The notes beneath the pieces were generated by a model. The model saw nothing but the letters and a program-made list of their open reading frames with translations. It did no database searches and was not told the DNA's origin. Below, in pieces: positions 1 to 45,954 of a stretch of 45,954 bases of DNA (the first letter of the stretch is position 1; each line of letters starts with the position of its first letter). The stretch is from the IMG/VR virus record IMGVR_UViG_3300025127_000071, positions 1 through 45,954 of that record; one strand, given 5' to 3'. The stretch comes from a virus. The translations under genes were made by a program, and so were the position numbers.

Positions 1-1430
1 TTGAGTGGTTTAAAACAAGAGGTATATCTCAGAAAACCCTCACTGATTTAAAAGTCGGTGAGGGATCTGAATATATGCCGCAAACCGGTAAAACCGAGAG
101 AGCAATAAAGTTCAATTATTTTATAGGAGGTGAGTTAATAAACATTAAATACCGCGATGGAAGAAAGAACTTTAAATTATTTAAAGGAGCTGAAAAAGTA
201 TTTTACAATATAGACAGCATTGTAGGTTATGACTCTTGTGTCATAGTTGAAGGCGAAATGGACGTGCTTGCACTGCATGAAGCCGGAGTTACAAATGCTA
301 TATCTGTGCCAAACGGCGCTACATTAAATACTAATAATCTAGATTATCTAGACAACTGTATTGATTACTTTGAAGATAAAGAAAAGATTATACTGGCTGT
401 AGATTCAGACGAAGCAGGTCAAGCATTACAAACAGAGCTTATACGTAGATTAGGATCTGAAGTATGCTATTTAGCTACGTTTGATGATTGTAAAGATGCT
501 AATGAATACCTACAGAAATATGGAAAACAAAAATTGGCAGAGCGTATTAAAGGCTCAAAACCAGTACCGCTCGAAAATGTCACGACATTTAGGGACATTG
601 AAGATGAGGTCACGGACTTTGTTCGTAACGGGTTTAAACCTGGATATCAAGTTGGCTTGCAAAATTTTGATGATATCTTTTCGACTTATACTGGTCAGTT
701 TATTACTGTCACTGGTATTCCGTCTAGCGGGAAGTCAGATTTTGTCGACCAAATGGTTGTTGGCTATAACAAAAACTATGGCTGGAAAACGGCGTTTGCT
801 AGTCCTGAAAATATGCCGACTTACCTTCATGCGCACAAGCTAATGCGTAAGATATGGCAAGGCATGCCTACGTCTGCAGATATACACGGTGAAAAGTGGA
901 ATCAAGTAGCAGATCATTGTAATACAAACTTCTTTCACATCGACATGGAGCGATACACATTAGAGTCTGTACTGCGTAAAGGCGCTGAGCTAGTTAAACG
1001 TAAAGGTATTAAATGTTTAGTTATTGATCCATTTAATAAAGTACGTGATGTTGATTGTAAAACAGAAGACGTTAACAGGTACACAATGGAGTACTTAACT
1101 AAAATTGAAATGTTTGCTAAAAAGTTTGACGTTTTAGTTTTTGTTGTAGCGCATCCAACTAAAATGTATAAAGACAAAGATGGCAAAATTGAAGAACCTA
1201 ACATGTATAATATCAAAGGCGGTGGTGAATGGTATGACGCTAGTTATCATGGCTTATTGGTGCATAGGGATTATGAAGAAAAAACAGTCAAAGCTAAGGT
1301 GCTTAAAGTAAAGTTTCAAAACCTCGGTGAAAATGGAGCTGAAGCACATTTTAAGTGGGAGCCTAAGTCTGGTTGCTTTATACCACACGAACAGATAAAT
1401 ATTAATGATGATCCAATGCCGTGGGAATAA
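1..1430 (+). CDS. Primase-helicase (T7 gp4/Twinkle-like), 5' partial
   Basis: The frame is open to the left edge (first full codon at base 3), so the ATG at 75 is internal and the N-terminus, including any zinc-binding primase domain, lies outside the window. The visible part shows a TOPRIM domain (VIVEGEMDVLALHEAG near 244-290 and the DSDEAG acidic motif near 403-420) followed by a DnaB/RecA-type helicase core: Walker A GIPSSGKS near 715-738, Walker B CLVIDPFN near 1013-1036, an AHPTK sensor-like motif near 1150 and an arginine/histidine-containing HGLLVHR segment near 1249. This order is that of gp4/Twinkle proteins, which prime and unwind DNA at the phage fork. It heads the plus-strand replication and nucleotide operon, and the next ATG follows its stop codon directly. 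I infer that the DNA polymerase lies further left. Confidence 0.95.
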   Translation, partial: EWFKTRGISQKTLTDLKVGEGSEYMPQTGKTERAIKFNYFIGGELINIKYRDGRKNFKLFKGAEKVFYNIDSIVGYDSCVIVEGEMDVLALHEAGVTNAISVPNGATLNTNNLDYLDNCIDYFEDKEKIILAVDSDEAGQALQTELIRRLGSEVCYLATFDDCKDANEYLQKYGKQKLAERIKGSKPVPLENVTTFRDIEDEVTDFVRNGFKPGYQVGLQNFDDIFSTYTGQFITVTGIPSSGKSDFVDQMVVGYNKNYGWKTAFASPENMPTYLHAHKLMRKIWQGMPTSADIHGEKWNQVADHCNTNFFHIDMERYTLESVLRKGAELVKRKGIKCLVIDPFNKVRDVDCKTEDVNRYTMEYLTKIEMFAKKFDVLVFVVAHPTKMYKDKDGKIEEPNMYNIKGGGEWYDASYHGLLVHRDYEEKTVKAKVLKVKFQNLGENGAEAHFKWEPKSGCFIPHEQININDDPMPWE

Positions 1431-1685
1431 ATGGCATGGAGTAAAAAGATAAACATGGGTACATATAATCCAACATCAGTTGAGACTAAAGCTTACGCTT
1501 GGTGTATAAATAATAAGATATACATTGCACCAAAAGCTATCAGCGAGACACGTTGGTCTGTTGTTATAACAAACAATGGCGTAACACATGAAGATCCTAG
1601 TCATTATATTAAAGGTTTAATATGGGAGAAGATTTACGAATATTATAAATACTATTATGAAAAACACATTTCACAACGCAGATGA
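1431..1685 (+). CDS. Small hypothetical protein (84 aa)
   Basis: I do not recognise this protein. The start codon follows the helicase stop directly (TAAATG) and its end overlaps the thymidylate-synthase-fold gene by 29 bases, so it is embedded in a coupled operon. It is rich in Tyr, Trp and Lys, with an aromatic C-terminal stretch (YEYYKYYYEKH), no predicted membrane segment and no catalytic motif I can name. Its position between helicase and nucleotide genes suggests an early-expressed accessory protein, which is inference only. Confidence 0.7.
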   Translation: MAWSKKINMGTYNPTSVETKAYAWCINNKIYIAPKAISETRWSVVITNNGVTHEDPSHYIKGLIWEKIYEYYKYYYEKHISQRR

Positions 1686-2298
1686 AGCATATGAAGCTTT
1701 GCTTGACGAAGTTATTATAAACGGTATAGAGTTTGATGGCACGCAGGCCATATTTAACTGTGGCTTTTATATAATAAATCCTCAAGATAATCATATCAAA
1801 AACGTAGAACGTAATTGGAGCTTAGAGTATGCTGAAGCTGAATGGCGGTGGTATTTGTCTGGTGATCCTAGCATTGACAAGCTTGGTGAGTTGTATGGTA
1901 AAATACCGCCAATATGGGAACGTATGGCTGACAGTGATCGTAAAGTTAATAGCAACTACGGTTATCAATGGAAACGTAAAGCTCAAATAGACTACGTTTG
2001 TGCAAAGCTTAAATCAAATCCTAATACACGTCACGCAGCAATTAGTATATACGACGGTAAGGAATATGATAAATACAAGACAGATACGCCTTGTACTTAT
2101 GCAGTTCAGTTTACGATCATAGGCAAACAATTATGTATGTCTGTCTATATGCGTTCTAATGACATCTGGTATGGTTTCTGTAATGACCAGTATCAATTCT
2201 CATCATTGCAAAAAATGATCGCCAGACGTCTTAATTTAGAAATTGGTTGGTATTACCATCACGCACACAACATGCATTTATATAACGATAAATTATAA
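1657..2298 (+). CDS. Thymidylate-synthase-fold enzyme, possible dCMP/dUMP hydroxymethylase
   Basis: A 213-residue protein with the ordered motifs of the thymidylate synthase superfamily: a Glu before WRWYLSGD (E62, matching E. coli E58), NSNYGYQW (99-105), RHAAISIYD around R125 (phosphate-binding Arg region), TPC with the likely nucleophile C146, MRSND (165-169), and HLYN near 207-210. These enzymes methylate or hydroxymethylate pyrimidine nucleotides using methylene-tetrahydrofolate. Two details depart from ordinary ThyA: PCT instead of PCH, and GFCND where ThyA has GLPFN. An ungapped reading puts Asp177 where ThyA has the base-selecting Asn. Phage T4 dCMP hydroxymethylase has Asp at that place, and the MRSND...D form recalls phage hydroxymethylases. 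It is short compared with ThyA (about 264 aa). The fold is secure; the substrate and product are not. Confidence 0.85.
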   Translation: MKNTFHNADEAYEALLDEVIINGIEFDGTQAIFNCGFYIINPQDNHIKNVERNWSLEYAEAEWRWYLSGDPSIDKLGELYGKIPPIWERMADSDRKVNSNYGYQWKRKAQIDYVCAKLKSNPNTRHAAISIYDGKEYDKYKTDTPCTYAVQFTIIGKQLCMSVYMRSNDIWYGFCNDQYQFSSLQKMIARRLNLEIGWYYHHAHNMHLYNDKL

Positions 2299-2301
2299 CT
2301 T

Positions 2302-3093
2302 ATGTATTATTTGTACCACATACCTGGTAAAAAGATCGGCGTTACACGTGATCTTAATAACAGGGTTACCCTTGTGCAAGGTTACAAGGAGAATGAGTAT
2401 GAAGTTCTTGAACAGTCAGAAGATATAGATTATATATCAGACCGTGAAATAGAACTTCAAAAGTCTTATGGCTATAAGGTCGATAGAAAACTATATAAAC
2501 ACTTATTTAAAAATATGAAGATAAACGCAACAGAGCAAACCTCAACGTTTCCTGTACCCGTCAATAAATTAAAAGGACGATTAGAGGACAACATAGGTCT
2601 TACTTGGCAAACAGATCATGGCCAGTTTGAAATTAACAAACGAACGATCTCATGGATAATGGCTAATGTGAAAGAGTCAATGTATAATCACAACAGATGT
2701 TATGTATACAATAAAGCTTTTTATGAAGCATTTTTAGATACAAAGCACACGCCAAAGCCTAAGTATAATACTAGTGTAGATAAAATACCAAATCGTTTCG
2801 AGCTTATACGTATGTGGGCCAAAGACAGAGGTATTTATGATCAAGGTAATTCGCACACGCAGTATGTTAAATTACAAGAAGAAGCTGGTGAGTTAGCTGC
2901 AGCATTGCTTAACAAAGATAAACCTGAAATACAAGATGCTATTGGCGATATGATTGTTGTACTTACAAACTTAGCAGAGCTTGAAGGTTTTGCTGTTGAA
3001 GATTGTATCGATGCAGCTTATACTGAAATAGCTAATCGAACAGGCGTTATGCACAACGGAACATTTGTTAAAACTGGTACATATGAAAATTAG
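2302..3093 (+). CDS. GIY-YIG-like domain fused to MazG-like NTP pyrophosphohydrolase
   Basis: Two regions are visible in 263 residues. Residues 1-60 look like a GIY-YIG nuclease: YLY at 3-5, KIG at 11-13, Arg in RDLNNR (16-21) and a candidate catalytic Glu in REIELQK (48-54). Residues 165-256 are MazG-like: EEAGE at 193-197, then E209 and DAIGD at 212-216, which match the EExxE...ExxD magnesium-binding pattern of all-alpha NTP pyrophosphatases. MazG proteins hydrolyse NTPs or dNTPs, or (p)ppGpp in some phage cases. The linker (about 70-160) has no motif I recognise. It sits directly after the TS-fold gene and overlaps a second MazG-like gene, suggesting nucleotide-pool control. The MazG part is firm; the GIY-YIG part is weaker. 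Confidence 0.8.
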   Translation: MYYLYHIPGKKIGVTRDLNNRVTLVQGYKENEYEVLEQSEDIDYISDREIELQKSYGYKVDRKLYKHLFKNMKINATEQTSTFPVPVNKLKGRLEDNIGLTWQTDHGQFEINKRTISWIMANVKESMYNHNRCYVYNKAFYEAFLDTKHTPKPKYNTSVDKIPNRFELIRMWAKDRGIYDQGNSHTQYVKLQEEAGELAAALLNKDKPEIQDAIGDMIVVLTNLAELEGFAVEDCIDAAYTEIANRTGVMHNGTFVKTGTYEN

Positions 3094-3355
3094 AACTAAA
3101 GATGCAATAGTACAGTCTGTGCTTAAGAAAATGGACGAACGAAGTTTGATCGGTCAAAAAAAGTACGGAGCCACAATGATGCAAGAGATTGAAGGTCAGG
3201 AAAAAGATCTTAATCGTTTCTTAATTGATGTACAAGAAGAATTAATGGATGCGTTGCTTTACATTGAAGCTGCTAAACGATGTTTAACTGATGAGATCGA
3301 AGAGGCTATGATAAAACGTTTTGATATAGAAGTACATGATGAAACGACCTTATAA
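3083..3355 (+). CDS. Small MazG-like all-alpha NTP-PPase family protein
   Basis: I start this at the ATG at 3083 (MKIRTKDAIV), which gives 90 residues and an 11-base overlap with the previous gene; an in-frame ATG at 3065 would deepen the overlap. The all-helical sequence has a DVQEELMDALLYIEAAK stretch (49-65) with E52, E53 and D56 spaced like the metal-binding helix of MazG/dUTPase-2-type pyrophosphohydrolases, preceded by the LNRF motif often seen in such phage proteins. A full ExxD partner motif is not obvious, so it may be a divergent or non-catalytic member. The context (TS fold, MazG, RNR) supports nucleotide metabolism. Confidence 0.65.
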   Translation: MKIRTKDAIVQSVLKKMDERSLIGQKKYGATMMQEIEGQEKDLNRFLIDVQEELMDALLYIEAAKRCLTDEIEEAMIKRFDIEVHDETTL

Positions 3356-3794
3356 ACGTAGACGTAAACGCGGACCAGTACAGTCAAAGAAAGTATCGTA
3401 TGACGGTATTAATTTTGCTTCTGGTCTTGAGCGTTATATGTATATGGCATTAAAAAATGCAAAGATCAAGTCTAAATATGAAGGTGAAACCTTTGTTTTA
3501 CTGGCTGGCTTTCATTTTGAAAATGAAGTATACGAAAGATGCACTAACGGCAAAGGTGATTACAAAAACAGAGGCTGCAAACGTATACTACCTATTAAGT
3601 ACACACCTGATTTTATTGGTGATGACTTTATAATTGAAACAAAAGGTAGAGCTAACGAATCATTTCCAATGCGTTGGAAGTTATTTAAAAGACTAGTTAT
3701 GACACAGTTTCCTAATGTAACACTGTATAAACCACAAAATCAAAAAGAATGCGACGAGACAATAAAGCTAATTCTTTCCAGGCGAAAAGGATAG
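3336..3794 (+). CDS. PD-(D/E)XK endonuclease, DUF1064-like
   Basis: A 152-residue protein with a basic N-terminus (KRPYKRRRKRG) and the nuclease signature E32 (SGLERY), YTPDF with D92, and ETKG with E101 and K103. This spacing and the 'ASGLERYMY' opening match the DUF1064 phage family, related to T7 endonuclease I/VRR-type resolvases that cut branched or damaged DNA. It overlaps the previous gene by 20 bases. Two consecutive ATGs (3336, 3339) are possible starts. Its likely role is in replication intermediates or host DNA breakdown feeding the RNR pathway. The exact substrate cannot be told from sequence. Confidence 0.8.
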   Translation: MMKRPYKRRRKRGPVQSKKVSYDGINFASGLERYMYMALKNAKIKSKYEGETFVLLAGFHFENEVYERCTNGKGDYKNRGCKRILPIKYTPDFIGDDFIIETKGRANESFPMRWKLFKRLVMTQFPNVTLYKPQNQKECDETIKLILSRRKG

Positions 3795-3919
3795 CAAGGC
3801 AAAAGTATGCTGAGCGTCAAATAGATAAATGGTGGCGTTGGAGCTGGGAAGTGCGAGGTAAAATAAAATATAAAGAACTAATAGAAATACAAAACAAATA
3901 TGGCATCAAAGCAGAATAA
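3749..3919 (+). CDS. Small basic protein (56 aa), hypothetical
   Basis: An open frame beginning MRRDNKANSFQ and ending at the TAA at 3917, overlapping the nuclease gene by 46 bases and the next small gene by 20 bases. It is Lys/Arg/Trp-rich (KYAERQIDKWWRW in the middle) and probably helical. Without it, bases 3795-3899 would be an empty gap in an otherwise gapless operon, which is my main argument for it being real. No family recognised. Confidence 0.55.
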   Translation: MRRDNKANSFQAKRIARQKYAERQIDKWWRWSWEVRGKIKYKELIEIQNKYGIKAE

Positions 3920-4049
3920 AGGCTGGAGTTTATCAGTCGGTACATATCCAGGCGTATTGTTTGGAATAAGATCATACGATGAAGATTCGCAAGTAACTCA
4001 CGTAGCATACGTACCTTTTATAGACATAGCATTAGAAATATATAAGTAA
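3900..4049 (+). CDS. Small hypothetical protein (49 aa)
   Basis: The frame begins MASKQNKGWSLSVGTYPG and its TAA overlaps the ATG of nrdB (TAATG), implying translational coupling. The pattern of alternating hydrophobic residues (GVLFGIRSY, THVAYVPFIDIAL) suggests a compact beta-sheet protein. No catalytic motif is visible and I do not recognise a family. Confidence 0.6.
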   Translation: MASKQNKGWSLSVGTYPGVLFGIRSYDEDSQVTHVAYVPFIDIALEIYK

Positions 4050-5017
4050 TGGGATTATTTGACGAACGTATAGCATATAAACCTTTTGAGTATCCAGAGT
4101 ATTACACGGAAGGTTGGTTAAAACAAGCTCAAGCATTTTGGTTACATACTGAAATACCAATGAGTGGTGATGTTAAAGATTGGAACGAAAAATTAAATGA
4201 TAAAGAAAAGAACTTGGTCGGTAATATACTACTGGGCTTCGCGCAGACGGAGTGCGCGGTTTCTGATTACTGGACCCAAAAAGTAGTAAGCTGGTTTCCA
4301 AAACATGAAATACAGCAAATGGCTATGATGTTTGGTTCGCAAGAAACAATACACGCGGTGGCTTATAGTTATTTAAACGAAACATTAGGACTTGAAGATT
4401 ATGAAGCATTTTTACACGAGCCCGCAACGGCTGAAAGGTTTGATAACCTGGTTGCGTACAACGGATCCAATGCTGTGGGTATTGGCAAGTCTCTTGCTGT
4501 GTTTAGTGCTTTTGCGGAAGGCGTTAGCTTGTATTCTGCTTTTGCTGTACTTTATTCTTTTCAGTTAAGAAATTTACTGAAAGGTATTGGTCAGCAAATG
4601 AAATGGTCAGTGCGAGACGAAAGTTTGCACAGCAAAATGGGTTGTAAGCTTTTCCGCGATATGTGCAGTGAAAACAATCAATTATTAAATTTATGTCAAG
4701 AAGATATAGTAAAAGCTGCAGAAACCATGGTAGACTTAGAAACTAAATATATTAACAAGATGTTTGAGATGGGTGATATCGAAGGCATATCAGCTAATGA
4801 TCTTACACATTTTATAAAAAAGAGAGCAAATGAAAAACTTGTGGAGCTTGGTTACAAAGACTTTGCAGAACATTTCACGTATGACAAGACGGCAGCAGCT
4901 AATCTTGATTGGTTCTATCATCTTACCGGCGGGGTCACTCATACTGATTTTTTCGCTATACGGCCGACAGACTATAGCAAGGCTAATGAAGGAGAGGACT
5001 TTGAAGACATTTGGTAA
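4049..5017 (+). CDS. nrdB: Class I ribonucleotide reductase, small (beta) subunit
   Basis: A 322-residue diiron ferritin-like subunit that generates the radical needed for nucleotide reduction. Visible ligands: E68 (TECAV, at the position usually Asp/Glu), E99 and H102 (QETIH), E157 (AEGVSLY), E191 and H194 (RDESLH). Y106 sits four residues after H102, as the radical Tyr does in Escherichia coli NrdB (ExxHxxxY), so a tyrosyl-radical enzyme is likely. The N-terminal segment WLHTEIPMSGD resembles NrdF/NrdB openings. It is coupled to the preceding small gene; the large subunit follows after two small genes, an unusual spacing. The cofactor (Fe or Mn) cannot be read from sequence. Confidence 0.95.
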   Translation: MGLFDERIAYKPFEYPEYYTEGWLKQAQAFWLHTEIPMSGDVKDWNEKLNDKEKNLVGNILLGFAQTECAVSDYWTQKVVSWFPKHEIQQMAMMFGSQETIHAVAYSYLNETLGLEDYEAFLHEPATAERFDNLVAYNGSNAVGIGKSLAVFSAFAEGVSLYSAFAVLYSFQLRNLLKGIGQQMKWSVRDESLHSKMGCKLFRDMCSENNQLLNLCQEDIVKAAETMVDLETKYINKMFEMGDIEGISANDLTHFIKKRANEKLVELGYKDFAEHFTYDKTAAANLDWFYHLTGGVTHTDFFAIRPTDYSKANEGEDFEDIW

Positions 5018-5075
5018 TGGATTTGATGTTATACTTACACGTAAAGAAATAGAACAAGACTTATATGAAAGGTAG
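4986..5075 (+). CDS. Possible very small ORF (29 aa)
   Basis: An ATG in the nrdB 3' end opens a frame (MKERTLKTFGNGFDV...) that overlaps nrdB by 32 bases and ends at 5075, overlapping the next start at 5065. It would fill the only gap between nrdB and the following gene. It is too short to judge from composition, so I record it as a candidate only. Confidence 0.25.
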   Translation: MKERTLKTFGNGFDVILTRKEIEQDLYER

Positions 5076-5298
5076 TAAACAAAGCAGAGCAGATCTGCTA
5101 GAGAAAAAAGTACAAGCAACAATCAACATAATTAAGCAACTACTAGACGAAAATGCTTACTTAAAAGATCTAGCTGTTGGTACACTAGAAACAGTAAAGC
5201 TTTTGCCTGGTTACGACAAAGCTATTGAAGAACTTAAAACCAAATTAAAAGATGGACAGGAAAAGAAGGTGGAGATACCGGCTGCTGAAAACGCTTAG
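5065..5298 (+). CDS. Coiled-coil hypothetical protein (77 aa)
   Basis: A strongly helical, charged protein with heptad-like leucine/isoleucine spacing (NIIKQLLDENAYLKDLAVG, residues about 21-39), a short break at LPGY and a second charged helix. It has no membrane segment or enzyme motif. It lies between the two RNR subunit genes and overlaps the following membrane-protein gene by 47 bases. Its role is unknown; it could be a small oligomerising regulator or scaffold. Confidence 0.65.
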   Translation: MKGSKQSRADLLEKKVQATINIIKQLLDENAYLKDLAVGTLETVKLLPGYDKAIEELKTKLKDGQEKKVEIPAAENA

Positions 5299-5521
5299 GT
5301 ATACTAACAAACTCACGTCATATCAAAAAGTAGCATCTCGTATAGGTTATATGGGTGCTGGCTTTGTAATAGCTGGACAATGGACTATTGAACCTATATT
5401 TTTTATTATAGGATTTATATGCGTGATAATACAGACGTCATCACGCAAACAATGGAACTTAGTTGCTTTAAACATTAACGGTTTAATAGCATGGATCATA
5501 CACTTAATAAACGGAGTATAA
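5252..5521 (+). CDS. Small integral membrane protein (89 aa)
   Basis: After a basic N-terminus (MDRKRRWRYRLLK) the sequence contains hydrophobic stretches at about 33-42 (YMGAGFVIAG), 45-61 (IEPIFFIIGFICVIIQT) and 70-88 (LVALNINGLIAWIIHLING), consistent with two or three membrane helices. The stop is directly followed by nrdA (TAA ATG). The start is uncertain because the frame overlaps the previous gene by 47 bases and no nearer in-frame ATG precedes the first helix by a short distance. The family is not recognised, and the reason for its place between nrdB and nrdA is unknown. Confidence 0.65.
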   Translation: MDRKRRWRYRLLKTLRYTNKLTSYQKVASRIGYMGAGFVIAGQWTIEPIFFIIGFICVIIQTSSRKQWNLVALNINGLIAWIIHLINGV

Positions 5522-7243
5522 ATGTGGAACAATGAATGGAAAAAAGGAGAAGATTACCCTAAGTGGGGTGATACAGACGTATATAAAAAAACTATATCAG
5601 GCGGTTACTTATTACAAGATGAAACGCCTCGTGACGCGTACATGCGAGTTGCTAAAACAGTTGCGCGTAGACTTTACAAACCTGAAATGGCCGGAACGTT
5701 CTTTGATTATATTTGGAATGGTTGGTTGTGTCTGGCTAGTCCTGTGTTATCAAATACAGGGACTGATCGCGGTTTACCTATATCTTGCTTTGGCATTGAT
5801 GTTGCAGACTCGATACAGGACATAGGACATAAAAATTTAGAGATGATGCTACTCGCTAAGCACGGCGGTGGAGTTGGCATTGGTATTAATATGATTAGAC
5901 CCGCTGGCGCTAAAATTACAGGCAATGGAACAAGTGATGGCGTTGTGCCGTTTTGTAAAATATACGATTCAACAATACTTGCCACTAATCAAGGATCTGT
6001 CAGACGAGGAGCTGCATCAGTTAATATCAACATTGATCACCCCGATTTCGATGAGTGGCTCGAAATACGTGAACCTAAAGGAGACGTCAATCGTCAATCG
6101 CTTAACTTGCATCAGTGCGCTGTTGTCGGTGATAAGTTTATGCGACGAATTGAGCAAGGAGATAGAGAAGCTAGAAAACGTTGGGGTAAATTACTTCAAA
6201 AGCGAAAAGCTACTGGCGAACCTTATATATTATTTAAAGGGAATACAAATAAAAATAACCCCAGATCATATAAAGACAACGGACTGAAAGTCCATATGAC
6301 TAACATATGTTCTGAAATTACATTACACACAGATGAAAACCACAGCTTTGTTTGTTGTTTGTCATCATTAAATCTAGCTAAATATGAAGAGTGGAAAGGT
6401 ACAAACCTTATTTATGATGCGATATGGTTCTTGGATGGAGTCATGGAAGAGTTTATACAAAGAGCTAAAGGCTTACGAGGCTTCGAGAACGCGGTTAGAT
6501 CGGCTACGAAAGGCAGAGCCTTGGGGTTGGGAGTACTTGGTTGGCACACCTACTTACAAGAAAAAAGTATACCGTTCGAGGGTTTACTTGCGCAGTTTGA
6601 AACTAGGAAAATTTTTAGTCAGATTAAAATTGAAAGTGAAAGGGCTAGCATGGCGCTTGCAGAAACTTATGGCGAACCTTTGTGGTGTGCTGGAACTGGT
6701 ATGCGCAATACTCATCTACGTGCTATTGCACCTACTGTTAGCAACAGCAAGCTTAGTGGCAATGTGTCGCCGGGCATTGAGCCGTGGGCTGCAAATGTTT
6801 TTACCGAGCAAAGTGCCAAAGGAACGTTTATAAGAAAAAATCCTACACTGTTAAAACTATTACGTAAACTTAAAATAAATACAAATGAAACTTGGAGCAA
6901 AATTATGGCGGATGGTGGTAGTGTTCAAGGTTTATCTGAGCTTGACGATATTGTGGTTGGATCTCACGACGTACAGGCTAAAGATGTTTTTAAAACGTTT
7001 AAAGAGATAAACCAACTAGAGCTAGTAAATCAAGCTGGTATAAGACAACAGTACATAGATCAGTCTGTTAGTTTGAACCTAGCGTTTCCTAGCTTGGCTA
7101 CGCCAAAATGGATTAACCAAGTGCATATGTCAGCGTGGAAAAAAGGTATTAAAACCCTGTACTATACTAGAACTGAATCAGTACTACGTGGTGATATAGC
7201 ACAACAAGCTATGAGTGAAGATTGTATTGCCTGTGACGGATAA
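5522..7243 (+). CDS. nrdA: Class I ribonucleotide reductase, large (alpha) subunit, no ATP cone
   Basis: A 573-residue catalytic subunit, short compared with about 760 for Escherichia coli NrdA. Catalytic features are present: redox Cys C89 (ISCFG), N261-C263-E265 (NICSE), the second redox Cys at C278/C279, the YY pair at 547-548 for radical transfer, and a C-terminal CxxC (C568, C571) that would be recycled by thioredoxin or glutaredoxin. The HGGGVGI segment (114-120) is typical of the barrel. The sequence starts almost directly in the catalytic domain, so the N-terminal ATP cone that mediates dATP shut-off is missing; this suggests an enzyme not inhibited by dATP (inference). It is the last gene of the plus-strand operon. 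Confidence 0.95.
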   Translation: MWNNEWKKGEDYPKWGDTDVYKKTISGGYLLQDETPRDAYMRVAKTVARRLYKPEMAGTFFDYIWNGWLCLASPVLSNTGTDRGLPISCFGIDVADSIQDIGHKNLEMMLLAKHGGGVGIGINMIRPAGAKITGNGTSDGVVPFCKIYDSTILATNQGSVRRGAASVNINIDHPDFDEWLEIREPKGDVNRQSLNLHQCAVVGDKFMRRIEQGDREARKRWGKLLQKRKATGEPYILFKGNTNKNNPRSYKDNGLKVHMTNICSEITLHTDENHSFVCCLSSLNLAKYEEWKGTNLIYDAIWFLDGVMEEFIQRAKGLRGFENAVRSATKGRALGLGVLGWHTYLQEKSIPFEGLLAQFETRKIFSQIKIESERASMALAETYGEPLWCAGTGMRNTHLRAIAPTVSNSKLSGNVSPGIEPWAANVFTEQSAKGTFIRKNPTLLKLLRKLKINTNETWSKIMADGGSVQGLSELDDIVVGSHDVQAKDVFKTFKEINQLELVNQAGIRQQYIDQSVSLNLAFPSLATPKWINQVHMSAWKKGIKTLYYTRTESVLRGDIAQQAMSEDCIACDG

Positions 7244-7248
7244 TAATA

Positions 7249-7274
7249 AAGGGGACCTCGTTTGAGATCCCCTT
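7249..7274. terminator. Hairpin between convergent operons
   Basis: An 11-base inverted repeat (AAGGGGACCTC / GAGATCCCCTT) with one mismatch and a GTTT loop lies 5 bases after the nrdA stop and 48 bases before the end of the minus-strand operon. It is well placed as a bidirectional terminator. Neither side has a long T-run (TTCGG on the plus side), so termination efficiency by the intrinsic mechanism is uncertain. Confidence 0.7.
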
Positions 7275-7321
7275 CGGTTACAGGAACTTTTGGGTATGGT
7301 ACGCCCAGTTATCTTTGTTCC

Positions 7322-7462
7322 TTATTTTTTACAAGTACATTGCGCTATTGGACACTCGTCAACGTTTACTATTAGTTTTGAAACTAGCCAGTTCCATTTA
7401 CACATTAACTTCTTCCACCACAACTGTAGTGCTAAACCTATTTTTACTAAAAATTTTCCCAT
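7322..7462 (-). CDS. Small Trp/Lys-rich protein with Cys C-terminus (46 aa)
   Basis: The frame starts MGKFLVKIGLALQLWWKK and ends in CPIAQCTCKK. It is the last gene of the minus-strand operon, 4 bases after the stop of the previous gene, and fills an otherwise empty 220-base stretch. The N-terminal half can form an amphipathic, possibly membrane-associated helix; the C-terminus has three cysteines (CxxxCxC) that could bind metal. No family is recognised, and the role is unknown. Confidence 0.55.
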   Translation of the reverse strand: MGKFLVKIGLALQLWWKKLMCKWNWLVSKLIVNVDECPIAQCTCKK

Positions 7463-7466
7463 AATT

Positions 7467-7727
7467 TTATTGTTCTACTATTGATTTTTCTTTTTTACCA
7501 AACTCTGGTTTATTCTTTTTTTCTTTCATTGCTTTTATAGCTGCATCTGACATTGGCATATCTCCGTCATCTAAAGGTCTCATTTTAATTTTACCATTGT
7601 CACAATAAAATTCTCCTTTTTCTCTTGCAGCTTCTTTTTTTCCGCCTGGCTTTTTTAAATATGGTTTTTCCCAAGCTGCCCAAGCCGTTGCGCACTTGTC
7701 TTGTCTAAATGGTGAATTACTTTTCAT
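7467..7727 (-). CDS. Small basic SP-motif protein (86 aa)
   Basis: Begins MKSNSPFRQDKCATAWAAWE: an SPF motif directly after the start, then a Cys-Ala-rich helix with tryptophans, then a charged, probably disordered Lys/Glu tail (KAMKEKKNKPEFGKKEKS). The SP-start plus Cys-Ala helix pattern recurs in several small genes of this operon and in the 42-45 kb block, suggesting a related set. The gene is one base after the upstream stop codon. Function unknown; virion-associated is a guess. Confidence 0.6.
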   Translation of the reverse strand: MKSNSPFRQDKCATAWAAWEKPYLKKPGGKKEAAREKGEFYCDNGKIKMRPLDDGDMPMSDAAIKAMKEKKNKPEFGKKEKSIVEQ

Positions 7728-7728
7728 T

Positions 7729-7971
7729 TTATAATTTTGTTATATAGTTACCTTTTTTATCTTTTTTTACTGTAGAATAATCTTGAGCACTAAGCTGTGG
7801 ATATTTTCCAGTTTGTTTTTTAACTTCTTTTTCTAACTCAAACTCTTCTACATAATCTCCAGGCTTGTATTTATTAGAAACTCTTATAGTATCTTTTACT
7901 TTTTCTCTAGGATCTTTTTCTTTGGGCAGCGGGGATTTACTGCTAAAAATTTTTTGAAATGGTGAACTCAT
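7729..7971 (-). CDS. Small charged SP-motif protein (80 aa)
   Basis: Opens with MSSPFQKIFSSKSPLPKEKD, so it carries two SP motifs (SPF, SPL) in the first 16 residues, followed by a Lys/Glu-rich segment with short beta-like patches (YVEEFELEKEV). It overlaps the upstream gene by 4 bases (ATGA). No known domain recognised; the SP motifs tie it to the other small proteins described here. Confidence 0.6.
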   Translation of the reverse strand: MSSPFQKIFSSKSPLPKEKDPREKVKDTIRVSNKYKPGDYVEEFELEKEVKKQTGKYPQLSAQDYSTVKKDKKGNYITKL

Positions 7972-8252
7972 GATTTTTTTGATTTATTTTTTTGACAAAA
8001 GTTTCGAGCAGCTTCTACACTACCGAAACCCCACTTTTTTAGTGCCATTGCTTTTTTAGTTGGTTCGCCTTTAGCATCTTTCATTGCTCCAGCCATACCA
8101 GCAAACCTACAAGCAAATGACACTCTTCGCTTGTTAGTTCCTTTTGTGAGTCTTTTACCTAACGTTTTACCTGTATCTCTCTTATGCTCTGCGCGCATAG
8201 CTTTATTTTGCTTTTCGTAAGCTTTTTCTTTTATTTGATTAGGTGATTTCAT
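7968..8252 (-). CDS. Small basic protein, DUF6321-like C-terminal motif (94 aa)
   Basis: Starts MKSPNQIKEKAYEKQNK (SP motif at the N-terminus) and ends with a conserved-looking block: RRVSFACRFAGMAGAMKD (about 42-59), then KKAMALKKWGFGSVEAARNFC (65-85). That block, with 'RFxGM...MKDxxGxPTxxAxALxxWxxGS', is familiar from a widespread family of small proteins in marine and algal viruses (DUF6321-like, from memory). It overlaps the amidase gene by 4 bases. The biochemical role of the family is unknown. High basic content fits nucleic-acid or virion binding. Confidence 0.65.
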   Translation of the reverse strand: MKSPNQIKEKAYEKQNKAMRAEHKRDTGKTLGKRLTKGTNKRRVSFACRFAGMAGAMKDAKGEPTKKAMALKKWGFGSVEAARNFCQKNKSKKS

Positions 8253-8656
8253 ATGTTACAATATTCTTTATTTGCATCAAAACAAGGACAGGCTTTGTTA
8301 GCAAACTCTCTGTGTCCGTGTATTGTTGCGTCAGGATGTAGTCTCTTTAATGTTTTAAGTAAGTATAAGAGACTTTCTTTTTGATCTCGTGTTCTAGTAT
8401 CTTTTGGCTCCATATCAGCATCTAAACCGCCAATATAACAAACGCCTATACTGTGTTTATTTCTTCCTTTTACATGCGCACCTATGTCTTGCACAGGTCT
8501 TCCGTATTCGATAGATCCATCTATTCTAACTACATAGTGATAACCTATGCACCTCCAACCTCTATCTTTATGCCACTTATCAATTGTAGCGGCAGATATT
8601 TTATTACCTTCTTTTGTAGCAGAACAATGAATAATTATTTCATTTATTGTTCTCAT
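8249..8656 (-). CDS. N-acetylmuramoyl-L-alanine amidase (T7 lysozyme-like endolysin)
   Basis: A 135-residue single-domain amidase_2 protein close in size to T7 lysozyme (151 aa). Zinc ligands are evident: H10 in IIIHCSAT, H113 in TIHGHREF and C123 in KACPCFD. The GYHYVVRIDGSIEYGRP segment (38-54) is the usual core strand region. It cleaves the amide bond between muramic acid and the stem peptide during lysis. There is no signal peptide, so it would need a holin for access. Its start overlaps the end of a small one-helix membrane protein gene by 17 bases, which is a plausible holin partner. Confidence 0.93.
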   Translation of the reverse strand: MRTINEIIIHCSATKEGNKISAATIDKWHKDRGWRCIGYHYVVRIDGSIEYGRPVQDIGAHVKGRNKHSIGVCYIGGLDADMEPKDTRTRDQKESLLYLLKTLKRLHPDATIHGHREFANKACPCFDANKEYCNI

Positions 8657-8804
8657 TATTTTTTACATTTTTCCATTTAGATACAGTGTATCCTATAGTT
8701 ACTACTAGCAAAAGTATTTTTAAACCGTCTTCAATGTGAGTAAAAGTTGTAACACTTAGGGTGCCTACGTTCATAGCATAAAGCTTGATATCTGATATAC
8801 TCAT
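8640..8804 (-). CDS. Small one-helix membrane protein, candidate holin (54 aa)
   Basis: The frame starts MSISDIKLYAMNVGTLSVTT and contains one hydrophobic segment at about 28-42 (GLKILLLVVTIGYTV) followed by a basic tail (SKWKNVKNNENNK). Its ATG overlaps the upstream TAA (TAATG) and its end overlaps the amidase start, so it is coupled to the endolysin. Size, topology and position fit a small holin or holin-like lysis protein; similar short proteins precede phage amidases in marine podoviruses (from memory). No signature proves it. Confidence 0.65.
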   Translation of the reverse strand: MSISDIKLYAMNVGTLSVTTFTHIEDGLKILLLVVTIGYTVSKWKNVKNNENNK

Positions 8805-9328
8805 TATTCTCCACATTTTTTAGACGGATCATCAACTCTTCGCCAGTCTTCTTTTTCAAACCAATCGCGTAGTGTAGCTCCTTTTTTACGAGCACCTTTA
8901 ACATTTGTTTTAGACGATCTTTTATATTTACCTTTTGCGCCAGCAGATTTTTTAGAACTAACTAGCTTCTGTCTTTCTTCTTTACTCATGCTGCGTATTT
9001 TAGCTGCAGGTAAACAAGTTTTAGTCGTACCACCACCTTTTTGTTTTTTAAGCGGTGTATTTTTCATTTCTTCTATATGCCTTTCAACAACTTTAGCTTG
9101 ACCTAAGTGCATTTTAGAAGCTTTTCTTAATTGACCAGCTACATCTTTTAAAGTTTCTTTTTTTGCCAATGGAGCATTACGCATTTTTTTAGCATTAGCT
9201 AAACCTTCTTTATTACCGCCACCTCTACCTGCTACAGCAGCTGTTCTATTTCGCATTTTATTCCAAGGCTTTGAGTGCATTACAGTTGCAGCACAATGCT
9301 GGAAAGGAGTTCCTTGTTCGTATGCCAT
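8804..9328 (-). CDS. Basic protein, DUF5872-like C-terminus (174 aa)
   Basis: A highly basic protein beginning MAYEQGTPFQHCAATVMHS, with a central helical part, a Lys/Ser/Gly-rich low-complexity region (about 100-150) and a C-terminal GATLRDWFEKEDWRRVDD block ending in KKCGE. That end resembles the short Trp-rich C-termini of DUF5872-type viral proteins (from memory). It is coupled by 1-base overlaps on both sides. No enzyme motif. It could bind DNA or be packaged; function unknown. Confidence 0.6.
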   Translation of the reverse strand: MAYEQGTPFQHCAATVMHSKPWNKMRNRTAAVAGRGGGNKEGLANAKKMRNAPLAKKETLKDVAGQLRKASKMHLGQAKVVERHIEEMKNTPLKKQKGGGTTKTCLPAAKIRSMSKEERQKLVSSKKSAGAKGKYKRSSKTNVKGARKKGATLRDWFEKEDWRRVDDPSKKCGE

Positions 9329-9570
9329 TATTTCTTATCTAATTTACGCATAGCTTTATTTCTAGCACACTTCATTTTTTTAGCGTAGCTAGGATTTTTC
9401 TTGCGGTTAAACACTATTTGCTGGTTTAAACTACCAACAATTTTCTTTTTATTACCTTTTCTACTTTTGATAAGCCAATCAGCTAAAGCTTCACAGCTAA
9501 GATCTTTAAACTTACCTTTAGCATCTGGTGCATCAGAGTCTTTCCACTCAGGTCTTTTTTCTTTTGCCAT
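9328..9570 (-). CDS. Small basic protein (80 aa)
   Basis: The middle reads ALADWLIKSRKGNKKKIVGS then NQQIVFNRKKNPSYAKKMK, a motif set I associate with small conserved proteins of marine phages without known function. It is strongly basic, has two cysteines, no membrane segment and no SP motif. It overlaps the upstream gene by 23 bases and the downstream one by a single base. Likely made together with its neighbours; role unknown. Confidence 0.6.
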   Translation of the reverse strand: MAKEKRPEWKDSDAPDAKGKFKDLSCEALADWLIKSRKGNKKKIVGSLNQQIVFNRKKNPSYAKKMKCARNKAMRKLDKK

Positions 9571-9727
9571 TACAGTCTTGCATGTTTATAAACCAGTTAG
9601 CTAATTGCTTATCACGGCCAGTAGCTTCTTTTCTAGCTTTTAGTTTTTTAACTTTAGCACACGTTACATCGCCTCCGTATAATTTATTAATACGAGCTTT
9701 TAAAACACCACGATATGCTTTTGCCAT
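9548..9727 (-). CDS. Small basic protein (59 aa)
   Basis: The frame starts MAKAYRGVLKARINKLYGGD and includes VTCAKVKKLKARKEATGRDK and LANWFINMQDCNG. Start and stop are coupled with the neighbours (TAATG at 9727; 23-base overlap at 9548-9570). It resembles the adjacent small proteins in basic charge and its paired cysteines. No domain recognised. Confidence 0.55.
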   Translation of the reverse strand: MAKAYRGVLKARINKLYGGDVTCAKVKKLKARKEATGRDKQLANWFINMQDCNGKRKKT

Positions 9728-9882
9728 TATTTCTTTTTACCTCCGCCAAACTTACTTGGACCACCAGCTTTAGTGCATCGTACACCCCAGCCTGAAGCGT
9801 AAGCGCTAGGCCAAACTTTAAATTTTCTTTTTGCTGCAGCTTTACAAGCTGAACTTATTTTACCATATAAAGGACTACTCAT
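9727..9882 (-). CDS. Small SP-motif protein, DUF5872-like (51 aa)
   Basis: The frame MSSPLYGKISSACKAAAKRK continues into FKVWPSAYASGWGVRC and a Gly/Lys-rich tail. The 'KxKVxPSAYAxGxxVxxC' string is typical of DUF5872-like viral proteins (from memory). It carries the N-terminal SPL motif and Cys-Ala helix shared with other genes here. Its start overlaps the end of the 3088-aa gene by 8 bases and its stop overlaps the next ATG. Confidence 0.65.
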   Translation of the reverse strand: MSSPLYGKISSACKAAAKRKFKVWPSAYASGWGVRCTKAGGPSKFGGGKKK

Positions 9883-12800
9883 CTTTTTTCTTTTTTTGTA
9901 ATGCGATTATTTTTTTAACTCTATCTTCTTCGTAACGAAGTTTTTTAATTTCAGCTCTTGTTAAACCTAAATTTAACAACATTTGTTTTTGTTGCGCTGC
10001 AGTTGTTTCTTTTTTCATATTAGAAACATCTAGATCATATTGCTGCTCAGGTGTTAAAGGTTTTACAGGATCAAATCCTCCGTAATAACCAAGACCAACG
10101 TCCCATGTTGACCAACCTAAGGCTAAAGCAACTTTTTGCCACTTTTCAGATCGCTCACTCATTATAGCCCTAATATTATTTAATTTTTGAATAGCTCTAT
10201 CTAGAGGTATATTAGTTAAACCAGACACAACTTGAGCACCAGCTAAATAAGCAGGATTATCTAAACTAAAACCTTTTTCTTTCATCAACTCTCTATCCCA
10301 AGTAAACGTATTTGCTGCAGTTCTTAATTTTCTAAACTTAGAATCTAGTGGTGGTGAAAAATCAAACAAATCATAAACAGCTTTAACAAACTTAGGTGAC
10401 TTTTTGTTATTTTCTCTAGCTAATGTTATTAAAGAATTTTTAAGTGCTAATGCAGCTTTACCTTGTATACCTAATCCTGATAGTAGTGAATCAGCCATAC
10501 CGTTAGCTATTCTACCTGCTTTATCCTCTTTCTTTTCATCTTCTTCATCTTCACCAAACGCTTCAGCAAACAAAGCATTTTGCAACGCGTTAAATATAAG
10601 GTTTTGAGCTACACCATAAAAAGCAATTGTACCTATGTGTTTTTTCCAATCACCTCTGCCGTTTATTAAATCTTGTGTAGATCTTTTTATAATACGAGCA
10701 TATTGCATTGGTGTATTAGCAAAAGCCAAAACAACTCGACCAGCACCACTAGCTTGTTGTTGTGATATTTTACTAGGATTACTTGACTGCTGATTTACCT
10801 CTGCTATTTGGTAAAAATCTTCAAAAGCTTTCTCCTCTGCAAGTTTTTGATCCATACCTTGTGCAAGATACATGTCTAATTGATTTCTATAAAAAGCAGC
10901 GCCACCAGTCGCTATAGCAAAACTATCAGCAAATCTTGTAAGAACAAAACCCTTATTAAGTAATAAACCTAAAACTGATTTAGCTTTATTAGAACTATCC
11001 GCGACAGCGTCTGCTATTTCAGATTCACTTACATTTATTCTCAAGCCATTACGTCTTTCAACTAAATAAGGAGAGTTCATTAATGTTTGAAAATCTTTCC
11101 AATATTGCTTTTGATTTAAAAAAGCTTTAGCTGAATTTAACAAATTATTGTTTCCAACACCTATAAAGTTGACTGCTGAAAGAGTCTGTAAGACGGCTGA
11201 TCTAGTGTTAAGGAACATAATAGCACCAACAGAATTATTAAGCCAATCTAGCAGCTGATTAACAACTCTAGAACCGCCTAGAGGTCTATTAGAACCTGAT
11301 TTCATACGCCTAAGTGTATCACGCAATGCTTCTACGTACTTAGGACCGTACGCGGCTTCTAGCTTGTTCATGTTCTTTTCAGAAAATATAATGTCTACAT
11401 TTTCTTGCCACTCTTGTAAATACTCTTTTCTATTAACTTTGTTTATATCATTTAAAATATCCGAAGTTATATTACCACCTACCCAATCTTTACCGGGTGC
11501 AGGATATGGTTTGCCTTTTTGTATTTTTAAAAGCTCATCTACAAACGTATTAAGCTCAGCATCGTTGTCTATAATAGCGTTTAAAGCTTTTGAATCTGTT
11601 TTAGAAAGTCCAGGAATAGTTAAACCTTGTCTACTCCACGCTGCAACTCTAATTGCTTGCGAAAAAGTAAATCCACCATAACCAACTTCTTTACTTAAAC
11701 TTTTAGGTAATGTTTTTAAGTTTCTTTTTAAAGCTTTAAAATCATTAGCAGCTTGTATTTTAGCTTTTGTTACTGCCATTTCAGCCCTGTTATAAGTATC
11801 TATTAAATTCTTTCTATAAAAATCTAATTGAGCATCACCTTTTTTACCTTTACCTAATGTCTTGTAAAGTAAACCTAAAAAGTCTTCAGCAGACGGTGTA
11901 GTAAAGAAATTAAATCTACCTTTCTTTCTACCCACTGTTTGAGCTTTAGCCTTTGAGTACTCTTTGTATGTTTCAATACCTGTAGAGCTTTCTATTATAT
12001 CGTTAAATATTTGATCAAATACTTTTCTTTTGCTAAACTTAGCTATTTGAACCTCTGAATCTACATCAACTTGACTTAAAACTTCTTGCACTGCTTCTAC
12101 ATTTTTATAAGCGTCATCCGCAAAATAAAAATCATTATAGCCTTGAGCAGCTTTACCAGCAACCCAATTACCCTTAGCAGCTGGTGATCCATCAGCTAAG
12201 CCTGTTATATTTTCTATAGGTAAGTTTAAACCAATACCATCTAAAAATGTTTTTATAGCTTGAGCTGAAGCTTGTGGTCTTGCTGTTAAAACAAATATAT
12301 CTTTGCTACCAAATTTGTCTTGACGTCGTAAAGCTAGATCAGCTAGTGGTCCTTTAGCGGTACCTTTTGAAACGTTTTCAAAATTACTAAAATCAAATGT
12401 AGCGCCTTCTGATTCAAGTTGTAGGGCTTGAGCTGCGAACTGAGCTGCTGATATCTCTGTACTAGTTCCGTCTAGTTTATTTACTATAACTTTTTCTTTG
12501 GTTTTAGCAAGCGTATCATCAAAATCAAATACGCTAATACCTTTTTTAGGTGTATCTAATGATCTAGCTTTTCTAGCCGCTTGATCATAAGTGCCTAAAA
12601 TAGTAAGCTGTTCAGCTATAGTCATTTCAGGATTTACTTTACCACCGTATGTTTTAGTGTTTCTTTTACTAGCTTTTAATTCTAAAGAAGCAATTGGCTC
12701 ATAAGCTTTTATTCTAGCTTGCGTAAGCTTAGCTATGTTATGAGTAATCATTTCTTTTTGCACTTCTGCTTTTTGAGTGTCGTTCAGCTTAAAGTAATTA

Positions 12801-15800
12801 GCTTCGCCAAACAGTCTATTAGAAACTACCTCTATCATACCATGTGGATCAAACTTTTTAATAGCAGCTTTATCCATAGTAACGTCAACTTCTAAGTCGC
12901 CTTTTATTTGCTCGCTTATTAAAGAATTTTGAGCATATACTATATTAGGATTTCTTTTGCTTTCTCTGGTTTCAACACCTACATTCATTATTTCAGCAAA
13001 AGTTTTACCATTAAAATCTTTAATAGTATTAAGATTTATGCCAGGTCCCTCTATAAAATCTTGAACTGCTGCAAATCTTCTTATACCAGCGTTTGGTGTC
13101 ATAATACTAACTCCTGGTGGTAATGTAGAACTTAAGCCTGCACGATCTAATTTAACATCGTCAGCTTTTGATAAGAGAGTCTGAAAGTAATTAGCTCTAA
13201 CGCCTTTCATAACTTCTTTAACTTGTCCGTTTTTAATAGCCCAAATCAAGCTACCACCTACGACAGAAGCTGGTGGACTATGTTCTTCTCTATATTTTTC
13301 TTTTCCACCTATTTGATTAGATTTACCTTCACTAGCAAATTGAGGATCAACTGATGCCGAATTTATTTGACCCGCTATTTTAGTAAGACCAGTTGTTGCT
13401 TGATAAGATCCTTCTATAATCATGCTCGCAAACTTAATAGAAACTGGATTAGCTTCAACCATTGCTTCTAGTTTTAAAGCAACTGATTCTAAAACATTTA
13501 AATTATCTTTAGCTTGTTTCGCCGCTTCTTTGGTTCTAGCGTTTTTAGCTCTAACTCTTTTAGCTTTTATTTTGCTTTTTTGTGTATTAGCATTAGCAGC
13601 TTCTTTTGCCGCTATATAAGCTGGATCTTTTTGCCCGTAATAAAGTCTATTTCTATCTGCTACTAATGTAACACCAGGTCCAAACTTTTTTTCAATTTGA
13701 GCGGGAGTTGGTGGTTTAAAATTCTTTTTACCTGTTTTACTACTAGTGCTTGTGTAAACACCTGGTATTGTTTTTCCGTTTGTTAATTCGTAAACAACAT
13801 TACCATTTTTAAGCCTAGTTCTTATTGCGCCTGAATTTTGTAAAACTCCTGCTTCAAATACGTCTAAATCAAAATTAGGATCACTTTCAATTATTTCTAA
13901 AAGCTCTGCTTGTAGTGCAGCTCTATTTTCTGCTGTAATTGTAAGATTAGGTAAATTTAAAAGTTTATTAACAGCTTGTTTGGTTTTAGCGCTTGCAATG
14001 CCCTCTAGCTGTTGTTTACCTTCTTTGCTATCAACTTTTACTTTAGTTTTTAATGCTTTTTCGTAATCAAAATCTTGACCAGCTAGCTTACTAAACTTAA
14101 CGCCTGTTGCAGATCGCTCAACAGCATCAGGTACAGCTTGTTCAAATACTCTATTTCTAAGTGACAGTGCTATTAAACCTTTTATTGTTTGAGCTTCACT
14201 AGCTCTATACACAGGTTTTTCCATGTCACCTAATAAAGCTTTGTAATCATTAAGAGTTTTGCTTTTGTCTAAAACAAATTTACCTTTATCGTTTTTCTTA
14301 TATAAAGCTTTTTTTACGTTGTCAGGTATAAACGTGGCTTTTCCACTATTTGGAGCAAATGCATCTGGAAGATTATTAAAATCTCTTTGAGCATTAGCGT
14401 CTAAATACTGTTTGATAGCAGTTAAAGCTCCAGAAGTAGCATCTTTTTTTGCTATGTTTTTAGTTTTATCTGTAAAAACTTTAGCAGGCATACCAGTTGC
14501 TTTTTCCATTAAAGCGGCTATTGCAGGTCCTATGTTTTTAGTTTGACCAAATGTTGTAACCGGTCCCATAGCAGCTAAGTCTTTAGCTATTGCCTCGTCA
14601 AACTGCTTTTGAACCTCTTCGTTTACTTCTGCCTCTGTTTTGCCTTCTGTTTTAACTCCTAGCTTACCAAGAAAATCTGGTGTAAACTTAGTAGTAGCTC
14701 TTGGTGATTGAGCTGTTCTAGTTTCAGTTTCTGTTTTTACATCAGAATCAGTATCACTATCTGTTGTAGTTGTAATATTTGAAGCTGCATCTATACCTTG
14801 ATCAATACCCTGCTCTACAGATTTAATACCTAATCTTTGTGCTAAGCTATTAGCTCTTACAAAACCTCTACTTGTAATAAACTTTTCTAAAGGTTGTTTA
14901 GCTTTAAACTCGTTATTAATCATTGTAGCTATATCAGACTTCATAGACTGAACAAACTCTTGTCTTGTAACACCTTTTTTAGCGTCTGCGGGTATAGGAT
15001 CATATAACGCTTTAGTTCTGCTTTCTACAAAACTATCAACTGTAGGTTTTATATCAGTAGCTAGCTCAGCTTCTAATCTTTGCTGTTTAGCACTTTTTAC
15101 AAAAGGCTTATCAAACTTTTTAGCTAATGCTTCACCTTCTTTTTGTAACTCTTGTATTTCTTTTACTTTAGTCTGTGCTTGTTGATCTTGCTCAGGTGTA
15201 AGTTTTCTAGACACTTTAGCATCAGCGGTAGAATCTTTTGTTCTATATTCTCTTTTAACAAGATCACCTTCTGCTCTTCCTTCTAATAAAGCTTCTTGAG
15301 CCTTACTCAAGCCTTTACCTTTTTCGATACTTTTATTGTAGTCTTTTACAAAATTGTAAACATCTCTACCAGTATCAAATCTAATATTTTTAATACCAGC
15401 AGCTTGAAGTGTTCTTCTAAAAGCATCACCTATTTTAGTAAATATATTTTCATTAAACTTTATATCGCCATTAACTATAGCATCACTAAATAAAGTTATT
15501 GCTTCTTCTCCTTTTATATTTGCGGCATCGTCTTTGTACGCAGCTAATCTTTTTCCATAGGCAGAGTTAGCGTCTACTTGTGAAGAGTCAATACCTTCTA
15601 AATAAGACTGCAGGCTTTTACCTAAAGCAACAGCCGTACCCTTGCTGTTTTGCACGGTGTTTCTAAGCACAGTGTGTAAAAATTCGTGAGCGCCAACGTT
15701 TACGTTACTATCTTCTAAAGATAACTCATTATTAACAAGTATTATTTCTTTACCAGTTTTTTTATCAAAAAGAACAACTCCGTGGTTAGCTGAGTTTTTT

Positions 15801-18800
15801 TCCTGCCAACCTTTTATTTTTTGTTCTTTAGCATACTCATTCATTTCTTGAGCATTACTAAAATCTTGAAACTCTATATTACCTCTACTTGATTTTTTTA
15901 TAGCAGTTCTAACGTTACCAGAGGTTTTAAATAAAGCTTCTTGCTTCATTATTTCTCGCAGCTGCTCTTTTGTTTCATTGAGCTCTGACTCTTCCTCTAC
16001 AGATAGATCTTTATCACCAATGTCAGCTATTTTTCTAGTAAGATTATCTCTTTTAATCATCAGATCAAGCATTTTTTCTCTTGTCTGTTGATCCATACCT
16101 TTAGGTATTTTATCACTAGCGTTTTTAATATTAGCTATATTTATAGAATCTTCTTGGTGTTGCTCTTTAGTATATTCTGTTCCGTCTGGATTTTTACCTC
16201 TTGCAAGTCTTTTATCTAACTCTTTTTGAGCATTATTAAAAAAGTTTGCATTTATTTGAGCTGCTGTCCCAAATTCACTGCTAGGTGCAAAATTAATAGC
16301 TACCTTTCTAGACAATGCTCTTATTTCTACAGTTGATTGTTTTGCTACACTTCCAGAAAAAGGTAACATAAAACCTACAATACCTCCAGCTTTACCGGCT
16401 TCTAGCGCAGCTTTACCGTCTACATATCTATAAGGACCACCACCGCCATCAACCATAGCTGCTTTTCCTAAACCACCTACTATTTCTTGTCCCCACTCAG
16501 TGATAAACTCTGTGCCCGCAGCCTCAGCTTTAGCTAAAGCTCCTGCGGTAACACCTTTTACAGCTTGTTTTAAGTCTCCAGCTATTATAGAAGCAAGACC
16601 GGTTTTACCTACTCCTAAGGCTTTTTGTGTTTTGGCTAATACTTTACCCGCACCAATTTTTTCCATAAAAGTTTGAACACCTGAAACCACAGCTGCTTCA
16701 CCCATTTTGTGGTATCTACCGTCTTTCAAGCCATCAACCAAGTAATCTCTTTGCTCGCGCTCTGTTAAATTGTCCCAAGCACCAGATCCGTTTTCAGCAT
16801 CGTAATCCACTTGAGCACCTGTCTCAGCAGCATCTATATAAGCGTCTCCGTACATAGTAATACCCATGGTAACAGTTCCTAAAGCTCCTAATACTGGAGC
16901 CAATGGGGGTGCAACCACAGATGCAATAGTTCCAGCCGTAGCCAAGCCTATTTGAGGTAAAGCTTCAGAAGTTGTTAACACAATATCACTCCATGTTATA
17001 TCACCATCACTTAAATCAGCTGTTTTGTATTTTAAATTCTCAAGATCATTTAATTTTATTTCATCAAGGTTTTGCTCTAAAGCTTCTGTCCAGCTTTTTT
17101 CTTCTTGTTCTAGTTTTTTAATTTTTTCCTCATAAGTTATTTTTTTACCATAATGAGAAAATAATTGACCTTCTTTAATTTTACCTTCAGCTTTTGCTTT
17201 TTGTAAAGCTTTTATATTGTCTCTGGCTAATTTAGCTCTTTGAGTATCATAACTAGCCATAGCTTTATCAAAACCACTACCTATACCTTTAGACCCTTTA
17301 GCGAAACCCTCTATTAAATCTGAGCTAGTTTCAGCAGCCCAATCTAAACCTGGCATTCCATTAAAAAAGTTAGAACGCTTGTCTAAAGTATTCAACCAAC
17401 TATTAGCTCTATCAAAAGAATTATCGGCTACTTGAAAAGCTTTATTACCTACAGCACCTATTTCTTTTACTCTATTACCGTAGTCTTCATTAGACTTTAT
17501 TTCTTTTATATAAATTTCTTTAAAATAATCTTCTAGCTCTTTATTAAAAGCATTATTACCTTCTGGTGTGTTTACATCGTGTTTTTTAAGAAGCTCTTGC
17601 TGTTTTGCAGCAACTAATGGGGCTAATTTTTCTCTAGTTTGAAGCTCTATTTTTTGTATTTGAGGATCAGCAGAAACAGCTTCTTGTATAGCCGCGTCTA
17701 ATTTTTCTTTTAAAGGAGCACTTCTTATGTTTTCTTTTTCTAAACCTCCTAAATTATCCCAAGCCTTTTGTCCATTTTTTTCTATCCACTTAGACTCAGC
17801 GTCTGCTGTTAATTGAGCAAAATTTATACCGTCAGAACTATTACCGTTTTCATCTGGAAGTATATATTTTGTATTAAAATCATTAACAGCTTCTGCAGTT
17901 GGAACAAGCTCTGTTGCTTTTACTAGTTGTATTCTATCTTCTCCAGTAAAAAACTTACTAAAGTCACTTTCTTCTGCTATAGTAAATTTACCTTCATCTA
18001 AAGATGCTTCGTATTTTTTTCTCTGCTCTTCTAGCTTAGTCCACTCTTCTTTAGAAGGCGTACCTTTTGGAACAACAGTCTTTCCACTTTTTTGAGTGTA
18101 GACCATTTGAAGATTTGGATATTTTTTAAAAAAATCTTCTTTGAGTTTTTGTTTTTTACTTGGTACTTTTTTACCGTCTACTATGTTATATCCTAAATAT
18201 TTTGAACTGCCACTCCACTCTTTCCAGCTCATTCCTTCAGGTTTAGTGGCTTTAAAAGCTTTTAAATAATCATTATAAGCTTCTTCTCCATAAGACCAAT
18301 CTTTTGTTATTTTTTCTCTTCCTGGCGTATAGTAACCGCCTTTCATGTCTCTATTTGTCTTAGTGGCATCGTCTAGTTTTTTCCACTTAGAATATTTTTC
18401 AAACTGTTCTTTATCACCATCAAAATCCTCTAAAGTTAAAGCAGCTCTTTTAGCTTTATTTTTTACTTTTACAGTTTTACCTTCTTTTTCATCAAAAACT
18501 ACATCCGAAGCTTTACTTGCTTTCTTGCCTTCTCTAGTTCTCCAACCGTCTGCTACATTAGTATATGCAATATCTGTTTCTTTTACTGTAGTTAATTTAG
18601 GTTGATTAGCTATTTCTTCATTTAGTTTTTTAACTTCTTCAACTTGTTTTTTATTAGCATTACGTTGAGCAAAGTATTTTTCTTTGTCAAAATCAGCGTG
18701 ACCAAATTCACTAGCCACGGCTATTTCAGAAACGCCTGAAGCTCTTGTCCAGTCGTTAGCACCTTCTTTTTTAGTATAATATTCTCCTTTACCTTCTTTG

Positions 18801-19141
18801 TCAATTTCATACTTGTACTCATACCCATCACCAGGTTTATAAGTAGATCCAGGTTGAGCTACTTTTGTATACTGCTCAGGTATGTCGTATTGCGGTGAAG
18901 ATCCATTTTCCAAGTCGGACCCTGTATTGTCGTTTGACTCCGAGCTCGGGTCCGCCGTCTTGGAGTCTTCTTTCTTTACTTCTACTTCTTCTTCTTTCTT
19001 TACTTCTACTTCTTCTTCTTTCTTTTCTTCTTCTTCTTTTTTAGGCTTTAAAGAGTTAGAATAAGCACGAATTTTATCGTACATTTCTGTTTGAGATAAG
19101 TTTTGATCTGTTAAAGATCTAGCATATTCACGTACTGTCAT
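9875..19141 (-). CDS. Giant polyvalent-type virion protein (3088 aa) with HExxH and HAD motifs
   Basis: A single 9.3-kb frame. Residues about 40-65 are a Lys/Glu repeat. A helical, hydrophobic Ala/Gly-rich stretch near 735-770 (QIGLATAGTIASVVAPPLAP) could insert in membrane. HEFLH at 1152-1156 is a zincin-type HExxH, as in phage-encoded proteases. A HAD-like phosphatase lies near 2205-2330: FDFDDTLA (nucleophile Asp), LTARPQAS and FADDAYKN. A helical C-terminal region (about 2640-2890; NTRSAVLQTLSAVNF, FANTPMQYARIIKRS) recurs in large phage proteins called polyvalent proteins. Position after the internal virion gene suggests it is packaged and ejected with the DNA, where the enzyme domains could act in the host. 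The assignment of domains is by motif only; overall role is inference. Confidence 0.85.
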   Translation of the reverse strand: MTVREYARSLTDQNLSQTEMYDKIRAYSNSLKPKKEEEEKKEEEVEVKKEEEVEVKKEDSKTADPSSESNDNTGSDLENGSSPQYDIPEQYTKVAQPGSTYKPGDGYEYKYEIDKEGKGEYYTKKEGANDWTRASGVSEIAVASEFGHADFDKEKYFAQRNANKKQVEEVKKLNEEIANQPKLTTVKETDIAYTNVADGWRTREGKKASKASDVVFDEKEGKTVKVKNKAKRAALTLEDFDGDKEQFEKYSKWKKLDDATKTNRDMKGGYYTPGREKITKDWSYGEEAYNDYLKAFKATKPEGMSWKEWSGSSKYLGYNIVDGKKVPSKKQKLKEDFFKKYPNLQMVYTQKSGKTVVPKGTPSKEEWTKLEEQRKKYEASLDEGKFTIAEESDFSKFFTGEDRIQLVKATELVPTAEAVNDFNTKYILPDENGNSSDGINFAQLTADAESKWIEKNGQKAWDNLGGLEKENIRSAPLKEKLDAAIQEAVSADPQIQKIELQTREKLAPLVAAKQQELLKKHDVNTPEGNNAFNKELEDYFKEIYIKEIKSNEDYGNRVKEIGAVGNKAFQVADNSFDRANSWLNTLDKRSNFFNGMPGLDWAAETSSDLIEGFAKGSKGIGSGFDKAMASYDTQRAKLARDNIKALQKAKAEGKIKEGQLFSHYGKKITYEEKIKKLEQEEKSWTEALEQNLDEIKLNDLENLKYKTADLSDGDITWSDIVLTTSEALPQIGLATAGTIASVVAPPLAPVLGALGTVTMGITMYGDAYIDAAETGAQVDYDAENGSGAWDNLTEREQRDYLVDGLKDGRYHKMGEAAVVSGVQTFMEKIGAGKVLAKTQKALGVGKTGLASIIAGDLKQAVKGVTAGALAKAEAAGTEFITEWGQEIVGGLGKAAMVDGGGGPYRYVDGKAALEAGKAGGIVGFMLPFSGSVAKQSTVEIRALSRKVAINFAPSSEFGTAAQINANFFNNAQKELDKRLARGKNPDGTEYTKEQHQEDSINIANIKNASDKIPKGMDQQTREKMLDLMIKRDNLTRKIADIGDKDLSVEEESELNETKEQLREIMKQEALFKTSGNVRTAIKKSSRGNIEFQDFSNAQEMNEYAKEQKIKGWQEKNSANHGVVLFDKKTGKEIILVNNELSLEDSNVNVGAHEFLHTVLRNTVQNSKGTAVALGKSLQSYLEGIDSSQVDANSAYGKRLAAYKDDAANIKGEEAITLFSDAIVNGDIKFNENIFTKIGDAFRRTLQAAGIKNIRFDTGRDVYNFVKDYNKSIEKGKGLSKAQEALLEGRAEGDLVKREYRTKDSTADAKVSRKLTPEQDQQAQTKVKEIQELQKEGEALAKKFDKPFVKSAKQQRLEAELATDIKPTVDSFVESRTKALYDPIPADAKKGVTRQEFVQSMKSDIATMINNEFKAKQPLEKFITSRGFVRANSLAQRLGIKSVEQGIDQGIDAASNITTTTDSDTDSDVKTETETRTAQSPRATTKFTPDFLGKLGVKTEGKTEAEVNEEVQKQFDEAIAKDLAAMGPVTTFGQTKNIGPAIAALMEKATGMPAKVFTDKTKNIAKKDATSGALTAIKQYLDANAQRDFNNLPDAFAPNSGKATFIPDNVKKALYKKNDKGKFVLDKSKTLNDYKALLGDMEKPVYRASEAQTIKGLIALSLRNRVFEQAVPDAVERSATGVKFSKLAGQDFDYEKALKTKVKVDSKEGKQQLEGIASAKTKQAVNKLLNLPNLTITAENRAALQAELLEIIESDPNFDLDVFEAGVLQNSGAIRTRLKNGNVVYELTNGKTIPGVYTSTSSKTGKKNFKPPTPAQIEKKFGPGVTLVADRNRLYYGQKDPAYIAAKEAANANTQKSKIKAKRVRAKNARTKEAAKQAKDNLNVLESVALKLEAMVEANPVSIKFASMIIEGSYQATTGLTKIAGQINSASVDPQFASEGKSNQIGGKEKYREEHSPPASVVGGSLIWAIKNGQVKEVMKGVRANYFQTLLSKADDVKLDRAGLSSTLPPGVSIMTPNAGIRRFAAVQDFIEGPGINLNTIKDFNGKTFAEIMNVGVETRESKRNPNIVYAQNSLISEQIKGDLEVDVTMDKAAIKKFDPHGMIEVVSNRLFGEANYFKLNDTQKAEVQKEMITHNIAKLTQARIKAYEPIASLELKASKRNTKTYGGKVNPEMTIAEQLTILGTYDQAARKARSLDTPKKGISVFDFDDTLAKTKEKVIVNKLDGTSTEISAAQFAAQALQLESEGATFDFSNFENVSKGTAKGPLADLALRRQDKFGSKDIFVLTARPQASAQAIKTFLDGIGLNLPIENITGLADGSPAAKGNWVAGKAAQGYNDFYFADDAYKNVEAVQEVLSQVDVDSEVQIAKFSKRKVFDQIFNDIIESSTGIETYKEYSKAKAQTVGRKKGRFNFFTTPSAEDFLGLLYKTLGKGKKGDAQLDFYRKNLIDTYNRAEMAVTKAKIQAANDFKALKRNLKTLPKSLSKEVGYGGFTFSQAIRVAAWSRQGLTIPGLSKTDSKALNAIIDNDAELNTFVDELLKIQKGKPYPAPGKDWVGGNITSDILNDINKVNRKEYLQEWQENVDIIFSEKNMNKLEAAYGPKYVEALRDTLRRMKSGSNRPLGGSRVVNQLLDWLNNSVGAIMFLNTRSAVLQTLSAVNFIGVGNNNLLNSAKAFLNQKQYWKDFQTLMNSPYLVERRNGLRINVSESEIADAVADSSNKAKSVLGLLLNKGFVLTRFADSFAIATGGAAFYRNQLDMYLAQGMDQKLAEEKAFEDFYQIAEVNQQSSNPSKISQQQASGAGRVVLAFANTPMQYARIIKRSTQDLINGRGDWKKHIGTIAFYGVAQNLIFNALQNALFAEAFGEDEEDEKKEDKAGRIANGMADSLLSGLGIQGKAALALKNSLITLARENNKKSPKFVKAVYDLFDFSPPLDSKFRKLRTAANTFTWDRELMKEKGFSLDNPAYLAGAQVVSGLTNIPLDRAIQKLNNIRAIMSERSEKWQKVALALGWSTWDVGLGYYGGFDPVKPLTPEQQYDLDVSNMKKETTAAQQKQMLLNLGLTRAEIKKLRYEEDRVKKIIALQKKKKDE
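18971..19018 (-). repeat. Tandem 24-base repeat encoding EEEVEVKK units
   Basis: Two perfect adjacent copies of a 24-base unit (third copy decayed after 19018) inside the 5' end of the giant gene. Each copy encodes eight residues of the acidic/basic N-terminal tract, so copy-number change would keep the frame. Confidence 0.85.
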
Positions 19142-19146
19142 TTAAA

Positions 19147-20247
19147 TTAACTTAAGTTATTGTCTTGTAAAAATTTATCTGCTTTGGCTTGTTTAGCCTC
19201 TTCCAAATCAAACACAGCTGCATCTGCTTCTACAGTAGGTAGTTTTTGCGTTATAAATTGTTTTAAGTAATTTTTAGAAAAATATAATGTATAATTTTCT
19301 TCAAATAATTCTTTGTTTTCTTGTGATAAAGGTAGTACTTTTTTGTAATCCCAAGCTAAGCTACCTGCATTAGCGTTTTGCATCATTTGATCATCTTCTT
19401 CTTCGCTAGATCCTCTTGCTATAAAAACGTTCCAAGCGGCTACAACGCTTTGCTCTTGTTGCATTAGTCCAGCAACTTCTGCATTTATAAAAGGCTTTGT
19501 TTTTCTAACAATTTTATCTATGTCAAACTTTAGTATATTTCTACCTTTACCCATGCCTATATCTATAATTTCATAATCAAAAGAACCGTCGGTGTTTTTT
19601 AATATAAATTCATCTGCTATAGCCGCTTGTGGTAGCAGTTGACCGTTTTCATCTGCAGATCCTTCTGCTAAAACACCGCTGTCTACTAAAAGTTTTAACA
19701 TGTCTGCATTAATATCAGGTGTTTCTGTTACTAAATCATTACCAGAGTTAATTAAAGCATTTAAAGTGTTACTATTTATTACTAAAGGCTTTTCAAATAA
19801 AGGTCCTTCAAAGGTTATTTCTTGAGATCCATCTCTTAATAACTCTAAGTAAACATTATAACCTTCTGTTTTTGAAAAACCAGGTTTATTTTTCATTATA
19901 CAATTAGCAACCATAAAAGCATAATTATTGTTTACGTCATAGTAATTATCATCTGTAACAGATAGTTGGTCGACAACCTGTTGTATAAAGTTTACAGAAA
20001 CTGTTGGAGCGTTTTCTAGTCTAGCTATTTGTTTATTTTCATAATCACAGTATTCATCTACACATTTACCTGTTTGCACCGCCATTTTTAGCTTAGCATA
20101 CTCTTTGCCAGTATCTTTATACGCATTGTCTAGTATACCAAAAGTGGTATCTATATTAGTTGCAACGTAATCAGTGTTATAGGCAAGAGCGTTACTCTTG
20201 TTAGCTTGCTGTATTGAAAGATTGTATGTTATGTTTTTATTTTCCAT
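19147..20247 (-). CDS. Hypothetical virion-module protein (366 aa)
   Basis: Begins MENKNITYNLSIQQANKSNA. The protein is acidic, apparently mixed alpha/beta, with no membrane segment or catalytic motif that I can identify. An acidic Glu/Asp loop (SSEEEDDQMMQNANAG) lies near residues 279-294, and the C-terminus is charged and helical. It sits 5 bases upstream of the giant gene and 3 bases after the internal virion protein gene, within the tail/internal protein cluster, so a structural or ejected protein is the best guess. No family recognised. Confidence 0.7.
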   Translation of the reverse strand: MENKNITYNLSIQQANKSNALAYNTDYVATNIDTTFGILDNAYKDTGKEYAKLKMAVQTGKCVDEYCDYENKQIARLENAPTVSVNFIQQVVDQLSVTDDNYYDVNNNYAFMVANCIMKNKPGFSKTEGYNVYLELLRDGSQEITFEGPLFEKPLVINSNTLNALINSGNDLVTETPDINADMLKLLVDSGVLAEGSADENGQLLPQAAIADEFILKNTDGSFDYEIIDIGMGKGRNILKFDIDKIVRKTKPFINAEVAGLMQQEQSVVAAWNVFIARGSSEEEDDQMMQNANAGSLAWDYKKVLPLSQENKELFEENYTLYFSKNYLKQFITQKLPTVEADAAVFDLEEAKQAKADKFLQDNNLS

Positions 20248-20250
20248 GTT

Positions 20251-20928
20251 TTAATTTCCAGTAGGACCGATTATTGCGCTAGTAGCGGCACTAGTCACAC
20301 CGCTTATAGCACCTGTAATTGCTGCTGTTTCATCTCTTCTTGCTTGAGCAGCTTGACCTCTTAATGCTGCTATTTGATTAGAAGTTCTATCAAGCTTTTG
20401 CATTTCTCTTCTCTCTGTTGTTCCAAAAACAAATTGTTTACCTGCAACATCCGCTTGTTGAATTCTTTGAGCTTCTGCCATTTGCTGCGCTTGAAGTCTT
20501 TGCTCACCAGCTAATCTTTGTTGATTATTATTAGCTTCTTGTCTTTCGATATCTGCTGCAATACCTTTTTTGCTTTGAAGCGCAGCTTGAGCTAAAGCTG
20601 TAGCACCACCAGCTGACGCGCCTGTAGCTCTTAACGTATCTAAGGTGTTTGCTAGCGCAATGTCAGTTTGCTCTATTTGCATTTCAGTGGCTTTAGTAGC
20701 AACTGTTAATTTTTCAAATGGATTACTTAGCATAGCACTTAAGCTAGTAACTCCTTCGTAAGGGTTTATTATTTCTTGCCTGTTAGCTTCTAGCTGCGCT
20801 AATTTTTTTGATAATTTATTAGCTTGTCTTTCAGCTCTTTTTGCAGCTCTTCTTGCGGCTCCGCCGCCAATAATACCACCGGCAATTGAACCTGCAGCTG
20901 CAACACCGCCTGCTACTACTACACTCAT
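20251..20928 (-). CDS. Internal virion (ejection) protein-like, Ala/Gln-rich (225 aa)
   Basis: The N-terminus is a Gly/Ala hydrophobic segment (VVVAGGVAAAGSIAGGIIGG, residues 3-22), followed by a long Ala/Gln/Arg-rich helical region (GGAARRAAKRAERQANKLSK; later NNNQQRLAGEQRLQAQQMAE) and a hydrophobic C-terminal end (ITGAISGVTSAATSAIIG). This composition and order is typical of podovirus internal virion proteins (T7 gp14-type), which leave the capsid at infection and enter the cell envelope. Position between tail genes and the giant protein agrees. It is assigned by composition and context. Confidence 0.75.
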   Translation of the reverse strand: MSVVVAGGVAAAGSIAGGIIGGGAARRAAKRAERQANKLSKKLAQLEANRQEIINPYEGVTSLSAMLSNPFEKLTVATKATEMQIEQTDIALANTLDTLRATGASAGGATALAQAALQSKKGIAADIERQEANNNQQRLAGEQRLQAQQMAEAQRIQQADVAGKQFVFGTTERREMQKLDRTSNQIAALRGQAAQARRDETAAITGAISGVTSAATSAIIGPTGN

Positions 20929-20929
20929 A

Positions 20930-21451
20930 TTATTTGCTGTTTAATTTTAGTTGTTTTTTCATACTTTCAATACTAATATCTGGATCATTAAAATCTTTAG
21001 CTACAACGTCGTTTAATACGTCTTCAACAGTAGATTTGTCTGTAGCATGAACTGTTATCCAAACACTATCTTCATGCATGTATATTAATCTTTTTGTTCC
21101 TGGTTTTGTTATTCCATTATAAGGTGCTTTTATTCTTTCAATGCCTTTGTCTGTTAAAACAGATATATCACCTTTTAATACAAAATAAGGATGTTCTTTT
21201 TTATGTATACCAGTAGAGATTATTTGGCCTTTAGGCATAAATATTTCTCTAATATATAATCCATCTGCAAAAGTATGCTTAAGTGGATTAATTGTGTTTG
21301 CTATTTCATCTTGTCCAGGTTTTTCAGGATTACCATAAGAACCTGGTAGATCTAATAATTTATCTTCAAAGTCCATTATCAACTCTCTAAAGCGCTTTAT
21401 GTGCTCTATTTGTTCTAATGTATACTCTTGTTTTACTAAGGAATTATTCAT
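20930..21451 (-). CDS. Cupin-like protein in the tail cluster (173 aa)
   Basis: Residues about 65-140 show a cupin-like pattern: YIREIFMPKGQIISTGIHKK, then HPYFVLKGDISVLTD, a Gly/Pro turn and KPGTKRLIYMHEDSVWITVH. Cupins are small beta barrels; a metal-binding His pair might be formed by residues in the HKKEHPYF segment and the later H in MHED, but a complete HxH...E...H set is not clear. N-terminal helices precede it. A single-barrel protein inside a structural operon might be a tail or virion component rather than an enzyme. Leader is A/T only (TTAAATTAAATTAAATG). Confidence 0.65.
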   Translation of the reverse strand: MNNSLVKQEYTLEQIEHIKRFRELIMDFEDKLLDLPGSYGNPEKPGQDEIANTINPLKHTFADGLYIREIFMPKGQIISTGIHKKEHPYFVLKGDISVLTDKGIERIKAPYNGITKPGTKRLIYMHEDSVWITVHATDKSTVEDVLNDVVAKDFNDPDISIESMKKQLKLNSK

Positions 21452-21461
21452 TTAATTTAAT

Positions 21462-23231
21462 TTAATATCCGTTATTCATGTCGTAATTACTTTCGACAGA
21501 AAATAAAGTTTTCTCACCACCTGGATTAGTTGTTAAGTCGGTAGACATTTTTACAGTAGCATAAAAACCTTTTATACCAGTAATATTTTTACCAAAATTA
21601 ACTTCACCTGGACTAGGTCCTGTATTGTTTACTAAGTTAGCAACGTATTTATTTTCTTTTAAAACAAAACCACTGTAGTATTTATTTAATGGCGGAGGCA
21701 CGTTAGAACCAAAAACATTTGAATATTGGCTAGCTCCAACAACTCCATTAAACGTAATAATATTGCCGCTTGTTAAAGTAACTGGTTCAGTTAAAACTAA
21801 AGCGCCGGTAGAATTGTTATAAGAAACCACTCTTCTAGATCCTTGAGTTATTTCATCAGAAAAAATAAAATTACCTGCAAAAATAAAACCTGTAATAGAA
21901 CCTGTATCTAAAGTAACATTAACAGAAGCAGTAACATCTTGAGCAACTGTACCTTGAGCCTCCGTTAAAACATACTCTCCTTCTGTATAACTATATATTA
22001 AGCTAGAATTATCTTGATTATCAACAAAAGTATTGCCTGCAAAATTTCTTAATATTACTGGTCCTGTTTGATCTGAAATAATACTATCTACTTGCCAACC
22101 ATTACTACCTTCGTAGCCTATTGTTTTAAAAGTTTTAGAGTTTGTTGGATTTGGATTAAATACAAAAGTAATTGAACTTTTATTGTCTACGCCGTAAAAA
22201 TTACTTCTAGGTACTTGATTGCTATAGTGTCTAAAAAGTTTAGCTTTTCTATAATCAGAGCTGCTTGGATTGTTTATTGTTTTTACAGAATAAAAATTAT
22301 TTCTTAAACTAAACATTTCGTCTGGCTCGTAGTCAAAGAAACTTACCCAACCTTGAGCTTTTTCGTCAAAATTTAATGTATTAGCTTGATTTATTCTTGC
22401 TACTGGACTTTGACTTGATTGAGGGTTTTGAATAGAAACGACATATTCATTGCCATATATATCATAAGAACCTAGCACTTTTCCTCTTACAGAAACATTT
22501 GCTGACAAGGCTAAATTATCTCTAAAAAAGTCTTTCATTCCATAAGAAGATATTTCTGTAATACCATCTCCTGATAATTTAAGAACTACATTGTTATTTT
22601 TGTCTGTAAAATATTTTCTATTTGCATATACGCCAAAACTTTCAGGGTTTTGAGATATACCGTATTTACCTAAATATGGTTGTATTGCGCCAATAACTAA
22701 ATTAGAACTTGTAACAGCTCCACCACCTTCGGCAGAATATATTGCGTCTTTATCTATTAATGCTCTACTTACTTTTAATTCTTGGAATATACTTAAATTA
22801 GTATCTTCTGCATATAATTTTTGTATTGACCCGTTTGCAGGATCTAAACTTTTAGTTATATCTTCAGCAACGCTAAAAACATTAGTATTGTTTATACCTG
22901 TTCTAGAGTTAAATATGCCAGAATATATTAAAGTATTAAATCTTCTAGTTCCCTTAGGTTCGTCTTCTACTATATAGGCTTTTGCTCCAAAATCAACAGA
23001 AGTGTTATTAAATCCACCTCTAATTCTAGATTCTTCAATAACCCAACTGTTTTCTTGATCTAAACCTGACTGAACTGGATAACCAGTGGCTAGAAAAGGT
23101 GGATTTCCAGATGCTCCTAAATCAGTAGGCATACCAAAAGATCCATTCCAAACAGGAGTTGGAGTTGCGTTATTTATCTTTTTCAGTAGAAAAGTATTAA
23201 AATATTTTACTTCTATTATTGCACCTGCCAT
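21462..23231 (-). CDS. Tail protein, likely partner or split-off part of the stabilization/muzzle protein (589 aa)
   Basis: Beta-rich, with motifs such as FNSRTGINNTNVFS, SIQKLYAEDTNLSIFQELKV, SRALIDKDAIYSAEGG (about 150-170) and GWVSFFDYEPDEMFSLRNNF (about 292-311). These strings belong, from memory, to the C-terminal part of large tail stabilization (tail-tube/muzzle) proteins in crAss-like and marine Bacteroidota phages. Here they are a separate gene directly after the 1849-aa tail gene, 32 bases downstream. The last 170 residues look like an added Ig-like/fibre domain (many Thr, Asn, Gly). It probably sits at the distal tail. Confidence 0.7.
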   Translation of the reverse strand: MAGAIIEVKYFNTFLLKKINNATPTPVWNGSFGMPTDLGASGNPPFLATGYPVQSGLDQENSWVIEESRIRGGFNNTSVDFGAKAYIVEDEPKGTRRFNTLIYSGIFNSRTGINNTNVFSVAEDITKSLDPANGSIQKLYAEDTNLSIFQELKVSRALIDKDAIYSAEGGGAVTSSNLVIGAIQPYLGKYGISQNPESFGVYANRKYFTDKNNNVVLKLSGDGITEISSYGMKDFFRDNLALSANVSVRGKVLGSYDIYGNEYVVSIQNPQSSQSPVARINQANTLNFDEKAQGWVSFFDYEPDEMFSLRNNFYSVKTINNPSSSDYRKAKLFRHYSNQVPRSNFYGVDNKSSITFVFNPNPTNSKTFKTIGYEGSNGWQVDSIISDQTGPVILRNFAGNTFVDNQDNSSLIYSYTEGEYVLTEAQGTVAQDVTASVNVTLDTGSITGFIFAGNFIFSDEITQGSRRVVSYNNSTGALVLTEPVTLTSGNIITFNGVVGASQYSNVFGSNVPPPLNKYYSGFVLKENKYVANLVNNTGPSPGEVNFGKNITGIKGFYATVKMSTDLTTNPGGEKTLFSVESNYDMNNGY

Positions 23232-23263
23232 ATTTAATTATTACTTATTTTGTAATATAATTA

Positions 23264-26200
23264 CTATATTATACTATATTGATAATTACCTGCATTAAGT
23301 GGTCTATCATCTTGAGCCTCGTGTTCATCATGAGCTAGGCAAGATGGGTTATTATTATCTAATAGTCTTTGTATTCCAACTGTTACATCAGCATTATCAA
23401 AAGTTATTGGTGGGTTTTGAAAAGGCTGATCATCTCTCCATCTTTGACACCATTGTCTCCATTTTTTTCTATGGCTGTTTCCGTCAGATCTCCATTTAGA
23501 ACCAACCCAACCAGAATACGTATACATCGACCATATTTTTAAAATAGGGTCCATAGTAGTAGTAGTTCCATTAGTTGGGACAAAAAACCAAGGACTAGTT
23601 TGAAAGTTTTGAGGACCGCCGTAGGTGTATATAATTTGATCTCCTTGAGTATTAAAATCCCAATTTGTTACCAAAGTAGCTAAGCCTCCATTTTGTGGGT
23701 TATCTCGCCCAATATTTGGAAGTGGAGAAGATGTAACTGGTACGTAATAAAATTGTTTAATTGGATTGCCTGAAGAATTTACACCGGTTTGAGTAAATTT
23801 TATTCTTGCGCTTCTTCTTCCAGGTCTACCATCTAAAACTCTTTCTTGCATTTGAGATTGTGTAATTTGAATTTGACCGCTTTGGCCATTAGTGTTCCAA
23901 CCATAACCAGCTGTTGTTTCGGTTCCATTTACGTCTCTAAAAAGCTTCATACAACCAGTTAAAGCTTTATCTGGATCTCCTTCTAATACTTCGTATGTCC
24001 ATAAACCATTACCATCGTAATCTGTAACTTTTATTCTACCATGTATAAATGGAGGTAATCCCCAAAGAGGTATTTGAGCTGCTGTTATTGGAAATGCTGT
24101 TGTGTCTGTAACTTGTTTCTGCACTAAATGTTCTCCACCTGTTATAGGTGTATTCATTGGGATAGTTATAGTGCCAGAAGTTCCAGCCTGAGAATAATCT
24201 ACTAAAGAAAAACTACCAGCAATACCACTAGATTGATTTGTATCGCAGCAAAGATCAGCGTCAGCAGTGTTGTCAAAATAACCACCAGCGTAAAGATACC
24301 ATCCATATGAGTCAGCAGATGCTCCTACGTCTTGATCTGTTATTTGAAAAATACAAGAAGGGTAATTCCACCATTTAGTATTAGGCCCAGGTGGTTGACA
24401 AAAACTAGCAGCGCCACAACCACCAATACTTCCATCAAATACAGGTGGAGCAGTGCCTGGTAATATAAATTGAGGTGGAGAGCCTTGATAAAATTCCGCA
24501 GCAGCTCCATAAGCATCTGTTTCTTGTATTTTATTCCAAAAATTATTAGAGTTTAATCTAATTGACATGTCAACTTCTATTTGTTGATACGAAACAGTAC
24601 CACCAGCGTCCTGCAAAGCTAGTGTTATATAATAAATACCTGCACCTATTAAACTAACGTCTTCGTTGCTACTAAAATTATTTACTAATTTATATTCTAA
24701 GTTCCCATTAGATCCAGGAAAAGTTTCTAAAGAAAATATAGGTAGTTCTTGTGCCGATATTGTTGCTGGTGGTCCATTAGGTGATCCTATATTTTGAGAC
24801 CATATAGAGTTATTCTCAAAACTTTGATTTACTATTTTAAGATCTCTTTTAGACAGCGCGAGTCCACCGTTAGGGTTTGGATCTGTTTTATTAGCAGCGC
24901 CATTGTTTACGTTTATTATAGCTATATCTTTTACACCTTTGTTTGTTTTTACTGGAACTGGGGATGGCATTGGAACTCCAGCCCCTGGCCCGTATACGAC
25001 ATTAGCCGTGTCTGCGTTTAAAGCTTCAATTGTAAAAAACTCCGGAATAACATTACTAAGATTAGCTACTCGTGTCACAAAACTTTCTTGATTATCTATA
25101 ACTATTCTAAAAGTAAATGTAAATTGTCTTTCGGCTGCTCTATCATTGTAAAAATAATAAACATTATCAAAATAGTTTACAAGCGAAGAAACACCTTCAC
25201 CATCACCACCTCCTCCAGTGTTTGAAGTAATTTTTATCTGCCAAGGTCCAACTCCTGTACCGCTAGTGTCAACTAATCTAAAGTAGTCTCTAACCTGTGT
25301 AGTAGAAATAAAACCTGCTCCGTTTACACTTTCGCCTAAACCATTTGTTATTGTTGAAATCTCTACAGTATCAGTGGCAGTTACAGGTATAGTTTGACCA
25401 AAATTATCTTGCACAGTAAAAGGAGCTGCTAATATAAAGCCGTTATCTCCAGCAGCAGTGTTTGAAGCTTTTAATCCTTCATTGAAACTAGGATTCCAAG
25501 AAATATTACTACCAGCAGGTTGATCTTGATTATTCAATACCGCTTGATTTAAGTCTGATATTTTGCCAGAAGTAGATGTTTCCCAAAATATATCTATTGC
25601 GCTTTCTACAGGTTCTGTTTCACAAACAGCTAGGTATTGTATACCAGGTCTAGTTAATTTAAACTCTGGTATAGAAGTGTTACCTTCAGTAGGTGTAAAA
25701 GCTATTTGAACATTTTCAGGTAATTTAACAGAAACAACTCCACCGTTTTTATCTTCTAAAGTTACTTCCATCTCACCAGCTAAAACAGCTCCAACAGCAG
25801 TATTACTTGAAACGTATGTTTCAGACGGTATACCTACGCCTGTTACTAAATAATCTACTAAAGAGTTTATTGTACTAAGAGTAGTTGAATCTCCAGAGAC
25901 AGAGTTTATAGTTATTGTTTGGCTAGCAAGAGTCATTTCAACTGATTTTCCGCCTGCTGGCAAGTAATTAGCTGTAGCTAATTGACCAATTTGAAACTCT
26001 GTGCTTAACCTTGCTATCAATGGGTTTGATTCTAAAGAATAAAACTGTGGAAATAAATTAAACAAAGGTGGTTCTACAGGGTTAAAATCAAATAAATCAT
26101 TAACAGTTGATATAACTGAAACGGTGTCTGTAGCTCTTTGAGGATAATATTGAATATTTGTATTACCAGATTGTATAGTTGTAGGCGCTGTGTTTTGAAC

Positions 26201-28813
26201 TCTACCAATTAACTGAACTGAACTTCTAAACTGTTTTTGATCAGGACCTACTTCGTTTAAGTCTCTAGGAACTTTATTTATATTATCATTTATAAGAACA
26301 GTGTGTGATGTCTGACCAACTTCTAAAGTTGTATCATTAGGATACGATGCCATTATACCTGGTAGATAAACATTATAATATTCTTGTTCTGTTTGCTTAA
26401 CTACAATTTTATATGAATACCAACCAAGAGGATTATATTGATCACTAGTTACATCACCATTATATAAATTATCATTAGGTATAGGAGCATTCATTAATAC
26501 TTTTAGCGAATTACCAGGCCAAGACGTTTGATCTACAGTTTGGCTTATATAAGGAGAAAACAGAGTAGAACCTGCGTATTCTACACCGTTTACTATAATA
26601 GAGGTTTCATTATTAGACAAGATAACACTTGATTGTCTACCGTATCTATCTGAAAGAACAAAACCTACTTGATAGTTTCTATTTGTTTTAACTGAGCTAT
26701 TTGGATACTCTACTTTTGTCACAGAGTTTTCTGTATCAGCTCCAGGTTCTGCTATAACTGTTACAGTTCCTGCTGGAAATGTTACAGCGTTTGAAAGAGT
26801 TATAGTAGAAGCACCTATTTGATTTGAAGTAGCGCTAGTTACTTGAGTATCCGTAGGTATATTGACGCCATAGTCATTGCAAGTTACGTAGTATCCTACC
26901 CATAAACCACTGCCTTGTACTTTACTAATAGTAACATTTATTGGATCACCAGCCGCGTAAGTTGCAGCTCCACTAGTATAACCAAAAACAGCGTCGCTAA
27001 GATTAAAATCTGCTTTTTCCGTTGAAGCAACGTTATAATTTAAAAATTCAGGTGGATTTATTTTATTTTGAAAATTACCATATATAACTCTATTTCCAGC
27101 TACTTCTTGAGCTTGAGCTCTAACTGGTATTTTATCATAAACTCTAACTAAATTGCTTTCTGGTAAAGTTTTTGTTGGTTTAGTAGATTTGTACTCATAG
27201 TTAAAACTTGTAATATCACCAATAATGACAGCAGAATTATTATCTAGTTGAGCAACAGTTTGATTAACTTTTATAGTTCCTGCAACTGGATTACTAGGAT
27301 CTGTGGGCGTAAACTCTGTTACTTGAGTTATTCCAACATCAAAACCGGGGCCATTAACAATGCTTCCTACTGTTATTCCGCCTTGAATATTTTTTATAGA
27401 TATAGCAGCGCCAGCTGCTCCAGGCGTCTGCGCACCATCTACTTCGCAAACACAAGATTGATTTGTTATTTTATCTATAGGTAAAGTTTCAACTACTCTT
27501 ACAGCTATACCATCTGACTCTTTATAAAGTATGTCAATTTCTTTTATTTTTAAAGCTTCTTGAAGATCAAAATTGTTAAAAGGAAGAGGTATTTTAAGAT
27601 CAATACTATTAACTTTATTTTCCATAAAATAAACAATAGTACTTCTATATGATTCGTCTTGATCATTTTTAGCTTGACTTCCTTTGTTTGATGCGTTATT
27701 TGGATCTACAAACATAAAATACCCGTCTTGTTTAGGTATAAAAGCTATTTGAGTAAAAGGCGAAAATATAGAATACTCATTGTCTTCAAATCTATATCTA
27801 TAAGCGAACCTAACAAACTTACTTTCTAAGTAATCGGGATCGCCTGCAAAAGTTGGATCAAAATAAGGGTTTGCATTAAAAACAACTTTTTGTCCTATGT
27901 CAAGAGCTACATCACCCGTTAATGTAATAGTAAAAGAAGTACCACTACCACCAACTACAGTTGTTACTGTTTCACCCGTATCGGTAAGGCTAAAATCACC
28001 TCCTGCTAAATTGTCTTGAACAAAAACTCTAGAAGCTCCATTGGTTCCATAAGCTGATCCACTACCAATGTTTATTTCACCTATTACATTGTCTACATAT
28101 ATTTTACTAACCCCAGGAGTACTAGCTATTATACACGTCGCAGCACCTCCATTAGGCAAAAACAAACTACTAACGTCTTTCATAGTAGTTTCATGACCTG
28201 GTTGTAAGGCTAAGATACTTTCTTGGTAAAGCTCTATTGCTTCAAAAGGATTATACTTAGCTACAGATATTTGATCTTCAGTTGTATAATAAGTTGGATT
28301 TGTATTAGTAAAGTCCTGGTTAGCTAATATTGTATTTATAACTCTTGGTTGGTTTCTATTATCAGTAAAAAACAACAAAGTTTCTAATATATTAACGCCA
28401 GTTATTAGGTTTGTTTGAGAAAAATTAAGAAAAGCGCCTTTAACTAAAATAGTTGACTGCCCAGTTAGTATGTTTGTAGATATTATAAAGTTTGAGGCAG
28501 TAGGTTCGTATTCGCCAGCGCCATTATTTATGTTTGGATTTTGATCTTCGTAGTCAGTAAAAAACAAATAAATAGTACTGTTTAATTCATCAGCAAAACT
28601 ACCTATACATTTTATATCTAACTTACCTGTAAGAGTCGTATAATTTGCTACTTCTATATTACCTAATGTATTTTCTAAATTACCAACTTGTTCACTTTCA
28701 GATTTACTTATTTGAACATTTCTGGCATCTCTATATTCACCTTCTGGCAACAAGCGAGCGTCTAAGTCTTTATTCATCTTAGACTTTAAAAAAGTATTTT
28801 GAACTTTACTCAT
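23264..28813 (-). CDS. Giant tail stabilization (tail tubular B/muzzle-like) protein (1849 aa)
   Basis: Opens with KMNKDLDARLLPEGEYRDAR, the hallmark start of phage tail tubular B/stabilization proteins, then FTDYEDQNPN and the signature FVRFAYRYRFEDNEYSIFSP (about 333-352) and VGFVLSDRYGRQSSVILS (about 717-734). Family members form the lower tail tube with a beta-propeller-like fold. The usual length is about 700-1000 residues; this one is far longer, with Thr/Ser/Asn/Gly-rich beta modules (about 950-1400), a cysteine-rich region (CGAASFCQPPG, ADLCCDTNQ; about 1460-1530) and a Trp/Arg-rich C-terminal stretch (KKWRQWCQRWRDDQP). The additions may serve receptor binding or tail-fibre attachment (inference). 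Confidence 0.85.
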   Translation of the reverse strand: MSKVQNTFLKSKMNKDLDARLLPEGEYRDARNVQISKSESEQVGNLENTLGNIEVANYTTLTGKLDIKCIGSFADELNSTIYLFFTDYEDQNPNINNGAGEYEPTASNFIISTNILTGQSTILVKGAFLNFSQTNLITGVNILETLLFFTDNRNQPRVINTILANQDFTNTNPTYYTTEDQISVAKYNPFEAIELYQESILALQPGHETTMKDVSSLFLPNGGAATCIIASTPGVSKIYVDNVIGEINIGSGSAYGTNGASRVFVQDNLAGGDFSLTDTGETVTTVVGGSGTSFTITLTGDVALDIGQKVVFNANPYFDPTFAGDPDYLESKFVRFAYRYRFEDNEYSIFSPFTQIAFIPKQDGYFMFVDPNNASNKGSQAKNDQDESYRSTIVYFMENKVNSIDLKIPLPFNNFDLQEALKIKEIDILYKESDGIAVRVVETLPIDKITNQSCVCEVDGAQTPGAAGAAISIKNIQGGITVGSIVNGPGFDVGITQVTEFTPTDPSNPVAGTIKVNQTVAQLDNNSAVIIGDITSFNYEYKSTKPTKTLPESNLVRVYDKIPVRAQAQEVAGNRVIYGNFQNKINPPEFLNYNVASTEKADFNLSDAVFGYTSGAATYAAGDPINVTISKVQGSGLWVGYYVTCNDYGVNIPTDTQVTSATSNQIGASTITLSNAVTFPAGTVTVIAEPGADTENSVTKVEYPNSSVKTNRNYQVGFVLSDRYGRQSSVILSNNETSIIVNGVEYAGSTLFSPYISQTVDQTSWPGNSLKVLMNAPIPNDNLYNGDVTSDQYNPLGWYSYKIVVKQTEQEYYNVYLPGIMASYPNDTTLEVGQTSHTVLINDNINKVPRDLNEVGPDQKQFRSSVQLIGRVQNTAPTTIQSGNTNIQYYPQRATDTVSVISTVNDLFDFNPVEPPLFNLFPQFYSLESNPLIARLSTEFQIGQLATANYLPAGGKSVEMTLASQTITINSVSGDSTTLSTINSLVDYLVTGVGIPSETYVSSNTAVGAVLAGEMEVTLEDKNGGVVSVKLPENVQIAFTPTEGNTSIPEFKLTRPGIQYLAVCETEPVESAIDIFWETSTSGKISDLNQAVLNNQDQPAGSNISWNPSFNEGLKASNTAAGDNGFILAAPFTVQDNFGQTIPVTATDTVEISTITNGLGESVNGAGFISTTQVRDYFRLVDTSGTGVGPWQIKITSNTGGGGDGEGVSSLVNYFDNVYYFYNDRAAERQFTFTFRIVIDNQESFVTRVANLSNVIPEFFTIEALNADTANVVYGPGAGVPMPSPVPVKTNKGVKDIAIINVNNGAANKTDPNPNGGLALSKRDLKIVNQSFENNSIWSQNIGSPNGPPATISAQELPIFSLETFPGSNGNLEYKLVNNFSSNEDVSLIGAGIYYITLALQDAGGTVSYQQIEVDMSIRLNSNNFWNKIQETDAYGAAAEFYQGSPPQFILPGTAPPVFDGSIGGCGAASFCQPPGPNTKWWNYPSCIFQITDQDVGASADSYGWYLYAGGYFDNTADADLCCDTNQSSGIAGSFSLVDYSQAGTSGTITIPMNTPITGGEHLVQKQVTDTTAFPITAAQIPLWGLPPFIHGRIKVTDYDGNGLWTYEVLEGDPDKALTGCMKLFRDVNGTETTAGYGWNTNGQSGQIQITQSQMQERVLDGRPGRRSARIKFTQTGVNSSGNPIKQFYYVPVTSSPLPNIGRDNPQNGGLATLVTNWDFNTQGDQIIYTYGGPQNFQTSPWFFVPTNGTTTTMDPILKIWSMYTYSGWVGSKWRSDGNSHRKKWRQWCQRWRDDQPFQNPPITFDNADVTVGIQRLLDNNNPSCLAHDEHEAQDDRPLNAGNYQYSII

Positions 28814-28819
28814 TAAATT

Positions 28820-30052
28820 TTAGTGTTTTATCCATTTAGACTTACCACGCATTACTTGAACTATTTCATCAAGCTTAATATTAGAAAGTCTTATTTTAGC
28901 GTTTCTCAACTTAGCACTTCTATCTCTTTTTAGCCGCATTACATCATTTGGACTTTGACCAGCTCTAACAGATACTATGTTGTATAATATAGAAGCATAT
29001 AGAGCGTCTTCTGCGAGCTTTGGTACTTTAGAGTCAATATCGTAAGCTAAACCATCAGATATGTATTCTAAAACAATTATTTTATTTACAAGATTACTAG
29101 AAAAAGACATTTTTCCTTCTCTATAATTAGGGTTAAACCAACCGTTTCTTTGAGCATATTGAGGTAGCATGCCATATTGTTGACCATAGAAAATATCAGT
29201 TGCAAACCCATAATAGTTAGCCCAATAAGCATAATCATCTAAATTGTTAAAAAACTCTTGACTAATAATTTTAGTGTTTGCTTTTTTCCATCTATCTTCG
29301 GTAATAGAAGTTCCTTCTATATTTGAGCCAAAATTATCTTGAATAGGTACGCCAGCTGCGTCTTGTACAGGATTGTTGTACGGGCTGGTTGTAAGATTAT
29401 TAGCTGGATATATAGGTTTTTTTAAACCTAACTCATCAATATAGCAAACGCTTACATAGTTTACGTAATCTTGAGGCAAAACTATGTTTAAACTAGCTGG
29501 TATCGTTAATTCTTGAGAGTGTATGCTTTTAAGAGTATCATAACTAAATTCTTGTAAAGATCTTTTAGCAAAAAATAATACATCTGATTTTTTAGCTGAT
29601 TGAAGTATTTTACCATCGCCTACATAACCTACCATAAAGTTATCACAAATATCACCTAAGCTTAAATATTCATAACCGCCATAATTTTCTTCTACGGTTT
29701 GACCAAAAGCATCCTGATTACCATAATTGCCGCCACTTAAGGTTTTTAATTGAACAACTAAGTACGTTCCCTGCGCAAGTAATACTGGCACTGCTGTTGT
29801 TCCTAAAGATATTGTATCGTCATTAACTCTATAAGCAGTTGTATATTCTGTAAAACTATTTGGCAATCCAGTTGCGCTTGTATATATTTTAAAATTATTT
29901 AAAGCATAATTAGTAATTGTTGGATCAAAAGATCCAAAAACTAAATTAGTATTAAAAGATGTTTTAAAATCAGTCTGACCAGCTGCATCTTCTACTACAA
30001 ATACTTGAGCGCCTTGATAGTATTGTTGATTTGTTTCTGTTACTAAACTCAT
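28820..30052 (-). CDS. Neck/ring protein (head-tail structural, 410 aa)
   Basis: Contains LPQDYVNYVSVCYIDELGLK (about 196-215) followed by PIYPANN, and SDVLFFAKRSLQEFSYDTLK (about 155-174). These are recognisable from structural neck/ring proteins of crAss-like phages placed between the connector and tail tube genes. The N-terminal 110 residues look like a separate beta domain; the C-terminus is basic and helical (RDRSAKLRNAKIRLSNIK). It starts 4 bases after the connector gene stop. No enzyme motif. Family assignment is from motif memory and gene order. Confidence 0.75.
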   Translation of the reverse strand: MSLVTETNQQYYQGAQVFVVEDAAGQTDFKTSFNTNLVFGSFDPTITNYALNNFKIYTSATGLPNSFTEYTTAYRVNDDTISLGTTAVPVLLAQGTYLVVQLKTLSGGNYGNQDAFGQTVEENYGGYEYLSLGDICDNFMVGYVGDGKILQSAKKSDVLFFAKRSLQEFSYDTLKSIHSQELTIPASLNIVLPQDYVNYVSVCYIDELGLKKPIYPANNLTTSPYNNPVQDAAGVPIQDNFGSNIEGTSITEDRWKKANTKIISQEFFNNLDDYAYWANYYGFATDIFYGQQYGMLPQYAQRNGWFNPNYREGKMSFSSNLVNKIIVLEYISDGLAYDIDSKVPKLAEDALYASILYNIVSVRAGQSPNDVMRLKRDRSAKLRNAKIRLSNIKLDEIVQVMRGKSKWIKH

Positions 30053-30056
30053 TTAT

Positions 30057-30872
30057 TTAAGATTTTTCGTTAGCTTCTACTTGAGCAACTTCTTGAGAAG
30101 CAACATCTATTATAGTAGGATCATTTATTATTACGCCTGAATACTTTAATATTCTAATTATAATATTAGTTTGTTCTGTAGTACTTAATTGAAAATCAGT
30201 AGAAGCAGCAGGTGAAAAAATATACTGACCTTGAATTCCTTGTCTAAAATTCCATCTTGGAGCTATTGGTTTTACAATACAATTTACTTCAACACTAGTA
30301 GGTAGAGGAAATATTTTAAAATAAGGTATATAACCTGGTAAAAAACTACTAATATTTGTGTATGCTAAAGGATATTTTTCAGTAGGACTTGTTAGTTTAC
30401 ATCTAGTAATCTTATTGTATTCAGACTTAGAAACAAGTTGAGTTATATAACTACCTCCAGATGTAGAAGCGTTAGATCCATATGAAGAGCTTGGCGTATT
30501 AGATGAAGTATATGAAGATAATATTTCACCATGCCAGTATATTTCAAATTCAAGTTCCCCAGTTCCGTTATTTATTTGATCTCTGCCGTAAGACCAACCT
30601 TGCTCAGCATTATTATATGTTAAAGCTAAATCTTTTACAAAAGGACTAATTTTTTCTTCTTGATTTTTAAATATATTAAAATACTGAGTATCGTTTTGAG
30701 TGTTATTTTGATTTTGACGGTTTAATTGGTTTCCATCTGGAAAATATGATTCAAATATTTCCAACTGTACTTGCTCGCCTAGGTTATTAAATTCAGCAGG
30801 AGTAATATAACCTCTTTGCTCTTTGTTTAATATCTGCAAGACTGTTTGATATACTGTATTTACATTTACCAT
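30057..30872 (-). CDS. Head-tail connector/adaptor protein (271 aa)
   Basis: N-terminal VYQTVLQILNKEQRGYITPA (residues 7-26), then EFNNLGEQVQLEIFESYFPD, is the conserved opening of connector-like proteins found after the capsid genes of Bacteroidota phages. Mixed alpha/beta body with Ser/Gly/Asn-rich loop (STSGGS near 136-141). Gene order (capsid, head protein, this, neck protein) supports a portal-docking adaptor. It is preceded by a terminator hairpin and an A/T leader, so its transcription is partly separated from the capsid genes. Confidence 0.7.
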   Translation of the reverse strand: MVNVNTVYQTVLQILNKEQRGYITPAEFNNLGEQVQLEIFESYFPDGNQLNRQNQNNTQNDTQYFNIFKNQEEKISPFVKDLALTYNNAEQGWSYGRDQINNGTGELEFEIYWHGEILSSYTSSNTPSSSYGSNASTSGGSYITQLVSKSEYNKITRCKLTSPTEKYPLAYTNISSFLPGYIPYFKIFPLPTSVEVNCIVKPIAPRWNFRQGIQGQYIFSPAASTDFQLSTTEQTNIIIRILKYSGVIINDPTIIDVASQEVAQVEANEKS

Positions 30873-30891
30873 ATTAATTTTTATTTATACT

Positions 30892-30913
30892 AAAAAGGCG
30901 GCCGAAACCGCCT
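30892..30913 (-). terminator. Rho-independent terminator after the 272-aa head gene
   Basis: On the minus strand a 6-bp GC stem (AGGCGG / CCGCCT, loop TTTCGG) is followed by TTTTT. It lies 22 bases after the stop of the 272-aa gene and 20 bases before the next start codon. Confidence 0.85.
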
Positions 30914-30934
30914 ATTTTATAGTATCACTTGTTT

Positions 30935-31753
30935 TTATAGTTTTTTATCTATAGATTTATATATTTCAACGCCTTCATCTGTTTTTAAGAAAGCAGCAAA
31001 AGCTGAGTATGGATTTTCGTCAAAAGGTACATTCATTAATTTTCTACCGTTTGATCCCCATGTAAATGTTCTTTGATCACTAGATAATTTAATTACACCT
31101 GCTTCTGCAGCTCTAATAGCAATATTTCTAAGTTGAACATTGTCATCATTAGCTAAATTGATAAATAGTTGTGGATTGTTTCTAGCAAATAATAACACAT
31201 CTCTTTTTAATTCTTTAGAACTCATCTCACCTACAACAGAGCCTTTTTCAACTCTTAATATAGCTTCAACTTGATCTATGTCCATATCTCTAGCCGCATT
31301 GAGAGCATCTATTTGAAGACTTAATAAATCTAATTCATCTACAGCTTTTTCTTGAGCGCTAAATTCTTCATATAGCTTACCTTTTAAAGGATGATATAGA
31401 GATAATAGCTTTTGTAAGCTTTGTTGCTGCTTTGATACAGTCAAAGATCCATTATGAAATCTAATATGACCCATTGTAGCTTCGCCTTTTTGTTCGTCTA
31501 CAAATGGAGATGATTGATTTGTAGCATATCTTAACTCTCTTTGTCTACCTGTTTTTTCGTCAAAATAAAGTAAAGAATGTTTTTTAGTATGCTTTCCTGG
31601 TATTGTAAGAGTTAAAGGTGACTTATTTCCTTTTAAATAATAAACTCTATCTTTTATTTCCCACGCGTCTTTTGCGGGTTTAGGTGGTGTTTTTGTAACC
31701 ACGGGCTGAGGTGCAACCTCAACAGTTGTTTCTGCTGTAGCTTTTTTAGCCAT
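30935..31753 (-). CDS. Head-associated structural protein (272 aa)
   Basis: A Pro/Lys-rich N-terminal tail (VTKTPPKPAKD) leads into YYLKGNKSPLTLTIPGKHTK and RELRYATNQSSPFVDEQKGE, then helical segments (DELDLLSLQIDALNAARDMD; SKELKRDVLLFARNNPQLF). I recognise this pattern from conserved structural proteins placed right after the major capsid gene in related marine phages. The SELKRDVL-type helix-rich middle could bind DNA or capsid. It lies between two strong terminators, so it may be expressed at a level of its own. Confidence 0.7.
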   Translation of the reverse strand: MAKKATAETTVEVAPQPVVTKTPPKPAKDAWEIKDRVYYLKGNKSPLTLTIPGKHTKKHSLLYFDEKTGRQRELRYATNQSSPFVDEQKGEATMGHIRFHNGSLTVSKQQQSLQKLLSLYHPLKGKLYEEFSAQEKAVDELDLLSLQIDALNAARDMDIDQVEAILRVEKGSVVGEMSSKELKRDVLLFARNNPQLFINLANDDNVQLRNIAIRAAEAGVIKLSSDQRTFTWGSNGRKLMNVPFDENPYSAFAAFLKTDEGVEIYKSIDKKL

Positions 31754-31778
31754 AATATAATAAAATTAAATAGTTAAT

Positions 31779-31821
31779 AAAAAACCCCAGGGCTACGCTC
31801 ACTATGTAGCCCCGTGGGGTT
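31779..31821 (-). terminator. Strong rho-independent terminator after the major capsid gene
   Basis: On the minus strand the arms AACCCC...GGGGCTAC and GTAGCCC...GGGGTT fold into a two-part stem (7 bp plus 6 bp with a small internal bulge) ending in a T-run (TTTTTT). It begins 15 bases after the capsid stop. This is the clearest terminator in the window and would set the capsid gene apart from downstream structural genes. Confidence 0.92.
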
Positions 31822-31835
31822 AATTTAAGAAGTTG

Positions 31836-33335
31836 TTACACTCCTTTGAAAAGTACAAAGTTGTTAGCGGCTTGCACAACTAAACATCTTTCAGATAGGA
31901 AGTTTACTTCCATAGCATCAAGAGTAGATGTAAATGCACCACCAGCAGAACCAGTCAACCAAGACTTCATGCGTCGATCATCAGCCTGTGAAGCTCTGTA
32001 TCGTACGTGCAAGAAAGGTCTACGGATGTTAGTTCCTAGTACTTGATCGTAAACAGTTGATGTTCCAGCAGGTACTAATACACCTTCGATAGAGCTAATT
32101 CCATCGATAGCGCCACGAGTTGAAGCATCGTTTAAGTATTTCCAATCAGTTTTGTAGAAATCATAAGAACCTCTTCGGAAACCGCTGAAACCTAAGTTTA
32201 ATGCCATTTCTTCTGAGTTTTCAAATAATCCAAAAGCAGTACCACCAGCAGCTCCGCCAGAGATTGCAGCTAACATATCGTCAAAATCTAAAGCAGTTTG
32301 GCGATTTAAGAAAAGCATGTTTTCTTCAATAGCACCTTGCGTGTCTAGGTTTTTCAATATAGCATCAAACTCATCTAGGCCGTTTGCAGCAGTAAATCCT
32401 ACTTCTACGTTACCACGTGTTTGGATAGCAGAGAATAAACCTTCACTTCCTGGTAATTGACCTTCTGTGTAAAGACCAGCAGCGATTTGGTTATATTCTG
32501 ATTCTACCATTGCCATTTCTAAGTAATCTTCAAAGCGTAATCTTGTTTCAGATTCTGCTTTTAAGTACCATAAATATCCAGAAGCACCATCTTCAGTTGC
32601 AACTTCTACCCAACCAATTTGCGCCATATCAGAACCAGATACTACGTATTGATCTCTAATGATGATTGGTGAGTTAGAAAACTGCGTGAAACTAGGCTCT
32701 ACACTGTTTCTAGAGGCTGAATTACCAATACCAGTTCCAACTGTTCCAGCTATTGTAGTTCCTTTAGTATATGAAGATCCGTATACGAATACTTTGATAC
32801 CAGCAGGTCCTGCTCCAACACCAAAGTTAGCAGCAGTTCCAGACCAATCAGCAAGACCGATAAGTCCATTACCGCTAAAAGGAGCTACAGTAAAGTTACC
32901 ACCAGGGCCTGTAGCAGTTACAGCAGTTACGATACCTTTAGCTTCAGCGCCATTTACTGGGTTTAATAACACTACTGTGTCGTTAACAGACACAACAACG
33001 TTTTGATCAGCAGCAACTGTAATAACGTTACCAACATTTGCGGCTCCGTTAATTCCAACACCAAAGTCTGTGTAAGAAATGTGTAATCTATTTTGTTCAG
33101 ACCAAATTACTTGATCAGATGTCATTGGCATTTCAGCGCCAACCATTCGCAAAAACCCAGATAACGTTCTGTTTCCATAACGCTCTACTTCTTGCTCATA
33201 TACTTCAGGTAGGTACTGCTGAGTAAATGTATCAGTGTTACCAGCACCTCCGTCGTTAAATTGTAGGTAGTTGCTATTCAACGTTTCCATTGTTTGCGTT
33301 GGGATTAAACTACCAAATTGAGGAGTTAAACTCAT
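31836..33335 (-). CDS. Major capsid protein (HK97-fold, crAss-like)
   Basis: A 499-residue protein in the canonical place after terminase, portal and scaffold-like genes. The N-arm region (FTQQYLPEVYEQEVERYGNR, about 38-57) and LHISYTDFG followed by a Gly/Val/Thr-rich inserted beta domain (about 80-200) fit the capsid proteins of crAss-like phages, with SPIIIRDQYVVSGSDMAQIG and the E/P-loop-like helix ASGYLWYLKAESETRLRFED after it. The base composition is visibly less AT-rich than in its neighbours and codons look more uniform, as expected for the most abundant virion protein. No protease or cleaved delta domain is obvious. The strong terminator follows. Confidence 0.9.
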   Translation of the reverse strand: MSLTPQFGSLIPTQTMETLNSNYLQFNDGGAGNTDTFTQQYLPEVYEQEVERYGNRTLSGFLRMVGAEMPMTSDQVIWSEQNRLHISYTDFGVGINGAANVGNVITVAADQNVVVSVNDTVVLLNPVNGAEAKGIVTAVTATGPGGNFTVAPFSGNGLIGLADWSGTAANFGVGAGPAGIKVFVYGSSYTKGTTIAGTVGTGIGNSASRNSVEPSFTQFSNSPIIIRDQYVVSGSDMAQIGWVEVATEDGASGYLWYLKAESETRLRFEDYLEMAMVESEYNQIAAGLYTEGQLPGSEGLFSAIQTRGNVEVGFTAANGLDEFDAILKNLDTQGAIEENMLFLNRQTALDFDDMLAAISGGAAGGTAFGLFENSEEMALNLGFSGFRRGSYDFYKTDWKYLNDASTRGAIDGISSIEGVLVPAGTSTVYDQVLGTNIRRPFLHVRYRASQADDRRMKSWLTGSAGGAFTSTLDAMEVNFLSERCLVVQAANNFVLFKGV

Positions 33336-33350
33336 AATATAAAGTTTTTA

Positions 33351-34547
33351 TTAGTTAAATTTTCTTGTTTTTATTTTAAGCTTTGTAGAATCAGCACCTG
33401 AAATTGCTTTTACTTTCATTCCGCCTATAAATACATCACCTTGAGTAGTCCTAGCTTTAGTGTCACTTAGGTTTTTTGACTTATTTACAACTTCTTTAAT
33501 AGCGTCTGCTTTTCCTTGCTCATAAAAATGAGCGGCAATTTTATCTACATTGTCAGCAGCGTAAATAGCTTTATGATAACCAGCGTGATCTACAACGTCA
33601 CCATTCTCGTTTAAGAACTTCCCAACGAGGTTTGTTATATTTGACTGGTTTTCTGCAATCTTATCTTTGTTTTGAATATTATACTTATATTTCTTTTCGC
33701 CTACTGTGATATCAAAACCTTTGAAATCATTGCCAAAAAGTTTTTTTGTATTTTCTTTAAACGCTTGATGTTGTTGCTCAGCTTGTTCTTGCTGCTTGTT
33801 ATATCTATTGAAAAAGTCCATAGCTTTTTGTTGTTCTTGAGTAACGCCCGGTCTCAACTTGATCTCGTCGTAGTATTTACTCTTTGTTTCTTCTAAAAAG
33901 TTTTTGGCTTTTGCAACTTCTTCTTTAAACGCAAGCTTTTTTTTGCGTATATCTCTTTCCTCGTCTATGTCTTCATCATAATCAAACTCTTCTAACAGAA
34001 GGTTAAGATCTTCAGAATCTAAATAAGGTTTATTTTTTTTGTAATACTCTTTAATAAGAGTTTTATCATCTGTGTTGCTATAGTCGGCGTTTAGCCTTGT
34101 ATAGTCTTCTATTGTTCCACCAGTTTCTTCCATGAAAGCAACTAGCTTTTCTATATTTTCTGGTAATTGTTTACCTAATACTTTTTCGTCTCTTATTGCT
34201 TCTTTAACTTCAGCCTCAACTTGTTTAACTTCAGCTTCAGTTACTTCTTGGATCGGAGAAAACCCTTCAGCAGTCTCGTTGGACTCTTGTACAGGTTCTC
34301 CCATCTTTGAGCTATCTCCGGATGATTCTTCCACAGATACCTTCTCTGCTTCTCCGATTTGAATGGCATCGTCTTCTTTTTTAATTTCAACCTTAGTTAC
34401 ATTATCTTGTAATTCAACTAAAGGTTCTTTAGCATTAACTTTTACTTTTGTTACGTTGTCTTTTGTTTCGGTTAATTTTTTAGGTGTTTTCTTTTTAATT
34501 TTAAAATCACCTTCTTGCTTTACAGCTTCTTGTGTTTCTTGTGACAT
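33351..34547 (-). CDS. Scaffold-like acidic coiled-coil protein (398 aa)
   Basis: Located between portal and capsid genes. Highly charged: a low-complexity acidic N-terminus (residues 1-130; repeats such as DNVTKVKVNAKEP and DNVTKVEIKKED), long predicted coiled-coil helices (about 190-270; QQEQAEQQHQAFKENTKK) and a basic C-terminal end (KLKIKTRKFN). A short ordered unit lies near 310-365 (LVGKFLNENGDVVDHAGYHK). Composition, position and basic tail fit a scaffolding protein that guides capsid assembly by binding the capsid protein through its C-terminus. No motif proves it. Confidence 0.75.
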   Translation of the reverse strand: MSQETQEAVKQEGDFKIKKKTPKKLTETKDNVTKVKVNAKEPLVELQDNVTKVEIKKEDDAIQIGEAEKVSVEESSGDSSKMGEPVQESNETAEGFSPIQEVTEAEVKQVEAEVKEAIRDEKVLGKQLPENIEKLVAFMEETGGTIEDYTRLNADYSNTDDKTLIKEYYKKNKPYLDSEDLNLLLEEFDYDEDIDEERDIRKKKLAFKEEVAKAKNFLEETKSKYYDEIKLRPGVTQEQQKAMDFFNRYNKQQEQAEQQHQAFKENTKKLFGNDFKGFDITVGEKKYKYNIQNKDKIAENQSNITNLVGKFLNENGDVVDHAGYHKAIYAADNVDKIAAHFYEQGKADAIKEVVNKSKNLSDTKARTTQGDVFIGGMKVKAISGADSTKLKIKTRKFN

Positions 34548-34576
34548 AATATAATATAATTAAATAATTAATAAAT

Positions 34577-36982
34577 TTAAGCTTCTTGCTCGGGGGTAGA
34601 AATCATTTGTGATTCGCCACCCGTATCTTCTTCAAAGTCTATTGGTAATAAATTATTTTTTCTTTGATCTATCATTTTACTTTGTTGCGTACCTTCCATT
34701 TTTATACGTTTGTCTTTAGCAGATTCTCTTTGCTGTTCTTTTTTGCCCTGAGCTTCAGCTTGCAACTTAGCTAATTCCATATCAAACTGATGTTGCATTT
34801 GCATTTTTTGCTGATCTAACTGCGCTTGAACTTGCATTTTTTGAATCTCCATTTGAGTTCTAGATTGTTCATATTGAACTTTAGACCCACTAATAGCTTC
34901 TTGCTTTTGAACCTCGTTCATAGCTATTTTTTCATTAGCCTCAGCCTGAGACTCTGCTTGAGCTCGAATATTGGCCTGAGCATTTTCTTGGTCTTGAAGT
35001 GCTTTTTGTTTGCGCTTAACTTTTAATAATTGATTAGCTAGTTTTAAGTTTTTTATTTGTCTTAAATCTATAGCATCTTCAAGATCAATACCTCCTTGCT
35101 GCAATGCAACTTGTATATTTGCCTCAAGTTGAGCTTTTTCTTCTTCGTCAGGTTCTAGTTCTAAAAATATACCAAAATCATGTAAGTTAAGATTAACTAT
35201 TTCTTTTAATGTATTTACATTGTAAGTACTTATAGAATTAGTTAAAGATTCAGCAGTAAGAGGAAACTCTAAAGCATCACCAATTTTTAAAGCTATATTT
35301 TCAGCAATTCTAAGAGTTAAATAAGAAGAAGACTGCTTAATGTGCCGTGTAGCTACGTTAGAAGCATTAGCAGCCATTTTTTGTAAACCTACTAAAGTAT
35401 TTTTATCTGGCGTACTACCATCTCTAGCTTCATTAAGTCCGGTTACATCTCGTATCATTTGTAGGTAATATTGATATGTGTTTATAAGACTTTGTATTTT
35501 GCCTTGACCAGAGCTAGAATTTAACTCTTGTATTGGAACTTTGCCAGGATTCATTTCACCGTCTTGAGTTAACGATCTACCTACAATAGAACCTGTTTGA
35601 AAATACATGTTTAAAGCTTCAGCTGGGTTGTAATTAGTGCCATTACCAAGATCAACTTCTGCTAATCCGTCCATGTCTAAATAAACACCATCTGGTACTA
35701 TTCTTGACATTACTTGCTGTAGTTTTAAATGAGTTATCTGAATCATATCAGCAAAACCAATACATTTGCTTACTAAGCTTTCAATTCTACCTTTGTACAT
35801 CCTAGGTGCACAAATAGCGTAATTCATTTTTACTTTAGTAGTATCAGCATAAGGTCTTGACATGTTTTCAGCTAATTCCCATTTAAGCATTGTGTCTGTG
35901 CCTAATACTTTAGCGCCGTGATATAATACTTCTATAGATCTTGATACTCTCTCAAAGTTATCATTTTCAGGTGGATTAAAAGTATCGTCTTTTTCAATAG
36001 CTTTCATCAAACCTTGATCTGTTTGTTTTATTTTAAAAACTTGATTGTGATAAGTTTTATAATCAAAATATAAAACTTGAACCGTGTTTTCATCATATCC
36101 ACCCCAACCTGTTATATACTGTCTATTACCAGGCATTTTTTGTATACGTTCTAATTCTTCTTTAGATATATTAGGAAACTCTTTTTTAAGTTCTGGTATT
36201 GTTATAGATTTTATTTCACCTACGTAATATATATCTTCAAAATTAGGATCTTCAGTATACGAATAAACCATGTAAGCAGGATCTACATAATCAATAGTAA
36301 CACCATTAGCCGTGTTGAAACTTGTTTTAGCAGCAGCAATACCACATACTGTTAAGTCCATATTCAAGCGGCGCTTAACAAGTTCATATTTGTTTTGAGC
36401 TAAAACAGATGATATAGCTTCTTCTTCTGCTATTTCTATACTTTGCTTATATGACAATTGCATGTGAAGCTCTAACTCTTCTTCATTACTAGGCAACAAC
36501 TCTGGATTTAAAGTTTGATATAAATCTATTCCAAGAGTTTGCTTTAGGTTATCTAAGTAGTCTTGAGCTAGCATGTCTTCATATATTTTAGAAGCATACT
36601 CAGTTCTTTTCTTTATAGACTCAGGATCTTGAGCATAAGCTTTTACGTCATAAGAACTTGCCGATATTCCATTTACTACAATATCTACGAACTTAGATAA
36701 AATAGGTACTGGTTTCCAGTCTAAATTAAGATAAGACAAATCACCATTTATAGATAACTCATCTTTGTATTTTTGAACAGGTTGCTCACCTCTAGCGTAT
36801 AATCTAAGAGTATTAAAGTTATTCCAGTTAGTTAAATAAGTGTTACCGTTCATTCTACCAGATCTGAACCACTCATACTCAATAGCCATAGCTACTTGAC
36901 TGCCATATTCTCGACTTGCCTTTTCGGCATCGCTAACTACTTGGCTTGGAAAAGCACTATTTGAATTAGTGTATATATTCAT
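34577..36982 (-). CDS. Portal protein (crAss-like)
   Basis: An 801-residue protein directly after terL (no gap). The segment NNFNTLRLYARGEQPVQKYK (about 54-73), LSYLNLDWKPVPILSKFVDI (about 82-101) and VVNGISASSYDVKAYAQD are signature strings of crAss-like/marine Bacteroidota portals. The stem and wing region is followed by a C-terminal Gln/Lys/Glu coiled coil (about 640-770; MEIQKMQVQAQLDQQKMQMQ), which fits a long barrel. The portal is the ring through which DNA is packaged and exits. Length is somewhat larger than the about 500-700 residues of simple portals. The final segment (NLLPIDFEEDTGGE) is acidic. Confidence 0.93.
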   Translation of the reverse strand: MNIYTNSNSAFPSQVVSDAEKASREYGSQVAMAIEYEWFRSGRMNGNTYLTNWNNFNTLRLYARGEQPVQKYKDELSINGDLSYLNLDWKPVPILSKFVDIVVNGISASSYDVKAYAQDPESIKKRTEYASKIYEDMLAQDYLDNLKQTLGIDLYQTLNPELLPSNEEELELHMQLSYKQSIEIAEEEAISSVLAQNKYELVKRRLNMDLTVCGIAAAKTSFNTANGVTIDYVDPAYMVYSYTEDPNFEDIYYVGEIKSITIPELKKEFPNISKEELERIQKMPGNRQYITGWGGYDENTVQVLYFDYKTYHNQVFKIKQTDQGLMKAIEKDDTFNPPENDNFERVSRSIEVLYHGAKVLGTDTMLKWELAENMSRPYADTTKVKMNYAICAPRMYKGRIESLVSKCIGFADMIQITHLKLQQVMSRIVPDGVYLDMDGLAEVDLGNGTNYNPAEALNMYFQTGSIVGRSLTQDGEMNPGKVPIQELNSSSGQGKIQSLINTYQYYLQMIRDVTGLNEARDGSTPDKNTLVGLQKMAANASNVATRHIKQSSSYLTLRIAENIALKIGDALEFPLTAESLTNSISTYNVNTLKEIVNLNLHDFGIFLELEPDEEEKAQLEANIQVALQQGGIDLEDAIDLRQIKNLKLANQLLKVKRKQKALQDQENAQANIRAQAESQAEANEKIAMNEVQKQEAISGSKVQYEQSRTQMEIQKMQVQAQLDQQKMQMQHQFDMELAKLQAEAQGKKEQQRESAKDKRIKMEGTQQSKMIDQRKNNLLPIDFEEDTGGESQMISTPEQEA

Positions 36983-39193
36983 TTAACTTATTATTTTTGA
37001 TGTAGTTCCCCTATTGTCGTATTTTTTAATTCCTAAATCAACAGGTTGTAATTTTGTTTTATTTACTGGCGAATATCTATGCTTGTTGCAAGCCATTAAA
37101 GCTAAGCCAGAGCTAATAGAAGCATCATGCTTAGTTCTATTATTGATATTGAACTTTGCCCAGTCTTCTAAAGTTCTTTGAAAATACACATCTCCATATC
37201 CAGTTTCTTTTAAACCTACAAAATGTTCTATATATGTTTCTATTGCAGAGGCATGAGCTTGTTTAATATCTTCACTTGAATTTGGTATTCCTCCTAGTTC
37301 TCTTTCTGTTACTGATAACTTGTTATATTTTTTATCAGGTCTATTCATTGAAAAGCCTCTATAACCTCTTCTTTTAAAATAATATAAAATTCTAGGTTTA
37401 TTGTTTTCAATAAGTATAGGCATACCATAAAAAACGCAAGCCATTAAAACATCTTCAAAAAATATCTCAGCTGTTTGAGGTCTAGCTATATATTCTAAAA
37501 AAAAGTGATTAACAGGAGCGTCTTCCATAGAAAACTTAGTTAAACCGTGTAAAGAACCTTTAGAACCTCTTTTATCTACTGTACCCGATATGTCATAAGG
37601 ATCACATCCAAAAGCTCCCACGTGATCATTACCAGGATAATTTCTTCCATTTTTAGTATATCTTTTATTTTGCAAATTTATAGGTGGTACCCACGTTACT
37701 AAAAACCTACCATCATTATTAGGTATAAAAATAACGTTAGTGTCTTTTTCACCGTTTTGCCATTGAAAAGAACCTTTTGTTACATTAATAGAATTTTTAA
37801 GATCTTCATTAAAATCTATTTGCTCATAAATTTTAGTTAAATTAAATAAAGACTCTTTTGATTCATCTCTAAAAGCGTGTTTGGTTGTTCTTGGAAACTG
37901 TCTATAAAATTCATTTAAAGCGTCTTGATCTTGCTTTAAGCCAGCTACTTCATTTTCCCAATACTCTATAACACCTTGCTCAATTGTTTCGCCTTGCGGT
38001 CCATTAGTTTCTTTACTTGGGGTGTTGAATACAGGTAAGCCATAAGAATCGATGTATCCTTCGTAATTCCATTCCATAGGTATGAACAAGCTATATAATC
38101 CAGAGCGAGTTTGTCCATTTGCATTTCTTTGAGTAACGTCTGAGTCATTATATAGTTTTTTAAAGTTATCGCCTCCTTTATCCAATGAGTTGCTAGTTGA
38201 ACCCATCATGCATTTGCCTATAACTCTACTACCTAATCGTAAACACGTTTTCGTAACGCGCCAGTTGTTGAGTATGTTTGTCGGGCGTTCCCATTTGCCG
38301 CTCTCATCGTGGACAAGGAGTTTGAGTTTCTCACCGTCGTACGAGTTGTCGCCTGTGTTTTTCCAGTCGATCGTAGTGTCGAGGCCATCGATTTCTTGAA
38401 GTTGTTGGTTTGTTTCAAGCTTCTTGCGGGTAAATTTACTCGCTGGTACTCTGTACGCGAGCTCTGTCTTTGGCCTGTCCATACCGTCCTGTATCGGTTT
38501 GAAAAAGAACGGGTAATTAACGGATATTGGTACCACCTTATCAGTGAACATCTTCTTGGCGTCAGGGCCAGATTTTGATAATATCCCAAACCTAGAGTCG
38601 CTTGATATGGTCGCCATATTAACAGTCTCTCCTGATGCCATAAATGAAAATCCAGACCGTCGATTCTTGAGGTAGCACATACCATAGGATCTATAATCGG
38701 CCTTACAAGCTTCCCAGAATATGTAGAATAATCGGTTTGATTCGCGGAAGTCAGGTTTACCGACATCAATTTTACTCCACTGCAAGTACATATAGTGAGT
38801 ACCAGTAATGTAAGTAGCCACATTCTTATTATAGAACCAAAAGCCTTGTTCTCTTTTATTAAACTCATTATCGATGTAATCATACCATTGTTCTTTAAAG
38901 TCTAATGGGTATTGCTCCCAATCAAATACAGACTTTATCTTACTCAATACTTTAGGATACTCAGAATATTCCCATGTGTTTGAATCAAATTTTTCTACGT
39001 TAAACTTTTCAGGTAAAGCTATTTTTAAATTTTGTATTTCATATACTTCACCTATTCTACCTGTTTTAGATATAACAACCATGTCATGTTCCCTGTTATA
39101 TCCATAATCCCACTTTTTATACCTATTAGTTCTTTTTAAAACTTTAGGTTTTACGTGATCTTTTAAAACCTTATATAAACTTTGCTCGTACAT
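36983..39193 (-). CDS. terL: Terminase large subunit
   Basis: A 736-residue DNA-packaging motor. Features: FWFYNKNVATYITGTHYMYL (about 113-132), a degenerate Walker A LKNRRSGFSFMASG (about 174-187, with RRSGFS in place of GxGKS, as in crAss-like terminases), Walker B LLVHDES (about 293-299), a motif III-like CMMGSTSNSLDKGG, then a nuclease domain with GAFGCDPYDISG (about 527-538) and IENNKP (about 595). Its start overlaps the preceding small gene by one base. The ATPase part is encoded by an unusually GC-rich stretch (about 38150-38800) compared with the rest; see findings. Confidence 0.95.
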   Translation of the reverse strand: MYEQSLYKVLKDHVKPKVLKRTNRYKKWDYGYNREHDMVVISKTGRIGEVYEIQNLKIALPEKFNVEKFDSNTWEYSEYPKVLSKIKSVFDWEQYPLDFKEQWYDYIDNEFNKREQGFWFYNKNVATYITGTHYMYLQWSKIDVGKPDFRESNRLFYIFWEACKADYRSYGMCYLKNRRSGFSFMASGETVNMATISSDSRFGILSKSGPDAKKMFTDKVVPISVNYPFFFKPIQDGMDRPKTELAYRVPASKFTRKKLETNQQLQEIDGLDTTIDWKNTGDNSYDGEKLKLLVHDESGKWERPTNILNNWRVTKTCLRLGSRVIGKCMMGSTSNSLDKGGDNFKKLYNDSDVTQRNANGQTRSGLYSLFIPMEWNYEGYIDSYGLPVFNTPSKETNGPQGETIEQGVIEYWENEVAGLKQDQDALNEFYRQFPRTTKHAFRDESKESLFNLTKIYEQIDFNEDLKNSINVTKGSFQWQNGEKDTNVIFIPNNDGRFLVTWVPPINLQNKRYTKNGRNYPGNDHVGAFGCDPYDISGTVDKRGSKGSLHGLTKFSMEDAPVNHFFLEYIARPQTAEIFFEDVLMACVFYGMPILIENNKPRILYYFKRRGYRGFSMNRPDKKYNKLSVTERELGGIPNSSEDIKQAHASAIETYIEHFVGLKETGYGDVYFQRTLEDWAKFNINNRTKHDASISSGLALMACNKHRYSPVNKTKLQPVDLGIKKYDNRGTTSKIIS
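38150..38800. other. GC-rich block inside terL
   Basis: By direct line counts this part of terL runs at about 40-55 % G+C (up to 33 of 60 bases at 38281-38340), against roughly 20-35 % on the lines on either side. It covers residues about 130-350, the ATPase core. The reading frame is intact across both edges. Confidence 0.75.
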
Positions 39194-39465
39194 TATGATG
39201 ATCTACCTTCTGCAAAACCTTTAAAAACTCTTGTGTTTTCTTCTTTAGGTTTTTCGTTTAATAAGTTTTCTTCCTCTTCAATGCGATTAAGTATTTCAAA
39301 GGCGTCGAATATAGCTAGTTTTTTTGTAGCTGCAGCGTTTTTAAGTCTGTCAGCAGCTAAATCATCATCTGATTCAACTATAGCTTCTTTAGCGACTTTG
39401 ATTAACTCTTCAACTGCTCGTTGCCCAGCTTGGATTATATTCTTCTTCGTTTCCTTGGTATTCAT
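39193..39465 (-). CDS. Small helical protein upstream of terL (90 aa), possible small terminase
   Basis: All-helical, charged: ERAVEELIKVAKEA-like stretch (QRAVEELIKVAKEAIVESDD, residues 15-34), then AATKKLAIFDAFEILNRIEE (45-64) and a Lys/Glu-rich end. It overlaps the tandem GroES-like gene by 56 bases and terL by one (TAATG). Coupling to terL and a short helical, oligomerisation-type sequence suggest a terminase small subunit or packaging accessory, but no helix-turn-helix is clear. Function unproven. Confidence 0.55.
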   Translation of the reverse strand: MNTKETKKNIIQAGQRAVEELIKVAKEAIVESDDDLAADRLKNAAATKKLAIFDAFEILNRIEEEENLLNEKPKEENTRVFKGFAEGRSS

Positions 39466-40015
39466 ACTTAATTACAATATCATTAGATTTCATACAATAA
39501 AGTCTTTTTCCTTCGACTAAAAACTCCCATTCACTATTAGGCGTGTAGCCAACTACATCTCCTGGGTTTATTTCTAGCGCTTCTAACGACTTATTGCCAT
39601 ATTTTAATATACCAACAAGACTGCGTTCTTTATTAAGCGTTAGAGAATCATTACTTTTTATAGGCGTTATAAAACATCTGTCACCAAAAGTTTTCCAACC
39701 TTTTTTATTTTTATATAAATAAACCTGGTCAAGGCTACAAAAATATAAATCATTTTCAAAATAAGATCTGCTTTTCTTTTTTTTACCTTTCATGTCGTAA
39801 AAGGTTCTAAAAATATTCTGGTGTATAACTACTATATCACCTTTTTTAATGCCGGATTTAAAAGCTATTGGTGTTTCAACAACTTCAGCTAAACGGTTTA
39901 CAAATTTCCAGTTTTCAATTTTAGTATTGACAACTACATTTCTACCTGCTATTTTAACTGTGTTTGTGTATTTATCACCTACAGGCTTTACGATGAAATC
40001 GTATAAGCTTTTCAT
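39410..40015 (-). CDS. Tandem GroES-like (Cpn10-like) protein, two domains (201 aa)
   Basis: Two successive GroES-like halves are visible. Half two (about 105-184): GDRCFITPI, SLVGILKYG, LEINPGDVVGYTPNSEWEF and RLYCMKSNDIVI align with the GroES sequence order (GDRVLVKP, GEVVAVG, VKVGDKVLF, xEYLIMRESDIL). Half one (about 1-104): FIVKPVGDKY, an AGRNVVVNT loop where GroES has GGIVL, RLAEVVETP, IKKGDIVVIHQ, FENDLYFCSLDQVYLY. Ordinary GroES is about 97 aa, so 201 aa is a double unit, as in plastid Cpn20. The gene sits next to terL. The mobile loop of half two is short, so GroEL binding may be via half one. I infer a phage co-chaperonin or a virion/assembly factor derived from one. The similarity is by pattern, not alignment. 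Confidence 0.7.
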   Translation of the reverse strand: MKSLYDFIVKPVGDKYTNTVKIAGRNVVVNTKIENWKFVNRLAEVVETPIAFKSGIKKGDIVVIHQNIFRTFYDMKGKKKKSRSYFENDLYFCSLDQVYLYKNKKGWKTFGDRCFITPIKSNDSLTLNKERSLVGILKYGNKSLEALEINPGDVVGYTPNSEWEFLVEGKRLYCMKSNDIVIKYEYQGNEEEYNPSWATSS

Positions 40016-40242
40016 TAATATTCTAAATCATATTCAACAGATACAGCCATGTTAGAATTAAATTTCTTCCACGGCAGTACCTCATTGTTTTTCTTTATAT
40101 GAATATTATAAGACCCATCAGTTTCACTGAATAAAATATAAGCTATTTCATGACCTCCATAAACTTGTTGACCTACAGAATAATGCATAGCATCGTTTTT
40201 ATAATCAGAACCTATACTGATTTTTCTTATAACTGAATCCAT
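40015..40242 (-). CDS. Small hypothetical protein (75 aa)
   Basis: Start and stop are coupled to its neighbours by 1-base overlaps. The sequence looks like a small beta-rich domain (MHYSVGQQVYGGHEIAYILF; SYNIHIKKNNEVLPWKKF). It has no catalytic motif or membrane segment. Family not recognised. Confidence 0.65.
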   Translation of the reverse strand: MDSVIRKISIGSDYKNDAMHYSVGQQVYGGHEIAYILFSETDGSYNIHIKKNNEVLPWKKFNSNMAVSVEYDLEY

Positions 40243-40475
40243 TATGCTTCTTCGGTTATTTCTGTATACTCACCTGTTTCTAAATCAATAGAAATTTTTC
40301 CATAAGCTTTTTCTAAGGCTTTCTTTTCTGTAGATAATTTTTCGTTCACCTCTGCAACCTTATGTAATAAAGCGTGCTTTTGTGTTTCTACAACTCCTAT
40401 TTCTGATACTAAAGAGTCTAATTCTTTTTTAATAGAAGTTACAGTTTCTAATTCTTCTTGTTTAATTTTTGCCAT
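40242..40475 (-). CDS. Coiled-coil protein (77 aa)
   Basis: Heptad-like helix through most of the length (ELDSLVSEIGVVETQKHALL; NEKLSTEKKALEKAYGKI), then a short DLETGEYTEI tail. Small coiled-coil proteins with this tail are common in phage genomes; their role is not known to me. It starts a transcriptional-looking unit: 51 bases of A/T-rich non-coding sequence precede it, with the leader TTAAATTAAATTAAATC before the ATG. Confidence 0.65.
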   Translation of the reverse strand: MAKIKQEELETVTSIKKELDSLVSEIGVVETQKHALLHKVAEVNEKLSTEKKALEKAYGKISIDLETGEYTEITEEA

Positions 40476-40526
40476 TTGATTTAATTTAATTTAATTATTA
40501 TATTTATATAGTTACTTGTATATAAG

Positions 40527-41078
40527 TTATTTACCTGCTAATAGCAGTGTCGCCGTTGTTCCAGTAGCCATTACGTAATCTACAGGCACAGGAAACCAAG
40601 CTCCTTGCGGAGGTGCCGCAAAAGAAATTGCGTCTAATATAGTTGGTAATCCTGGAGCTGCTACAACTCTAAATATAGCATTATCATCACCACCGTCTAC
40701 TCTTATTAAATCTCCGTTAACATATCCAGCTCCAGCAGCATTTACAACAATAGTGTTTATAACACCATTTATTTGAGTTATATCTACTGTTAAATTTCCA
40801 TCTCCGTTTCCAGATACTACTGTGGTTGTTCTTCCAGTATCATTTCCATATCCCGAACCTGAAGATCCAGCGTATCCGGGTGATACAAGTTTAGTTATAG
40901 TACTTGCCCCTACAACTCCAGCGGGAATTGCTGAAAGATTTCCTGCACCGCCAATATATATTAATGAACCACCTAAAAAGCTAGCGCTACTAGGAGTATC
41001 ACTTACAAACCCGTTTAAAGCATCAATTGATTTTATGTCAGTTGTTATAAAATCAGGCTGATTTCCGTATTGTCCCAT
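40527..41078 (-). CDS. Gly/Thr-rich beta structural protein (183 aa)
   Basis: Sequence is rich in Gly, Thr, Val and Ser with repeated strand-turn patterns (AGAGYVNGDLIRVDGGDDNA; GAGNLSAIPAGVV). The motif YVNGDLIxVxGG is common in phage virion decoration and fibre-like proteins. No cysteine, no membrane helix. The gene lies in the head cluster just before the small genes and terminase, so a capsid decoration or head fibre role is the best inference. Confidence 0.6.
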   Translation of the reverse strand: MGQYGNQPDFITTDIKSIDALNGFVSDTPSSASFLGGSLIYIGGAGNLSAIPAGVVGASTITKLVSPGYAGSSGSGYGNDTGRTTTVVSGNGDGNLTVDITQINGVINTIVVNAAGAGYVNGDLIRVDGGDDNAIFRVVAAPGLPTILDAISFAAPPQGAWFPVPVDYVMATGTTATLLLAGK

Positions 41079-41080
41079 GT

Positions 41081-41479
41081 TTATTTATTTTTTATAATTT
41101 GTTTTGTTTTCTCCCAGCTACGACCTACAAAGTATGCGCCATATACTGTTACTAATAATGTTTGAAATATTGGTATATACTCTTCTGCTATTTTAAACTG
41201 ACCTATGTTGCCATCAAAAAAAGCACAAGCCGTAAATATTACAGTTAAGTATATTAATACTAAAGGTCTTATATTTTTAGATAGTTTACTATCCGAAGCC
41301 ATATCAGCAGCCCATCGAGCACTTACTTGCTCTTGAGCTTCAGTGTCTGCTTTTTCTAATATTTCTGTTATTAATCTTTGTGCTTCTAGCTTTTCTTCTT
41401 TAGTTGTTGTTAAATCATCTATAACTTGACCAACTTCTTTTATAACATTGCCAGTAAGCCATTGCCATAATTTTTTCAT
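41081..41479 (-). CDS. Holin, GTA 3TM family-like (132 aa)
   Basis: A charged helical N-terminal part (residues 1-65, including RWAADMASDSKLSKNIRPL, the characteristic junction of the GTA_holin_3TM family) is followed by hydrophobic helices at about 72-88 (PLVLIYLTVIFTACAFF) and 102-118 (IPIFQTLLVTVYGAYFV), with a basic tail. Family members are proposed to make lesions in the inner membrane. Unlike the classical arrangement there is no amidase beside it; the neighbour is a small zincin. The amidase lies about 32 kb away in the same strand direction. Confidence 0.8.
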   Translation of the reverse strand: MKKLWQWLTGNVIKEVGQVIDDLTTTKEEKLEAQRLITEILEKADTEAQEQVSARWAADMASDSKLSKNIRPLVLIYLTVIFTACAFFDGNIGQFKIAEEYIPIFQTLLVTVYGAYFVGRSWEKTKQIIKNK

Positions 41480-41790
41480 GCTTTATCGTATGCTTCGTTT
41501 TCCCAAGGCAGCTTCGCATTTCCTTCGTCCATCTTAGCTCTTGAGTATTTTTTACCTTTCCAATACACGTAATCATCATCGTAGTTGAGATCACCTCTTT
41601 TCATTTGATCTATATGTACCATTTCGTGTTTTACAACATCATCAAATTTTTCAACTGGTACATTTTTATTTATAATAATAGTTAAATTATTATTAGCTTT
41701 ACCCATAACATCATCTTCCATATCGACGTGATATATCGGAGTGCTAAATAGCTTTTTGTCGTATGGTGGATTGTTAAGTTTAAATGCCAT
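41476..41790 (-). CDS. Small zinc metallopeptidase-like protein (104 aa)
   Basis: HEMVH (H55, E56, H59) followed by IDQMKRGDL is a typical gluzincin/minigluzincin HExxH, with E97 or E99 (PWENEA) as possible third ligand, and TIIINKN before it matching the edge strand. The size is that of minimal zincins seen in phages. Substrate unknown: cell-wall peptide or protein processing are both possible. It overlaps the holin gene by 4 bases, so a lysis-associated role is suggested by context only. Confidence 0.75.
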   Translation of the reverse strand: MAFKLNNPPYDKKLFSTPIYHVDMEDDVMGKANNNLTIIINKNVPVEKFDDVVKHEMVHIDQMKRGDLNYDDDYVYWKGKKYSRAKMDEGNAKLPWENEAYDKA

Positions 41791-41791
41791 A

Positions 41792-41950
41792 TTAAAATTT
41801 TCTATAAGGAAACATTTTGTTTAAAGCTTCTTTTCGGCTTTCACAACCGCAAGGGATGTTTAGTCCCTTGCTCATTGTGTCTACCATTTTTTTGATACCA
41901 GTAGCTTTAGTGAACTTTTCTATGTCGTCTCCTAAACCTTTTGATCTCAT
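41792..41950 (-). CDS. Small conserved-type protein (52 aa)
   Basis: I choose the start at 41950 (MRSKGLGDDIEKFTKATGIK), 5 bases after the previous stop, rather than the in-frame ATG at 41974, which would overlap the upstream gene. The sequence contains GLGDxIEKxTKATGIKKxVD and a CGC motif (PCGCESRKE); I recognise the type from short phage proteins but not a function. The paired cysteines could bind a metal ion. Confidence 0.65.
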   Translation of the reverse strand: MRSKGLGDDIEKFTKATGIKKMVDTMSKGLNIPCGCESRKEALNKMFPYRKF

Positions 41951-41955
41951 AATTA

Positions 41956-42324
41956 TCAAAGTGCAAATGTGCAACTAGCAAACGGAGTGTAAACAGCTTC
42001 AGTTGTAATTTCAATACGACCTTGCTGTCCTGATTGCGCAGCTGGCACTTGTGCAGTTGTAAGAGGTGGTACTACTGTTGATACTACTCCTCCTGGATTT
42101 GCTACAATAGCTTTGTTGAAAGCCTCGTACATAGCATCTAGTCCTCCAGCTGGATCAGCAACAATGATAGTATACTTAGCTGTAGAACCTGGTGAGGTTA
42201 AACTAATTACTAATGTTGTGTCTGTGCCATCTGATGATGCTAGCATTCCACCTATTTTATCAATTGGAATTAACACTTCAGCTTCTCCAGCTGCTAGTGT
42301 TTCTACTTTTAAAAATTTTGCCAT
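41956..42324 (-). CDS. Small beta-type protein, possible virion protein (122 aa)
   Basis: Starts MAKFLKVETLAAGEAEVLIP and is made of alternating hydrophobic strands with Gly/Thr turns (DTTLVISLTSPGSTAKYTII), ending in AVYTPFASCTFAL. This looks like a compact beta sandwich of the kind found in decoration or minor structural proteins. There is no enzyme motif. Its leader carries the six-base tandem repeat described separately. Assignment is weak. Confidence 0.55.
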   Translation of the reverse strand: MAKFLKVETLAAGEAEVLIPIDKIGGMLASSDGTDTTLVISLTSPGSTAKYTIIVADPAGGLDAMYEAFNKAIVANPGGVVSTVVPPLTTAQVPAAQSGQQGRIEITTEAVYTPFASCTFAL

Positions 42325-42328
42325 TTTT

Positions 42329-42358
42329 GTTAGTGTTAGTGTTAGTGTTAGTGTTATT
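42329..42358. repeat. Six-base tandem repeat (GTTAGT)4 plus a degenerate copy
   Basis: Four perfect GTTAGT units and a fifth changed to GTTATT, read on the plus strand, located 5 bases upstream of the ATG at 42324. On the transcribed strand this is ACTAAC repeated, in the 5' untranslated leader. It is not part of any coding frame I can support. Confidence 0.9.
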
Positions 42359-42389
42359 TGTTTGGCTGGGTTTTACAGATCCCTACTGT

Positions 42390-42719
42390 TTATTTATTCA
42401 TACAATGACCTTTCAGCGGGCTACCGATTCTTGATTGGTTAGCGTGCTTAGACATCCATGATCTACCTCCACTAGCATCTTTGGCTACTGGATTGTCATG
42501 CAATAAATTGTATTTCTCTTGTTTTTTAGTTTCCATCTCTGCTGGGCTATGTCCCATTTCTGCAGGGCTATGTCCCATCTCGGCAGGTGAGTGACCCATT
42601 TTATATGGACTCATTTCTGCTGGGCTATGTCCCATTTTTGGTGCCGCATCGTATTTCATTTGTGGCGCAGCTTTCTTTTTTACTTTTGAAAGCTTTTTAG
42701 TCATTCTTTTTTCAGGCAT
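42390..42719 (-). CDS. Repeat protein with GHSPAEM units (109 aa)
   Basis: The middle is made of heptapeptide units GHSPAEM (one, then three in tandem) with a SPYKM linker, preceded by a Lys/Ala-rich N-terminus (KKAAPQMKYDAAPKM) and followed by a tail with SRIGSPLKGH. It therefore contains five or six SP motifs in about 70 residues. Probably disordered. The DNA copies differ at silent sites, so they are not very recent duplications. Function unknown; it is the most extreme member of the SP-motif set. Confidence 0.65.
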   Translation of the reverse strand: MPEKRMTKKLSKVKKKAAPQMKYDAAPKMGHSPAEMSPYKMGHSPAEMGHSPAEMGHSPAEMETKKQEKYNLLHDNPVAKDASGGRSWMSKHANQSRIGSPLKGHCMNK

Positions 42720-42730
42720 AATATTAATTT

Positions 42731-43258
42731 TTATGTGTTTTTATTCATTGCTTTAGCTTTTCCTATTTCCCAACCTTCAATCTCTCCATTTTTGTTTATG
42801 TCTTGAGGTACAAATTTTTTTGTAGCAGGTGAATCTTTATCTCTATCTAAATCTTCAGCTTTCAAATTTTTAACTCTCTTACTTTTATTTTCGTCTAAAG
42901 TTTCATAATCTTTATGCTCTAGCTTTAGGTGTGCCTTGATAACTCTTGGTCCTTCTTCTTTTAGCTGTGAGTGAGATTTTCCATATACTTTATTTTTAGC
43001 TGGTGAACCATGATGTTTTTTATCATATTTCATATCGCCTGCTAATTTTGAAATATGTTTTTCATCAGCAGTCATTTTCTCGTCGCTGTGTCCGTGATGA
43101 TCATCATATAATATATCACGTTTTAAATAGTCAATATGCGCCGCATCATCTCTTTCAGATGCTTTATAGTTTTCTTTAGTAACTTTTGTGTGGGCATGAT
43201 CTTTTGACCATTTTGCGTTACCAGTATATTCACCCCAGTGTCCTTTTTGATATCCCAT
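42731..43258 (-). CDS. His/Lys/Asp-rich protein with EF-hand-like loop (175 aa)
   Basis: Strongly charged, with histidine clusters (DDHHGHSDEK near 52-61; KKHHGSPAKNK near 80-90) and SP motifs (GSPAK, DSPATK). Residues 153-164 (DINKNGEIEGWE) match the 12-residue EF-hand/dockerin calcium loop at positions 1, 3, 5, 6, 8 and 12. A single EF-hand plus His clusters suggests metal binding, which is inference. No other domain is recognised. It overlaps the upstream gene by one base. Confidence 0.65.
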   Translation of the reverse strand: MGYQKGHWGEYTGNAKWSKDHAHTKVTKENYKASERDDAAHIDYLKRDILYDDHHGHSDEKMTADEKHISKLAGDMKYDKKHHGSPAKNKVYGKSHSQLKEEGPRVIKAHLKLEHKDYETLDENKSKRVKNLKAEDLDRDKDSPATKKFVPQDINKNGEIEGWEIGKAKAMNKNT

Positions 43259-43914
43259 TATGTTAATCCGTATTTTTCTTTATCTTCTTTTGACATCATT
43301 CTTTTTAATGTGTCAAATTGATTATCTTTGTTTTTATTTGCTATGTCTTCAAATTGAGTTTGATCAACAAGAGCTTCAGCTTGCCTTTTCTTTAGCTTGT
43401 CAGTTTTTTTATCAAACTTATCTCTTTTAGTTTCTATAGGGTCTACAGATATTCCAGTCAAAGCTTTACTAACATCTGCTATTTGTTGACCACTCATTCC
43501 TTTGTCATCTGCTCTTTGATTTCTTTTATCTATTCTTTTCTCTAAACGCTGAGCTTTCATAGCTTTTCTTTTGGCCATATTTTCTGGTCCAGATGCTGCA
43601 GCTATTTTATCAACACTTGAAGTCATAGTATCAATCATATCTTTATAAAGATCAGCAGTAGGTTGATAATGACTAACTCTTTCTTCACCATCTACATATC
43701 CTTGAAAAGGCGACATTTTAGCTGCAGATTCTGATTCGTGTGACTTTTCAGCTTCTTTTGCTTTATCTAATTGTTCGTTTACTTTAGGATCATCTCTATT
43801 ATAATCTCCAGGAGTTCCAGATTTTTCTGAAAGTTTTCTAGCCTTATCGTAAAATTTTTGTTGATGCTTAGGTAATGGTGACTTCATCATAAAGCCGTCT
43901 CTGAATTGTGTCAT
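43258..43914 (-). CDS. Charged helical SP-motif protein (218 aa)
   Basis: Near the N-terminus FMMKSPLPKHQQKFYDKARK, and again KMSPFQGYVDGEERVSHYQP near residue 67, so SPL and SPF motifs open two segments. The remainder is Lys/Glu/Asp-rich helix with basic stretches (KAMKAQRLEKRIDKRNQRAD). No catalytic motif or membrane segment. It lies in the small-protein block between groES and the capsid region. Unknown function. Confidence 0.6.
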   Translation of the reverse strand: MTQFRDGFMMKSPLPKHQQKFYDKARKLSEKSGTPGDYNRDDPKVNEQLDKAKEAEKSHESESAAKMSPFQGYVDGEERVSHYQPTADLYKDMIDTMTSSVDKIAAASGPENMAKRKAMKAQRLEKRIDKRNQRADDKGMSGQQIADVSKALTGISVDPIETKRDKFDKKTDKLKKRQAEALVDQTQFEDIANKNKDNQFDTLKRMMSKEDKEKYGLT

Positions 43915-43917
43915 AGC

Positions 43918-44130
43918 TTATTTTTTAGAACAACCAAAGTTTTTAGCATAGTTTGCCATTTTAACTACAGCTGGTTTATATTTATCTTTATTTTTCATTA
44001 CAGCACTAGCAGCTGCACAAGTAGATTTACCTGGCATATTTTTTTTAACCCAAGCAGTAAACTTACCTTTGTTTTCTTCTTTTATTTCAGGAAAAGGCTC
44101 ATGACCTTTTAATAGTGGAGATGTATACAT
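43918..44130 (-). CDS. Small SP-motif protein with Cys-Ala helix (70 aa)
   Basis: Opens MYTSPLLKGHEPFPEIKEEN, then KFTAWVKKNMPGKSTCAAAS and AVVKMANYAKNFGCSKK. It shares the SPLxKGH sequence with the 42390-42719 protein and the Cys-Ala-helix theme with the genes near 7.5-9.9 kb, despite lying 34 kb away. The family is known to me only as short conserved phage proteins of unknown function. Confidence 0.6.
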   Translation of the reverse strand: MYTSPLLKGHEPFPEIKEENKGKFTAWVKKNMPGKSTCAAASAVMKNKDKYKPAVVKMANYAKNFGCSKK

Positions 44131-44345
44131 TACTTACATTTTTTAGCGCATTCAGTAATAGGTAAAGCATTGTAATAGCTTTTAGCCTTTAACACTTGCA
44201 TGCCGTTAATACCTGAACTAGAACCAACTCCATGTGGTCTTCCGGTTTGATCTAATGGTCCGTCCCATATAGCATTTTCACCAACAACACCATGTACGTT
44301 TTTTGATGCCATTGTTTTGTTGTAGTTGTGATCTGTTTTATGCAT
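44130..44345 (-). CDS. Small hypothetical protein (71 aa)
   Basis: Gly/Asn/His-rich start (MHKTDHNYNKTMASKNVHGV), a NAIWDGPLDQTGRPHGVGSS region and a Cys/Lys tail (TECAKKCK). Its stop overlaps the start of the next gene by one base. No domain recognised and no membrane segment. Confidence 0.55.
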   Translation of the reverse strand: MHKTDHNYNKTMASKNVHGVVGENAIWDGPLDQTGRPHGVGSSSGINGMQVLKAKSYYNALPITECAKKCK

Positions 44346-44348
44346 AAT

Positions 44349-44861
44349 TTATTTTTTATTTTTATATTTACAAGCTCTTTTCATAAGTGAACTACCCATA
44401 GATACTTGTCTTTCTTCTGGTGTTCCAAACATTTGTAAACCCATACCTGCTACGCCAAACGTAGGAGTTTGAGGTTGAACTGGTGCTACAGGTTGAACTG
44501 GCGCCATAGGTTGAGGTGGGTTTAAAGCAGCTGATGATGTTGTGTTATCAATAGCATTATTAGTTTCAACATCAGGTATAGCATTAGATAATTCATCTGC
44601 AGGCCTTGTAGGTGCTTGAGCAGCTTGAATTCTTTGAGCTCTCATTCTTTGTCTACCAGTCATAGCAGCTCTTTCTTTGTAGTCTGCTAGAGCTTGAGCT
44701 CTTTTAGCTCTTTCAAGGCGTTTGTTTTTTTTAAAAGCACCACCAAAAATACCAATCATTTGATCAATACTTGGTTTAGTTCCTGTACTTCCAGGGTTTG
44801 CACTACCGCCACTAGCAACACGCGCTGCTGCTCCTACAATTTTAACTGGACTATTGCTCAT
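44349..44861 (-). CDS. Pro/Gln/Ala-rich SP-start protein (170 aa)
   Basis: Starts MSNSPVKIVGAAARVASGGS (SP motif at residues 4-5), then a helical basic region (RLERAKRAQALADYKERAAM) and a Pro/Gln-rich repeat (PMAPVQPVAPVQPQTP, near 118-133), ending in SSLMKRACKYKNKK. Low complexity suggests disorder. It overlaps the winged-helix gene by 4 bases. Function unknown. Confidence 0.6.
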   Translation of the reverse strand: MSNSPVKIVGAAARVASGGSANPGSTGTKPSIDQMIGIFGGAFKKNKRLERAKRAQALADYKERAAMTGRQRMRAQRIQAAQAPTRPADELSNAIPDVETNNAIDNTTSSAALNPPQPMAPVQPVAPVQPQTPTFGVAGMGLQMFGTPEERQVSMGSSLMKRACKYKNKK

Positions 44862-45298
44862 CTGTTTTTATCTTTGTTTACGTTATAAATAGCTTTTGTC
44901 ATAACTTTATCAGTATATGTATTGCCATTAATTATTTTGTTTCTTTTACCAGTGTTTATATCTTCTTCGCCAAGCATAACTTTATATATTCTAGTTATAA
45001 GTTGTTTGCCTTTAAAAGAAACTTTGTATATATGGTATTTCTGAGTTGTTCTATTTCTGTGTCTCCACACTACTATCCAACCTTCTTTTAATAATCTATT
45101 CCAACGTCGGTTGTCCCAACTATAAGAATAAACACCCATTTCAAAATCTTTTTTAGTAAAAAAATCTATACAATCAAGGTATATAAGAAGTTCTAAATCT
45201 GCATCGTTTAAATTATTGTTACGACAGGCCCATTTTCTTATAATGCGATAGTGTTTCAAAAGGTTTAAATCTCTTATATCACTAGCATCTAATCTCAT
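44858..45298 (-). CDS. Winged-helix DNA-binding protein (146 aa)
   Basis: Helical N-terminal part (DIRDLNLLKHYRIIRKWACR), then LELLIYLDCIDFFTKKDFEM, a recognition-helix-like RRWNRLLKEGWI and a wing-like strand pair (VWRHRNRTTQKYHIYKVSFK). This is the layout of MarR-type winged-helix proteins: helix-turn-helix followed by a beta wing with basic residues. A transcription regulator role is likely, but the target is unknown. It overlaps groES by 4 bases (ATGA), so it is co-expressed with the chaperonin genes. Confidence 0.7.
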   Translation of the reverse strand: MRLDASDIRDLNLLKHYRIIRKWACRNNNLNDADLELLIYLDCIDFFTKKDFEMGVYSYSWDNRRWNRLLKEGWIVVWRHRNRTTQKYHIYKVSFKGKQLITRIYKVMLGEEDINTGKRNKIINGNTYTDKVMTKAIYNVNKDKNR

Positions 45299-45555
45299 AA
45301 CACAACTACTATGTCACCAGACTTTATAACGTGATATGATTTTTTGTCAACCTCTATTTTATGACCCGCATGACGATCAAAATATATTACATCGCCTGGC
45401 TTAACACCCTCTACTTCACTACCAGCAGAAACTACTGAAGCTTGTACATAACGTATATCGTCTCTTTGGTTCTCAGCAAGAAGTAAACCACCTTTTGTTT
45501 TAGTAGTTCCTTCTTTTGCTTTGTTTATTATTAAGTTTCTACCTATTGCTTTCAT
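45295..45555 (-). CDS. groES: Co-chaperonin GroES (Cpn10)
   Basis: The frame begins MKAIGRNLIINKAKEGTTKT from the ATG at 45555; an in-frame TTG one codon upstream (45558) is less likely the start. The 86 residues show the GroES order: mobile loop TTKTKGGLLLAE (about 18-29), ASVVSAGSEVEGVKPGDVIY (39-58), DRHAGHKIEVDKKSYHVIKS and DIVVVL at the end. It caps the GroEL ring and releases folded substrate. It overlaps the end of groEL by 17 bases. The gene is phage-encoded and in order groEL-groES in transcription, opposite to the usual bacterial groES-groEL order. Confidence 0.93.
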   Translation of the reverse strand: MKAIGRNLIINKAKEGTTKTKGGLLLAENQRDDIRYVQASVVSAGSEVEGVKPGDVIYFDRHAGHKIEVDKKSYHVIKSGDIVVVL

Positions 45556-45954
45556 CAATTCTTAAATTATTAATTACACAATCAGTAGATAATATTGTTG
45601 TTGCTACAGAAGCTGCATTTTGAAGAGCGCTCTTGGTGACGAGTAAAGGATCTATTATACCCGACTCGATCATATTTACCATTTTTCCTGTAACCACATT
45701 ATAGCCTTGTCCTTTAGTAGTTGGTGTTTTTAAGTTATCAACACCAGCATTTTCAAGTATAGTTCTAAAAGGTGCTTTAATAGCTTCTAATAAAACTGTT
45801 TCGCCTTTAGACTTAGCTGTTATATTTGTTGCAGCGTTTAATAGAGCAATACCACCACCAGGAACAATCCCTTCTTTAATAGCAGCTTTAGTAGCACAGA
45901 TAGCGTCTTCTACTCTATCTGTTTTTTCTTTTAATTCTATTTCTGAATTAGCAC
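45539..45954 (-). CDS. groEL: Chaperonin GroEL, C-terminal part (5' partial)
   Basis: Open to the right edge: about 137 residues of the C-terminus. Visible are ELKEKTDRVEDA, EEGIVPGGG-type KEGIVPGGGIALLNAA, GVDNL, KGQGYNVVTGKMVNMIESGI, DPLLVTKSALQNAASVATTI and the last beta strand STDCVINN, ending in RIDESNR. It lacks the Gly-Gly-Met tail of bacterial GroEL. The nucleotide-binding GGG and the Asp-Pro hinge elements are retained. The protein should be a functional group I chaperonin (inference from the seen part only). The start of the gene is outside the window. Confidence 0.95.
   Translation of the reverse strand, partial: ANSEIELKEKTDRVEDAICATKAAIKEGIVPGGGIALLNAATNITAKSKGETVLLEAIKAPFRTILENAGVDNLKTPTTKGQGYNVVTGKMVNMIESGIIDPLLVTKSALQNAASVATTILSTDCVINNLRIDESNR

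Follow-up and report, generated by a model that had tools for sequence, protein, structure and literature searches.

Many small late proteins of the phage studied here carry a short Ser-Pro (SP) tag that is enriched, swapped among unrelated protein bodies, restricted to small late proteins and distributed by lineage; one of the tagged domains is homologous to part of a crassvirus cargo protein. The tag probably acts in trans, as an address read by one phage partner, most likely for the loading of virion cargo. The sequence analyzed (the window) is a virus contig of 45,954 bases, in which the SP-motif proteins and the virion genes all lie on the minus strand. One tagged cluster (42390-44861) precedes the terminase, and a second (7467-9882) comes after the gene of the giant 3,088-aa protein. 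Ten of the small late proteins contain motifs of the type [S/T]-P-[L/F/A..], and the strings SPLLKGH, SPLKGH, KSPLPK, SPAK, SPAT, SPVK and GHSPAEM, reported by the first-pass annotation, were all confirmed at the genes it had listed. The relevant features are as follows:

44349..44861, minus strand: 170-aa protein with N-terminal MSNSPVK
43918..44130, minus strand: 70-aa protein with the tag MYTSPLLKGHE and a three-helix mini-domain homologous to a crassvirus gp45 domain
44101..44121, minus strand: SPLLKGH motif of the 70-aa protein
43258..43914, minus strand: 218-aa protein with the N-terminal module MTQFRDGFMMKSPLPK and an internal KMSPFQG
43867..43884, minus strand: KSPLPK in the 218-aa protein, codons AAG TCA CCA TTA CCT AAG
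42731..43258, minus strand: 175-aa Lys/His-rich protein with GSPAKNK and DSPATKK
42390..42719, minus strand: 109-aa multi-copy protein with four GHSPAEM, SPYKM and a C-terminal GSPLKGH
42534..42632, minus strand: GHSPAEM/MSPYKM repeat block of the 109-aa protein, using both AGC and TCA as Ser codons
42405..42422, minus strand: SPLKGH close to the C-terminus of the 109-aa protein
41476-41790: small HEMVH metallopeptidase-like protein near the tagged genes
21462..23231, minus strand: muzzle-like tail protein (PF25729 crAss_MUZ_C, E 1.3e-10, above the cut-off)
19147..20247, minus strand: 366-aa protein, weak candidate receptor or co-cargo from the phyletic profile
9727..9882, minus strand: 51-aa DUF5872-like mini-domain with N-terminal MSSPLYGK
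8804..9328, minus strand: 174-aa protein with the TP tag variants GTPFQH and NTPLKKQ, and helical and CLPxxK domains
8249..8656, minus strand: amidase (lysin) within the tagged cluster, untagged and thus an internal negative control
7968..8252, minus strand: 94-aa DUF6321-like mini-domain with N-terminal MKSPNQIKE
7729..7971, minus strand: 80-aa protein starting with the full-length tag MSSPFQKIFSSKSPLPK
7921..7938, minus strand: KSPLPK in the 80-aa protein, codons AAA TCC CCG CTG CCC AAA
7467..7727, minus strand: 86-aa protein with the tag MKSNSPFRQ, 15 of whose 20 homologs are tagged

The TerL, portal and capsid proteins match PHROGs 6681, 6547 and 13704, respectively, with the capsid protein at 31836-33335 and a scaffold candidate at 33351-34547. 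The window belongs to a podovirus-like phage that has a crassvirus-type muzzle and is a relative of flavobacterial phages. Its closest annotated phage is an environmental genome from Manatee Spring (TerL identity 63%), and the closest cultured phages have Flavobacterium, Maribacter, Cellulophaga and Tenacibaculum as hosts. Since the genomes of relatives run from 44 to 77 kb, the window is probably a fragment, i.e., an incomplete phage genome. MAG contigs carrying a relative, together with the cultured relatives, point to Flavobacteriaceae as the probable host family. The gene set consists of uncurated, ATG-started ORFs; the contigs are metagenomic and the sequences mutually related. When the tagged proteins were scanned with PHROG and Pfam, mostly nothing was returned except DUF6321 and a weak DUF5872, and the PADLOC scan gave a single weak, uninformative match.

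To assess motif enrichment, within-protein shuffles were applied to the 27 small late proteins of the window. SP[LFAVYMI] was observed 15 times against 3.1 expected (z 7.3), SPL.{0,2}K four times against 0.09 and KSPLPK twice against 0.00, the last two counts being attained in none of 500 shuffles. Scanning viral contigs for the 70-aa protein, TerL and two small proteins yielded about 320 loci. In the first 172 of these, [ST]P[LFAVYMI] occurred 375 times in late small proteins (156 expected) and was not enriched in late large (180 versus 177) or early small proteins (4 versus 6). The excess in relatives, which the first-pass annotation had proposed to look for, is thus present and restricted to small late proteins. 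A background rate of the motif in host proteins equally rich in Ser, Pro and Lys was what the same annotation would have counted against its proposal. Such a background rate does not account for the phage motifs: among Ser/Pro/Lys-rich small proteins, those of the tagged phages contain the motif 120 times versus 18 expected (145 proteins, z 24), whereas the comparable host proteins from two Flavobacteriaceae MAGs contain it 7 times versus 4.2 (33 proteins, z 1.5), and those of untagged sister phages 5 times versus 6.6 (82 proteins).

The motif is preceded by Met at positions -4 to -2 and by His, Lys or Gly at -1; downstream, Leu, Ala, Phe or Met is preferred at +2, Lys at +3, Met or Lys at +4, and Gly or His at +5 and +6. 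Within residues 1-15 it was counted 322 times versus 34.8 expected, with internal and C-terminal copies occurring as well and as many as 11 in a single protein. An unbiased k-mer search, in which each conserved protein family of the whole genomes counted once, ranked SPL as the top short k-mer in tagged genomes (8.0 families versus 1.8) and SPF as the top k-mer within the first 20 residues of their proteins (4.8 versus 0.3); the same family count gave no comparable k-mer in untagged genomes. A k-mer search with one representative per cluster missed SP, its set being diluted by spurious ORFs. Chance, composition and whole-protein homology are excluded as the origin of the motif.

A longer form of the tag, MSSPFQKxFSxKSP[LI] (tag peptide sequence MSSPFQKAFSAKSPL; variants MSKFSTPFLNKSPL, MASKFSSSFMYKSPLPK and MTQFRDGFMMKSPLPK), heads 53 distinct proteins versus 0.1 expected from shuffles, and the bodies behind it form at least 16-24 clusters. 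Body-to-body comparison of ten same-genome pairs with like tags gave no significant similarity, and unrelated bodies follow the tag even in adjacent genes; in one case (L088), three full-length-tag genes occur, two of them next to each other. In a blind scan, all viral contigs were searched for DNA encoding only the first 12 residues, M-S-S-P-F-Q-K-x-F-x-x-K. The scan recovered 58 stretches, which encode 56 distinct proteins whose bodies group into about 28 clusters. In about 50 of these 56 proteins the next residues are [S/T/N]-P, which lay outside the search pattern.

The full-length tag probably also accounts for an observation of the first-pass annotation, which considered the identity of KSPLPK in two distant loci hard to explain by homology of the whole proteins. 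No similarity was found between the bodies of the 218-aa and 80-aa proteins, so the statement stands for the bodies; all six hexapeptide codons differ between the two genes. It does not hold for the N-termini, as both genes carry versions of one N-terminal module of about 15 residues, F-x3-F-x2-KSPL, and the identical hexapeptide probably derives from the common module. Independent convergence was dropped as an explanation once the module had been found in both genes.

The tag proved separable from the protein body. The family of the 70-aa protein takes two forms. In one, the conserved helical domain is preceded by an N-terminal extension, variable in length, that contains SPF or SPL (MYTSPFLK, MNSPFFKGHE, MSYYQINSPFLK); in the other, the helical domain has no SP extension (e.g., MAKKEFPEIKEK). 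In the AlphaFold model of the 70-aa protein, most of the tag region has low confidence and lies outside the three helices. Upstream of the domain, SP was found in 40 of 65 distinct DUF5872-like sequences (including some ISPACK starts, possibly helix caps), 34 of 68 DUF6321-like sequences, 44 of 75 CLPxxK proteins and 15 of 20 DKCATAW proteins; it was found in none of 31 sequences of the amidase from the tagged cluster and in one of 71 HNYNKT proteins. Across orthologous tags in the 70-aa family, the Ser codon is TCN 28 times and AGY 20 times. The use of both Ser codon classes, together with the differing KSPLPK codons, shows that the peptide is under purifying selection at the protein level.

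To follow the tag across lineages, the window was compared with 23 relatives (TerL identity 67-91%). In 12 genomes, the window counted, late small proteins show a 2.7- to 5.2-fold excess of the motif, with enrichment also in G025, whereas they are at chance (0 to 1.8-fold) in nine sister genomes; large and early proteins show no consistent enrichment in any genome group. Among the near-complete relatives, the enrichment is all-or-none by lineage, with 12 genomes enriched and 9 at chance. The full-length form occurs in 8 of the 12 enriched genomes, always in late genes, and in none of the nine others. The gp45-like domain is tagged in 11 of 11 copies from enriched genomes and in 0 of 8 from the rest, and eight mini-domain families are tagged in 41 of 53 cases versus 1 of 18 (Fisher value 7e-8, which overstates independence, the tagged genomes being mostly one clade). 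On the TerL tree, the tag label requires 3 changes versus 8.8 in shuffles. Because most tagged genomes form one clade, few independent events lie behind this association; and because the untagged sisters carry the same mini-domains without the tag, it is not universally needed. Such a lineage switch is the pattern that a trans-acting reader would predict. The tagged families were not found in the cultured phages searched, nor was a tagged phage with virion proteomics found among them; the cultured relatives examined have no tag cluster.

A link to virion cargo comes from the 70-aa protein. Its folded part matches a segment of a crassvirus protein (48% identity, E 6e-7, tblastn) whose gene comes right after the stabilization gene. 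In cr128_1, the equivalent protein combines the mini-domain with PF25725, the curated domain of crassvirus cargo protein 1 (E 1.6e-66). Searched against all PDB sequences, a joint profile placed PhicrAss001 gp45 residues 370-423 on top (E 0.016, marginal alone). This segment adjoins the portal-bound part of gp45, residues 425-552, and gp45 is virion cargo, as established by cryo-EM and MS (PMC10172136). A Foldseek search that used the AlphaFold model returned several crassvirus 'Cargo protein 1' matches (E 0.03-0.08, probability about 1), and in the alignment the 70-aa protein and crassvirus cargo protein 1 share the mini-domain FTAxxKK...NKxxYxPxxVKxAxxAxN. The 70-aa SPLLKGH protein is a free-standing copy of the gp45 domain; a Pfam scan did not detect the portal-docking domain PF25725 in it. 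In pelagiphage HTVC200P, a DUF6321-like relative without an SPL/SPF tag sits between the scaffold and capsid genes.

A candidate reader was sought by phyletic profiling. The 366-aa family (19147-20247) is the only one present in all 12 tagged and none of the 9 untagged genomes, which makes the protein a weak candidate for the receptor or a co-cargo; its predicted fold had no match in a structure search. The protein evolves fast. It was rejected as a proven receptor because the same slot is filled by non-homologous genes in untagged genomes and the label is clade-bound. The giant protein and the tandem GroES-like protein, offered by the first-pass annotation as possible partners, are both present in motif-free sister genomes as well, which argues against either as the tag-specific partner.

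Several other origins of the motif were weighed against an address for cargo. That SP is a helix N-cap or a low-complexity, chance background has next to nothing left to recommend it: ISPACK at the DUF5872-like helix start does resemble an N-cap, but the composition-preserving shuffles and host proteins exclude chance and refute this origin for most cases, Lys at +3 argues against N-capping, and AlphaFold places the tag outside the folded part with low confidence. It is likewise very improbable that the N-termini are alike only through duplicated or recombined gene starts encoding a functionless peptide. The full-length tag is plainly a common module, including in both KSPLPK genes of the window, but the tags vary in their synonymous codons, Ser persists across a change of codon class, the short form is found in many contexts, internal positions among them, and selection is implied by the lineage switch. 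The SPKK/SPXK-type minor-groove DNA binding motif occurs in histone H1, and small basic proteins bearing such a motif might coat the genome. Enrichment of Lys at +3 and +4, the Lys-rich proteins and the up to 11 copies in a single protein would suit this, yet position +2 is hydrophobic (Leu, Phe, Ala) rather than basic, unlike in the histone pattern S/T-P-K/R-K/R, and the acidic GHSPAEM and ordered MSSPFQKxFSxKSPL forms fit poorly. DNA binding also leaves the absence of the motif from equally basic sister-genome proteins unexplained, and we judge it very improbable.

A site at which a phage protease cleaves during maturation, a protease site having also been proposed in the first-pass annotation, would recall the N-terminal T4 targeting sequence removed by the prohead protease (PMC7697877), and the HEMVH metallopeptidase-like protein is encoded nearby. 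Copies of the motif are repeated up to 11 times, internal and C-terminal, however, the metallopeptidase-like protein is found in untagged genomes too, and Pfam detected no prohead protease among the scanned window proteins, although the window's capsid and portal are equally invisible to Pfam; we give cleavage very little credence. The tag could instead bind one partner in the infected cell, such as a chaperonin, a replication site or an assembly platform, with no relation to packaging. The distribution data demand a shared reader rather than packaging, and phage-encoded GroES-like proteins exist. Nevertheless, one of the tagged domains has its homolog within a proven virion cargo protein (PMC10172136), only late genes are tagged while lysin and early genes are not, and the GroES-like proteins occur in untagged genomes as well, so that an intracellular partner seems unlikely. 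The proposal of a common short linear motif or targeting tag is upheld, and among the readings offered earlier capsid loading agrees best with the data, with the tagged proteins presumed to reside in the virion.

Address peptides of this kind are already known from the T4 capsid targeting sequence (CTS) and the encapsulin targeting peptides. The T4 CTS, an N-terminal peptide of about 10 residues on internal proteins, is sufficient to encapsidate foreign proteins (PMC7697877). As with the SP tag, a short N-terminal peptide is common to small late proteins with unrelated bodies, but the likeness is of kind only, and the virion location of the tagged proteins is one that we infer here. The CTS is not known to resemble the SP tag in sequence, and the SP tag is also internal, C-terminal and multi-copy in a window where Pfam found no prohead protease among the scanned proteins. 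In encapsulins, a short disordered terminal peptide steers dedicated cargo into an HK97-fold shell (PMC10960027). The SP tag would resemble it as a short terminal peptide that directs cargo, but the encapsulin peptide is usually C-terminal (e.g., GSLNIGSLK) and serves one cargo class per shell, and the mostly N-terminal SP motif is unrelated to such GSLxIGSLK-like peptides in sequence. Phage polyvalent proteins unite many small domains whose delivery together with the DNA has been predicted, and their genes lie beside virion genes (Iyer et al. 2017, PMC5512222). They share with the tagged proteins the many small domains and the proposed co-delivery with DNA; their domains are fused in one chain, whereas the tagged proteins are small and separate, most with a single mini-domain, and joined only by the common tag. 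Crassvirus cargo protein 1 (gp45, PF25725) shares with the 70-aa SPLLKGH protein the same mini-domain, and with its phage a similar muzzle-type tail, but there the mini-domain is built into one large portal-docked polypeptide, whereas the window version is free-standing and tagged. A search of open-access papers did not turn up the tag sequence, its repeat use, the lineage switch or the crassvirus cargo link.

In the proposed mechanism, a putative address exists in a short form, [S/T]-P-[L/F/A]-x-K, often after Met and His/Lys/Gly, and a full form, M-S-S-P-F-Q-K-x-F-x-x-K-S-P-L, and is found, mostly at the N-terminus, on many unrelated small late proteins. It would be read by one partner protein of the tagged genomes, most likely while the head or tail is assembled, and the mini-proteins would enter the prohead or tail as cargo to be injected along with the DNA. 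Loading would thus occur in trans by the tag, much as the CTS acts for T4 internal proteins, whereas in crassviruses the mini-domain travels covalently fused inside gp45; the multi-copy proteins, with up to 11 motifs, could be multivalent hubs. We tentatively entertain a broader possibility, namely that marine Bacteroidota phages of this crassvirus-like lineage use a modular cargo code in which one virion receptor recognizes an SPL/SPFQKxFxxKSPL peptide and so loads at least ten separate mini-effectors, exchangeable from phage to phage, for injection. Such a code, if true, would be the unlinked counterpart of the polyvalent and gp45-type cargo proteins, missing from the sister phages.

For dozens of uncharacterized small phage proteins, the tag gives a function by address, not by homology, and allows a prediction of which of them are taken into the virion or encounter one and the same partner. 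Should the tag serve for loading, it would join the T4 sequence as a second capsid-targeting peptide and would explain how crassvirus-like phages could deliver many separate proteins.

Virion gene order is otherwise conserved around one slot (19147-20247 in the window), with the ejection-like gene on one side and the giant gene on the other, where divergence is greatest and the proteins of the sister genomes compared are non-homologous. In the related contig of L256 (genome G012, C1:7228-9437), TerL carries several stop codons and split frames, which may represent frameshifts, decay or an assembly error.

The window phage encodes two GroES-like proteins, at 39410-40015 and 45295-45558:
One of the two: double-length GroES-like protein (PHROG 13932)
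The other: single Cpn10 (PF00166, E 1.4e-13)

A small metallopeptidase-like protein with the motif HEMVHIDQ is encoded at 41476-41790 and on a related contig (L134:4721-5188), the latter version bearing SP tags within an N-terminal extension. Among other relatives, a late 231-aa protein (L236:2936-3631) contains 11 [ST]P motifs, and MGHxSPAK repeats make up nearly the entire protein in some (e.g., L014:3207-3620). Short [KR]x[LYM]GG-like motifs, possibly another repeated linear motif, recur throughout the crassvirus gp45-type cargo proteins P0001-P0003.

The DUF6321-like mini-domain (window 7968-8252; L432:2923-3174; L433:2911-3216) also occurs in Pelagibacter and Methylophilales phages, where it lacks the SPL/SPF tag; in HTVC200P, its gene is flanked by scaffold and capsid genes. 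At window 8804-9328 and in a relative (L070:9046-9348), a helical module, KASKMHLxQAKxVExHI, is followed by an SP/TP tag. Since the mini-domain attached to this combination differs from genome to genome, these arrangements show domain shuffling.
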